From NCBI RefSeq assembly GCF_032362555.1, contig NC_083526.1, positions 2,872,001 to 2,936,000 on the forward strand: DNA of 64,000 nt. The letters run 5' to 3'. Position 1 is the stretch's first letter, and each line of letters opens with the position of its first letter. The notes under the pieces were generated by a model. The model was not told the DNA's origin. It did no database searches and saw only the letters and a list, made by a program, of their open reading frames with translations. The stretch is from Amyelois transitella. Lineage: Eukaryota > Arthropoda > Insecta > Lepidoptera > Pyralidae. This document shows positions 1-64,000 of this stretch, piece after piece. Made by a program: the position numbers and the translations under genes.

Positions 1-99
1 GGGAGGTAGCCCAGGTATATCTTGAGCCATGTGTACCAAATTGAATCTTTCAATTACTCATAGTTTGATTGCTTATCGGAAATAAGGGAAAATATCGCG

Positions 100-530
100 A
101 TGAAACTTGCACGTTTAGGCAATTGGACACACTTAACATGATCGAATATGCTTTAAGTTTCCCTTGCAAAGGTCGCGGAGGTCATATGGGAGTTGCTTCG
201 TGTGAAAACCTGACTCACTCTAGTGAATAGAATACATTTATTTTGAAAATTGGATACAAGGCATCACTTATTGACGTCACATAACTTAAATATAATTAAA
301 ACTACTACCGCTTCCAAAGCGCATGTGTAGAAGAAGCGGCGGAACAAACTACACTGTTACTGTCAATTTACAAATATAGATCTCTTAAATCTAAATCGTG
401 GACGAATGCACATTGCCTACATTAAAAAACATGAATGAATGTAAAACTAAGTGTCGTAGTCAAAAGGCGCATCCCGAAACCTCTTTACTCGTAGAGAGTT
501 GAGGATGTAACCGAGACTAATGCCAAGAGA
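100..530 (-). repeat. Family D repeat split by a family C repeat
   Basis: Family D (read on -: ggttgcatcctcaactctct..., 'gagtcaggttttcacacgaa', 'gacctccgcgacctttgcaa', '...tgcctaaacgtgcaagtttc') is seen at 100-222 and resumes near 455-530. Between them a family C copy (about 224-352, containing ccgcttccaaagcgcatgtg and agaagaagcggcggaacaaa) plus about 100 bases interrupts it. Other D copies: 15057-15200, 25196-25344, 26035-26140, 49722-49925, 50262-50500, 53652-53870, 58438-58525. Confidence 0.6.
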
Positions 531-806
531 ATGATGATCCAAGTCTTCTCCTCAAATTTAAGAGCTTACTCTGTGTCGGTGGAATTAAGTGGAGTTTTCT
601 TCATCCATGTCTTTTGACTGTAATTTTTTTTTATTTTTGGTAAACTGTAACTTTTACTTTTTGCTTTATTTGATCAAAATATTTTATTCTTGGTCCTCCT
701 CTTCCTCTCTTTTCATTAATTTAATCCAAGTATGGAGTAAAAAAAAAAAACTAGCTAACAAATATTAAGTGTCATTCATACAACATTTTAATCCTTCTTG
801 TTTCAG

Positions 807-3800
807 CGTTCAACGCCATCTTCCAGAACTCCGTATACGGCGTAGCGGCCCGACTTCCACCCAAATACACTGGCGCCGTGGTCTTCGGCTCCAACATCTG
901 TGGCACCTTGGTGGTGTTCCTGGACTGGGGGTCCCATAGCTTCGGCAGTATACGAACGGCAGCCATATACTACTTCATAGCAGGAATATTGGTTTTGCTC
1001 GTCTGCTTTGATACGTACTTCGCTCTGCCACTTAATGTGAGTAATTTGAAGTGCTCAACTTAACTATAGTTTTATACATACATACGTATAGTCACGTCTT
1101 TATCCCTTTCGGGGGAGATAGAGCCAACAATCTTGAAGAGACTGATTGGCCGCGTTCTGCTGTTTGGCTTTATGAAAGAATTGAGATTCAAATAGTGACA
1201 GGTTGCAAGCCCATCGCCTAAAATAAGAATTCCAAGATTATAAGCCTGTCCCTTAGTCGCCTCTTACGACATCCATGGGAAATGAGATGGAGTGGTTCTA
1301 TTCTTTTTTATATTGGTGCCGGGAACCACACGGCACACATAGTTTTATTATAGAACAAAAGTTACATATAGTAGTGTTTCTTTATTTATTTTTTATTTAT
1401 TTAATATTTATTTGAACAAAATAAAATGTACAAAAGGCAGACTTAATGTCCTTTGCCAATTTTTACCAGTCTACCAAACAGAAAAACTTTGAGTTGGGTG
1501 CGTTGGGTGAAGTTCACATGCATTTACACATATATATAATACACTAGCTGTGCCCGCGACTTCGTCCGCGTGGAGTAGTTATTTTGGGCATCATTGAAGG
1601 ATGAATAATTTTCCCCGTTCTTTTCACATTTTTCATTATTTCGATGCTCCTTATAGTTGCAGCGTGATGTTGTATAGCCTAAAGCCTTCCTCGTTAAATG
1701 ATCTGTTCAACGCTAAAATATTTTTTCAATTCGAGTCAGTATTTCTTGAGATTAGTGCGTTCAAACAAACAAACTCTTCAGTTTTATTATATTAATAAAG
1801 ATTAAATCTCTAATATTTAATTTCCAGAGGTTCTACCGCTACCACGACACGCTCCAGCAGCGCACCCTGCGCGTGAACCCCGCGCTGGCGGCGCACGATG
1901 CGCGCGCGCCGCCGCCCAAGCGGCCGCCGTACTGCGCCATAGTGCGGCAGGCGTGGGTGCAGCTCTACAATATCTTCGTCATATTCTTCGTCACGTTGAC
2001 TATATTCCCCGCGGTTCACTCAGGTGTGTTTGTTAAAATTTATTGCATACCTACTAGCGACCCGCTCCGGCTTCGCACGGGTGCAAAATTCGGAAAAAAA
2101 TATACATAAAAACCTTCCTCTTGAATCACTCTACCTGTTACAAAAAACCGCATCGAAATCCGTTGCGTAATTTTAAAGATTTAAGCATACAGACAAACAG
2201 ACTAAAATAGCGACTTTGTTTTATACTATGTAGTGATAAAAAAAATAACAAATTTGAATCAATAGAATAGAATAGATTTATTTTCAAAATTGGATTGGTA
2301 CGAGGTATCACTTATTGACGTCGCGTAACTTAAATCTAATTATAACCACTACCGCTCCCAAAGCGCATGTGTAGAAGAAGCGGCGGAACAAACTACACTG
2401 CAGCATTTTCATCGGACGTCAATATATAAATATAATGTTGTCGCTTCAATAAAATATAAAATGCCAACATAAAATCAATGTTGGCGCTTGTTATCTTTCT
2501 CTCTCACACACTACCTTTACGTCTCAATCTTTCATTTCACTCTTCTCTCGTTCGGTCTGCCCCGGTCTTACTATGCTCTAGCATGATGTGTGACGAATGT
2601 GGATTATCACAAATAAAAAAAAAATGCAGTCATATTGTTGGTTAATTTTAAGACACATTCCTAAGTAATAACATACATACATAAAATCACGCCTCTTTCC
2701 GGGAGGGGTAGGCAGAAACTACCTCTTTCCACTTGCCACGGTCTCTGCATATTTCCTTTGCTTCATCCACATTCATAACTCTCTTCATGCAAGCTCGGCG
2801 GTTTCGGGTATTTTTGACCTGACTTATTAAGTAATAACAATAAGGAATAAAGATTATGATTAAATAAAAAAAATGTTGTTCCCACTCCAACGCAGTGATG
2901 TCACTAAATATAGTGTCATCATAATTTAACAGTGGGTAAATAAACGCTTGCTAAAACACACGCATATTCTATTGTGAGTTTGTGTGCACCTAAGTTTTGC
3001 TACAATTTTAGCTATATGTTGATTACTAAGTTCTAATAATACTTTTGCCTAAAACGTGGAAAAAATAATTATTTCAATGTGTAGTGCCGTGTGGTTCCCG
3101 GTACCAATAAAAAAAAGAATAGGACCACTCCATCTCGTTCCCATGGATGTCGTAAAAGGCGACTAAGGGGTAGGCTTATAAACTTGGGATTCTTCTTTTA
3201 GGCGATGGGCTAGCAACCCGTCACTATTTGAATCTCAATTCTATCATTAAGCCAAACAGCTGAACATGGCCTATCAGTCTTTCAAGACTGTTGGCTCTGT
3301 CTACCCCGTAAGGGATAAAGACGTGATCATATGTATGTACATATGTATAATCCAGATTGAACCCATTGAGTTGTTCCATTGTGAGACATGTGGGCGGATT
3401 TAATTAACAAAAAGGTAGATAGGTACTTACTTAACATTATCAGTAAGAATTAAAATTAAACACAGATTGTTCCCCATAGCATGCTGGGTTTGCCTGTAAC
3501 CGGTCGAGCAATTAGAACGAACCTTATTGTATTTATAATCTCTGTATTTACTGTTGTATCGATTGTTGGTGAACTGAATAAATAAATAATAAATAAAAAT
3601 AAATTTTCTCCTAGTGGTCCCGTGGGCAAGTGAAACAACGACTTGTTCTTTTAGACCAGAGAGTCCCAAACTTATTTTGTCTACTGCCCACTTTGAGAAT
3701 AAATATTTTTTTAGCGCCCCCATTTTTTCACCTATTTAAAAACCACTATAACTTCAAATTAGTTTAATTAATTATTGTGACCTATATATGTATATAATGC

Positions 3801-6357
3801 CTCTACACAACGCCCCCATTTTCTTTCTGGGTCTCTTACCGCCCCCCTTGAGACCTGCAGCCCACAAGGGGGCGTTATCGCCCACTTTGGGAAAGACTGG
3901 TTTAGACATACTGGCTTCGGTAAATCACGTGGTTCCTTCTTGTTCCAGAAATCCAACCGATCACGGACGGCTTCCTCGGTAACAACTTCGTGCGGGTGAC
4001 GTGTTTCCTCACGTTCAACTTTATGGCCATGATAGGCAACATCACGGCCAGCTTGTGGCAATATGTGAGTATACAGCATATTTTATTTGTTTGGAAAACA
4101 CGTGTATATATTATATAATTAAGAATAATATGCCGTGTGGCTCCCGGCACCAATACAAAAAATAATAGGACCACTCCATCTCTTTCCCATGGATGTCGTA
4201 AAAGTCGACTAAGGGATAGGCTTACAAACATGGCATTCTTTTTTAGGCGATGGGCTAGCAACAGTAGCAACCTCTCACTATTTGGATCTCAATTCTATCA
4301 TTAAGCCAAATAGCTGAACGTGGCTATTCAGTCTTTTCAAGACTGTTGGCTCTGTCTTCCCCGCAAGGGATATAGACGTGACCATATGTATGTATTAAGA
4401 ATAATGTATTGGTGCCTATATTTGAACTAGAAAGCACTCGCTGCTCCAGCTAAAACAGCAGATACTTTGAACTTCTGCCCACGTTGGAATTTTTTTTCTT
4501 ACTCCTAGACTACGTAACCTAAATAAGGAACTTTCATGGCAAATTTCAACTTAATTTAAAAAAACAATTGTTGAGCGTAACTGGCAATTCGAAAGATGCA
4601 GTCTCTGCCTATCGCTCCGAGAGAAAGGCGTAAGTTTATGTACATACATACATATGGTCACGTCTATATCCCTTGCGGGGTAGACAGAACCAACAATGAA
4701 TGGCCACATTCAGCTATTTAGCTTATTGATAGAATCGAGATTTAAATAGTGACAGGTTGCTAACCCATCGCCTAAAAAGAATCCCAAGTTTGTAACCCCT
4801 GAGATAAAATTTGTGTAATGTACATACAAAATATATACCGTGTGGTTCCCGGCACCAATAAAAAAAGAATAGGACCACTCCATCTTGTTCCCATGGATGT
4901 CTTACCTAAAAGGCGACTAAGGGAAAGGCTTATAAACTTGGGATTCTTCTTTTAGGCAATGGGCTAGCAACCCGTCACTATTTGAATCTTAATTCTATCA
5001 TTCAGGCCAAACAGTTGAACGTGGTCTATCAGTCTTTTCAAGACTGTTGGCTCTGTCTACCCCGTAAGGGATAAAGACGTGATCATATGTATGTATGTAC
5101 AAAATATAGTTATATTTATATCTTTCCTTTCCACAGCCGACCCGCCGCTGGCTGTCAGTGTTCACGACACTCCGCTTCCTGTTCATCCCGTTCTTCCTCC
5201 TCTGCAACTACAAGCCGGCGTCGCGGTCGCTGCCTATCCTCGTGTCCAACGACTGGGTGTACTGGGCGGGCTCGGCGCTGTTCGGCTGGAGCTCCGGCCA
5301 CGGCAGCTCGCTGGCCATGATGTATGTCAGCGGCGGGTAAGTGATACATACATACATACATATGGTCACGTCCATATCCCTTGCGGGGTAGACAGAGCCC
5401 GCCGCGCCAGACTCCTGCCGCCGCTGCCGCGACCTGCTGTGGGGCCCGCTGCAGGTGAATGCTGCATATCAGTCTTGGAAAGACTGAATGGCCACGTTCA
5501 GCCATTTGGCTTAACGATAGAATTGAGATTCAACTAGTGACAGGTTGCTAGCCCACCGTCTAAAAAAGAATCCCAAGTTTGTAAGTCTATCCCTTAGTCG
5601 CCTTTTACGACATGCATGGGAAAGAGATGGAGTGGTCCTATTATTTTTTGTATTGGTGCCGGGAGCTACACGGCACGGGTAAGTGATTCACTTTATAACT
5701 ATGATTATTGGGGTTTACCACGGGGTCTTTGTTTTATATTTGCGTTATCTCGGTTGAATTCTTAACTGTTGTGATGCTTCCGCGGCTCAGGGACCGCATT
5801 TAGACATTTCTTTCTTCCATTCCATCATCATCAGCACTTCCCCAGGCGTAAACGGTGGCAGTAATTTAAATTTATTTTTATATATATTCTATACGAGCTA
5901 AGACGGTAGTCATACTATTGGAAATATCTTACACTTCTAAATTGTGTCCATACGTGGAATCTGGGTCCTCAAAGAATTCGCAATTCTACTGGAAATAAAT
6001 TAGGGATTAATGCCATTAGAGCGATTTTTTAGTTGTGGCAACTATTTTTGTCATAGCTGCTCACATGCATACAACTTTTTTATATCCGTGAAATATTACT
6101 GTTCAGTGTGGTCGTGATGCAACTGGACCTAAACAAGGAAGAGGGAGATTACTGTTCAAAGCTACATATTAAGCGAGCAATAAATTTATAAAATTGCTAT
6201 TCGGTCTAACGTTTTTTACTTTATTATTTCCAGCAATGTGGCTCCCGAACACGCATCTACAGCGGGCATGCTCGGCTCCGCCACCCTCGTCTCGGGCATC
6301 TTCAGCGGCCTCCTCTTCACCTACATATGTCCGCTGATCGTGAACATCAACATCTAG
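807..6357 (+). CDS. Equilibrative nucleoside transporter (SLC29/ENT), C-terminal five exons
   Basis: Multi-pass membrane transporter for nucleosides, 5' end outside the window. Coding exons read from GT/AG borders and phase: 807-1036, 1828-2023, 3949-4064, 5137-5336 and 6234-6357 (stop TAG 6355-6357); the phases join correctly. The five exons give about 288 residues. ENT hallmarks: FQNSVYGVAARLPPKYTGA in exon 1, VTCFLTFNF in exon 3, LRFLFIPFFLLCNYKP in exon 4 and the GHGSSLAMMYVSGG / NVAPEHASTAGML join between exons 4 and 5. These match the conserved C-terminal half of SLC29 proteins. Exon 1 starts with two bases of a split codon, so upstream exons exist; none is visible in 1-806. Exon 2 is very GC-rich and encodes a cytoplasmic-looking Ala/Pro/Arg loop. 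Introns hold several element A copies and a hAT MITE. Which ENT paralogue it is cannot be told. Confidence 0.93.
1076..1338 (-). mobile_element. Element A SINE, full length, with TSD
   Basis: Reference copy of the commonest repeat in the window, 263 bp. Read on -, it starts gtgccgtgtggttcccggc, carries the block tcccatggatgtcgtaagag, the core ttaggcgatgggcttgcaac and ends ..gatatagacgtgac-like sequence with a TATG/ATAC-type tail. A 10-bp target-site duplication atagttttat flanks it (1066-1075 and 1339-1348), showing retroposition. It lies in ENT intron 1. Confidence 0.85.
1385..1500. repeat. Interspersed repeat fragment (family E)
   Basis: Contains the stretch gtacaaaaggcagacttaat, found with variations at 45205-45325 and 49625-49725, where it runs on to 'taatgctaatagcatt' and 'gccattgggttaagca'. 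Family unknown; probably the end of a retroelement. Confidence 0.5.
1543..1800 (-). repeat. Interspersed repeat M (ctagctgtgcccgcg type)
   Basis: Begins ctagctgtgcccgcgacttc and ends near gttttattatattaataaag; on - it starts with an (actaatattataaagct)-like head and 'gaagagtttgtttgtttgaa'. Two other copies are at 43099-43858 and 54968-55200 in the opposite orientation. It resembles a widespread lepidopteran short repeat, but I do not assign a class. It ends 27 bp before ENT exon 2. Confidence 0.6.
2051..2240 (+). repeat. Retroelement 3'-end-like repeat (ctagcgacccgctccgg type)
   Basis: Starts tactagcgacccgctccggc and contains gcatcgaaatccgttgcgta and ttgttttatactatgtagtg. This layout is common in insect genomes as a short retroelement end. 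Only one clear copy in the window; lies in ENT intron 2. Confidence 0.5.
2262..2415. repeat. Family C repeat
   Basis: Near-identical to 224-352: shares cacttattgacgtc, ccaaagcgcatgtgtagaag and agcggcggaacaaactacac. A more diverged copy is at 13565-13735 and a partial one at 17800-17930, which add 'atcttttggtttcaca'. Family not identified. Confidence 0.65.
2665..2822 (-). mobile_element. LINE 3'-end fragment (same family as 59665-63067)
   Basis: A (TATG)n tail followed on - by codons for ..CRDRGKWKEVVSAYPSRKEA, matching the C terminus of the large LINE ORF. Truncated at the 5' side after the AGGTCAAAAATACCC stretch. Lies in ENT intron 2. Confidence 0.85.
3084..3350 (+). mobile_element. Element A SINE, full length
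   Basis: Head gtgccgtgtggttcccggta at 3084, block cccatggatgtcgtaaaagg, core ggcgatgggctagcaacccg and tail gtgatcatatgtatgtacat. About 265 bp, in ENT intron 2. No clean target duplication seen. Confidence 0.8.
3657..3899. mobile_element. hAT-like MITE in an ENT intron
   Basis: A 243-bp non-autonomous DNA element. It begins CAGAGAGTCCCAAAC and ends in the near-complement GTTTGGGAAAGACTG-like terminus, so terminal inverted repeats start CAG and end CTG. It is flanked by 8-bp direct repeats ttttagac (3649-3656) and gtttagac (3900-3907), one mismatch. CAG termini plus an 8-bp duplication fit hAT elements. The interior has C-runs and G-runs near both ends and no coding capacity. Its right end is about 50 bp before ENT exon 3. 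Confidence 0.7.
4130..4393 (+). mobile_element. Element A SINE, full length, with TSD
   Basis: Head tgccgtgtggctcccggcac, tail gtgaccatatgtatgt. A 12-bp duplication attaagaataat flanks it at 4118-4129 and 4394-4405. In ENT intron 3, 65 bp after exon 3. Confidence 0.88.
4588..4800. mobile_element. LINE 3' end joined tail-to-tail to a truncated element A
   Basis: 4588-4638 reads on + as the end of the LINE (gatgcagtctctgcctatcg then aaggcgtaag). From about 4640 an element A copy in reverse orientation follows, starting at its own acatacatacatatggtcac tail and stopping near 4800 after gtttgtaac. The two tails meet as an inverted simple repeat. Confidence 0.75.
4836..5097 (+). mobile_element. 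Element A SINE, full length, with TSD, next to ENT exon 4
   Basis: Head accgtgtggttcccggcacc, tail gtgatcatatgtatgtatg. An 11-bp duplication tacaaaatata occurs at 4825-4835 and 5098-5108. The right duplication ends 28 bp before exon 4 (5137), so the insertion sits where a branch point would be expected. Confidence 0.88.
5346..5676 (-). mobile_element. Element A SINE whose insertion duplicated the ENT exon 4 donor site
   Basis: Reverse-orientation element A: its ATAC-type tail is at 5346 and its head ends cggcac at 5676. The 11-bp duplication gggtaagtgat is at 5335-5345 and 5677-5687. The left copy contains the exon 4 border and its GTAAGT donor (5337-5342), so an identical donor now lies after the SINE. 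The copy also carries a GC-rich insertion of about 72 bp (5399-5470) absent from other copies. Confidence 0.88.
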
Positions 6358-7485
6358 CGACCACTCAAACTGGCACACGCCTTCTGGAACATACTCCGGG
6401 GAGTCTGACAGTGAAATGTCACACTCAGTGCCCGTTGAGACATAGATGTGTAGTGTTAGTGCAACTGTGAAGTGAATAGACAATTGTTGTAGGCTCCGCA
6501 AAGCCTTATAAGTGAAGTGCCCAAAATAGGTGATAAATTTTTTGCAGAAGACTATTTATCAACTTGACTTAACTCTAACTTGACATATGTTTCTCGAAAA
6601 TGACTTCTGTTGTCTTCTATTAAACGATTCCTATAAGACACGACTGCCCTAGAACGAATAGGATTTCGAAACGAAGTTTTAACGTCCATTATCTAATGAC
6701 GATATTATGTTAAAACAAATAACATTTTTTTACTGAAGCAAAGTATAAAGCAGTAATTGTCTTAAAATCCAGCAGAAATAAATGACAGCTTTAAAAATGT
6801 CGGCTCAGTTAATTCTAAGGCAAACATTTAAAAACTTCATGATTGATATTATTCAGCTATTGACCGAAGTTAGAAAATGGAGGTGAAGCGGAGTGTCTTG
6901 TTATTTGACCAAACAAACCAATTTGGTATACATTTTTTTAATGTATTTTCTATTATTTGATGCCTTTGCATTTTTATCTCAGTTCATGAATAACTGATAA
7001 AAGTTATTAAGGTAGGTTGGTTGGTACCTATTGAACATTATTTGTTCCTGTTTGCATGTGTATACAAACAAACATACTCTTATATGAAATACATGCTTTT
7101 ACTTCATCTCACCTTTATGTTTGACCACTACAGAATGAATATTTATGAATTATTTCATCATGAAATCAAATTTGAGTATTTACAAAACCAAATCAAACTA
7201 AATGCAGAGAACTGCCTAAATGAGACTATATTTGTATAAAATAATGTAGAAAATAAATGGATACTGTTTGTCTTGCCAATAGATAGTTATGAATAGGACT
7301 AAATAATAACATACAAAATGGTTAAACTAGATACATATATTACAGAATTAGCTAGGCCCAAAGTTATCTCATGTTATGAGATATTTGATATAAAAACGGA
7401 AAATTAAGTACCTTTTGGTAATAAGTCACAGAGGTCAGTAATAGCTATATCAGCTTAATTTTTACAATATCATGTATTAATTAAG
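6358..7485 (+). other. ENT 3' untranslated region and flank
   Basis: AT-rich DNA after the ENT stop codon with no convincing ORF. A canonical AATAAA at 6777-6782 gives a plausible 3' end about 420 bases after the stop. A further AAATAAA-like site near 7250 could be used instead. The 72-codon ORF inside (7021-7239) has no recognisable features. Confidence 0.5.
6777..6782 (+). terminator. Candidate poly(A) signal of the ENT gene
   Basis: First exact AATAAA I found after the ENT stop codon, about 420 bases downstream, in an AT-rich context. No transcript evidence is available. Confidence 0.4.
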
Positions 7486-7575
7486 CATACATATGGTCAC
7501 GTCTATATCTCTTTTGGGTAAGACGGAGCCAGCAGTCTTGGAAGACTGACAGGCCATGTTCATCCATGTTCAAGT
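7486..7575 (-). mobile_element. Element A fragment
   Basis: Only the tail third of the element: catacatatggtcacgtcta, then agccagcagtcttggaagac and aggccatgttca. Confidence 0.7.
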
Positions 7576-10500
7576 TTGTATTAATTAAAACATTTTAAAA
7601 ATGTTGTTATTATTTAGTCCTATTGGAAAATATGTAAAGGAATTGCTTATGCTTTGACAATGTATTGGTAAATTAAGATACTATAAATTAATAAATATAT
7701 CCAGTGCAGTACTAAGCTACCCTTATATCAAAGGTATAATATCGCCTTGCAACAGTTTCACGAATGTTTAAACTATTGACCTTGATTTTTTCACCTCATT
7801 GTAAAGACTATATATACTCTTAGTTTTCATAGGACATAGTTTTCATTTAAATTCAAATAATACATTGAAATTGGAAATTAAAGTTGTATGAAAGCTAGTG
7901 TGTACAGGTCTTAATAACTCATATGTATAACAATATCGAAATTATATTGATTAACAAGATATTTATGATATGAACATTTGCATTTGTATAAGGTTATATA
8001 TTGTTCAAGTTTGTTAGTACTATAGAGATTTTTTATCGTAGCTAGTACAATGTATGTAAATTTACGTGAATAAGATTATTTGAATGTCATCATAATGATA
8101 AGTAATTATATGTGGAATTGACATAGATTTGTGAGTAAATATGTCTTGAAAGAAACAGGATGCTGCCTATATGAGTCTACCATTGTTTGAGTTTGAATAC
8201 TTTCAACAAGGGTTTCATGGGTAGGCCACTAGCTTGTGGCACGGCTTTTTTTTGTAGAGGCTTGTTTTTTTTTTCGAATTGACTCAAGATTATAAAAATA
8301 CATCATTATTGTATATTGTTCTCAAAATATACTAAACAAATGACGCTATTCCCATTTCCTAACTATTAGTTTTTAACATTATTTTTGATGTTCAAGAATT
8401 ACTCAGATATTATGAAAATCCAAAGTGCTACTATTTTAAGTAAATAGGTTTATATAATTATATGTTTGACGCACATTTTTTTTGCAAATGATTTATATGG
8501 CAAAAATATTACACATTGAACTTAAAGAAATTATCGGAATATGAAAATAAAAATATTTTGTCGTATAAATCCTCTAATTATTTTAATAAAATTAGTAAGA
8601 TCGTTGCATTTTTAGACTAGGCTGACATGCATCATTATTAATTATACCTAGTTTTATTATAAACTAATAATGTTATAAGAAAACCTCATTAAAATACGAT
8701 AGTTATCATTTGCGATACGTTTTTGTATATTGAGTATGATTCCATTGAATTGTCAAACCTTCTATTCTACATACATTTTTATAAGACAAAATATCTGGTT
8801 ATCTTTGTCTTATTTTATGTATAACATTAACAAGTTGACCCTTTTTACATTCATTTACTAGTTTAAGTTTTTATTTAAATGTGTCACGATGCTTGATTTT
8901 GATAATTGGCAAATTAGGGAATAATTTTTAAAATATTCTTCAGTGACAACTATTTTTTCTTTCATCGCTTAAGCGTGAATTTTATGTATTATGTAGTATA
9001 TTTGTTGAAATTACATGAATACTATGTCGTCTTTTCTAACAAATCACGTTTGACAGACTGAAATACTAACATTGTTTAAGTTTTACATGACGCTAATAAT
9101 TATAGGTTATCTCTTTCGAATAAGTTGTCAAAGAAAGAGAACTGTACACTTTTGAATAACTAGTGTCACTAAGTCTTACGTCTAATTATTTACAGAAGGT
9201 GCTCTGATATTATTTAGGCAGTTTTAACTAGCTTTATGGTGGCATAAAAAAATCATAGTACAACTTAAACATGCCAAACTGACCAATCATGTTTCATTTC
9301 TAATGAACGGAGAGCTGTGGTTGGTTCCCTTAATTTGAAAAAAAAAAACCCCTAAAATTCTTCGCCAATTTTCTTTTGATGATTAAACCTTTGATGAATG
9401 AAAATTAAAATTAACTAAGAAAGATGAAACGCTTCGTCTTTGATTGAAAATTATAATGTTTTTTTTATTAATGGGGTTTTCTGAAAAATTACACCTAATG
9501 GAAATACAACTCTTTGGTATAAGTTAAATCCTTTTGAAATTCTGAATATATAACTTAAAGTGATCGCTAGTTAAAACTCGCTTAAGTACAATTTGCCAAA
9601 AACCAATATATTCAAGTGCCTATAGATATCAAATGTCAGGTTATTTTTTATTTAGCATACCTAGAAATGATTTGTTTTGTGAACATTTCCCCTTATCCCC
9701 GAGTGGTTGTTATACTTTATTTATTACTTAGTAAACATATTTTAATTTCAAAGTTTTATTTTATTTTATCCTTACGTTCCCTTTTTTAGTAGAAGTAGTT
9801 AGTAGTAGAGCTATATTAAAAATTGTAGATAGAATCATTTCACTATCATTTTATTCTTGCCATTTTTCACGAAAATCTATTTTAATTTTAATGAGACCCA
9901 GAGAAAGGGCTATTTTCAATCTTGATACAGAAATACCACTTTTATAAATCTTATCGGCAATTTTTGACGGCGCCGCAGAATGGTGCGCCATTAAAAACTC
10001 AATAAGATAATGACCTTCTTACAAGTTAAAATCAATAATAATTCAATAAGGGCGAAGTATAGTCTACTCGCTCTGACAATGATAGGTTCCAATATTTTTG
10101 TGCCATGAAAATGTGGTAATACTGTACGGAACTAAGAAAACTGATGAAAATGTAAAGGTGAATAGACAGTGAGAGAATCAGAAGATATGTAACAGTAATC
10201 GTGTAATCATAATTATCATACAGATAAATGTCCAGTCATCTGCAGGAGTCACATTCTTAAAAAATGTTCCTAAACTTGAAGTGACGAAGTCTTATCAAAC
10301 AAGTATATAAAATCGTGTATGACATAATCGCAATAATGACAATAACATTAGGTTTTTATTAGCACTTTTAAACAAATAGCCAAAATATTAAATTATTTAT
10401 GGATATACAGATGTTTAAAGGTAATCTAGGATGTTGAAGTTCCATATCGTATGATAATAAACATAAAAATGAATATATAACCTAAAAACAATACTTTCCT

Positions 10501-12160
10501 ATAAAAATAAGTGTACTATAATAATAACTAGGAATCTTTAAAATTATCAATACTTTTAAATTTCACTGCCAGCCTCTATTTCATGAAATATGGCATATTA
10601 ATATATCTACATATATATGCTATGATTAATTAAAATAATTTAAAAATCTAATAGTTATACCACTGCCACCTCATCTCCTTATTAATAAAGTAAGTATTTA
10701 AATATAAAAAAAATCCATGATACCTATATTCTGCTATGCAAACGCAAGCCCACCTACCTCGATTTGAGGTCTTTTTGGTAAAAATATTGTCTAACTATAA
10801 TAATTACAACTTACCTAAAATATGTCACACAACATTAATGTCACCGTTAAATACCAACTGAATATATCTAATATAATAGTAATACAGATCAAAATCATAT
10901 CTCTTCATTTTGCTTCTCAATTTTTTCTCGGATTTCACTCCACGCGCTCCTTTTGAAAAGTTGTTAAATCTCACGGACCGAGTCGATACTGTACAGATTG
11001 AAATTCCTTTCCGTTACATCGCAAAGTAAATTCGCTTGCCTTTGGTGATAACTTCTTTCACAGATACAATCTACTATATATACATACTTTCTCATTGATT
11101 ACCTATAGATATCTAAGATCACTCCTTACCTTAGTCGAAGGCTGTGAAATAATAGCTTTAACCTTCCACATGTAGATATATCCATCCCCGTTAAAATTTT
11201 AATTTTTAAGGAATAACGGTTAGCGATATACATATATATAGTAATGTAATTCCCTTTTCATCTTATTATTATTTCTAGTTGTAAATTGTGTGCTTGTATG
11301 TTATTAGGAAGAATGGTATTCAGCAATTTTTAATCCTTATATGATTCTTTTTTTTCTAATTGTTTCTGTCACTTATCATCTCCTGTATGCCTTAAAGTCC
11401 GTCATTTACCTACCAAAGTAAAGATGAAACGGATTTTGCTGAAATTTCGCAAACGAAAAATATTATTAAATAATGGTGGTGTCCACTATGGGAGGTTCTG
11501 TAAGTACCCACGGGAGCCAAGCTTGGAGCAAAACCTAGTAGGTATAGTAAAATGTCTACTTATGCAATAACTGGCTTTATTCTTACCTAGAATTTAATTC
11601 ATCTTTTCAAGTACAAAATTTGTCATTCTAAGCCTGAATCATACCTCTACATCCTTATCATTAGATTTACGCGTAAAAGCGTATAAATAATATCTTTCTT
11701 TGCCTTTTGTATTAAAATGTCAGTGTTTTTGCACGACAATTTTTACCTCACACTCAAAATACACAATATACCTATTAGTTCCATTTAGTACCTATAGAAT
11801 AATAATTACCTACATCTTAAATAATTATAAACATGGTTTCTAAATGTTTAAAATTATCTGCTACTTTCCAATAAGTGTTACATCTTTACCTAGATTTTAT
11901 TATACCACCTTGATAATATTATGTATCTAATCAAGCACTAGGTCGAATTTTGTACACAAGGGCTGAAAGTAACCTATTTGTACAAGTATATTGGGTTGGT
12001 TTTATCTCGTACACAATATGATTGAGGTTTAACAATAACAAAAATATATAATTCGTTAAAAGTATGCCTTTCACGGATTACAGATTTGAAAATTGTGTGA
12101 CATTTTTAAATTGAACATTGTACTAACATTTGATATGGATTTTATCTGAAATAAACGATT
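7576..12160. other. AT-rich intergenic DNA, no gene seen
   Basis: No ORF with protein-like composition and no recognisable repeat over 4.6 kb. It is strongly AT-rich with short homopolymers. Part could belong to a long ENT 3' UTR or to regulatory DNA, but nothing in the sequence shows it. Confidence 0.5.
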
Positions 12161-12914
12161 ATTATTATTATAAAAGATGCCAATCAACCTTCAGATCTCT
12201 GTAGACATTGCAATAGTGCATCGGAAACAATACAGCATATAACAGGAGCTTGCTCTTCGCTAGCTCAAACGGACTACAAACATCGTCACGACCAGGTTGC
12301 TGCAATAATCCACCAATATTTAGCTTTGCAAGGTAATTTCATAACAAAAATGGAACCATATTATAAATATAAACCTGAGATAGTACTGGAAAATAGAAAA
12401 CAAAAGATATACTGGGACAGAACAATACTAACAGATAAGACTATTCATTATAACAGACCAGATATAACAGTTCATGATAAAGAAACAGATACAGTATACC
12501 TCATAGATATAGCTATTCCGAATTCACATAATGTTCAAAAAACAATATCAGAAAAACTTAGTAAATATCAGGATTTAGCAATAGAAGTGAAAACCCAATG
12601 GAAAGCAAATAAAGTTCATATAATCCCAATAGTTTTATCATCAACAGGTATTATTCCAAAAACCCTTGCACAAAGTCTAACTACATTAAAGCTACCACCG
12701 TACACTCTTCATCTCCTACAAAAAGCTACCATACTTAACACCTGCCGAATAACCCGAAAGTTTTTAACTTCATCTAACATTTCATCTAACTTTTCTATTT
12801 AGGTAACCTCTTCTATCTATCTTCTGCTTCTATCGCTTGGTCGCGACCCGCGTTAGAAGAAAATTTACCCTCATCTGAGGAGAAAAGGAAAAAATGTGAA
12901 AAAAAAAAAAAAAA
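12161..12914 (+). mobile_element. 5'-truncated LINE fragment with CCHC finger and restriction-like endonuclease (R2/R4-like)
   Basis: An open frame runs from about 12161 to a TAG at 12800-12802, followed by a 3' tail of about 95 bases and an A-tract (12899-12914). The protein starts with a CCHC zinc finger (CRHCNSASETIQHITGAC, 12200-12253). Further on is RPDITVHDKETDTVYLIDIA, the PD..D core of the restriction-like endonuclease of non-LTR elements of the R2/R4 type. It ends in ATILNTCRITRKFLTSSNIS. Reverse transcriptase and 5' parts are missing, as expected for a dead-on-arrival insertion. No frameshift in about 210 codons suggests moderate age at most. Confidence 0.8.
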
Positions 12915-13564
12915 TTCAATCCTACTTAGAAATTCGAATTTAAAATATTATTTCACTAATAATAATATAATAATAATAATTTGTTTATTTCAGACTTTTC
13001 AATCCATTATAACTATTTGATAATTTTAAATATATTTTTTTGTGTTACAAAATTATTTTCAAGCACAACTTCAATCTCTTCTTATAGATATTTCTATCAA
13101 CAATACCGTATACATATGACAATAATAGAAACCTTAACACCTAACGTAACCGTATTTTTCCACTTTTCCACTTTTGTGTATCTAATAATATTTCTATAAA
13201 CTTACACTTAAACACTTATAATCCTCTGATAAAATGTAATAATATGAATTATTGAATAAAATATATGAAAATAATGTATATTTCTTTAATTTTAATGACC
13301 CATTTCAATTATTCATATCTGCCAAAATGTCTAAGAATTAACAAAATTTTTGTGAATTTTGAAAGAATGAAAGTAAGAATTTAGAGAATTTTAGATGCAT
13401 TATGTAGGTGTAAGTTCTTTAGTCGTAGCTTTCATAAGATTTTGCAGGAAATAATGAAGTGATCTTAGGCAACCTAAATGTATAAATAAATATCCTTAAG
13501 CCTTATTCTAATTCGTAAAAAAGGAAAGAGAAGTAACAGAGAAAAATATATTTTATTAACAGGG
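12915..13564. other. AT-rich intergenic DNA
   Basis: Contains an ATT/ATA microsatellite-like stretch at 12957-12980 and no protein-like ORF. I see nothing else in it. Confidence 0.5.
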
Positions 13565-13735
13565 CTAATTTGAAAAAAAATTTATTTAAAACTTTCAATA
13601 TCACATTATTGTTTTATCTTTTGGTTTCACAACATTGGCTGACGTCAAATAAATTATTTAAAACTGAGTTTGCTGCCGCTTCCAAAGCGTCAGTTCAGAA
13701 GAAGCGGTTAAACTGCACTTCAGCATTTTCAGAGA
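13565..13735. repeat. Family C repeat, diverged
   Basis: Shares tgccgcttccaaagcg, gaagaagcgg and ttcagcattttc with the copies at 224-352 and 2262-2415, preceded by ttatcttttggtttcacaac. Confidence 0.6.
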
Positions 13736-14029
13736 GGAAGAGATGATAAGAAAAAAGTCAATAGAGGTATTTTTTTTATTCCTAAAAATTTTAACAGTTT
13801 TATTTAGGTAGTTTTCCCATATTAATCCATATAAAAGTGGAATAAAAATTTCAGTTTTATTCCACTTTGATCACCTTCAATGTACGGGTAGGTATTCAGC
13901 TCTGATAGTTATCACATTGCCAGTTAGAGGTTAAAATTGACTTAGCTAACATATTTTCTTCTGGCAAAGACTAAATCAAGAGTTCCCGAAACCGACCAGC
14001 TTGCAAGACAGTTATAAATAAAGCTAAGT

Positions 14030-14115
14030 ATGCAGGGATTATGGCAAGTGAAAAGATGAAGTCTGCCTACCTCTCTGGGAAAGAGCCGAGATTTTATGTA
14101 CATATGTATAATAGG
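14030..14115 (+). mobile_element. LINE 3'-end fragment
   Basis: Diverged C-terminal codons of the RTE-like LINE: agtatgcagggattatggca, then gtctgcctacctctctggga and a tail ttttatgtacatatgtataa. Confidence 0.65.
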
Positions 14116-14839
14116 TTTTAGCAGAGTACCTATTATTTCCCTTCGTACCGCGGTCGCAATATCAATGAAGGGTATGTACGACAGAGTAAAAGCGACGTTC
14201 GCACCTAACTACTTTTATGGTCAGTGTAAAAATAGGTTGGCACTTTCTTTTAACTTCCTTTAACAATAACGTTGTAATTAATGTATCATACCTTATCCGA
14301 GGTCAAACATATGATAGTTTTTTTTGTTGATAAAATTTACACGGGTGCGAAGCCCCAGGTAAAAGGTAGTTTCATAAGGTTCTTTATTTTCATATTTATA
14401 TAGCAAGTAAATGCTTTGTTCACTAAAGGAGTACATCACAAATATAAAACAGTAGTACAGTTCAAAGGCGGGTTATCCTTCTCTTCTCGATCTCTTCCAG
14501 ACAACCTGACAATAAGAGGATCGCACACAAAATTGAGGCAAGGGTGAACAACAGTTCAACGGAAGAACAGGAGTTCTTTGTACCTACAGTATACTTTAAC
14601 TGGGACAAAAAGTAGGAGAATATTATAATGTTTTATAGATACATAACTTATCGGCCAACCCACATTAGTATCGTATGGATCATAAATGATATTGTAATTA
14701 ATTAGAAAGTTATTGTTTTATTCATAGGAGCTATATTTATAAGTACGATTTATCAGTGTCATACATATATATATTGTTAAATTTGGAGTCTGTATCAAAC
14801 CCGGGAAGACGATAGATGATCGTAAATGTCGATTCGAAT

Positions 14840-15200
14840 CCACACTAATAATAAAGATTTGTATGTTTGTACTCAAATAAACTCAAAAACTACTTCACGA
14901 CATTCGGCACATTCATATATAGGATAGACCTTCGGGAGTGACATAAGCTGATTTTTCTGGAATTTCCCACGGAAGCGATGGCCCGCGCAAGAGCTAGTAC
15001 TTAATTAATAAAGCTGTTACGACGAGGGTAAAGAAAACTCACATTGGATGCTTTAATGTGCAGGCCCTGTAAGATGCGGAGGTCAGAGGGGTAACGCTTC
15101 GTGTGACAACTTGACTTACCCAATCCAAGATCATGGTCAAAGGCGCATGCCGCCGGGCTCCTCCAGATGCGTAAGGATGTAAATTGGGTTTAACACAAGG
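14840..15200. repeat. Degenerate short repeat followed by a family D copy
   Basis: 14840-15003 begins ctaataataaagatttgtat and ends gatggcccgcgcaagagcta, the layout of a short interspersed repeat with an 'agctagt' end. 15057-15200 is a reverse family D copy (tcaaaggcgcatgccgccgg and aggatgtaa). Confidence 0.5.
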
Positions 15201-15638
15201 AGAAAGAAGAATCACAAGTTTTCCCGGATATCATATTTGACATTTTTATCCATTACGACGAGGAAGACCGAGCTTTTGGGTGTAGGTTTCAAAATACATT
15301 GTGATGACTCTTTGATGGTCGGAATTAATTTGAATATGATTCAAAATGGCTTACGCCCTTACCATACCGTACTTTCTTTTCATCCATATTCATACATCTT
15401 CATGCACAGGTTTAGAATTTTGAGAGGGCATGATTCTCTTCGAGAAATGATTAACCATTTATTTTATTGAAATGTTTTACGTAATTTACTACGTTATACA
15501 GTAGTTATATAGTTCTTTTTTGTTCGTACGTTTTATGGTTTCTGTTTAAAAAATCGTGATTTTGATTAATATTTCAATTATGTGATTAATATTATAATTC
15601 GCTAGATAATAAATAATCTACAATCAAAGACAACATTT

Positions 15639-15644
15639 TTTATT
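15639..15644 (-). terminator. Candidate poly(A) signal of Osiris gene 1
   Basis: TTTATT on + (AATAAA on -) about 115 bases after the stop codon; more such sites follow in the same AT-rich stretch. Confidence 0.4.
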
Positions 15645-15760
15645 GTGTTCAATAAATAAAAATAAATATCGACAATAAATAACTAGTTCTACACTCTATC
15701 CGTGGGTGCCTTCATCCTATTTACAATAATCGGGTGCTTATTTACACGAGGTAATCGAGT

Positions 15761-16826
15761 TCAGTAGGTGGGTGATGACGCTGATGATGAAATTGATGAT
15801 GAGACGGAAGCAACACTAGAATAACTTGGAGATTGGTTCGAGGAAGCTGAAGAACTTGATTCTCCGGGGTAGTATGAGCTGTAGGCGAGTTGCGATGGAT
15901 CCCAAACTCTAGAATAGGGGCCGGACGCGGAGGGTTCCCATTGGGGACTGTAAGAGTCGGAGGGCGCTGCTGGGGTGGAGGCAGGGGTACCGTATTGTGA
16001 AGCCGGAGGTCCGTATTGGGGTGCGGGAGGGGCGGCTTCAGTTGGTGCAATCATCATTGGCATAGCTGTAACAGAAATTAAATTTTAATTGATAGAACAA
16101 TTTCAAAAGCGATGTTAGATTATTTTTATAAAATTTTAATGCTAACCTCCTTTCTTCATCAGCAGGTTGTAGACGAGGAATCCGACGACAAGTGTGATCG
16201 CGAGCTTGCTAAGGATCAGTGCTTTGATAGCCTTGACACCAATGATCGCAACTAGGATCGGCATCAACGCCTTCATCTTCAATTTCAGCAGCAACAACAC
16301 TGGAAGCAGCAGCTTCTTCTTCAAGATGCCGCGAGCTGTAAAATTAAAAAAGATATTCTTGAATCGTTAACAAAACATATCTGGCTTAAAAACTACCTAT
16401 TTATTTAAAACTGTCTATGTGTACATCCATACCTTCACCATTTTCATTGCTTTCTTCGGGGAACTCCACATCAAGACCCCTGTCAGCTCTATAGCTGACT
16501 TCAGCACCTTGGAACAAGAACTCTGGGAGCTGGAATCTGAACTCATTGGTGTTCAGAATTCTTCCAACGCGATCGAAGATGACTTTATCGATGTTTTTCT
16601 CCTCGAACGCCCTGGCCGACTCCGAGGACACTCCGAGCTTCGTATCCAGGAACGAGAGAACTTTCACTTTAAGACACGAAGTAGGAGAATCTGCTTCAAA
16701 ACAATCACTGATAACACTGTCTAATAGTTCATCACTTGTGCTCAATCGAGCTGTTGGGATCTCATTGTCCTTGATGCTGTATCCGCGCACTAGAGCTAAA
16801 GAGGCTAGGAGAAGAAGGCACTTCAT
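15761..16826 (-). CDS. Osiris-family protein (DUF1676), gene 1
   Basis: Insect-specific secretory-pathway protein family of cuticle- and trachea-forming epithelia; exact Osi number not determinable. Exons on -: 16826-16433, 16335-16147, 16065-15761 (stop TGA 15763-15761); phases join as Ala codons at both splices, giving 295 aa. The start at 16826 is the first ATG and opens a signal peptide ([15 protein letters not shown]). Residues about 40-60 have the Osiris Cys pair ([20 protein letters not shown]). Exon 2 is a long hydrophobic segment preceded by KKK. Exon 3 is Ser/Pro/Tyr-rich and holds [10 protein letters not shown], a variant of the family's AQxLAY motif. A TATA box lies about 100 bp upstream. 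The next Osiris gene is 5.7 kb away in the same orientation. The longer frame starting at 16841 uses GTG and is not preferred. Confidence 0.92.
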
Positions 16827-16922
16827 TTTAGCTGTTTTCACTGTGTCATTAGATTTGATTAATTAGACGTACGGCGCGGCCGGTTAATGGAGTAACAATG
16901 ATTTAATTTTTCAATGGGCTTG

Positions 16923-16931
16923 GTTTTTATA
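16923..16931 (-). promoter_or_regulatory. TATA box of Osiris gene 1
   Basis: TATAAAAAC on -, 97 bases before the ATG. Osiris gene 2 has the same element at a similar distance. Confidence 0.65.
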
Positions 16932-16939
16932 CGGGATCC

Positions 16940-18025
16940 TTTGGGCGGCTAGGCACGCGGTCCGCACGCGTGGACGGAATCCTAATCGCTTTCATACTTG
17001 GCGAAGTATTTATTTTCATTTAAGAAAGTCCTGTGGTGAGAGTGACTGCGGTTTTGGCTGAAACTGTAATAATTTTTATATTCTAAGTAATAAAAGTATC
17101 GAATTTGAAAAATATTTAAGTAAAAAAACACTGAAACGCCGAATTGTGTACTTTTTTTATTAAATAACTCTGTCAAACAATCTACATAGGTATTTTACCC
17201 AAAGCTTTTCGTCAAATGGTTAATGTGACGAACCTATTACGAGTAACAACAAAATTACACGACCACCTAATTCACCTATGTAGTTTTCAGTAGCGTAACA
17301 TAGTTAATCGCCACGTTCCTTGTTTGATAATTTCAATGCGTTTGACTACCTGATAGCATTATGAGATCTAAGGTGGTACTCACAAGCCGAATTATTAATT
17401 ATTCACTCTTGCCTTGAAAATGGATGTATTACTATTAACAAACATAGGGGCACAGAGACATGGGGAGGTTCATCCAAAACTATATTTTGAAACTTAGATC
17501 CGGGATGGCTTCCACGCATTTATACGTTTATTGCATCTGTTTAACAAACAATAAATCAACTGTTGTTCATTACGATGCCACCCGCTCTCACCGCCAACGC
17601 TCACATACAAATCATTCTTGTTCTTCTGTAACAGCTACGTATTCGTAATACTCGAGTAAGGTAATGCTAAATAGCGCCGTGACTTTTTTTCGATTGAGTA
17701 AGCAAAACAATGTTTTCGGAGGAAGTTAGTTTAAATTCAAGTTGCTTGAAATTTGTAGCACTGAAGTTTGTTCGATCAAAAATTTAATATTATTTTACCT
17801 ATATTCAAATTCAAAATTTTTATTAATTATATGTAATGGGATATTTCAAACATCACTTAATAATTGTCATATCTTTTGGTTTCACAGTATCGGTTGTCAA
17901 CTTCACAATTAATTAATTATAAATATTAATATTAAGGGGAAAGTACGATAAACGTACTCTTGATAAATCGGGTGAAAGATTAGGTCACGAGTAAGTACCC
18001 TTAAAACATACGAGCTCGCATGAAA
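16940..18025. other. Intergenic DNA upstream of Osiris gene 1
   Basis: Includes the presumed promoter-proximal region of Osiris gene 1 and a partial family C/F repeat at about 17800-17930 (atcttttggtttcacagtat). No convincing coding sequence. Confidence 0.45.
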
Positions 18026-18029
18026 AGAT

Positions 18030-18410
18030 TAGTGATGATTATTGACGAAGCAAGAGAACAATGCAGGGATCATGGCAAGAGAACAGATTCGTTTCTGCCT
18101 ACTACTCCAGGAAAGAGGAGTAATGTATAAAGGTATGTATGTATGTACATACATACATATAGTCCCTTACGGAGTAGAAAGAGCCAATAGTCCCGAAAAG
18201 ACTGAAAGGCCACGTTCAGCTGCTCGGCTTAATGATGGAATTGAGATCCAATTAGTGACAGGTTGCTAGCCCATCGCCTAAAAAAAGGATCGCAATTTTA
18301 TAAGCCTATCCCTTAGTCGCCTTTTACGACATCCATGGGAAAGAGATTGAGTGGTCTTATTCTTGTTTGTTTTGTATTTGTGCCGGGAACCACACGGCAC
18401 GTATGTATGT
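18030..18410. mobile_element. LINE 3' end with an element A inserted in its tail
   Basis: 18030-18146 is a LINE 3' end on + (gacgaagcaagagaacaatg, then gtttctgcctactactccag) with a (GTAT)n tail. At about 18147-18400 a reverse element A follows, ending cacacggcac. After it, gtatgtatgt (18401-18410) repeats the LINE tail, so the SINE went into that tail. Confidence 0.75.
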
Positions 18411-18884
18411 AAAGCGGAAAAATAGACCCTATTTGACTTTCTTAGACTGGGTCGTAGGTGAACCCCAGTGAGTTAAATTAATAAGGATAGGATAAGTCGA
18501 GGAACAAAGATTATAATGTGCACAGTTTATAAAATAAACATCGTTTTGACAACCTGTCGTACAAATGACCCCAAACTGGTTATATAAACACTGAAGTTTA
18601 CCAGAAAGTGAAATTGATCTGATTTGACAAAAAGCTCGCGTGTATTTACCTAACCTCCATTATGCAATAAGGGATGGCCGCCATCTTGTATGCACCACGC
18701 GACGACATTTGCATTAACGTCCATGTCCGGATTGTGAAATGGCTGTTTCACTTCCGTTCGACTGTTTTATTTGTTAGATTGTATTTATGGTGTGTGATAA
18801 TGTTGTTTTTTACGTTAATATAAGATTTAAGTAAGTATTATGCGTCTGCTTGCCCGTACATACTTATTAGAAACACAATGAAAC

Positions 18885-19112
18885 ACGTATAATCAAGTCT
18901 ATATCTTTTGCGTGGTAGACAGAGCTAACAGTCTTAAAAAGACTAATAGGCCACGTTCAGCTGTTTGGTTTATTGATAGAATTGAGATTCAAATAGGTTG
19001 CCAGCACATCGCCTAAAAGAAAATTCCCAAGTTCATTGCCCTTGCCTTTAGTCGCCTTTTTCTTTTTAGTCGACTTTTTCTTCTATTGGTGCCGGGAACT
19101 CCAAGGAACACA
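18885..19112 (-). mobile_element. Element A, diverged
   Basis: Reverse copy with aggccacgttcagctgtttg, atagaattgagattcaaata and tattggtgccgggaactcca; the middle has small deletions and a local duplication of the 'ttagtcg' block. Confidence 0.75.
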
Positions 19113-19114
19113 TT

Positions 19115-20365
19115 ATTGTGTTTCTTGTTTAGTACAACATAAAAGTGAGCAGGGACTTATTGCTTGCAGGTTCATCCGCGTGAATTTCGATTAGCTGTTA
19201 GGTTTGGAAGCTTAGTACTTTTTGGTATCATAACTTATCTTGAAATTGCTTTGGATAAATACCCAAGTTAAAAATAGGTAGGAGGTAACAAAATAAGTGA
19301 CATTTCTTGACATTTGTTCAACTTTATGACTGTGGATGTTTAAAACCATATATTTTTAAATGCCAATTTTTTTACATTCGTCCAGACATTTCAGCTGTAT
19401 TTACGTAGGTGTATTAAACAATTACACATAGTCACAAATATTTTCTTATCATCTTTATTCATATAATATATCTTAACAAACGACCTACGTATACGTTCAA
19501 AACAAAAATAAACATGCAATGGTAAACACAATTTTCTGTGTTGTTGATAAACAGTGTAACCATATTAAGTAATAGACCACATAACTTAAGCTTCAAACTG
19601 TTCAAACTCATCTTATTCGTGACCAACATGACAATACATTTCTATCCCAAATACTGTCTTACTATCAATAAACAAACTTGCCTGTTCTGTTTAAAAATTA
19701 TAAAATAAACGATTTTGAACCTTACTACTTAAAGAATATAAACAATACCGGCATTGAAAATGCAAATAGATTTGTCTAATACGTAAGGTAGCACTTTCCT
19801 CGCTAAAGGTGCGTTATAATGGTTTAGTATGGGTTCGAATCTGTGCTAATGTGTAGCTAGTGGGTCACCAGGGTATGAAAGGAATTCTGTGCAGCCATCG
19901 CCCGCATCCTGAGCATGCTTGCGGAATTGCAATGAGGAGTGCCACAGGGCTCGATATTAGGACCTTCAACTTTAATGTTTATGGCCTCTTTGGAGAATCA
20001 ATTCTGTCGGCGATTGAAACTTTCTTTCTAGAAGTTAAAGTTGTTTGAAAAATCTTGTTTGCGATTAAAGTAATTATTTTGTTTGTAAAACTTAAAAATT
20101 AAATCGTCAAAGAAAGAAACATTGTTACAAAAGCATAATTAATTTCACGCGCAACTTTACAATGCGCCTGACACAGAGAGATATTGGTATAACAAATTAC
20201 GTTTGCTTAACATCTGACGATAAATAAGTTGTATTAAATTTAATGAGGTCAGTTTTATTATCTTATTCAACTTATTTTACAAAATTAAAAAAAAGTTCAG
20301 GTATACTTAACGCGTTTCTTTATGCACGCATTGATGCCCATGAGGATCGTTTTCTTTAAACCTTT
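19115..20365. other. Intergenic DNA with a reverse-transcriptase remnant
   Basis: Mostly AT-rich and anonymous. At about 19929-19963 a frame reads GVPQGSILGP, the hallmark motif of jockey-like non-LTR reverse transcriptases, in a short GC-richer block (19860-20040). No longer RT domain is readable. Confidence 0.5.
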
Positions 20366-21010
20366 GCCCTACAGCTTAACGTGGAATATAGAATTTTCAA
20401 GACCATTGGGTCTGTCAACCCCGTAAGGGATAAAGGTATAAATGTATTCTATTTTTAGGCGTGTTATCGATCTCTGTATTACAATTTCATCATCATGTAA
20501 TTATAAATAAATTCACTTCTGAGTTTTGTGAATATCGGCTCTTTTTCTACCCCTCGAGGGGAAAAGATGTGATCACGTGTAAGAAGAAAAAATATTTTCG
20601 CTTCTTTAGTAGAACACAATCACTGCCATCTTTTGGTAACAACATAAACCTTAATCGATAGAAAGTTGTTAGTTGCGCGGGAGATGCAAGCATGCAAAGC
20701 AGAGGAATCTCTGTATACGACAAAAGCATTAGTTTCAATGCTCATGGTGATGATGCTGTATTTGGTAAAAATATGAAGAAAATCCAACAGAGGTCATTTT
20801 AAATTACAGTATATATAAGAAACTGTATTTCGGAGGAGTAGTACAACAATGGCGACAGTAATTTTATTTTTGATTTAACTAAGTAGATATTTTTGATTCG
20901 CTCAAGATTCGATGTAAACTTCATTCATTCTTCCTTCATATAATCACGTCAATGTTCCTTGCGGGATAGACAGAGTCAGCGGCATCGCAAGGCCACGTTC
21001 AGCTAAGTAA
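20366..21010. mobile_element. Three element A fragments
   Basis: 20366-20435 (+: ccattgggtctgtcaacccc, then gtaagggataaagg), 20540-20582 (+, very diverged: ctacccctcgaggggaaaag) and 20935-21006 (-: ttgcgggatagacagagtca, ggccacgttcagcta). Confidence 0.55.
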
Positions 21011-21221
21011 TGGAACTTACTGAGGGAGAACATTGTTAATAAAATTTGCACATTTTGGCAACTGGGGTAGGTTCGTTTCGTGATGAATCTAGCGGTAGCG
21101 GGAGTCGGGGTCAATTTGTTAATTTTGGTTCAGTCAGATTCGACTAAATGCGGTCTTTTAGACTAGTACCTATATTCACACGTATATCACATGTTTATGC
21201 CTCATGCTTGAGCCAGCATAC

Positions 21222-21586
21222 CATACATATAACCTTAGTCCTTTGCGCGGTAGGCAGAGCCAACAGTCTCGAAAACAACTTCATTGAGATTCAAATGGTG
21301 ACAGGTCTAGCTAGCCCATCGTCTAGAACATAGGAATCCAAAGTTTATAAACCTCTGTCTACCCCGCCAGGGATATAGACGTGTCTAGATTTTTATATGT
21401 ATGTAGGTTCTGTCGTGTAGTTTTCGGAACTTTAGAATAGAATCGCTCCATATCTTTCCCGTGGATGTCGTAAAAGGCGACTAAGGATGGGCTAGCAACA
21501 TGTCTTTTAATCTCGATTCTATAATAAAACCTTCGAGACTGTCTACACCGCAAGGGCTATAGACGTGATAATATGTATGTATGTCA
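21222..21586. mobile_element. Cluster of diverged element A copies, opposite orientations
   Basis: 21222-21352 is a reverse copy (ggtaggcagagccaacagtc). 21355-21405 is a forward tail (ctgtctaccccgccagggat). 21410-21585 is a forward copy with an internal deletion (tcccgtggatgtcgtaaaag; tail gtgataatatgtatgtatgt). Confidence 0.65.
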
Positions 21587-22325
21587 CGCATATTTACAGT
21601 TTAATATAGGTAGAAGATATAGATAAATAGAATCTTCTTATCTCCATCCTTCTATAATTTTACATCTTTCAGAGAAAATGTTATAGTTAATTTAATACTC
21701 CCTTGTTTTTTAGGCACGCATTAAAATGTTTCTAAGATACCGGTGTAATATATTTTGTGGTCACAGTTTGTACAACTAATCGATTATTCCGTCGACATAG
21801 TGTGTAAAGTGAATTTTATCACGATTTTGTGTCAAATAGGCGATTTATTTTAAATTCAGGTGCAGTGGCGAGCGAAAGTTTACTTTCCTGTGGATTATTC
21901 ACAATTTTCTCCAAGGCATATTTAAGGAAACGTGTGTTGCGTAGTGTCTAAATACTTATTGATTTTGTTAGCACATTTTGTATGTGAAAGAAATGAGACC
22001 TGTTAGAATTTAATAGTGAGAATTAAGTATTGAGTAAATATTAATTTTTCTAAATTAAAAAGTAAAAATTAATATTGGGAAACAAACAAATAACTAGCCT
22101 CTGAAACTACAATGGACTTGACTTTTAGTTTCTTTCTACAATATTTTGTTTGTGTTACAAACAAAGTTATTGTTTTATAAAAAAATATCACTTGATAGTA
22201 CTCTGTTTCGTATATTATTTTCAGGGTCAAAAGAATAATTAAATAAACAGATTTATTCAATAGCTTTATTATAGTTAAAATAAATAACATCCACACATCA
22301 CAATCACACAGTCTCTCATGCACGT

Positions 22326-22331
22326 TTTATT
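22326..22331 (-). terminator. Candidate poly(A) signal of Osiris gene 2
   Basis: TTTATT on + (AATAAA on -), about 170 bases after the stop codon; another is near 22250. Confidence 0.4.
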
Positions 22332-22502
22332 TAAATAAATAAGTTGCATTTGGTACATTACATAGTATTTACACTGTCACGGTTTCTAAAGAAACCTATT
22401 TTTGGTCTGTTCCAGTCGTTTGGCGCCATTTTGGATTCTAGCGTTAGAATTTCGAACGGCGGCCATTTCGAATGGTTCGGGTCAGAGGTGAGTTCGAGGA
22501 GT

Positions 22503-23689
22503 TTAGTGGTAGGCGTTGTATGCGAGTTCTTGTGCCAATTCTTGGGGTTCAGCGTCCCTCCTGCGACGAGTGGCGGCGTAGGCAGCATCCCAGGGTCCGT
22601 GCGCGGCTATCTGGGGGTGGGAGTTGTCCGCCGCGATCTGGGTAAACTATAACGTTAGGCTTATGGGTAGAAAGTCCAGTAAGTTTGTTAGTTACGACTA
22701 AAATGAAATTTGATTATGTGCCACCTTGTCTTTGTGCTAAAGGATAGAGTGCTGGTGCGTTTTTCAATAGAAAGTGCGATGTAGTGCTGTTTGAACAAGT
22801 AGTGAAAGAAATATCTTGATTTACAGCCGAGTCCGCTGCTAAACATAGGATTTATATCTTGGTATATTGTGGTCATTAGAACATATAATTAAATGTATCA
22901 ACTCACCTTCTTGCAGAGCTGGAAGATGGCCAGAGCGACGGACACGACGAAAGAGAAGAAAGACAGCTGCAGGGCGTTCCAGGCCTTCAGTCCAAGGACA
23001 CCAATAGCCAGAGGAATCAGGGTCATAGCCTTGAGGAGGACGAAGACAAGAATGGGTACAATGATCTTCTTGAGCTTAGCTTTACGGGCTTCACCGACGG
23101 AGCGAGCACCGTCCTTGTTGAACTTGATGTTCAGGCTAAGTTCATCTTGGTCAAGGTTCCTTGGGCTGACAGTGACTTTGGTGTCAGCGAGGGGAAGTTG
23201 GAAGGAGACGTCGTGGGATTGGATGAAGCTCTCAATGGTGTCGATGAAGTCGCCAGAAGAGCGCCCAGTGACGTCATTGCCAGCGCCGTTCTTTGTCACC
23301 TCTACGGCTTCTGAGATCTGCAAGAAGTTAATAAAAGTTGAATGAATATGAATAATTGCTTATTAATGATTGATTAAAAATTTATGATGTTGGTATTGAA
23401 TCTAAAACGGTTGATTTTGTATCATCATACTTTTTGACAAAGTCTATTTACTTAAATAATCTAATTTCATTACCTGGAAAGTGTCCTTCTTGAAAATGGT
23501 GTCCAGTAATGACATGACCTTGTACTTGATACAAGCAGTTGGGTCTGATCCTTCCACGCAGCCGGATCTCATCTCCTCGACCATCCCATCCATAGGGGTT
23601 CCCTTCCAGAAGGCCTGCTTCGCTGGCTGAGCCACTGCACTTCCGAACAAGGCCAAAGCTACCAAACACACAACTTTACTGGTCACCAT
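22503..23689 (-). CDS. Osiris-family protein (DUF1676), gene 2
   Basis: Second Osiris gene, about 253 aa. Exons on -: 23689-23474, 23317-22907 and 22637-22503 (stop TAA 22505-22503), all phase-0 joins. A 9-base in-frame alternative acceptor would start exon 3 at 22646. The start at 23689 (acaaaATG) opens the signal peptide [20 protein letters not shown]; an upstream in-frame ATG at 23716 would spoil it. The Cys pair is [17 protein letters not shown]. Exon 2 ends in the long hydrophobic segment [20 protein letters not shown] onward. Exon 3 carries a basic RRRRD site and an exact AQELAY (AQxLAY motif), ending YNAYH. The basic site could be a furin-type cleavage site (inference). Exon 3 is too short to stand out as an ORF and was found by motif reading. 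Confidence 0.92.
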
Positions 23690-23763
23690 TTTGTCTGAGA
23701 CACTCCTGCTGTTCACTGTGTGAAGGTTGATTGGTTTGTGATGGTTTGGCCAAGGACTCCGCT

Positions 23764-23772
23764 GTTTTTATA
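23764..23772 (-). promoter_or_regulatory. TATA box of Osiris gene 2
   Basis: TATAAAAAC-type sequence on -, about 75 bases before the ATG, implying a 5' UTR of about 45 bases. Confidence 0.7.
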
Positions 23773-24258
23773 CAGCTATTTCAAATTCAGCACGTTGTGT
23801 CCAGTTCCGGTCCACATTGTCTCTCGATGTACGAGCCAGGTGAGGAGTTACGACGTTTCGTCTTTAGTAGGATCTGAGCGTAAGGGAAAGCTATTTGATA
23901 CGAATCCTCTTTGGGACCGCGTGTCAAGAATAGCTTATGTTGTATGGTCATCAGCAGTTCGGGTGACGTTTAGGAACGGACAGTTTTGAGCACCTTTTGT
24001 GTTGTTTGTGACACCGTACCCTGATTTGAAGGAAGCTTGATCCAATTGTTGCGTCCCTGTCTGTTGGATAGATTATGAATGAGGAGCGAGTAGGACAGAG
24101 GTAGAGGTGTTTGATATGTAGGGACAGACGCTCGGCACGCGAGGCTTGCATACGAAATGGAAGTGCTATCAGTGAACTTGCCACTTGGGAGATAAAATCG
24201 CTCATTTTCAATTTGTTTGACTTTCAAATGAGGTAATTATAGAGATCGACACTATTAC
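23773..24258. other. Upstream region of Osiris gene 2
   Basis: About 490 bases of repeat-free DNA with GC content above its surroundings. The ORFs in it have no recognisable features. It is the likely cis-regulatory region of the gene. Confidence 0.4.
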
Positions 24259-24510
24259 GGCCTCTGTGGCTCAGCGGTAGTACGCTTGTCTGTGACACCG
24301 GAGGTCCCGGGTTCGAATCCCGGCCAGGGCGTGATGAGAAAAGAACTTTTTCTGATTGTCCTGGGTCTTGGATGTTTATCTATATAAGTATTTATTATAA
24401 AATATAGTATCGTTGAGTTGGTATCTCGTAACACAAGTTTCGCACTTACTTCGAGGCTAACTCAATCAGTGTAATTTGTCCCGTATATATTTATATTTAT
24501 TTATTAGTTT
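24259..24510 (+). mobile_element. Element B: tRNA-headed SINE, full length
   Basis: Head has Pol III-type boxes: A box tggctcagcggtag and B box gggttcgaatccc. The body reads gtcctgggtcttggatgttt, tatcgttgagttggtatctc and gaggctaactcaatcagtgt. It ends in gtcccgtatatatttatat and a TTTA-rich tail. It cannot be a working tRNA gene: the 3' half does not pair into an acceptor stem and the sequence runs straight into the SINE body. Confidence 0.85.
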
Positions 24511-25195
24511 CATGAAGTTTATAAAATATTTGTAGTTAACCTTGGTTTATTGTGAACCAATAAACTGAATAATCGACGTGTGACAAACGAATATCGCAGA
24601 TTAGCCCTCGTGACTGCAGTAAATCTAGGCATCATCGCTCCAAATTTTCTTAGAAAAAACGCGACCTGTGCAAACACTGCACACATACGTAAGACTACTA
24701 ACACAGAACTGTCCATTTCGAAGTAGGTTTAAACATCAATCTCATAATTTTGTTATTCCAATTCCCAATCAGTCAACATTAATGCGTAGGATTCTATGAG
24801 TGGCATGATAGAGATAGCATGTAGATTTACAGAAGTCGTAGAATGAAAAATTTTAAGAGCAGATGTCCCTGGCAACCTTCTTCTTCCTAAAAGTCAACCA
24901 TGAAACATAATATTAACTTTGGCTATGAATCACAAGATCCCAGTTTCGATTAATTATTTACATATTTTTGGAATATAATACAAATGTTTATAAAAGTATA
25001 TCAAACTGTTGACTCCTACGTTAGATCCATATAAATAGCTCGTTAAACATATGGTAGTCTATTTTGTTGTAAGTTAAGTTTTTCTCGCGTCTTCATCCAC
25101 CATTATTTTATATAGGTAGGTATATTAACTACCTCCTAGCTCTGTAGAATGACTATATCTAAATACTTCTTGTTGCCAATGATCTAAATTAAGGG

Positions 25196-25530
25196 ATAGG
25201 GGTCATGTTCCCCTGCAAAGTTAGCTTAGGTCAAACGGGAGTTACTTGGTGTAAAAACTGGACTTACCAAATCCAGTATAGTTGTCACTGGCAAACACCG
25301 GGGCTTCTCTCCAGAGAGGTTAGGATGTAACCGGGAGTAATGCTACATACATAAATATGGTCACGTCTATGTCCCATGCGGGGTAGACAGAGCCAACAGT
25401 CTTGAAGACTAAATGGCCACGTTCAGCTATTTGGCTTAATGATAGAATTGAGATTCAAACAGTGACAGGTTGCTAGCCCATCGCCTAAAAGAAGAATCCC
25501 AAGTTTATAAGCCTGAGTAATGCTAGAAGG
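25196..25530 (-). mobile_element. Family D repeat interrupted by element A, with TSD
   Basis: Family D copy 25196-25344 (on +: tttctctccagagaggttag-like, then gatgtaaccgggagtaatgc). A 5'-truncated reverse element A occupies 25345-25514. The 10-bp duplication gagtaatgct is at 25335-25344 and 25515-25524, proving insertion of A into D. Confidence 0.85.
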
Positions 25531-25702
25531 AAGGAAACATCCAAAATCCAAGCCAACCAGTAAAAGTCCGTTTTTCATCATACCCTGGCCGTGATTTCAA
25601 CTCAGGACCTAGTATCTCAATAGGAACTACCGCTAAGGCACAGAGGTCGAAGTTACGATTTATTAATAGCTTTGCTTTTTGGTAAGTACCTGTAAGTAAC
25701 GA

Positions 25703-26095
25703 TTAATTCCTCTTTAAGTGGCACAAATTCTTTGAAATAGATAACGGGATGTCTATTAATATTGATCCTGCGTACAGCACGGTTACGCATGCCAATTGCC
25801 GGCAGTTCCGCCAGACCAGGGTGAAAGTGATCGACAGCTCCAATTTATTCATAGCTCTATCTATTCCGCCATCTCTAGGGAGAATGGGGGCACTATCTGG
25901 CTGATATCCTAACTCCATGCTATCCGTATCCATACTCATATTATAAACAGGTCTTAGCGTACTGTCAACAGCGTAACAACCTGCCCAAATCACCTCGATT
26001 ACTAGCGTCATATTGAGTTCTATACAGTAACTTGTTATGCTATGGGAGTTGTTTCGTGTAAAACCCGACTCACCCAATCCAGGATTTATGGTCAA
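25703..26095 (-). other. Unassigned 130-codon open frame
   Basis: An open frame in AT-rich DNA. Its first residues read through a family D repeat. The rest is not repeat-derived as far as I can see and includes a hydrophobic stretch (LACVTVLYAGSILIDIPLSI). It might be an exon or relic of a membrane protein, for example a chemoreceptor, but there is no decisive motif and no splice signals I trust. Confidence 0.2.
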
Positions 26096-26325
26096 TGACG
26101 TACCCTGGACTCCTCTCCAGAGCGGTGAGACAATCTATGATCGTGAGCAAACCAATAAACTTGGAATTCTTCTTGAAGGCAAAAGGCTAGCAACCTGTCA
26201 CTATTGGATCCTAAATTCCACCATTACGCCATACAGCTGAACGTAGCTTTTCAGTCTTTTCAAGACTGTTGGTTCTATCTACACCGCAAGAGATATAGAC
26301 GTGGTTATATGTATGTATATGATCT
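26035..26325. mobile_element. Family D fragment followed by element A
   Basis: 26035-26140 is reverse family D (gggagttgtttcgtgtaaaa, tcctctccagagcggtgaga). 26145-26325 is a forward, head-less element A ending gacgtggttatatgtatgta. Confidence 0.7.
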
Positions 26326-27373
26326 ACTTACAAAATAGATACTGCCTTTCTGTTTATCCTATTTTTCACCCAGTCAACCAACTTCTTAGGACAGTCAATC
26401 GATCTGAGATTCCGCACTTACGTACAGTAAGAAATGATACTTATATTTCAGCCCTGTGTCTGCTTATAGGATATTTTTTCATTGCTGTATGGTTTAAAAT
26501 CTCTTTGCGGTCAATACCACAATTCTTTGTAAAATAATTAACTCATTACATTATGTTAACTTAGTTAAATTAGATAAAGAAGGAAAGATCTAGTATATTT
26601 TTCAATCGAGAAAGAGGCGTTATTTGATATAGATATGTTGTTAGATAAAATAAAAATGGCTGATAATGTGTACTGAAAAAACAATATTTCTCGTGTTGAC
26701 GTAATCAAACTCAATGCAAACTTGTCGTTCAAATGCTTTGAGGAGGCTTAGAGTAACTATCAGTTGTTTAAGTCACTGCAGAACCGTAATACAGAATATA
26801 AAATTAAAGGTTGTCTTTATCATAGTAAAAGCTGAAAAGAACTATATATTTTTTCTTAAATTTATAAACGTGATATGTGTAACAGGTGTACTTAATGCCA
26901 CAGGTCATTCTCTGCTAGTCGAACCTTTGGACCAAACTGAAATGTATGTAACTCGTACATTTTTCACTTCATCTACTTCAATGATATCTGTTACCTATAT
27001 TTTTTCCTCAGTAGTGAAATTAATATGTTAAGTAAAATAAAATGATATAAATATTTTTTTCGTAGGGATATTTATCTATTAGAGTCTATCAACTTAGCAA
27101 ATTATTAACCGTTCAAACTTGCGGGCGCTCTATAAGAGACAAACATACATACTTCTCATCATAATTAATTCATTGCCACACCTAGGAAGCTTTGCCGCAC
27201 CAAAAGTATGGAGCGAAACCCACACTTGCCCAGTTAGTATGCGCGAACGCATACAATAACTTTATATCAGTCATTGAGTTCAGAAATTTCAACCTGAGAG
27301 GACACCGTTGTTAAGTGACAGAAAAATTGTGACCTATTTCTAATACCGCTCTGTAAGACAGTGCTATATAAGG
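26326..27373. other. Intergenic region upstream of the coiled-coil gene
   Basis: AT-rich. Near the gene, 27262-27275 reads tttatatcagtcatt: a TATA-like sequence next to TCAGT, the arthropod initiator consensus, about 105 bases before the ATG. A second TATA-like sequence (27362-27368) is too close to the ATG to direct its transcription. Confidence 0.35.
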
Positions 27374-28195
27374 ATGTCTAAATTGACGGTGACAAATTTT
27401 AGCAAGAAAGCTGGCAGCCCGTTTCAGAAACCGAAAGACACTCAAGGGGATATAATCGTCGTACATGAAGAAATACAGAAAACAGCCAAAGAAATACAGA
27501 AAGAGAAACAAAATGAATTATTGCAGAAAGTTAACAAGAAAGCTGCTGAATATCAAGCTCATAAACCCAGCTCTGGAGTGTTCACTGAAGTGGTGACACA
27601 TGGTGCATTTACTTCTAAAACAACAAATAAAGAAAAACTTAAAGTAGAAACTGCTTCATCACCGACCAAGGCAGGTAATGGTACAAATGGTTCTAAACTA
27701 CTGGGATTCCCATCGTCAGCAAATGATTTAGCTTTAGATGCTAAAACAGACTTAGAATCAGATCCAAACATTTCCAAAGAAATGAAAGAAAAGGTAATCG
27801 AAAAATTATTTACTCTAGTCTCAATGGTACAACATATGTACGAGTCGAAGGTCCGAGTGATGACAGAATTTGAAAAGTTTAAGGATACGCATTTGAAGAG
27901 TGAATTAAGAAGAGAGAAGGAACATTCTGAACAGTTGTATAAATTAAATATGAACTTTCAAAATGAAGTCATTCAGTCGATGCAAAGATTAAGAAGTGAA
28001 TTGGATATATCGAGAAATGTCTTAAAAGATGTTGAGGAAAATAATATTAGTTCAGAAAAGACAGATAGTTCTATAGAATTTAGTGCGTCTGAAGACAATC
28101 AACAGTCTCAAGATAAAATCACTAATGAAGAGGATATAAAACAAAACTCAGAGGAAGACAATTCCGTGGCGGAAACTATTAGCAGTAATGCGTGA
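27374..28195 (+). CDS. Single-exon coiled-coil protein, function unknown
   Basis: 273 aa, not recognised. Hydrophilic, with Lys/Glu-rich N-terminal segments (residues about 28-62, helical and charged) and a Ser/Thr/Gly-rich linker (about 65-115). A predicted coiled coil runs about 128-225 (KEMKEKVIEKLFTLVSMVQHMY... through RLRSELDISRNVLKDVEENN). The tail is acidic and Ser/Asn-rich. No signal peptide, membrane segment or catalytic motif. The start follows a short gap after tatataagg; no in-frame upstream ATG is needed. Absence of introns in a genome with split genes suggests a retrogene or a small lineage-specific gene. Codon use is AT-rich like the local DNA. I infer an intracellular, perhaps cytoskeletal or scaffold, role only from the coiled coil. 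Confidence 0.75.
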   Translation: MSKLTVTNFSKKAGSPFQKPKDTQGDIIVVHEEIQKTAKEIQKEKQNELLQKVNKKAAEYQAHKPSSGVFTEVVTHGAFTSKTTNKEKLKVETASSPTKAGNGTNGSKLLGFPSSANDLALDAKTDLESDPNISKEMKEKVIEKLFTLVSMVQHMYESKVRVMTEFEKFKDTHLKSELRREKEHSEQLYKLNMNFQNEVIQSMQRLRSELDISRNVLKDVEENNISSEKTDSSIEFSASEDNQQSQDKITNEEDIKQNSEEDNSVAETISSNA

Positions 28196-29080
28196 ATTCA
28201 ACAGGTTAAATTTATTATTTATTGTTAATATAGTTTAATTAGATGTCATACTGAGTAAACTAATGTTTAATGTTGAATTTGTTTTATTTTCTTTCTCAAA
28301 GTTTTTAATTTATTTTAGCATATTTACGAAATAAGTCAGTTAGAGAATGCATTTTAACCTATTCATTATAACATCAAAGAATAATTTATACCCCGGGCTC
28401 AAAGGATATGACTGGTCAGTGAGGAATTTTTGAGACATACATATTTGCTTATGAATAAGTAATCCTTTAAACAGATGACACGGTCGGCAAAAACATTTCT
28501 CTGATTTAACAAAAAGCTATTTTTACGGGTAATACAGACAGAGTCGGTAAGTTATTATATTACTAACATTTTCTATGATAATTGGAAATACTCTCTCTAT
28601 ATATAAGCAATCAAGCAAACAAGGTTTCTGATTTTTTTGTCATCTTAGATCCAAATATAGAAGTTATTGTATTCTCAAATAAGGTTGGTGTTGTTAGACA
28701 CGACAAGACCCAAAATTAAAAATAATCGAATCAAAAATTAAATTACAATCAATAATCTTGCCCAAATGTCATTATGTCATATCAGTTTCCAACAGCCTCC
28801 AGTCTGTACAGACAGCAACACGGAATTCAGCTTTGCTGGGAAAAAAAATTAATTTACCTAACACTTATCTTGCTGACTGTATAATTATGTCAAGGTCTTG
28901 AATGACATAATGAATAAACAATATGTAGGAGTTAGTAGGCGATGCATGACGTATACAAGAATTTGATTACGCATTCCGTATACTTATTGGATTAACTTGA
29001 TATTACATAAACAAACAGGTGATTTAATTAAAGAGTGATCACTACAATCTTCATTCTTATATTAAATTTACCGCGTCAAA
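28196..29080. other. Intergenic DNA after the coiled-coil gene
   Basis: AT-rich. I saw no exact AATAAA close to the stop codon; the first is near 28911. No further gene or repeat recognised. Confidence 0.4.
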
Positions 29081-29189
29081 TTTGCACCCAAAATTTATTA
29101 CTGAAACGGAGATTAATACTCAACATACCATTACTCACTCATACCTTATAAATGCCACACCTCTTTATTACAAACTACATTTCTCCATT

Positions 29190-29295
29190 TGTTACTATCT
29201 CGTGCATACTTCTTTCGCTACATCCACATTCATAACCCTGCAGGTTTGTCGGTTCAGGGTAGCCTCGACCTGATCTTTCACCAGGACTTCCCCAT
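29190..29295 (-). mobile_element. LINE 3'-end fragment, diverged
   Basis: Reads gcatacttctttcgctacat, ccacattcataaccctgcag and acctgatctttcaccaggac, matching the antisense of the LINE C-terminal codons at 59750-59850. Confidence 0.65.
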
Positions 29296-29331
29296 TTGTT
29301 AATTGTTTTTATATTTCATTGTTTAAAGATG

Positions 29332-29469
29332 TCTCCAATTATTATTTGTTATAAATATATATTTTAAAATACCAAATCTTCTCATCTTTATGCTCTCAGC
29401 TCTCCAATTATTACTTGTTATAAATATATATTTTAAAATACCAAATCTTCTCATCTTTATGCTCTCAGC
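29332..29469. repeat. Tandem duplication, 69 bp x 2
   Basis: 29332-29400 and 29401-29469 are identical except for one base (attatt versus attact). The unit begins tctccaatta and ends tatgctctcagc. Confidence 0.9.
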
Positions 29470-30418
29470 TCCCTAACAAACATGCAGAATAGTTTCGACC
29501 ATACAAGTACGTTGTCATCGATCAGTAATGCAAGTTTTAATTATATATTCATTCGTCTAACACGTATTGCCAGTGAAACATATTCCTGTTCCACATTCGG
29601 GTAAAGTACCTATTGCATTTGTACAGTGGACCACATATATGTATAAGTACACCACCTTCGCAATCGCATATTGAGTGGTGTAATTTTCTCTGTAGCCATT
29701 GTACTTACATAGCGCATATACTTACTCGTACTTCGTTTTTATCTCAATGGACTCGGAACAAACCTAACCGGCTTGGACCGATGCCATCCTCTCATTTTAT
29801 GTTTAGTCTTTATAAACAAAGGTTTTGTCAGGAATATTTTAAATACGGTGGTAAATACGAGTGTTGATACAGAATATAATTACAAAACTGTAGTAAGAGG
29901 GTGATAAGCAGGTATGTTTAAATTAAGTTGTAAAGCCAGACTTGATAAACTTGGTTATAGAAGTCAAGGTTACATTTGTATATCTATACGTAATTATCTT
30001 AAAGAAACTCTGCTGAAATAATTTCGGGATATGGACAAAAATTTCGATAATGATTAATTACTTATGGTATTAAAATATATAATAGCGAACCCTGGGTTCG
30101 GAAGCTAATAATTAAAGTGCAACAGACCACGCAAAGACAAGAGAGAGACACGAAGACATCCTTAAATACCTACACATATACTATACGTCCTACGTTTAAA
30201 CAAACAGTTAAACCCATAAAAACCCTGGGGACCTACAGGGTTTAGCCACGATGGAATTGGTATTCAAAGATTCCTTAAAAAAGATCCTGATCCATCATTC
30301 CTAAAATACACAAAATGACATGAAATAGCTATTAGAACATTTGTCAAAATAAATGAGTGCCATTTATATCCAGATAACCATTAATAATACCCCATAATTT
30401 TATATTTACAGGAAAACT
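29470..30418. other. 5' flank and 5' UTR intron of the LRR gene
   Basis: AT-rich, no ORF with features. It ends in tttatatttacag (30399-30411), a good 3' splice site 7 bases before the ATG, so the LRR gene probably has a non-coding first exon somewhere upstream. Confidence 0.4.
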
Positions 30419-31675
30419 ATGTCAATATGGATAAAGTTACTGATAACGGTAATATTGGAGACGATTGTTACTGCGAAACTGATTTGTTCGAAAAAAGGAG
30501 TAACAGACATCGTATGTACTGCGGGAAATTCCGATTATGAACTTGAAAGAGGCGTGGTATCCGACCAAAATGGGATAACTGGGATACATCTTAAATCTTG
30601 TAGAATAACACAGATAAAATTGGAAGCTTTCAAAGGTCTCCCTGCTCTTGAATACCTTGATTTATCCCATAATTCTATATCAAATCTAGATTTGGGAGTA
30701 TTGGATGACACGCAAAATTTAAAGTCCTTGAATTTATCCTTTAATTCAATAAAATCATTGCCTTTAGGACTTTTTGATCAAGAACCTAATTTGGAAGTTT
30801 TAGATTTAAGAGGAAATAGTATTAAAAATTTAACAAAAGGTTTATTTGCCCCATTGAAGAAGTTAAGACACTTGGATGTGTCAAATAACTTTCTCGTTGG
30901 CAGAGAATTAAGTCCCGATATATTTGAAAACAACAAACTAATAAAGTTTATGGATATATCAAGAAATGACTTGTCAGATACTCCGGAGAATTTGTTTCAA
31001 GCATTCACACAGATAGATTTTTTAAATGTTGATAGATGTTTCTTGGATAAAGTGCCAGCTTTTACCACAAAAACTAACATGAAGACAATGAAGCATTTGA
31101 TGTTATCTACAAATCATATCACCCAATTGGATGACCCCAAAATTTTCTTAAATTTAGAAAGCATCGAGATAATCAATTTAGCAAAGAACTTAATAGAAAG
31201 CATATCTGAAAATATTTTCAAATCACTAAAAAAGATCAAAATGATAATTTTGAGAGACAACAATCTAAGATCTATTCCAGATACCTTATTCAAAGGTCTA
31301 CCAAAGCTGGTAAATCTGCATTTGCAAAACAATATGTTAGAATCTCTTCCTGTTAATGCATTTAGAAATTCTCGAATTAAAAACTTGAATGTAGGGGGAA
31401 ATAAGATAACTTTTTTGATAGACAATTTCTGTTTAGAGTTAAAGAATTCTGGAACGAATTTGAAGAAATTTATGTTTACGAATAACCCGTGGCAATGTCC
31501 TTGTTTGCTGGATGTTTTAGTTGAAATGAGGAGAATGGGGATAGAGTATAATCCTGACAAATATGATGGTCAACAAAAAGTATGTGTACAGCAGGATCAG
31601 TATTGTCATCGACATTTGGAATCAAATAGTGTATATATAGATTTGTATCAGGAATTGGTAGAATTAAATCCTTAG
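30419..31675 (+). CDS. Secreted leucine-rich-repeat protein
   Basis: 418 aa. Signal peptide at residues 1-19 (MSIWIKLLITVILETIVTAK), then a short Cys-containing N-cap (CSKKGVTDIVC). About 11 leucine-rich repeats of 22-25 residues follow from about 50 to 345, for example LPALEYLDLSHNSISNLDLG and LKSLNLSFNSIKSLPLGLF. A C-terminal LRR cap has four Cys (NPWQCPCLLDVL ... VCVQQDQYC). No transmembrane segment or GPI-type tail follows, so it is probably extracellular and soluble. The LxxLxLxxNxI pattern is that of insect extracellular LRR proteins used in ligand binding, adhesion or immunity; the partner is unknown. The coding part is one exon. A 3' splice site just before the ATG and AATAAA at 31789-31794 frame the transcript. 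Confidence 0.9.
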   Translation: MSIWIKLLITVILETIVTAKLICSKKGVTDIVCTAGNSDYELERGVVSDQNGITGIHLKSCRITQIKLEAFKGLPALEYLDLSHNSISNLDLGVLDDTQNLKSLNLSFNSIKSLPLGLFDQEPNLEVLDLRGNSIKNLTKGLFAPLKKLRHLDVSNNFLVGRELSPDIFENNKLIKFMDISRNDLSDTPENLFQAFTQIDFLNVDRCFLDKVPAFTTKTNMKTMKHLMLSTNHITQLDDPKIFLNLESIEIINLAKNLIESISENIFKSLKKIKMIILRDNNLRSIPDTLFKGLPKLVNLHLQNNMLESLPVNAFRNSRIKNLNVGGNKITFLIDNFCLELKNSGTNLKKFMFTNNPWQCPCLLDVLVEMRRMGIEYNPDKYDGQQKVCVQQDQYCHRHLESNSVYIDLYQELVELNP

Positions 31676-31788
31676 ATTAACAAAATCTTTTTTTTTCCAT
31701 AATCCATAATAATATTAAGATTTGGTCATTTGAGTATGCCATCGTTGTAATTAAGTATTTTATTCAGAATACATGAAGTATTAAAGTA

Positions 31789-31794
31789 AATAAA
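31789..31794 (+). terminator. Candidate poly(A) signal of the LRR gene
   Basis: Exact AATAAA 114 bases after the stop codon. Confidence 0.5.
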
Positions 31795-31962
31795 TTATCC
31801 ATGATACTGAGGTATTTGCAAAAAACTAAATTATGTAATGGTAAATGTAGGAAAGTACTTCGAGAACCGTATCCTGGTATGATAAGTAATTAGAATAATT
31901 TTTCTGCACTGGAGGGAAAGTTAGTCTGTTAAAAATTCAATACCTGTAATATTAATATTGAC

Positions 31963-32220
31963 AGCCACTGTGTCGCAACAGTAGTAGGTAGGTACGCTTG
32001 TTGTAACACAGAAGGTCCCGGGGTTCGGTTCCCGGTTAGGGCACGATAAGAAACGAACTTTTTCAGATTAGCCTGGGTCTTGGATTTTTTTATATATAAT
32101 TATAGGTATATTATAAAATATATTATCAATGAGTTAGTATCTCATTACACAAGTCTAGACCTTACGAGGCTAATTCAATCTGAGTAATTTGTCCCGTATA
32201 TATTAATTATTATTATTTAT
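31963..32220 (+). mobile_element. Element B SINE, old copy
   Basis: Same layout as 24259-24510 with many changes: ggtcccggggttcggttccc in place of the B box, then attagcctgggtcttggatt and aatttgtcccgtatatatta. A short diverged element A tail follows at about 32290-32352 (gggataaggagatatatgta). Confidence 0.75.
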
Positions 32221-32352
32221 TCATTTTCTCAATTTAATCATTAGTGAATTTCCATCTTTTCAATATAATGCCTTCCAGTCTAGTTAGACTAGCCCCTTGT
32301 GACTTCTTGCTTCATCTATGCTGTGAGGGATAAGGAGATATATGTATGTATG

Positions 32353-33140
32353 TGAATTGAATATTCAGTAAAATAATTTAAATAAATGTTCCATTTAGGA
32401 AACGATGTTTTATTTCACTAGAACGAAGGCGCACGTCATTATATACTCAATAGCGCCATCTAGTAGCCTCTACGTAGACTACGCAGTATTGCTAGCAGAA
32501 ACTTTATGTATAAATCATTATAATGTGATAAAGTATTGTAATTTAAACGTGTTGCGCTAGATGGTAGTCTTACAAATTATTTTAAATGTAATCTTGTTTA
32601 TCGCGAACACTGTCTTATTTAATTTTAGCATGTTAATTCAAAACATTATTTTGATACATTTTATAATTTTTTGTAGACATACAGACACACCTATTTCGAA
32701 TGGGCACTGAAGACGTAAGTACTTACTTTCTTCATACATATCTGAAGTCAACCATGATGATTTATTTTCAAAATTTTGACAGAAACTTAGGTGATAAAAT
32801 GAAACACGCTATTTTACTTCTAAATTCGATCTTCATTACAAGTAATAGTTTATGGCCATTAAATAATTACCTATAAATTTTCTTTTTTTTAAATTAGGAG
32901 CTATTGGCAATTTAAATTATCCAGTAAGAATGCTCTACGGTAACCAATACGGGTCAGAGGCAACGTAAAAAAATAAACACGTGCAAGAAATTTATAAAAC
33001 CAACATCTGCGAAATCGGAGTTTTTTACTAAAATTTCTTTGGCTACGATAAAAAAGTTTAGCCCTTGTTTTTTACAGAAAACATATTGGATGTGTTCACG
33101 TATGTGTTCTGTGATGATGCTGTGCACAGGGTGTTTTTAC
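32353..33140. other. Intergenic DNA with an imperfect inverted repeat
   Basis: Near 32450 tagcgccatctagtagcc and near 32553 gttgcgctagatggtagtc are imperfect inverted copies about 100 bases apart, possibly a small MITE. Otherwise no gene or known repeat. Confidence 0.35.
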
Positions 33141-33142
33141 AT

Positions 33143-33295
33143 GATAACTAGTTGACCTCCGCGGCTTCGTCCGCGTGAAATTAAAAATCTCGATAATTCC
33201 CATGGGAATTTCGGCAAATCCTTCCTTAGCGCACTACTAGACAACATAAGGAATCCACATGCTAAGTTTTCTCTATGATAACTTTTTATAGATTT
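33143..33295. repeat. Retroelement-end-like repeat (cggcttcgtccgcgtgaa type)
   Basis: Contains gcggcttcgtccgcgtgaaa, then ctcgataattcccatgggaa and ttccttagcgcactac. A more diverged copy (cttctctgggaattttgaaa, tagtgcacccttac) is at 39058-39150. Confidence 0.5.
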
Positions 33296-33615
33296 TTTTT
33301 TATAAAATAAAAACGTAGAGTTTTTAAAATGTAATTTCGACATCGTACGAGGCAAGACAAAAGCGCACACGAGCCTCCTGTATATAATAAGAATTTTGAT
33401 AGCTCAGGTAGGGCGAAACTTTTTTGTTATAAAATGATTCTAAGCCTTAATTATCGGGTACGATCGCGGTTTTTTACCCATTCCGCGCCATTTGCCACAA
33501 AATTTCGTATTTCGAATGCGCGGATCATAAATTAGTTTGTTCGGGACGATTGGTTCATATCATATCTCCCATTTTTAATCGACTTCAAAATGTGATGTAG
33601 GTTTTATTGATAGTA

Positions 33616-34941
33616 AATTGTGTCGCATAACTTCAAACTTGGATAAATCCATCTTCAAAGATTTTTAAGATTTTGGTATCGTTAAAAAGAAAAAAACACA
33701 AGCTTTGAATCTATTTTGTCAGTTGTGTATAAATCCGGATAGTTTGTGAGAAATTAAGAGTCAAAGTCATATCATTTTATGAAAACCAGATACATCCACT
33801 GTCCATTTTTTTTCAAATGATGGTATATCCATGACGACCAATCAACGCATTGCTTTTATCCAATATGTCCGACAGTTGACGTAAAGTTTACGACTTTTAA
33901 CAACTTGCGCTCCCGTGTTTTATTATTTATTTTGGGTAATTACTTCGTTTCCATGGATAATTCTATTAAAATTTTGTCACCCAGTAATGCCCGTAAACGG
34001 CCTAATATAAAAACTCGCCGTAAGAAAGAGGAAAGAGCGAAAATTCGGTAAATTTGTAATACGTATGCAAGCGTTATTTGAAATCTTCAGACAGCGCTAG
34101 TGATGTGGCTAGCCATTATCGACTCAATTATCTACAGTTATTATTGTTATTCTACTATTACAGAATAATTTGGATGTGACGAAATATGTAACAAGTTTTG
34201 TTTTACATACGACCTCTCCGATCTTTTAGTAGGTATACAGGACTATCGGTATAAGTTATTGTCCAGAGAATTGCTGAAAACTCACTTTGGACAAGATTCG
34301 GCTTCGTTGCCGCAGTTAAACTATTATAAAAATATGCTCAACAGTGAAAATGTGATAGGGCGACCAACGCTCGTAGAAGAGATTGCAGAAGATGATTCAG
34401 AAGAAGTATTAAGTTTTGTTTAAAATAATTTATTTAGTTACTCACTCTTATAATAAAAAAAACTTCGTTTTTAATCAATTTTGTCACACCTTTTTTTAAT
34501 AGAAAAATGGTTTGTCCTAGTTATGTTATTTTTCTTTCTATTCAGTTAGCTAACACGTTTGACCCTTGATAATTTACCGTGATATCGTCATGAGCACATT
34601 GAGCACATCCCTAGCTCGGATCGTATTTTTTTAAATCTAGTTAAATCCAGACAGGTTAAATCAAAATAATATAAATCCATCATAAGTTTTTTCAAAGATG
34701 GATAAAATGCATTCCATTATATCGAATATGGGTAGATCCAATCTTAAAATTAAATTTTTGCAAAGACGAATTGATCAATTATTATAATTGATGAAAGGGA
34801 CGGTTTTATCAACTATTGTTGCCATTTTAAAATAAAAATTGCCTTAGAAATCAAAGTGTGTATATTATTATCACTGATTTCTGAATATCTTCTAAAAGTG
34901 TAGAGTGGATTTATCCGACTTTGAAGTTAAGCGACACAATT
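33616..34941 (+). mobile_element. TIR DNA transposon, 1.3 kb, with remnant ORFs
   Basis: Imperfect terminal inverted repeats of about 36 bp: left 33616-33651 starts aattgtgtcgcataacttca; right 34906-34941 is its inverse (aattgtgtcgcttaacttca on -). The motif gataaatcca recurs inside. Two coding-like pieces on +: 33953-34051 (MDNSIKILSPSNARKRPNIK, then a basic run ending KIR) and 34241-34423, preceded by an AG (DYRYKLLSRELLKTHFGQDS ... EEVLSFV stop). They may be exons of one small protein. I cannot name the superfamily. Confidence 0.6.
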
Positions 34942-37365
34942 GTAGTTTGATATCTTATGTTATTCATATATCTACTGATTATGTTACAGTAATTTATATA
35001 TGAGTCAAATTCAAATTCAAACTTTTATTATTTTATTAAAGTCCAATATAATAAAGAGACTACAATTTCTAAAAAAAAATATTCCTACGTAAATGGAAGG
35101 TATGAATGCAGGTAAATATCATAAATAAATATGCAATGACAAATCGCACAGATTGACCCAACGGAAATCCGAGATTGTGTTATGGGATATTCAGACAAAT
35201 TATATCATGCAGAGAAAACAACAATATTATTCCAATTTCTGTGTATTAAATACCAGTATACAAAAAGTGTAGGTACTTACCTCACATCCAACAATTAAAT
35301 AATTTGTAATATTTTTTTTGTTGGAACTTGTACCTAAAATCAATTAGATAAGCTATTTACAAGTGCACATAGTTTAAATCCAAAACAGAACTAAATAAAA
35401 AAAGAATCTTACCAAAAATCAAACTTCTAATCTGTGATAAGAGGCAAGGTCTTTACCACTTATTGCATTACAGGGTTGCTATGCGTTACAAGGCACGGTA
35501 GTACCTTAGATATAAGAAAATGCATAGCGTTATACAGGAAATTAAAAAAAATATACACTGGAGAAAGTAAGAAAATATTGCGAGAAAGTCGTTTCATATT
35601 CACTCATTCAACGACCTTTTTCGAATTATTGTATTCTCAAAGGGCATTTAGGATCTTTTGACAAAGCAAAGCCGTTAGAATAGCTTCTTTTGGATAGACA
35701 AAAATGTTAGTTACTGAGAGAAAATTTAAGACTTTACTTCTGCTGATTTTATTCTGAATAAGTAAATACTTATCTACTATATTTTTTCACGTTCCATGTG
35801 TAGTAGGTATACTTCGTTTGAATTACTAAAAACCCATAAGTGTATCTTTGCCCCATTTTTTAGCTAGAATAAAAAATAAAATAAAAAATATTCCTTAAAA
35901 ATCGAAATGTAAAGGTACCTAAATAGATTATATAGTTCTGTCAGCTAACCTGATAACTGTGGTACTAGTACACAATTTGTTTCATGTGGGTGTAAAAATC
36001 AATAAAGCAGGTAGAGTAGGCTACTTACTTAAAGTAAAACGATCTTGGATATCCGTTCCATAAAACCCTTTGTAATTTGTAGTATCTTCTTCTTCCTTTT
36101 GTTTATTGCCTGTTTCTTCCACATTCTTTTGTCTTTCTTTGTCACTTGTCTAGTCAATAAAGTCGACTAGTTATTTAATGATCCTCTAACTCACAAAAGC
36201 TTTTTTTGTATTATTTTATCTCATTTTAAACAACGCAAATTTTTATTCTTCTTAAATTAATACAAACAAAAATAATCATGACGAACATCACTTTTAAATT
36301 CCCGCCGGAAAGTCTGACAACTGTGTATTCATAAATTAATTGCCAAAAAACGCGCGAAATCGAGAAGAAAGGAAAAGTGCAGCTGACTTGTAGCACGAGC
36401 CATACGTGGTGATCTTGTAGTTCTTTATTCAAAAATGGCGGGATAAAAAATCGGCAATTTGCCGGAAGACGGGAAGAGGCGGCAATGTGGCCGTTTCCGC
36501 GGTCACGAAGGGTTGGAATGGAATGGATATACCTTCAATTAAGGATACTTCAAATTTTATGCCGATAAAATTAGTTAACTTGACGTGCTCTTCAAAACAT
36601 TAATTATTTTCATTCAATCACAAATAATTGAATAGATGTTTTTGTTCGCTATTGCCTTTTTTTCTCTTTATCGTAGGGTCGGGACTCACCGATCGAGCTG
36701 AAAAGCGTCTAGCTACTTAATGGTTAAATATAAAATTTATAAAACATTGTATATACTTAAACACGTATAAAAATTTGAAACCGAAAAAGATACGAACAAG
36801 TTGCCCTTGTTTAGTACAAAATACAGATAAAATTGTGTCTTATCCACATAAATCCAACTCATAGAACGAAATAGGATTTTTTTCTTAATTTGATCAGCAA
36901 TTGCAGGATCACAAAGGTGAGATGCGAAAGAATTATAAAAAAGAGGCTCGTGCCCACTCTCCATTTTTTACTTTTTTTTTACGGAAACGCAAGTTTTTGA
37001 GTAAAAACATTGCGCTTTTGATAACATGTGGTTAATTATATGTCGACGTATTGCAGAGACAGATGCATTGGGATGAAAGTTTTTGTGATTTTTTTTATTT
37101 ATTTCTATTGTGTTCTAGTAAGTTTTGACGATTGGTTATATAGATTAAGAGAAAGTAAAGGTACTTACGCTTCAACGCCACGGCGAGGGAAAACATCACG
37201 AGGAAACCTGCCGAATAAACTGAAAATAAATATGATTGGGTTCCCCGTGGGAGGTCAAACGAGGATCGCCTTGACTTACTCACTATAGGATCCTGGTCAA
37301 ACGCGGACCCCGGGATCCTCAGGAAGAATAAAGACTAACAGCGTCGTTTATAAACTTTTTAACGC
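34942..37365. other. Intergenic DNA, repeat-poor islands
   Basis: AT-rich with no confident gene. 36290-36530 is GC-richer and repeat-free (for example aatggcgggataaaaaatcg and ggccgtttccgcggtcacga), as is 36880-37010. These could be conserved regulatory DNA; no comparison is possible here. Confidence 0.35.
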
Positions 37366-37366
37366 T

Positions 37367-37622
37367 TATTGTCGCCATTTACAACATCCATGGGAAAGAG
37401 ACAGAGTGATCCTTTTTTTTTAATTGGTGCCGGGAACCACTCTTTCCCATGGATGTCTTAAAAGGCAACAAAGAGGTAGGCTAATAAACCTGGCGTTTTT
37501 CTTTCCCGTATGTATTTATTATTATTATTTATTATACAGTTGAACGTGGCCTATTAGTATTTTCAAGATTATTGTCTCTGTCTACCCCGCAAGGGATATA
37601 GACCTGATTATGTGTGTGATTT
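37367..37622. mobile_element. Two element A pieces joined head to head
   Basis: 37367-37440 is the reverse head (catccatgggaaagagacag, gtgccgggaaccac). 37441-37622 is forward from tctttcccatggatgtctta to cccgcaagggatatagacct, with an ATT-rich replacement of the core. The join forms a fold-back. Confidence 0.7.
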
Positions 37623-39580
37623 TATTTTTATAGCAATCTGTTTAATCTGCATATCTAAGGTCATTGTACAAAAAAAGCTAATGGCTAATCAAATATACCG
37701 GTAGATAACGCAGTTCAAATACTGGCACACACAGCGGAAGTTTGGCACATGCTACGATTAAAAAAAGAAAGATCCATCAACCACTTTAAAAAAAGCCAAT
37801 AGTTTTATTTATACAGTTTTTGCACCCAGGCTTTTTAGCAAGTATTTTTTTACAGCGTTTTTACAATGACCAGATGTTAAGGTATGCAGATGACATTTTT
37901 TCGTAGTGCGATTTTTAGTGGTTGCACTTTTTTGAAAGCAGATGTTATGAATTTATTGGTTTGCATATTAATCCAGCCTGAATATGTAAAGTTATACAAC
38001 ATTTTTTTATTATTTTTATTATGCGTATATTTCACACCGCGTTAAATATTAACAAGATTGTACAATATACTAAGAGTAGAAAAGATAAAGTACATGTATA
38101 CTTATTAGTTATCAATATAAGTATTTCTTGCATTAATTTTATATTAGTACCTTACAAGTTAACAAAATTATTGCCACATACATAATGGAAAGAGAACATT
38201 TCGTTTGGGTATACTTTGAAAAGAATACCACTTGATACCAAAAAAGGGAAAAATTAAACGCAGTTTACGAAATCAACTCATTAGACAACTTATGAGGGAT
38301 CAAAACGCTATGAAATCACATAATAACATGTGGATCGAAGTTATTTTATTAAAGATTCGTTTATAAGCCAGACGTATTTCGCGGAAAAGTTTGTAGAGAA
38401 CATGCGAACGATGCGTTCGATAAAATAAAATATAATTGCCATTGAAAAACAAATAATTCTGAGGCCCGCGGCAAAGGGCACAATCAAAGTATTTCCATTT
38501 GAATAAATCTTTGAATAAATCGATGCCGTATAGAGATGCACCTTTATACAGCCGTTCTGAAACCAAAGGGATTCTATTTTCAAATATTTTTTTAAACAAT
38601 TTTTTTATTATAAGTTGAAAACTTTTTTTTTTATTTATTTGTTATATTCATATATTTTTGTCCCGGTTGTGTCTCTATGTAGAGGAGACTACGAGTTACT
38701 TACTCCCATTTGACTTCTGTGAGACAAAGAGAACCTTTTGCAATTTGGATCATGGTTGTAACAATTTTGGGAAGTGCTTATTCTCATATTTGCCTCTACT
38801 GGAATTTAAAGGATAGAGATAAAACAATCTTATTCTAAAGAGGTGTAAACCACACGTGCCTATCTAGATGGAATTGCACCATAGCATTGAATGTAATACA
38901 TACATCATACATCATATCTATAACCGATTGTTTATGATACAGTGGGGATTAATGATGGAACTAAGATTTAATTAGTGACAGGTTGCTAGTCCATCTGGAC
39001 TGAATATTGTTCATAGAAACTGATGTATAAGTTAGTAACGTATACATATATATCTTCTCTGGGAATTTTGAAAAATCCTTACTTAGTGCACCCTTACCTA
39101 CACCACGAACCTACATATCAATTTCAATTCAGTCAGTAGTGTGTTGATCAGGCAGTAAATGTGTTTTATATCCGCTAGAGGATACACCTAATTATAACTT
39201 AATCCAAATGCATTTTAATAACATTTGACTTTTCACTTCGCGGGCAAATGTATAGAAATATTTCTAATTTACACATTTCACTGACAATAGTGTTATTTGC
39301 ATAGTATGTTTATTGATAGAAATGTACAAAGGTTACTTCATTGTTTTATGTATATATGGATTGTTTTGGAAGTTTCGAGTCGTTTTGTTAGCAAAAAATA
39401 TTCGAGTCACTTGGTGTAAAAAAATTATCATATCATGTAAAACGATTACAAACTTTGCAACTTAGCAATAAAAAAATATTGTACTTTAACTTAACTCTTG
39501 AATGAATTGGATTAGATACATGATAAAATACCAAGGTCCGCAGATGTACCTAAAAATAGTTATATGTATAACTACTAGTA
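37623..39580. other. Intergenic DNA
   Basis: AT-rich; one element A fragment at about 38943-38996 (gtgacaggttgctagtccat) and one retroelement-end fragment at 39058-39150. The 99-codon ORF at 38300-38599 on - has no recognisable features. Confidence 0.4.
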
Positions 39581-39581
39581 C

Positions 39582-40223
39582 TTACTCAAAGTTGTGGATG
39601 AAGCGAAAGAAGTATGCAGGTATAGTGGCAAATAGAAAGATGTAGTCTCTGGCGAAGGGGCGTGATTTTATATATTTCTGTATGTAGTTGTTCAATAGAA
39701 CTTCAGGTTCTTTATTACGAGAATTCTCTTTCTCAGTTGAGACTTTTGCTGGGAGACAATAGTTAATAACCTGACCTTTACAACTTACTGGTGCCATTTG
39801 TTTCACACGAGATAAACGCATAAGTGTTCTTAACTCTGTCACTACGAAAAACATCTGAGCACAAAAAGGTTTCTTATTAGAAAAACACCCTGTAGCACTG
39901 CACTTTTTCCTAACATTTAGAGGTCGCTTTTTGAAAGGTTTTTTCTCAACATCGAGCCAATTATGCACATTTTTGGCAACGCGGCCTTTTTGACGGCCAA
40001 GCTGCTCATACTTTTGGAAGCGGATTCCATCAAATAAAAATCTAGAGAGTTTTTGCCCTGGTTTTTGTCTGGATATTGATGAGAAGGTTTGAAGGATTCC
40101 TTGGTCAGCCACCATTGTGTACGCCAAGGTTTGATGATGCGTTTTTCGATTTCGTTTTGCCATTCCGAATGCCTTTGTGATTTTCACTTTCATTTTCAGA
40201 CAATATACTGGATGGAATGTCAT
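39582..40223 (-). CDS. 213-codon ORF of unknown origin, C terminus from a LINE antisense
   Basis: Not recognised. The body is basic (KKPFKKRPLNVRKKCSATGC is typical), with scattered Cys and no membrane segment or signal peptide. The last about 28 residues (KSRPFARDYIFLFATIPAYF onward) are the antisense translation of a LINE 3'-end fragment at 39590-39675. So the ORF, if a gene, has captured repeat sequence; it may instead be a relic of an older mobile element. In-frame ATGs at several positions leave the start uncertain. The length of open frame in AT-rich DNA is the main argument that it was once coding. Confidence 0.3.
   Translation of the reverse strand: MTFHPVYCLKMKVKITKAFGMAKRNRKTHHQTLAYTMVADQGILQTFSSISRQKPGQKLSRFLFDGIRFQKYEQLGRQKGRVAKNVHNWLDVEKKPFKKRPLNVRKKCSATGCFSNKKPFCAQMFFVVTELRTLMRLSRVKQMAPVSCKGQVINYCLPAKVSTEKENSRNKEPEVLLNNYIQKYIKSRPFARDYIFLFATIPAYFFRFIHNFE
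39590..39675 (+). mobile_element. LINE 3'-end fragment
   Basis: tggatgaagcgaaagaagta, then atgtagtctctggcgaaggg and gcgtgattttatatat: the C-terminal codons and tail of the RTE-like LINE, diverged. Confidence 0.7.
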
Positions 40224-40364
40224 ACATAAGTATTAGGAAGCCTATGTTCGGAGACGCCGCGATGTAATGAGTAAAATAAAACTGGCCTTTGTTTCAGTTT
40301 AGTTGGTGTTTTAATATTATATGAACCGGTAGATTCTGGAGAAAGTAAAGTTGAGTATGCAATC

Positions 40365-40726
40365 TCATCTTTATCCCTCTCGGTATAGACAGAGCCAACA
40401 GTCTCGTAAAGACTGAAAGGCCAGGCTCTGTCTCAAGCATAATCTAATTTATTTTTCGGATACAATTATTTGCTATTCAAGTGTTCACCTAGCTAGGTGA
40501 CCAGTGGTCAGGTGGGCCATCACCTGTGCCGGCCCTGACAGGTGGCTCCGAGGTATACCGGTTCGATGCGCGGCCAAAGCACATTTTGTGAACGTCTTGG
40601 TTTCGTCATTTTGCTATGTTTGTGTGTAAATGTTGGTCTAGAGAAAAAAAATAATTGTGTATGCCAGCTGTTTAACTTCTCGTCAAAGTAAAAGAAAATC
40701 AAGGGATAGGAAAGATTATTAACTAG
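40365..40726. mobile_element. Element A fragments
   Basis: 40365-40437 reverse fragment (agacagagccaacagtctcg). 40700-40726 is the left part of a forward copy (aagggataggaaagattatt) that continues after the 2.1-kb TIR element at 42846-42885 (cggcgatgggcttgtgtcct). Confidence 0.55.
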
Positions 40727-42845
40727 TAAGGTAAAAGCTCCTAATACGGCGGTAGTCAAAATCGCTTCCAATTACGGTGGTATTTATATTTCTTAGTTTT
40801 ATTCCTGTTCTATTCAGTGTAAGTACATCATAACGCAAATGTGTTGTTCTAAATTTATTACGTCACGACTTAACTGACATTTGCAACTACAACACATTGG
40901 CAACACAACAAAATCAATCAGTCTGTGTCACGGCATCGACGGGACAGGTGTTTTCATACAAACGCGGAACAACAAAATTAAGTACACTAATATTTACAAA
41001 GGCAATTTTTCGTATTAATAAGCCGTTCAAGTTTGTTTATGAATAACTTATAGCATTTCTCTACTTTTAAATTTTTTAATTAAATAGCTTGTTTCACGTT
41101 TGTAACTCAGTTTTTACCCAAAAAATAAGAAACAAAATACCGCCGTAATAGGATACGAATTTTATAGACTAATCCTAACTCGGTGGTATAACTCCGTAAT
41201 AGGAAAAATACTGATAAAATTTAATTGTTTATAACTTTCAAATTATTAAGTTTTTGAATCAGTTACAAGTTCAATTGAAATAATTATTAATCTCATAAAT
41301 TAATAACCATATTCTGAGGTATGTGTTCTCAATTAGAAATCTAGTTAAATAATAAAACTGTTGAGTACAAAATGTTAGTTTCTTAGGAGGGGTAAAAATT
41401 GAGAGGTGTGTTTTAATTTATCACAAATAATATCCTGTGTATAACTGTTACTTCAGTTTTACACATCTTAACCACAAAATAGTTGTCGTTTGATTAAAAA
41501 TTTACACTCTTTTGTTAATCGGAATTTTGATGGGTCAGAATTAGGATTATTAAAAACACGAGTAGTTTTCCTAATACGGTGGTAGTTATTTCCAGGTAAC
41601 TCTGTATTAAGTAATATGGTTTCCTATTATGGCTTTATTAATTAAACAGAAAATCACAAGATTTTAGGGTTTCGTAAATAAATAAAAAAATCGTCTTTTT
41701 TCTGATTCTTATTTTTTATAAATGTTTTTTTTTTTTTGTAAAATCAAAAACATTGAAAAAATTAAATATTTTAATATCAATTAATGCAATCTACGTAATT
41801 GTTCTTTTCATTTTTTCATAGCTCAATTCAGGCAGCAGTGGCAGCGGGCAGCATTGACGCAAGTTTTAAAAGAGTTTTAAACTTAATTTTCATTATTTTA
41901 TAGACCAGTAATCGCTCGAAAAAATAAAACTGTTGGTGACTGATGCGGCGTCGGTTGCTGACGACTAGTAGCGAACGTTTAAAATTCTTCCGAAGCTGTA
42001 AATGCTCTTCGGGCTGCTGTCGACCACTGTAACTGCAGCCTGAATTGACCCTAAACTTTACTTAGGTATCTTATATTAAGTTCACTTACCATTACTAAAG
42101 TGATTATTTTTTAATATGTAAAACTTTTAGTGACAGTTTACTATCCTCTGCGGAGTGTTAGTTTTTGAAAGACTGATGTTATAAATATTTCATTATTGTT
42201 ACTTTTTGTTCCTCTACGAAGTGTTGATTTTTGAAAGATTTTAGATGATTGTTATTGTTCGTCATTATTTCTTAGCCAAAGTAACTAATTGTAATAAAAA
42301 ATAAAACTTAATTCCTAAATGAACCTGCATTTTTAATATTGTTAAATCCGTGAAAGCTGTACACACGCGTGTAGAAAACACTAAATAATAATATATACAT
42401 ATATATACTTTAAATAAATAATATACTTTAAATTCAAAGTCGTCTTTAATTTCATTAAAGTGAAATAATGTAATTAAATAGTCAATGAACGAAAAACTTA
42501 CAATAAAGGTACTTACACATTTCTATTATTGTTATACATATTATTTGTACGGAACCTAAATTAATGTACTTTCTGACCCTCCGTATTAGGAGCCGTCTAC
42601 CGCAGTAATAGGCTCTGATCAAAATCATACCTCCGTATTAGGGAAAATCGACCTGCCTTTTTAAATATTTTTTTTAAATAAGAAATCGCATGAAAGGATA
42701 CTTAGACTCAACAGCAATACAAAATTTTAATTCCAATTTAGATAATAATTTTGTTTGGAACCTTTAAAAATACTTACTTATGCTTATTTTTGCTTCTTAC
42801 TTTCAAATGTTGCGAAATACCTCCGTAATAGGTGCTTTTACCTTA
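40727..42845. mobile_element. 2.1-kb TIR element with dispersed copies of its terminal motif
   Basis: 28-bp terminal inverted repeats, 25 of 28 matching: 40727-40754 (begins taaggtaaaagctcctaata) and 42818-42845 (its inverse). The outermost TA may be the target duplication, as in Tc1/mariner-type insertion. The inner part of the TIR, cctaatacggtggta, recurs in both orientations: 40768-40782, 41138-41153, 41173-41190, 41189-41205, 41570-41584, 41595-41610, 42577-42590, 42598-42612, 42628-42643, plus both ends. No transposase ORF is visible. It interrupts an element A copy. A 226-bp palindromic MITE-like unit lies inside at 41823-42048. Confidence 0.7.
41823..42048. mobile_element. Nested MITE-like unit
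   Basis: Ends in inverse copies: tcaattcaggcagcagt (41823-41839) and actgcagcctgaattga (42032-42048). The inner arms also pair partly (gtggcagcgggcagc against gctgctgtcgaccac). Non-coding. Confidence 0.55.
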
Positions 42846-43098
42846 ATTCGTATTTTCGGCGATGGGCTTGTGTCCTGTCTGAACCGGACAATTCTAGCCC
42901 CGCAGTATGGCACGCGTGAAGCCGTTTTTTTCGTGGGATAAACTACCGCTGTTTCGCTTTATAGTTATGACGCGAAACGGGATAGTGATGGTGTTCTAAA
43001 TTTTAGAGTTTTGTGACTGTTGGTCTTTTGGTTGTTTGTTTGTAATATTTTTATTTTGGTTGATTGGTTGTTCTTTTGGACTTAATGTGTCTAATCTA

Positions 43099-43858
43099 TA
43101 CTAATATTATAAAGCTCAAGAGTTTGTTTTGTTTGTTTGTTTGTTTGTTTGTTTGTTTAAACGCGCTAATCTCAGAAACTACTGAACCGATTTGAATAAT
43201 TCTTTCACTGTTAGTCGAGTAGATAGAGATCGAGTAGGTAGATAGTCTATTTATCGAGGAAGGCTATAGGCTACATTTTATCCCGGATTTCCTACGGGAA
43301 ACGTCAACAATGCAGGTGAAAGTTGAATGAGTCGGCCATCTGCGAGCTTTCCACGCGAACGCTGCGCAAACCAACAAAAATATAGTAAAACAATGTACTA
43401 AAGATGTGAAGTACTCATTTTTTGCCACAAAAAAAGTCCGCGAGAGCATATATCTATCTCTTAAGGTTTACTTACAATAACCACTTTTATGTTCAATTTT
43501 TAAGATTATTTTTTCATTATAAACATAAGTTATTTTGAAACCAATTTTCTTTAATTCAGTATTAATCCTTATCCAAATAAATATGTTTATTACTTTCGGC
43601 TTTTCATGTAGACTAAAATTGCCATTTACAGTATATAAATCAGACGCTATTCGTCTGATTTATATACTGTAAATGGCAATTTTAGTCTACATGAAAAGCC
43701 GAAAGTTTTGAGATATAATCGTTATAAGCAATTTGCAGCGAAACATTTAATACGGCGAACCAGCGTTCTTTCTAATACGCGTGACCGCCTGACCGAGAAA
43801 TAAATATGATGCCCAAAATAACTATTCCACGCGGACGAAGTCGCGGGCACAGCTAGTA
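43099..43858 (+). repeat. Long repeat M copy containing a perfect palindrome
   Basis: Starts tactaatattataaagctca, with a (GTTT)n run at about 43124-43159, then aacgcgctaatctcagaaac; ends cggacgaagtcgcgggcaca gctagt at 43856. At 760 bp it is about three times the length of the copy at 1543-1800, because the stretch from about 43300 to 43800 is extra DNA. The palindrome 43592-43706 lies in this extra part. Confidence 0.55.
43592..43706. repeat. Perfect 55-bp inverted repeat, 5-base loop
   Basis: Left arm 43592-43646, loop ctatt 43647-43651, right arm 43652-43706. I compared all 55 positions and found no mismatch. The arms are AT-rich with gtagactaaaattgccattt inside. Confidence 0.93.
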
Positions 43859-46800
43859 CTAATATATGTGTATAATAAATAGCAATGGAAAATCCTTGTC
43901 AACTTCGGCTCATATCTACTCGAATGAGATTTTTAGGTTACTAGTTCAAAATCGCTCATTAGCATTTTTAATCTGAACCCAAAAATGTCATTGAATGTTT
44001 GTTAATTGGTTACAGAGCTTTATTTAGGGTTCCTTACGAAAATTTTATAGTTTTAAGGATTTATTTTATAAAGCTGCATTTAAACAATTTGTTATAAAAG
44101 TATTACACTTTCTTTGATATGAAAAATTGTATATTTCGAATGCTAATTGTTTTTTTTATAATAAATAGTTCAACCTACCCTAAATATTAATTAATATAAT
44201 ATATTAATTTAACTTATTTGCAATCAATGGTAAATTACTGAATTAATTTTATTCTGAATACATCGTTAAAAATTAATATTATAAATGCGAAAATATGCCT
44301 GTAATTTTTTTATGAATATAGATTATTTTTATTCGAGGTTGAACATATGTTGAATTTCTAATGAAATCAAAACTCATTGGCGCACTTACAAACTTTTGAA
44401 CCCGAGGTCTGCAGTACGGAACCCTACATGTAAGAGCAGACATTGAATTTGATTTTTATATTTTGCGTAACAGTTGATATAACAATTTAATTATCGCAAC
44501 ACACAATAAAAGGAGTAAGCAACTGTAAAAAGTCGAGTAGGATTTAGGTCGACTCTTTTCAATGTGCCCATTTTTTTCGTAAACACATATGTTTCGTCTC
44601 TATCACTTACGGGGTAGACAGAGCCAATGGTCTCAAAAAGGTCACGTTAAGCTGGATTTGGGTATATTTATAAAGGTTGCAACTGGGCTTGGTCTAAAAG
44701 AAGTTTGCAAACAAGCTTTATATGCTTTCATTTCTGTTTTAAGTATGAAGCCCAGGGGTGCAGCCACTATTCAATAAACTTTTTTGAAATCAACTACTAC
44801 ATTTAAAAACATTGGTTGATGATGAGTAAGGCAGAACCCGAGACAGAACTATATTTATTTCTGTTATTGGGCTTGTAGTTTTAATTATTTTTATGTCACA
44901 GAGACTAACTATAGTCCTTCAAAGTAAAAAATCTACATATGGTTAAAAACATTATGACTAAATGTATTTTAATTACATTTTTATGACCGAGCCTCTGGCT
45001 TTCTATAAAGTTATTTAGCATTTCTACACTGACGATGGTTTAAAATATAATTTGTTCATAGAGAATTTTATTGAAGTGTTTAATTAATTTTTGATACTGT
45101 TTTGTTTGCTGAAATGTAAAAGCTATGTTCCATGAAATTTTTATATTGGCTAACAATGCAGAATTATTAATTGCAAAAGTGAGTTTGTTTGTTATCGTTT
45201 CATGTATTTGTTTATTTATTCTTTATTGTTACAATTACAATTTGTAAAGTACAAAAGGTGGACTTAATGCTAATAGCATTATCTAACAGTATGCCATTGG
45301 GTTAAGCAGATAACCTTTGTGTGGGTATTATCAACTAACAAAATTTTCTTCAATTAACAAAAAGTATCGTAGGCAATACCATGATTTATGAAAAAAAAAG
45401 GGAGACCGTGACTGAGAGTAAGAAATATATTTTAAAACATCGATAAAAAGAGTTTACTTCGATTTCAGTTTCTACGATTAAAAGTAAAATGTGAAGACAC
45501 GAGCCTCAATGGTTTAAATGGGCATGTGTCGAGGGAAACGTGTAAAACCCTTTATTATTTGACATGTGCTTACTTTCAATAGATTTATCAGATGCCTCAC
45601 TCCAAACACAAAACATTTGTAAGTGCCGCATGAGGGGCTCGTGCCATTTTTTTCAAACACGGAAGACGCCTTGGCGAAAGCAAATACATTTATACAGCCA
45701 CAAAAGACGCGCACGCTCGAAGAACTATCATGTTTCTTAAAAAAAAAAGATAGCACATGCCGAAATCTGATTACGCACCGCCATATTTGATCAAAGGGTT
45801 GCTATTTAAACATTTCCAATAAAAACCATCGGAATTTTTTTGCAGTTTTTTTTTTGAGGAAAAAAATGCAAAATCGATTGGCGCAGATGTCCACAAATAG
45901 AAAGGGTTTGATGGACCTTTTTATGATAAAAAATGGCGAACAGCCGCGGTAAACAATGGATTTAAACCGTTATAGATTGATTTTAAAAATGATGTTGCTA
46001 AAGAGTTTGTTTTATCTGTTAAATGACCTTTTTGTGAAGTTAAGCATCGGCATTAGAACTCTTTTGGATGGAATATGCAAACGGAAGTTATTTTACGCTT
46101 GCCTTTGTTACCTTTTTTCGTAGCTGATACTAAATTATGTAAGATATTAGTGTAGCATATGTTTTTGTTTAGCAATGTGATCAAATAACGGTTATTAAGG
46201 ATGAAGTACAGAACAAGATTAGCTTTTTTTGGCGTAATAAATGATTTAATTGTAGGAAAACTCTTCCGCCATTAGATCATTAATGCATCTGTTTTGTAGG
46301 AATTGCAAAATCTTTCTAGAAGTTCGACTATTCCTTATGACTTTTGTTGTGAATATTCATAATGCAGGGTTGACTAGATGGAATTCAAATTCAAAATTCA
46401 AATAGGTCAGGTATCGGGGAGATCTAAGTCCAGAATTAAGATAAAAGTCCTGACCAACGTCTCGAGTAATGAAAATGTCTGCAAAGCATCGGTTATATAT
46501 ATATAGGGTAGACAGAGCCAATAATCTTGAAAATACTGAATCGCTTCGTTCAGGGGTTTAACTTAGAGATAGAATTGTGATTCAAATAGTGACAGGTTGC
46601 TAGCCTATAAGAAGAATCACAAATTATTAGCCTTTCGTTTGATTGACTTTTACAATCTACACGAGAAAAAAAGCAGCCAGCACACACTGCAAATTTTTTT
46701 TTTCGCAACTAGGTCAACATTAAAGGTACACTTATTTTTGCGATATATTTGTTCGATATACTTAATTGGCGAGAAACAGTGTTGCGCGTCTCCAAATATT

Positions 46801-49600
46801 AAGTAATTATTAATAACTTATCTAGGTATTATTACTTCCAAGACTTTTTTTATATAAGATAATCATGAGACTGAATAAAGGCTGAATTGGGGTGGAAAAA
46901 ATATTACACTGACATCAACACGCCAAGACGAAGTTTTGGTTCGTACAAATTTAATTTTTTCATATATAATGTATAAATAAATAGATATTGTAAACTTGTT
47001 AATCATCAAAACCGAGTACAAAATATCTTAAAAAATGTCCTATAATTCAAGGTATTTTCGTATTCAGTAGTTATACATCATCAGAGGACGCGAATAAGTT
47101 CAATAATTGGCACAGGTGATAACGCACAAGCTTAAACTTTTGATCGGGCGAATGTGAACTTTATTTCGATTACTTTTTGATTGCTATTGGCCTGTTGTGA
47201 AATTACAAAAAATGATATACTTTAGACAAAGCATGTGCCAGTACAGTAGTGCCTGTAATTATGCTTTAGCATATGTCTCGCAACACGTGCCGCAAGGAAC
47301 AGCGGAATGTGTGGAGTGGGGTTTATTTTGAAGGGTCACTCATTTTTTACCGCTTTAAAAAAATTATGTTTGTACTAACGCATGAATGTATGTTTGTCCG
47401 CGATTAACTCGCGTTTCGCTTAACCGATTTGAATTTAACCGACTCCAATGAAGGAGGATATCGATTGGAGGCGGTTCTCTTTTTATAAAAGTTATTATTG
47501 ATTCTTCGTTATACGCACACATTCGACCGCTTTTGATTATTGCTTGCAAGAAGAGATAGTATGGACGAAGCGAAAGAAGTATGCAAGGATCGTGGCAAGG
47601 ATGCAGTCTCACGCTAAAACTACCTGCTGGCATTGTCTCATTGCTTCAGGGGACTCTTTTTGATTGTCAATGTGTTATTTAAACATGGCATCCTTGTTGT
47701 AGGCAACGGGCTAGCAACCTATCTCTTAATTAAATTTCATTCATTTAGCTAAATATGGCTTTTGAATCTTATGACACGGGGTCGGTTTACTTCAAAAGGG
47801 ATAAAGATATTATTTGTGTGTAACTAATAATACCTACATACATACGTTTTTAGAAATTCATTATATTTTAACTTTTATGTTTACAACCTGTCTCGATCTG
47901 AATCCCAATTTCATAAACAAGCTATCCTGCAGCTGAATACGACCTTCTAGTCATTTTAAGGCCGCTAGCTTTGTCTACCTCATAAGGGATAAAAAACTTG
48001 ATATACATAATATATGTAAGTTAATATGGCATTGAGCAAAAAGTGTAATGAAATATAAAAATAGGATCCATGGATTTTCTGTTTCTTAAGACACTTGTCC
48101 CGTCAAATCCGACTATTATACCTGTTGATTTGGTACACCTGTTTAATTTTTTGCAACCCACACTCGCCTAGCAAGTATTCAAAGCACATTAATCGGGAAC
48201 CATCGGCAGGTATTAGAATAATTAGAGTGTTTTATATAATAGTAATGGTCTTATTGCCTCGATGATGTATATAAAGATATAAAATATGGTTATACCAATA
48301 TAAAAACCAATTATACACTAACATAAAAAAATCACGCACAAATTTTTTACACATTTACCTAATACTAAAAATAAAAAAATCTTTTAATTAGCTAAATTCT
48401 AAAACTTCTTTTATTTATTTATTTATAACTTTTTAAAGTTATATTTTGAACTTATACTACACCATATAAATAATATTAAAGTTCTGAACAAACTAGTTTT
48501 TAATATCAATAAGGGAATTTTTTTCTATATAGGTACAATTCAGAAACATTGAAAAATCTTTATTATTTAAAACAGTTAAAAAGTAACTAATCATTTAAAA
48601 CTATTCTCAAAAAATAAATACATAATGTTACTAAAGAAAACAGTATGTTAAATCCTGAGACCGCTTTTTTACACAAATTTTTCGAATGGGACACCATTTT
48701 TAGATGATTCTGAGACTTCGGTAAGAATTAATAAGCCGGAAAAACAGACAGAATAAGCAGACAGAGCAGCAACAGTCGGTCCTAAGGTTTTTTTCAATAG
48801 AAGGAGTTACGACAAAATGAAATACTGAGCTCCAAAAAGTACTAGGGCAGCATAAATTTGTTAAAAGTGCTACAAAACCTTTTCTTGATAAACTCCACCT
48901 TATATATATCTCGTTAAAGTTGATATTTAACTGAACTTTTACAATACCCAATAGCCGATTTATACATGTGTGATTTTTGTAATTTGTAGTTTTTACTTCA
49001 ATGATATGAACGTTAAGGTTTATTTTGCTTTGAGTATGTTTCAGTGACGGTGACGTCATTTGTTAAACCTTAGATAAACCGAGTTTAGTCCGTGGTTTAG
49101 CTCAGTTTTAACTTAAAACTGTTGTACCAGGATCACAGAAGGTTTGAAGAGGTCTTTCAAATACATTTTCATTCATTTACGGAAGGCATCCTATCCTTGA
49201 TATTTTATTACAGTTGTAAAGAAGACATCTTTATCTACCCCGCAAGGGATATAGACGTCATTATATGTATGTATGTTATGAAGTATTTGCCGTGAACTTT
49301 AAAAAAAATTATGTGATTTCATGAAGCTCAATTTGAATGGAGGAATTTTATTTATTTTTACATATACATATTTATGTATATTGAGTGGATAAGACACTAA
49401 AACAAAAACGAAGCAACGCTTGTCATGGTCATTGTCAAAAATTTAATTTTAATCATTAATTAAAATAAATTTAAAGAACTTATTCTTGGTCTTAACCTAA
49501 CCTCTTTTGTATTAGTTAAAGTTCTTGCTCCCTTAGTCTTCGCTTCTTACAACATCCACTGCGAAGAGATGGAGTACCCGTTTTTATAATGTCTTCAAAA
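43859..49600. other. Intergenic DNA with scattered repeat fragments
   Basis: No confident gene. Element A fragments: 44580-44655, 46503-46630 (reverse, gtgacaggttgctagcctat), 47690-47820, 47885-48015, 49215-49278 (cccgcaagggatatagacgt). LINE 3'-end fragment at 47563-47625 (gacgaagcgaaagaagtatg). Family E repeat at 45205-45325. A GC-richer repeat-free stretch at 45480-45960 is a candidate conserved region. Confidence 0.4.
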
Positions 49601-49624
49601 TTCTTCTAGTTTTATTTATTTTTT

Positions 49625-49925
49625 ATTATTCAATAATCTATACTACTCGTACATTGTAAAATAGGCGGTCTAATGCTAATAGCATTATTTAACGTCTGCC
49701 ATTGGGTTAAGCAAAACCTTTGTTTCTCAGTCCCGGTTGCGTCCTACCTCTTCTCTGGAGTGGATCCCAGGGTACACCTGTGACCACAATCCTGATTTGG
49801 GTAAGTCAGGTTTTTACACGAATTGACTTCCGTCTGACCCCCGTGACCTTTGCAGGGGAACCTTACACATATTGGATCATGCTTAAACCGTGTTGTTTTT
49901 TTAGTTGTGCGAATGTGCAGGTTTT
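49625..49925 (+). repeat. Family E fragment then family D copy
   Basis: 49640-49720 contains taatgctaatagcattattt and gccattgggttaagcaaaac (family E). 49722-49925 is forward family D: ggttgcgtcctacctcttct, gtaagtcaggtttttacacg, cctttgcaggggaacctt. Confidence 0.6.
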
Positions 49926-50089
49926 TTTAGCCCAAAACAGGTAATTATTTGCATACGAATATGTTTATTAAAAGTTTGCAGCTTGCCACAATCGAGTTGC
50001 AATCGAGTAGTTAACCTATTCGATACAGATAATATCATAAAATTGTTAACGATAAACATTGAAGTGTTAAATAGTGATAAAATTACTTA

Positions 50090-50219
50090 CATACATAGAT
50101 ACATATGGTCACGTCTATATCCATTGCGTGGTAGACAGAGCCAACAGTCTTGAAAAAACTGATAGGCCACATTGAACTATTTGATGTGACAGGTTGCTAG
50201 CCCGTCGCCTAAAAGAAGA
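50090..50219 (-). mobile_element. Element A, 5'-truncated, with TSD
   Basis: Tail catacatagatacatatggt to core gcctaaaagaaga. A 13-bp duplication ataaaattactta lies at 50077-50089 and 50220-50232. The truncation at the head side with a clean duplication shows incomplete reverse transcription. Confidence 0.88.
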
Positions 50220-50261
50220 ATAAAATTACTTAATTTAACAATAGTGGACCATTACTTCTTC

Positions 50262-50500
50262 CTCCTCGCTTTAGTCCCAGTTGCATTCTCACCAAACCTG
50301 GGGTAGCTATGCCTTTGACCATGGATCCTGGATTGGGTGAGTCAGGTTTTTACACGAAGCGACTTCCATCTAACCTTCGCAACCTTTGCAGAGCAATCTA
50401 ACCCGTATTGAATCAATCATGGTTACACATCCAGTTGCCTGAATGTGTTTCCTCACCATGTTTTCCCTCACCGCAAGAGAATCGGTTAGTATTGGGAAGA
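50262..50500 (+). repeat. Family D copy
   Basis: Contains ctttagtcccagttgcattc, ggattgggtgagtcaggttt and gcaacctttgcagagcaatc, then tttcctcaccatgttttccc, so this is one of the longest D copies. A diverged element A follows at 50785-50882. Confidence 0.65.
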
Positions 50501-50882
50501 CAAGCGCAGTTGGCTTGTATCGATATGTTTTTACTTCGCCCCTTACCTTACTTCGTTAGTCGCCTTAAAACTTAGAACCACACGGCAAATATTCTGTAAG
50601 TAAATTGTTTATATTTTTTTAATTCTTAGTTAAAAAAATAAGAAAGATTTAAAATACATATATTTGCTATATTCAAAGTGTTTTCTGCCCTTTCTAATTT
50701 TGCTTGATAAAATTCCATGCTGGTCAGCTGTTTTTTTTTCGTAAATTGTAAAAGTTAATCAATACAAAAAGTTTTTAAGGCTAGGATTCTTCTTTTAGGC
50801 AAGGGGCTAGCAGCCAACTACGTGGCCTTTGTGTCTTGTGACGATTTACTCTGGCCCTCCCGTTAGGGATAAAGGTGGGATA

Positions 50883-53650
50883 TTTATGTACTTGTATAAT
50901 TGCTCAGTACTAACACATTTTGGAAATATATATTACTCCATCAATAATAGGGATTCAGTCAGATTACCGGCAACAATTTAATGTTGTTATCAAATCATAC
51001 TAACGTGTTACAATTTTTAGTGTTGCACAATAAAAACTATAAAACGTAGCTATTCCACTTTAAAAAATAAACATTGAATTGTTTATGGTTCTCCAGCCCT
51101 TGTCACGTTCCATTCTGGAAGCGATTTTTAAAACCAAAATCATCTGCTTACGCATCGTTTATCATCCCATTTCTAAACACATCCTGCTTGATAAAATCAA
51201 TTTGATAGTTAACGCGAAAAATTAACAAAAAGTGCTTTTGGACCGTTATAAATGATTTATTGTGTGTTTTGAGGAGTTCGGTTTATCACCTGCGAAAGTT
51301 ATAAATAAATATTGTGTCTAAAACGTGCTTTAAACATTTCATTTTACGTAATTTTAACTAATTTATTGTTTTTGGATCTCTTGTTTTACTTGACAACCAA
51401 TTTTTGACTCAAAATATTAATAAGAAATTTTTTATAGTTTTATTTAGAAAATATGTAGGTTAAAATTATAATGAAGTAATAAATTAAGTGTGAAAGCGTT
51501 GGTGGTTAAACGGTGTATAATAGATAGGTATTACATACATAAATAATTGAGGTACTTTGCTTCAGAAATGCTCTTTTCATAAGTCAATTAATTATGTAGA
51601 AATTTTAATATATTCATGTCGAGACATTGCTAATACTGTTATTCTAAGTTTCATTGTAACAGGTAACGTACTATTTTCTCACCGACACTACGACAGCTTT
51701 TCCTCGACAAAGAAAATCTTCGATTATATATGATGGGATAGTCAGCCTAATTAGAATACAAGATGCGATTTCTCACGGAGAAAGACACACGTGATAGAAG
51801 CAAAAACTAAAATACCGCAACCGCGGAAACGTTTATATTACGACTATTTTTTTCCCGCCAAATGCGTCCAAAAACCAAATGGGGCCGACCACATTTCACG
51901 CCCGGAAATGTTATAAGACTTTTTTGTGTTCCATGTTCAATTTTGGAACACGCGAATGGTGTCTATGATTTGTGATATAGAGAATGGCCATAAAAGCGTA
52001 TCAACTTCATAGTTACATATTAATTTCATTTTTACTCGGTCCTTGTTCTTAAACCACATGGATGCATTTGTTACTTCTTTTTATCTAATCTTGTAATAGG
52101 TAGGTACTAATCTATCAATCATTTAAAAACGAAATCGAACAAGGCACCGTGTATTATTTGCTTATTTCATTTAACTATCTTAAATGAAAAAGCCTTTATA
52201 GTTAGTCTCTCATTTTCCCTTTATAGAGTTCAATTTCATAAACATTTTCGGGGAATTTTATTTGTTTATTAAGTTGTCTGCTTCGTAAAACATTGTTGTC
52301 AACGATTGTTATCTTTAGGCTAAAATGAAGTTATCGTTAGTTACAAGAAATACGTAAGTAACTTGATGATTTATATGTATGTAAAAGTAAAATTGAATTT
52401 CATCCAGGAACATACACAATTCCTACTTCCATTTAAACCTGTATATATGCTTTACAGGAAAGCATTCCATAGAATGAACTATGGACGTTCGGAGTTAAAA
52501 TCCAATAAAGCTTTACAAATATACGGTCGTTCCTGTTCAATTATACCCCGTCCTGTGTGGAATTGCTCCAAAGGATGGTCAGTCGGCCGAGGCGGCGTGT
52601 AAGTACTTACCAAAGTCAGTATCCTGTACAGAGAGTACATAAGTTGGGCAATTTAAACATGGTAGTACTTATGAACTGCCCTGACTACTCCGCAGGTTTA
52701 GGGGAGCAATGACCTATATCCTAGTCGGTAATCATACGAAGAACAACGTCTCAACAAACGCAGTCATACACATCTATACTAAACTCTATTTTTTGTGTAT
52801 TAGAATCTTAGTTACGATCAAAGTTTTCAGTACATGTATCCGAATTTAAACGTCATACGTAGATAACATAGAAAATTCCAATTTGAATCCTATTGGAATA
52901 TCTTGGGTTCCAAATTTGAAATTGTACGATTTAAATTACAGTCGTTCGGAAACTAAGATATGTTTCAAGTTTATGTTTTTTAAGAATTTATACCCGAACG
53001 CGTGGTGAACTTCTTGGTTATTTTTAACCAATCCAAAAGTTTATTACTTACGCTTACGCGATTAATAGGAGTTTTTATTGGACCGGTAAAGGACTAAAAG
53101 CGTTTGATTGAACTGAGCCGGGGTTCAGTGACGCTATTTGGGGAATGCAGGAATATTGCTGGGTTTATGTCCTTGGTCCTGGTTGCGTTCATAAATTCTT
53201 TTTCCGTTTTATTACAAACTTAGTAATCGTCAATAATCCTATGAGCGGCCATGACGGTCAAATGCGGCTCTAAGACACACTTATCCTGTGGTAAAAGATA
53301 AGTTTTTTATTTTCGCGTAGGCCATCAATAAATAAAACCACGTGAAATATCAATTAATTTTATACGAATATTTATTTTATTTCTCAATAGTCATCGGCGG
53401 AGTCGCTTGGAATTTTGTTGTTGGCTTCATTTTGAATGGCACAAGTATTTACGTACAAGTATATAAGTACCTACTTACTTTAGTTATACAATTATGTATA
53501 TTTAAATAAACTTAGGCGTCCACTAAACAAAGGTTTTTGTGAATTTCCACGTGAGCTAAGATGTAAGGAAAAATCTTCCTTTTAAAAAAAATAAAAATAA
53601 AACGTTGCTAATTCCTTTCAAAGGATTGCTAAAAGTCCAACCAATGCCTT
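50883..53650. other. Intergenic DNA, no gene seen
   Basis: AT-rich. 51690-51970 is GC-richer and repeat-free (for example accgcaaccgcggaaacg and aatggggccgaccacatt) and may be conserved regulatory DNA. The ORF at 52363-52602 shows no features. Confidence 0.4.
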
Positions 53651-53651
53651 A

Positions 53652-53870
53652 AATATTCTTCTTCCTCCTTGCGTAGTCCCGGTTACATCCTCACCACTCT
53701 TGAGAGGATCCCGGGGTGCGCCTTTGACCATGAACCTGGATTTTGTGAGTCAGTTTTTACACTAAGCGACTCCCACCTGACCTCCACAATCTTTGCAGGG
53801 GAGCCTTTCACATTGGGTCACGGTTACACATGCAGTTGTCTGAATGTGCAGGTTTTAAGTGCCTAAAATA
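53652..53870 (+). repeat. Family D copy
   Basis: gtcccggttacatcctcacc, atcccggggtgcgcctttga, cctccacaatctttgcaggg and ggttacacatgcagttgtct in the family order. Confidence 0.7.
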
Positions 53871-54089
53871 CTATCGTCTTCATAATGGGCACGCGCTATG
53901 ATAGCAATACCAGTATATTACAAACAAAAAGACAGGTGCAATTTATTTTTAGACACATTTTTATCGGCCCAGCTCAAATAAGGCATGAAATAAAATGCAA
54001 ATATGTAATGACTGCATTTAGTGGATCGACAGAAATGATAATTATTGAAAGTTTTATCGGATAATAGGAATGCACCAGTTTTATTTTAG

Positions 54090-54225
54090 TGTCGTGTGGT
54101 TCCAGACACCAATACAAAAAAGAATGGGACCATTACATTTCTTTCCCATGGATTTCGTAAAAGGAGACTAAGGGATAGGCTTACAAATTTGGGATTCTTT
54201 TTTTTCAGGCGATGGGCTATTATTA
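54090..54225 (+). mobile_element. Element A, head half
   Basis: gtgtcgtgtggttccagaca to caggcgatgggct; lacks the 3' half. Confidence 0.75.
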
Positions 54226-54255
54226 TCATCATCGCATTGAACCATAAAACTGGAA

Positions 54256-54775
54256 CATACATACATATGGTCACCTCTATATCCCTTGTGGGGTAGACAG
54301 AGCCAACGGGTCTTGAAAAGACTGATCGGCCACGTTCAGCTATTTAGATTAATGATAGAATTCAGACTTAGAAATAGACGGCCTCTGTGGCGCAGCGGTA
54401 GTACGCTTGTATGTGTCACCGGAGGTCCCGGGTTCGAATCCCGGTCAGGGCATGATGAGAAAAGAACTTTCTCTGATTAGCCTCGGTCTTGGATGTTTAT
54501 CTATATAAGTATTTATTATAAAATAAAGTATCGTTGAGTTAGTATCTCGTAACACAAGTCTCGAACTTACTTCGAGGCTAACTCAATCTGTGTAATTTGT
54601 CCGGTATATATTTATTTATTTATTTAATTGAGATTCAAATAGTGATTGCTAGCCCATCGCCTACGAGAGGATTCCCTAGTATATAAGCCTATCCCTTAGT
54701 CGCCTTTTACGACATCCATGGGAAAGATATGGAGTGGTTCTATTCTGAAGTGCCGGAAACCACATGGGACATTAA
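54256..54775 (-). mobile_element. Element A (reverse) interrupted by a full-length element B
   Basis: A occupies 54256-54378 and resumes at about 54628-54775. A full-length B on + fills 54379-54627 (tggcgcagcggtag, gggttcgaatccc, tgtaatttgtccggtatata). The flanks aattcagacttagaaatag (54359-54377) and aattgagattcaaatag (after the TTTA tail) are imperfect copies of one A segment, that is, a target duplication of about 17 bp. Confidence 0.85.
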
Positions 54776-54967
54776 AGTATGGACAAAATGCTGCCGATAA
54801 GATTCAATACATAGGTATTTATTTTTGCTAATTTTCCTCTGATGTATTCAATCTACGTCAAGACCGGTTCATAGATTGGGGAGCACTGAATCCTTTTGTA
54901 GCTCTTTTGGTATTCAATAAAATTAAGGCTAGCGCATACTGCCATGTCAAGATAGTAAGATAGAATT

Positions 54968-55200
54968 CATACTAATATTATAAAGCTGAAGAGTTTGTTT
55001 CTTTGTTTGAACGCGCTAATCTCAGGAACTACTGGTTCGAATTGAAAAATTCTTTTTGTGTTTAATAGACCATTTGTCGAGGAATACTTTAGGCTATTTA
55101 TCATCACGCTGCAACTATGAGGTGCGAAGAAATAATGGAAAATGTGAAAAAAACGGAGAAAATTATTCCTCCTTGAGGGCTTCAATGATGTTGATTTGAA
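54968..55200 (+). repeat. Interspersed repeat M
   Basis: Begins catactaatattataaagct; has aacgcgctaatctcaggaac and tcatcacgctgcaactatga; matches 1543-1800 over its length in the opposite orientation. Confidence 0.6.
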
Positions 55201-55689
55201 AGCAATAGTACTTAATGGGAAAGATCACTACAAATGGAACTAGATGGTATCCCATATAAGGAAATAGAAGGTACACCATAAAAAAGCGTGAAGACATAGT
55301 AGAAAAAGGATCATTATTTCTAGGAAAAGGATTAGCTTAACCAGACGCTAACAAAAAGTTGATGAAAAGGCTTCATTGTTTCAGACAAAAAAGGCACAAT
55401 GTAAATTTTCAACATTCAATCAAATCTGCAATCACCTTTATTTGTCTTACCCTTTATACGACATTTGATAAATAAATTCATATGTAAAATGTAACATGGT
55501 TTATTGACAATATCGCACGCGCATTCGTTTCCACAGACAACTAGAGGAGGCTTCATTTATTGTCTGTGGTGCATTTTATTATCATAACTAGCGACCCGCC
55601 TTGTTTATGTAGAAGATGATTAAAATATCATCTAAAATAGCTTTATTGGTTATAATAAATATATTATTATAAAAATGTTTTCAAAACGG

Positions 55690-55912
55690 CCTATATGGTG
55701 CAGATGTCGGATTCTCGCCTCAGAGGCGAACCCAAAGGTCTCAGGTTCGATCCCTGGTCAGGTCATGATAGAAAAATAACTTTTTCTGATTGGCCTGGGT
55801 CTTGGATGGTTATCTATATAAACACTTTTTATAAAAATGCTATAGTTGAGTGCGTACCTTTGAGTCTTTCGCGACTGTTGGCCCCGTCAACTCCGTAAGG
55901 GATGAAAGTGTG
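55690..55912 (+). mobile_element. Chimera: tRNA-type SINE head fused to element A tail
   Basis: 55690-55765 is tRNA-like with aggttcgatccctggtcagg as B box, then the B body gattggcctgggtcttggat up to about 55850. From about 55860 it becomes the element A 3' part: gagtctttcgcgactgttgg and ccgtaagggatgaaagtgtg. The head differs from other B copies. Confidence 0.6.
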
Positions 55913-55919
55913 AACTATA

Positions 55920-57440
55920 AGGAAACTTCAGAAGTGGAAGGCCAAAATGCATTTGCTCTTTGATCAGATCAGGGACTAACTGGTGAAAGGTCAAGACAAA
56001 AGTAGCCTAAATCGACGAAATTGTATGAAAGTTTCGAATGAAAACATAGTGATAAGTATGAAGGGATCGAGGCAAGTCGAATTAGGTATACCTATTTAAT
56101 TCGACTTGTCTCGTAAAAAGCGTAATACGTATGCATGTAGTAAGTATGTAAAACAAAAGAAAACATACCTACTAACATCTTCTCAATTGTTTCCGAGTTT
56201 ACAAGTATTAAAAAAGGGCGATGTTCTGTCTTTTCAGAGTTAAATCGATGGTTCTAACATTGATGGTATACTTAATATCGTGACGAAACCTGCACAATGC
56301 ACATTCAGACAATTGGATCTAGGATCGTAAACCTACCCCGAGCTCCTCTCCAGAGAGGAGAGTATGCCACTGAGAAAACACCAGTTGAAAAACACAGTTG
56401 CCAAAAGTTAAAGAAACTTCACCTAACTAGTAAATTGATATTAAGAATTATTTTTTTGCAAAAAAATAATAAACATGAAATTTATTTGAAAGAGTATTTA
56501 AACAATAAAGAATATTTTCGTTCATGTTTTCTCGATCAATGCCCGACAAAACGCCACGCACCCGAGAGGTTTAAAAAAAAACAAACAAACATGGCGTCCT
56601 ATAATGACCTCATTCAAACTAAATAGGTCATTCCACCCCCGAGGTCAGTAGCCCTTAACAGGACCTCATCTTTTTTGGATAGTCGAGGCTCATTTTTTAT
56701 CTAGCCTCAATTTTAGTTATATGAGTACCGTTAAATGAGGGTACACAAGGGGCTGCGATTGGAGGATAAGTCTGGAGATTTTGAATAGTTTTTGAAGAAA
56801 TGTGTATTGTTGAAAACATCTCAGAGTAGTTTTATAGGCTTCTTCTGCAATTGCGCTTTGGGCGCGGCAGTAGCTTTGATTGTAGTATTAATTTTTGTCG
56901 TACGAAAGGGATATCTTTTAACCAATGTTGAGAAAAAAAGAATTTGACGAGTTAAGAAATAAACAATATTAATTTGAACACAATCGATAAAAAAATTCAT
57001 GAAAGTCTCTTTAGGTTTTAAGTTTGATTTTCAATGTTGATAAATAAATAACTACGGTTTTTACAGATATTTTATCTATGATTCTAGGCACGTTAAATCA
57101 AAATTGGTCAAGTTCTTTTTGAGAATTTTCGTTAAAAATAAAAATATAAGAATTTTCTCTTTTATAAGTAGTTAATCTATTTGTTCAGACCGCATTATAC
57201 TAGAAAAAAATATATCTCGAGACAAGACTTTCTATTCCATGCAGCGTGTAGCCGGAATGGCCCTTCCGCATTCCTGCGTCGACCCAGTGCGCCACTGGCC
57301 GCGTATCCCTGATCCTGCGCAGAGATGCGACATGCGCAGTATCGACATCGATAATCGAGTCTATTGAACCTTTCTTGGGTTGTTAAATAAGAGAGTTGAG
57401 TGTGCAAAGTTTTTAAAATTATCTTTGTTTTTTTTTGTCC
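55920..57440. other. Intergenic DNA
   Basis: 56068-56113 is a hairpin (17-bp arms, one mismatch, 12-base loop). 56280-56370 is a diverged family D piece (gagctcctctccagagagga). 56500-56680 and 57215-57360 are GC-richer and repeat-free. The ORFs at 56297-56626 and 57195-57407 look accidental. Confidence 0.4.
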
Positions 57441-57452
57441 TAATATACTACT

Positions 57453-57490
57453 AGTAATATTATTTATATTATAATATAAATAATATTACT
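57453..57490. repeat. Perfect 38-bp palindrome
   Basis: Two 19-base arms with no loop; the left arm is agtaatattatttatatta. All A/T except the outermost G and C. Confidence 0.9.
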
Positions 57491-59483
57491 CGAAAAAATT
57501 AACTAAAAGACTTTTTGCTAAATATTAAAAATTATGTACTCATATTAAAATGATCAATTCCAACAGGCTGGTTTTGTGTATCGTTTGTCGTCGTTAAATT
57601 AAATTCTATGTCATTTTTGCTGCAATCCTATCACCCACACTTCCATTACATAGTCGTATTTTACTTCTGTCTGTTTCTAAGGTTGCTTCTTTAAAAACAC
57701 ACAGCGGTTTTTGGTGCAGTTTTTACTATTGCTCATGACAAAAGTTTGTATCGATAATTATCGATACAAAAGTAGTACGTCCTTACTGCGATGCTTAACG
57801 GGCCCAGCCCTACATAGTCATCTAACATAGGTACCGCTAAACGATACATCAAAGCTTAGTGCTTGTGTAATGGTTTATTAAAGCAACTACGTCTACCGCG
57901 ACATTGTCCCGAAAATACTCAGTTCAGATTGATCCAGTAAATAAATTTTGAAGGACCCAAAGAGTACATTGATTGTACCAGGTCAACAGTACCCTGAGTT
58001 TGCATTAAGAGGGTTAAGAATGTAGATGAAGTGAAAGAAGTATGTGGGGTCAGTGGCAAGTGGAAAATCGTAGATGTTTTTTTTTCTGAATAGTCTGGAA
58101 TTCAGATGTTTATCTATAAAATGTAGTGTCGTTAAATTAGCATTCCATAAACTTTGTTTGCTGAACTTACTTTAAGACCACCTCAATTGTGCGATTCGTC
58201 TTCAATGTGTATTAATTTTGTTGGAATTGTTTTTATCGTTTCCATCCATTATTATTAAAAACTAGCTGTAGCCACTACTCTTTAACTTGATATGTTTCTT
58301 TGAGTTTTCTGGTTGACTAGAAGGAATCCCTCATAGGGATAAGTCCGCCATTGTGCATTTTTATTTTTAAAGTCTTATTATGTACGTCTAAAAATATGTT
58401 ATGTACAATAAAGTGTTTACAAACAAACAAAACTACTTGGCAAAATCCATGTTTGGGTGAGTCAGGATTTTACACCAAGTTACTTCCATCTAACCCTCGC
58501 CACTGCTGGGGAACTTAACCCGTATTGTAGCATAGTGATGATCACTTACGAATTTTCTTCCACCAAAACATTGAAAACCAAAACTCGCTCAATGTGAATC
58601 CATAAATCTCATCTAACTGCATGTAAATAAGGGCCAAAGTTCCACGAAAATAGACATCGCGATTATACCGCGTCGAATAGGAATTTAGAACTAACGGTGC
58701 TGTGTAACCTCTGAGAGACTTCGTGGACCCTGGTACCTGATTTATGAATGCATTTTCTGATAATAATGTTTGTTTATGTGTGTGTCTGTTTGTGATAAGG
58801 CAGACAAGGACTGTCAGGGAATATTTTGATGGCTTACAAGTCCTACAAGATTTCTAACTTAAATTAAAACATTTAAATTTTGAAAATCTTGTTTTTGCAT
58901 GAAATGGTACTTAAAACATAGAAAATAAAGTGGTATTTTTTTAGGACATTTAAGCAAGTTATAGAATAAATATTTTATATATTTACAAAGACATATATAA
59001 TTATGAACTCAACGAAATAATATTTTATAATAAAGTCATTGAATAAACGTCCAAATCCGCGCCAATCAGAAAACGTTCAAAGATCCGGGATTCAATTCTG
59101 CGACCTTCTGTTTCACAGACTCGCCATATTTAGAATTTTTACTGAGTAATTAATGTATTTTGACAGTTTTTACCAAGATTTAGAGAATTTCTACGGAATG
59201 TTTCACGGGTATTCTGAAAACAAGTCACTCTCATGCCCCGCGCCATGTGTCAAAGGGACATAACAATAGAAATAACATTCTCATGTCTGTCGGTTTGTAA
59301 ATGCTGGATGACAGTACAAAATGACTAATGAATGAGCTCTAATGAGGTTTTCTATCGCTGAAATCGTTATATCTCACCGTCCATGCTGGTCTGGTAGATT
59401 GTAAAAGTCGATCAAGGGTAAGATAATCCATTCGGCTAAACATGGTCAAAAAGCTTCTGTCTCTAGCTATATCTACCCCATAA
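57491..59483. other. Intergenic DNA with old repeat fragments
   Basis: 58016-58075 is a diverged LINE 3' end (gatgaagtgaaagaagtatg). 58085-58215 is a worn element B body. 58438-58525 is a family D piece (gtttgggtgagtcaggattt). No gene seen. Confidence 0.45.
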
Positions 59484-59538
59484 CGAATAATCTGAATCTT
59501 GGATGTTTATTTATCAATGATTTAAAGGCTAACTCAAT
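59484..59538 (+). mobile_element. Element B fragment, left of the nested stack
   Basis: ctgaatcttggatgtttatt and aaaggctaactcaatct; the B copy resumes after the stack at about 63108 with ccgtgtaatttgtcccgtat. Confidence 0.65.
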
Positions 59539-59664
59539 CTCTTTGCCATGGATATCGTAAAAGGTGACTAAGGGATAGGCATCTTGGGATTATTTTAGGC
59601 GATGGGCTAGCAACCTATCAGTCTTTTCAACACTGATGGCTCTGACTACCCCGCAAAGGATATA
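59539..59664 (+). mobile_element. Element A, left part, interrupted by the LINE
   Basis: ctttgccatggatatcgtaa to ccgcaaaggatata. It continues at 63070-63103 as aaaggatataaaagtgattt plus the (TATG)n tail. Confidence 0.75.
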
Positions 59665-62600
59665 CATACATACATACATACATAACATCACGCCTCTTTC
59701 CCGGAGGGGTAGGCAGAGACTACCTCTTTCCACTTGCCACGATCTCTGCATACTTCTTTCGCTTCGTCCACATTCATAACTCTCTTCATACAAGCTCGGC
59801 GGTTTCGGGTACTTTTGACCTGACCCTTTACCAGGACGTCCTTAATTTGATCAAGATACGTTCGTCTAGGTCTTCCCACTCCGACCTTTCCCTCCACACT
59901 CTCCTTGTATATCTGCTTAGTCAACCTGCTTTCATTCATCCTCTCCACATGACCGAACCATCTTAACATACCCTTTTCTATTCCTGTAACTACATCTTCT
60001 TTCACATCACAACATTCCCTTATCACGCTGTTCCTTATCCTGTCACTCAATTTCACACCCATCATACTCCTTAACGCTCTCATTTCCACTGCATTTATTC
60101 TGCTTTCATGCTTCTTTTGCCATACCCAACTTTCACTCCCATACATTAATGTCGGGACCAACACGCCCCTGTGCACAGCCAGTCGAGCCTTTTTGGATAG
60201 TTTCTGACTGCTCATAAAGGCATGCAAAGCTCCATTCACCATGTTCCCCGCGTTCACTCTCCTTTCAATATCACTATCATACTTGCCATCTGATGTAAAC
60301 TTTGATCCTAGATATACGAACTCTTTCACTTGCTCCACTTTTTCTCCTCCAATCAAAATATTACATGCTGTCATTTCTTTCTCCATTTCAAAAACCAGTG
60401 TTTTAGTTTTACTTACGTTCACTTTCATTCCTTTCTCTTTTAAAGCTTCATGCATACAGTTTACCATCTCCTGTAACTCCTCCGCTGATGACGCCAGTAT
60501 AACCTGATCGTCGGCATAGAGCAGACATTTGACGAGTAACTCATTCATCCTTAATCCACTTTTAGACTCTTTCAAATCTGTCAAACAGCTATCCATAAAT
60601 AGGTTGAACAGCCACGGTGACGCAAACCACTCAGTGTGCGCTCCGTTTATCCTGACACAAGCACTCGAATCCTCATATAAGGATTTCAGTGCTCGTATTA
60701 AGAGACTGCTCACCCCATGCAAAGAAAGTGCTGACCACAATTCATTCCTCTCAACTCTGTCATAGGCCTTTTCCAGATCTACGAATGTGCAATAGACTTT
60801 TTGACTCTTGGCCAAAAACTTTTCGGCTATGCACCGCAAGGAAAAGACCTGATCAGTACATCCCATTCCCTTTCGAAATCCCGCTTGAGCATCCCATATT
60901 TTGTCATCAGTTTCATTCCTGACTCTATTAATCAATACCTTAGCATACAATTTGCCGACGACGCTAAGCAGGCTTATACCACGATAATTTTTGCAGTCCA
61001 GCTGTGACCCTTTTCCTTTGTAAAGTGGCACGATAACAGCCTTACACCAATCTTTTGGTACTCGGCCGCTTCTCCAACACAAATTGAAAAGGCAGTACAA
61101 CTGACTAGCTACTACGCCTTTTCCTGCTTTAACCATCTCGACCGACACTCTATCACACCCAGCAGCCTTTCCCGCTTTCATACTCTTAAGTGCTTCCACA
61201 ATTTCGAACATTTCAATTTCGCCTTCCATCTCATTCTCTTTTTCTTCGCTATAGCAGAAATCTTTCTTATTTCCTTCCTTTTTTTCAAATAAACTTTCAA
61301 AATAGTCCTTCCATATCTTTAGTACACATTCTTCTCCTTTCACAACGCTACCATCCTGGCATCTGATCCTAGTCAGCTCTTTGGTTATAGTATTTCCTCG
61401 GGCTGACCTTACGGATTTCCAGAATACTTTCAGATTTGACTGAAAGTCTTCTGATAGCCTTTTATCAAAATCCTCTTTATACTCTTCTTTCTTTCTAATC
61501 ACAGCTTTCTTAACCAAATCTTTCATTTTCTTATATTCCTTACGTGCTTCATTCACATCTTCATCTATAACCTCTTGCATTCTTAAGTTAGCTTTTGCTG
61601 CTAACAAATCCAGCCATGCTTTCTTCTTTAATCGCACAAGTTCTTGCACATCTTTACTCATCCACGCATTTTTGTGATTTTTTCCTTTCCTTCTTCTACT
61701 TACACCACACACTTCAACAGCTACTTTCACAATTCTTTCTTTTAATTCCTTCCATCCATCTTCAATATCGCTCATTTCCTCTAAATCTTCAAATTCATCC
61801 TTCAGTCTATTAATATACTTCTTCCCTACATCCATATCTTGCAAATTTTCTACTTTTACTCTTTCCAAAGCGCTGGTTTGCTCCCTAACCCTGTGCCGCC
61901 AGCGATTGAAGATACCCCTTATCCGGGATATCACCAGTAAATGGTCCGAGTCAATGCCAGCACCGCGATATGCACGGGTATCCAGCACTTTGTTCTTCAA
62001 TCTTTCATCTACAATCACAAAGTCTATCATACTTTTTAAAATACCTTCCACTCTTGTGTAGGTGTGGATCTCTTTATGTTGAAACATTGAGTTCGACACA
62101 AAAAGATCCCACTCTAGACAAATTTCTAATACACTTCTTCCATTATCATTCACCTTTTCGTCACCAAACGCACCAAGCACCTTTTCATATCCATCACGCT
62201 TTACACCCACCCATCCATTAAAATCACCTAACATAATAATCTTCTCATTTGGCTTGGTAACTTTCAATACTTCTCTTACACTATTCCAGAACTCCTCGTT
62301 TTTGCTTTTTCCTGATGTTGTACCCCTCGAACCCACATCCCAAGGTGCATAAACACCTAGAACGAAGATCCGAGTGATTCCAACTTTCAGCCTAATCCAT
62401 AGAAGACGAGGGCTGACACACTCATACTCATTCACGCACTCAGCCATTCGTGCAGAAAGAATTAGACCGACCCCTTGACAGCCTCGGCTGGTACTGGAAA
62501 TTCCAGACCAATACGCCGTGTAAGGGCCGTGCTGCGTCGCGTCGCATCCTTTCCGCTTCGTTTCATTCACGCACAACACATCCAAACGTCTTTCATCCAT

Positions 62601-63067
62601 CATCTGGCATACTTCCTCAATCTTATCCTTCATTCCTCCTCTTACATTCATCGTCGCAAAGCGGCTTTCAGCAGACCGCATACCGCTCCCGCCGGGAACG
62701 AGACGTGATGGGGTGCGGACACCATCGCCGCCATTTATATGCTTTTTAAGGTTCATAATGCGATTCCCACGAGACGCTAGGGAAAAATTTTGTCCGCCCC
62801 AGCAGAGCCCCGCATGCCAGGGTAAGGCTAGCCATTACCTGGGGGTCGCCCAACCCCATGGCGGAAGTGGCACGCTCGAGACTAGGCTCGCCCCTAGCCA
62901 TGCATCCATCGGCGCGGCAGACCTTAGATTGGCAGGGATTTACATTAAAGAGGAATCCCAAGTCTATCCCTTAGTCGGCTCTTACGACATCCGTGGGAAA
63001 GAGATGGAGTGGTCCTATTCTTTTGTAATGGTGCCGGGAACCACACGGCTTTGCCGGGAACCACACG
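59665..63067 (-). mobile_element. Full-length RTE-like LINE with TSD
   Basis: About 3.4 kb, read on -. The 5' end is at 63067 with the element A head (twice: ccgtgtggttcccggca), then an untranslated leader of about 300 bases. One large ORF (62756-59688) follows, then a short 3' tail and a TATG simple repeat to 59665. The duplication gcaaaggatata lies at 59653-59664 and 63068-63079. A single ORF with an AP-type endonuclease, a very short 3' UTR and a microsatellite tail instead of poly(A) fit the RTE clade. Confidence 0.85.
59688..62756 (-). CDS. LINE ORF: AP-like endonuclease plus reverse transcriptase, RT core damaged
   Basis: 1022 codons. Residues about 33-285: endonuclease/exonuclease/phosphatase fold with NVRGG, ETKRKG, LGDFNGW (about 172) and SDHLLV (about 269). 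This enzyme nicks target DNA for priming. Residues about 480-800: reverse transcriptase with YRGISLL, FVDLEKAYDRV (about 657) and LLYADD (about 746). The stretch expected between these, G-x-x-Q-G-x-x-x-SPW, is missing its first part: HTEWF is followed at once by ASPWLFNLFMD (about residue 713, near 60618). The deletion is in frame, so the ORF stays open but the polymerase is probably dead. The C terminus has CRDRGKWKEV, typical of RTE-type proteins. The first ATG at 62756 is the natural start; a second is just before the endonuclease. Confidence 0.85.
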   Translation of the reverse strand: MNLKKHINGGDGVRTPSRLVPGGSGMRSAESRFATMNVRGGMKDKIEEVCQMMDERRLDVLCVNETKRKGCDATQHGPYTAYWSGISSTSRGCQGVGLILSARMAECVNEYECVSPRLLWIRLKVGITRIFVLGVYAPWDVGSRGTTSGKSKNEEFWNSVREVLKVTKPNEKIIMLGDFNGWVGVKRDGYEKVLGAFGDEKVNDNGRSVLEICLEWDLFVSNSMFQHKEIHTYTRVEGILKSMIDFVIVDERLKNKVLDTRAYRGAGIDSDHLLVISRIRGIFNRWRHRVREQTSALERVKVENLQDMDVGKKYINRLKDEFEDLEEMSDIEDGWKELKERIVKVAVEVCGVSRRRKGKNHKNAWMSKDVQELVRLKKKAWLDLLAAKANLRMQEVIDEDVNEARKEYKKMKDLVKKAVIRKKEEYKEDFDKRLSEDFQSNLKVFWKSVRSARGNTITKELTRIRCQDGSVVKGEECVLKIWKDYFESLFEKKEGNKKDFCYSEEKENEMEGEIEMFEIVEALKSMKAGKAAGCDRVSVEMVKAGKGVVASQLYCLFNLCWRSGRVPKDWCKAVIVPLYKGKGSQLDCKNYRGISLLSVVGKLYAKVLINRVRNETDDKIWDAQAGFRKGMGCTDQVFSLRCIAEKFLAKSQKVYCTFVDLEKAYDRVERNELWSALSLHGVSSLLIRALKSLYEDSSACVRINGAHTEWFASPWLFNLFMDSCLTDLKESKSGLRMNELLVKCLLYADDQVILASSAEELQEMVNCMHEALKEKGMKVNVSKTKTLVFEMEKEMTACNILIGGEKVEQVKEFVYLGSKFTSDGKYDSDIERRVNAGNMVNGALHAFMSSQKLSKKARLAVHRGVLVPTLMYGSESWVWQKKHESRINAVEMRALRSMMGVKLSDRIRNSVIRECCDVKEDVVTGIEKGMLRWFGHVERMNESRLTKQIYKESVEGKVGVGRPRRTYLDQIKDVLVKGQVKSTRNRRACMKRVMNVDEAKEVCRDRGKWKEVVSAYPSGKEA

Positions 63068-63069
63068 GC

Positions 63070-63155
63070 AAAGGATATAAAAGTGATTTTATGTATGTAT
63101 GTATGAAAATCAATCCGTGTAATTTGTCCCGTATATATTTATTATTCATTCAAAT
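63070..63155 (+). mobile_element. Right remains of the element A and element B hosts
   Basis: 63070-63103 completes the A tail (aagtgattttatgtatgtat). From about 63108, ccgtgtaatttgtcccgtat and atatttattattc complete B. Confidence 0.75.
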
Positions 63156-64000
63156 ATTTTATTATGTGACTAGTTTCTAACTTACAAATCTTACTCATTA
63201 ACCCATTGGTGTTAGCCCCGGTTGCGCCTTCACCTCTCTATCGAGGAGTCTGCGATGATCATGACCATGATGACATTATTGGAAGTAATTGGGGAAGCGT
63301 GGACGTCCTACGGTTGAAATGATGATGATGATGATCGACAAAGATCGCTTAATCCGTAGTTATGAACAGAGAAATGTCAAGTGATTTTCTTTAGTGTTCC
63401 TATTTATAAACTTATCTAGTTAGAACAAAATAGATTTTAATAAATTAATAAATTTATCTGTTTTATTATATTGAAAAATTTCGAGAACTGAAATAGAAGA
63501 ATTAAAAAAAAACCTACCTAGTTATTTTCGTTTTAACTATTGCATTTGCATAAAGGTGTATTGAACCTAGTATAGAATCATCGTAGGTATAATTAAATGT
63601 GAACGAACTACACATTAATATGTACCTATGTTAGATAGACGGAATTGTGTGGACAGTTTTTTTTTAACTTGTGGGTCGGCTTGCAAGTAAACATTTTTAT
63701 ACAACGTAGTTCGCTTTCATTTCCCAAAGTTGAGTTCGATAGAATTTTGCCCAAGTTGAGATTATACATAGTATATATATATATATACTAGAGCGCGTGA
63801 AATCAATCCCGCGGGACTCCGGGATAAAAAGTAGCCTATATGTTATTCTGGGTCTTCAGCTACCTTCATAACAAATTTCATTGTAATCGGTTCAGTGGTT
63901 TCTGCGTTAAAGAGTAACAAACATCCATACTGACATATTAAGTCCATAGATTGTTATCAACGTAACAAATCTATAGCCGTGTGGTTTCCAGCACTTAAGA
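63156..64000. other. Right end of the window
   Basis: 63205-63260 is a family D piece (ccccggttgcgccttcacct). 63323-63340 is an (ATG)n run. 63789-63935 is a retroelement-end-like repeat (gggataaaaagtagcctata, aatttcattgtaatcggttc). The last bases (gccgtgtggtttccagcact, from 63976) are the head of another element A that runs out of the window. Confidence 0.5.

What the first reader, a model, noticed from the sequence alone, without database searches (positions are those of the whole stretch)
5335..5687. A SINE insertion duplicated an ENT 5' splice site
The 11-bp target duplication gggtaagtgat around element A (5346-5676) includes the exon 4 donor GTAAGT. Two identical donors now flank the SINE. 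Using the right one would add the SINE to the exon and bring in a stop at once (ggc ggg taa), so donor choice decides whether the transporter is made.
Basis: seen in the sequence. Interest (0 to 1): 0.8.

Follow-up and report, generated by a model that had tools for sequence, protein, structure and literature searches.

The report
Transporter intron with three splice donors
A small jumping element landed on a splice signal of an insect nucleoside-transporter gene and duplicated it, and the element also carries a scrap of another gene with a splice signal of its own; the original signal probably still does the work.

Summary
An 11-bp direct repeat (12 with a shared C, CGGGTAAGTGAT) flanks a minus-strand SINE at 5346-5676 and contains the donor of an intact nucleoside-transporter (ENT, PF01733) gene. 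Two identical donors, after 5336 and after 5678, now lie 342 nt apart; using the right one gives an in-frame TAA at once.

That donor choice decides whether the transporter is made is possible but not supported. Both flanking introns exceed 250 nt, and in human minigenes of that architecture with two identical donors only the upstream one was used (PMC9225289). I expect the left donor to dominate and the right one to be a mostly silent decoy.

It holds 67 bp (64 identical) of a C1/myotubularin (Sbf-like) gene from another contig, spanning an exon end and its donor, so the intron has three donor-like sites. The piece is unspliced and antisense to the SINE, which favours a DNA-templated patch over template switching onto the sense transcript. 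At the source, exon end plus donor is itself repeated (six donors, one open frame). No RNA, population or sister-species data were available.

The parts
5137..5336 (+). ENT coding exon 6 (200 nt) in my model, ending at the left, ancestral donor
   Evidence: PF01733 E 1.8e-57 for the joined protein
5334..5345 (+). Left copy of the target-site duplication CGGGTAAGTGAT, with donor CGG|GTAAGT (last exon base 5336)
   Evidence: recalled-matrix score 6.5, reached by 5 of 3,505 + strand GT sites
5346..5676 (-). SINE copy A (family body about 262 aligned positions, ATGT tail), reverse orientation to the ENT gene
5400..5466 (+). Captured 67 bp of a C1/myotubularin gene (exon end plus intron start), 64 of 67 identical to the source units; sense to ENT, antisense to the SINE; with 4 bp AGCC microhomology at 5396-5399
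5467..5469 (+). TAT at the right junction, in neither the source nor the SINE consensus
   Evidence: sequence shown
5452..5460 (+). Captured donor CAG|GTGAAT (last exon base 5454; source reads CAG|GTGAGT)
   Evidence: score 4.8, reached by 24 of 3,505 GT sites
5676..5687 (+). Right copy of the duplication with the second identical donor (last exon base 5678)
5338..5340 (+). TAA met in frame if the left donor is skipped
6234..6357 (+). ENT last coding exon (40 residues and the stop after a split glycine codon)

Best explanation
A SINE of an abundant family was retroposed, in reverse orientation, into the donor of ENT coding exon 6, and its 11-12 bp target-site duplication copied the complete donor (shown by sequence; the retroposition route is inferred from the duplication). 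At or after insertion a 67-bp stretch of a C1/myotubularin gene, exon end plus donor, was patched into the SINE beside a short hairpin-forming stretch (presence and source shown; time and route inferred). Because the left donor keeps its exon, its acceptor and the shortest distance across the exon, I infer that it carries nearly all splicing. The captured and right donors are decoys; a transcript that uses either as an exon 6 extension meets TAA at once, lacks the last 40 residues and is probably degraded (inferred). The insertion is tolerated and close to neutral.
For: Repeat and control. Intact seven-exon ENT frame of 414 residues, so no sign of decay. Introns of 1072 and 897 nt around a 200-nt exon that would grow to 318 or 542 nt with the decoys. 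PMC9225289: exon definition above about 250 nt of intron, upstream preference in 60% of near-equal human events, and exclusive upstream use in five minigenes with identical donors. A differs from its 7-copy subfamily consensus at 10 of 262 positions, so the state is not brand new. Source of the captured piece and its junctions.
Against: No RNA data. The proximity rule was shown in human data, and the same paper finds a downstream preference in about 60% of all human events when strength is not matched. Both donors are the strongest GT sites of the region and equal, so low-level use of the right one is likely. Age and fixation are not known; A could be polymorphic. A weaker ENT-like match on C13 might allow loss of this gene.
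Confidence: 0.7

Rival explanations
1. One reading: a real switch. Left and right donors compete at comparable rates and the right one makes a stop-containing ENT message that sets transporter level.
For: The donors are identical over 12 bases and score highest in the region; the stop lies 338 nt before the 5678 junction and 114 nt before the 5454 one, which suits decay.
Against: Introns over 250 nt on both sides and an exon of 542 nt with the right donor; exclusive upstream use in comparable human minigenes.
Confidence: 0.1
2. The SINE is partly exonised: the left donor splices to an AG inside the SINE and the right or the captured donor closes a new in-frame cassette exon, for example 5598-5678 (81 nt, 27 codons, no stop).
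For: To the right donor 5 of 21 AG sites give an in-frame open insertion; to the captured donor 2 of 4 do.
Against: No AG in 5350-6233 reaches an acceptor score of 4, while the five ENT acceptors in the window score 4.3-8.0; the 5598 site scores 0.96, reached by 317 of 3,324 AG sites (matrix recalled). The 27 residues match no Pfam family.
Confidence: 0.08
3. The right donor dominates, so this ENT copy is mostly silenced by the insertion and another transporter covers for it.
For: Intron-proximal preference in about 60% of all human events; a second, weaker ENT-like match on C13 (E 6.1e-6, 32%).
Against: The ENT frame is open over 414 codons although A carries about 3-4% changes; decay of the frame would be expected in time.
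Confidence: 0.07
4. Assembly artefact.
For: One assembly and no reads were available here.
Against: A duplication of a length seen in other family copies, and a captured piece that differs from its source at 3 of 67 bases, which a misjoin would not make.
Confidence: 0.03

Closest known systems
Introners that take a splice site from their target-site duplication (PMC9860276, passages seen)
   Same: A mobile element's target duplication supplies a 5' splice site.
   Different: Introners make a new intron inside an exon; here the element sits on an existing donor, and the intron to 6234 was there already.
Minigenes with two identical competing donors (PMC9225289, abstract, Results part 1 and passages)
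   Same: Two donors of identical sequence behind one acceptor, long flanking introns.
   Different: Human, designed; here natural, with SINE sequence and a third donor between them.
Lepidopteran SINEs such as HaSE1-3 and PxSE1-5/SfSE1 (PMC3272025 passages; PMC8010984 Results part 1)
   Same: Size class and target duplications; SfSE1 (298 bp) and PxSE5 (389 bp) also have ATGT tails; introns are common sites.
Chimeric retrotransposon insertions (PMC13174262, passages)
   Same: A retroelement copy joined to a piece of another transcript or gene.
   Different: Here the foreign piece is internal, antisense to the element and crosses an exon-intron border.
SINE insertion at an intron-exon border of the dog merle gene (PMC7349775, listing and start of abstract only)
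   Same: A SINE in reverse orientation at a splice border.
   Different: [quoted passage not shown] no donor duplication was described in what I saw.

Membership tests
SINE (non-autonomous non-LTR retroposon) | Short, dispersed, many copies | tested here: met
   6,292 first-look candidates, 40 scored, on many contigs
SINE (non-autonomous non-LTR retroposon) | Target-site duplications and a simple-repeat 3' tail | tested here: met
   A: 11-12 bp; 4 of 14 other window copies with clear 10-12 bp repeats, 2 of 14 tail-like, 8 of 14 without; ATGT tails
SINE (non-autonomous non-LTR retroposon) | Head from tRNA, 5S or 7SL RNA with a Pol III promoter | tested here: inconclusive
   ARAGORN and Rfam at gathering score report nothing in the element; a CCGTGTGG start like tRNA-Arg is recalled, not tested
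SINE (non-autonomous non-LTR retroposon) | 3' end shared with a partner LINE | not tested
   No LINE was sought
Splice site duplicated by a target-site duplication | Complete donor in both copies of the duplication | tested here: met
Splice site duplicated by a target-site duplication | Measurable use of the second copy | not testable with these tools
   No RNA data
Introner | The insertion itself becomes a new intron within an exon | tested here: not met
   The sequence right of the element runs on as intron to the acceptor at 6234
Sbf/MTMR5/13-like gene (source of the captured piece) | Myotubularin, C1 and PH domains in one gene | tested here: inconclusive
   C1 PF00130 E 8.1e-11 and myotubularin PF06602 E 1.8e-11 on one strand of L016; the 26-residue PH-like piece gave no Pfam match; the Sbf name is recalled

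The most novel reading that the evidence does not exclude
The three donors (ancestral, captured from a C1/myotubularin gene, and duplicated) form a working unproductive-splicing switch: condition-dependent use of either decoy turns the ENT transporter off through an immediate stop, so a retroposition event installed an off-switch built from its own target duplication and a second gene's splice signal.
Probability: 0.07. Interest if true: 0.7.

Novelty: new variant of a known kind. Interest (0 to 1): 0.42.

Why it matters
It is a natural version of the classical experiment with two identical donors, in an intact gene, and so a test of the cross-exon proximity rule outside human cells. The captured exon-donor junction shows that a short host-gene piece with a splice signal can end up inside a SINE, and the source locus, with six donors in one open frame, shows how an exon border can multiply.

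Tried and rejected
The captured piece was first read as an exon end of unknown origin: its 20-residue reading gave no Pfam family and only non-significant PDB matches, 8 of 9 of them C1 domains and the best at E 0.39. The own-genome search then found the source, and the joined source exons gave a clear C1 domain.

The 81-nt in-frame cassette exon 5598-5678 was considered as the main reading and lowered to a rival because its acceptor is poor.

Exact-pattern scans for pieces of the SINE gave 0 matches in viral contigs and 0 in prokaryote genome contigs. The family's head motif was in 0 papers. Searches for a mobile element whose target duplication copies a donor gave reviews, introners and unrelated cases; I saw only their listings and the starts of abstracts (and passages of one) and no case like this one there. 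Most subscription papers are not in that library.

Rough expectation, with a recalled figure of about 90,000 introns and the 6,292 candidates in 327 Mb: about 10 insertions whose 11-bp duplication holds all six bases of a donor, before selection. So the event type is not improbable. A genome-wide count by pattern was planned, but the search did not complete.

That the genome is lepidopteran is my recollection of the SINE style and gene structure; it was not tested by any search.

Full report
OBSERVATION. GGGTAAGTGAT is at 5335-5345 and 5677-5687 and nowhere else in the window on either strand; with the C on its left the copies agree over 12 bases. Among 700,040 position-spacing pairs of similar spacing in the window, only this repeat gives an exact 11-base match. 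The DNA between, 5346-5676, is a minus-strand copy of an interspersed family with an ATGT tail. The genome held for this window has 327 Mb in 33 contigs; the window is C22:2872001-2936000; the first look gave 6,292 candidates for this element, 40 of which were scored. Of 14 other window copies, 4 show clear flanking repeats of 10-12 bp, 2 show matches made of tail-like sequence and 8 show none above 7 bp.

THE GENE. Five exons in the window (807-1036, 1828-2023, 3949-4064, 5137-5336, 6234-6357) join in frame. Two more coding exons lie upstream in the same contig (L017:6988-7220 and 7669-7814), giving 414 residues without an internal stop, PF01733 E 1.8e-57. The window part matches human ENT1, the only solved sequence at E up to 0.001. 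The exon with the first ATG is preceded by an AG, so a 5' exon may be missing from my model. One weaker ENT-like match is on C13 (E 6.1e-6, 32%); the search is exon by exon and may miss others.

THE DUPLICATED DONOR. Both copies read CGG|GTAAGTGAT. In a donor matrix that I recalled they score 6.5, which 5 of 3,505 + strand GT sites of the window reach; from 5137 to 6229 only the GT sites after 5336, 5454 and 5678 score 3 or more. If 5336 is skipped the frame reads GGC GGG TAA. That stop belongs to the donor itself, since an intron that begins GTAA in this phase reads TAA when retained; the SINE is not needed for it. The protein would lack its last 40 residues, which align with the end of the human ENT1 chain.

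THE CHIMERA. A has about 70 extra bases (5400-5469; G+C 72% for 5400-5470). They have no second copy in the window, are absent from 7 of 7 genome copies that I aligned, and no listed match of the whole-genome search other than A itself covers query 71-135. Without them A compares with the 7-copy consensus at 262 positions with 10 differences, one shared with L004 and one at the junction. The extra bases match six places in a row at C20:2261880-2262324, four at 96% over 67 bases and two at 93% over 61. There, on the minus strand, an exon ends SCRHCRDLLWGPLQ|gtgagt and a later exon begins NGVRCVDCGAACHERC. Joined they give a C1 domain (PF00130, E 8.1e-11) and match C1-containing chains, PKC and Unc-13 at the top (24 distinct sequences at E up to 0.001). 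A myotubularin piece lies upstream on the same strand (PF06602, E 1.8e-11). A piece downstream that I take from memory for the start of an SBF-type PH domain gave no Pfam match. I call the source Sbf-like for these reasons; the name is recalled.

THE SOURCE LOCUS. The exon end with its donor is repeated there: six intact CTGCAG|GTGAGTGCTGCA borders at spacings of 78, 72, 78, 78 and 72 (tandem array), all within one open frame of 301 codons. I did not test which is used.

HOW THE PIECE CAME IN. Left junction: four bases, AGCC, are common to SINE and source. Right junction: TAT is in neither. The SINE lacks two bases there, beside CAGTCTTTTCAAGACTG, which can form a hairpin (alignment; the hairpin is read by eye and was not folded). 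The piece is sense to ENT and antisense to the SINE, and crosses an exon-intron border. Chimeras from RNA processing or template switching have their parts in one orientation (PMC13174262, passages; on LINE-1). So a DNA-templated patch, during insertion or in later repair, looks more likely than copying of a sense transcript; an antisense RNA is not excluded. The piece differs from its source at 3 of 67 bases and A from its consensus at 10 of 262, so the two events may be of similar age, but the numbers are small. With a recalled butterfly rate of 2.9e-9 per site and generation, 8 private changes in about 260 sites mean roughly ten million generations, as a guide only. The two donor copies being identical is not informative at that divergence.

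WHICH DONOR WORKS. The exon has introns of 1072 and 897 nt and would grow from 200 to 542 nt with the right donor or to 318 nt with the captured one. PMC9225289 puts the change to exon definition at about 250 nt of intron, finds the upstream donor preferred in 60% of human events of near-equal strength, and exclusive upstream use in five minigenes with identical donors; the same paper finds a downstream preference in about 60% of all events. On that basis the left donor should dominate, with the reservation that the data are human. Inclusion of SINE sequence as a cassette exon is possible on paper: 5 of 21 AG sites with the right donor and 2 of 4 with the captured donor give open in-frame exons. 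But no AG in 5350-6233 reaches an acceptor score of 4, whereas the five ENT acceptors in the window score 4.3-8.0.

VERDICT. The sequence finding is right. The functional claim is possible but less likely than a tolerated insertion with two decoy donors. Relatives of the event type are in print (introners that take a splice site from the target duplication, PMC9860276, passages). The captured donor of a second gene inside the SINE makes this an unusual variant, and the multiplied donors of the source gene deserve a look of their own.

Noticed in passing
L016:4392-4836 (G000:C20, minus strand): In a C1/myotubularin (Sbf-like) gene the exon end and its donor are repeated in tandem: six intact donors at 72/78-bp spacing within one open frame, so up to six in-frame alternative donors.
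   Followed up: partly
24260-24331 and 54381-54452: Two tRNA-His-like hits that are 94% identical and, by eye, share their 3' flanks, so probably another, tRNA-derived SINE family; only the first reaches Rfam's tRNA gathering score; further partial matches at 31987-32043 and 25583-25646.
   Followed up: partly
3084-5676: Five copies of the same SINE family in 2.6 kb of ENT introns (3084, 4127, 4641, 4834 and A), one ending about 35 bp before the exon 6 acceptor.
   Followed up: no
L002, L006, L007, L008 (genome copies): By eye in the alignment, three of these copies are identical over the SINE body and the fourth differs at one base, so the subfamily was active recently while A is older.
   Followed up: partly
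L017:8046-9450 (intron after ENT coding exon 2): Two long open stretches in different frames that look, from memory, like a Tc1/mariner-type transposase.
   Followed up: no
L003 around 1501-1707: A SINE copy with a second, tail-like stretch inserted inside its 3' part.
   Followed up: no
5598-5678, L016 and L024-L025: The antisense strand of this SINE often carries an open reading such as RLLRHPWERDGVVLLFFVLVPGTTRH (by eye), which could enter gene predictions.
   Followed up: no
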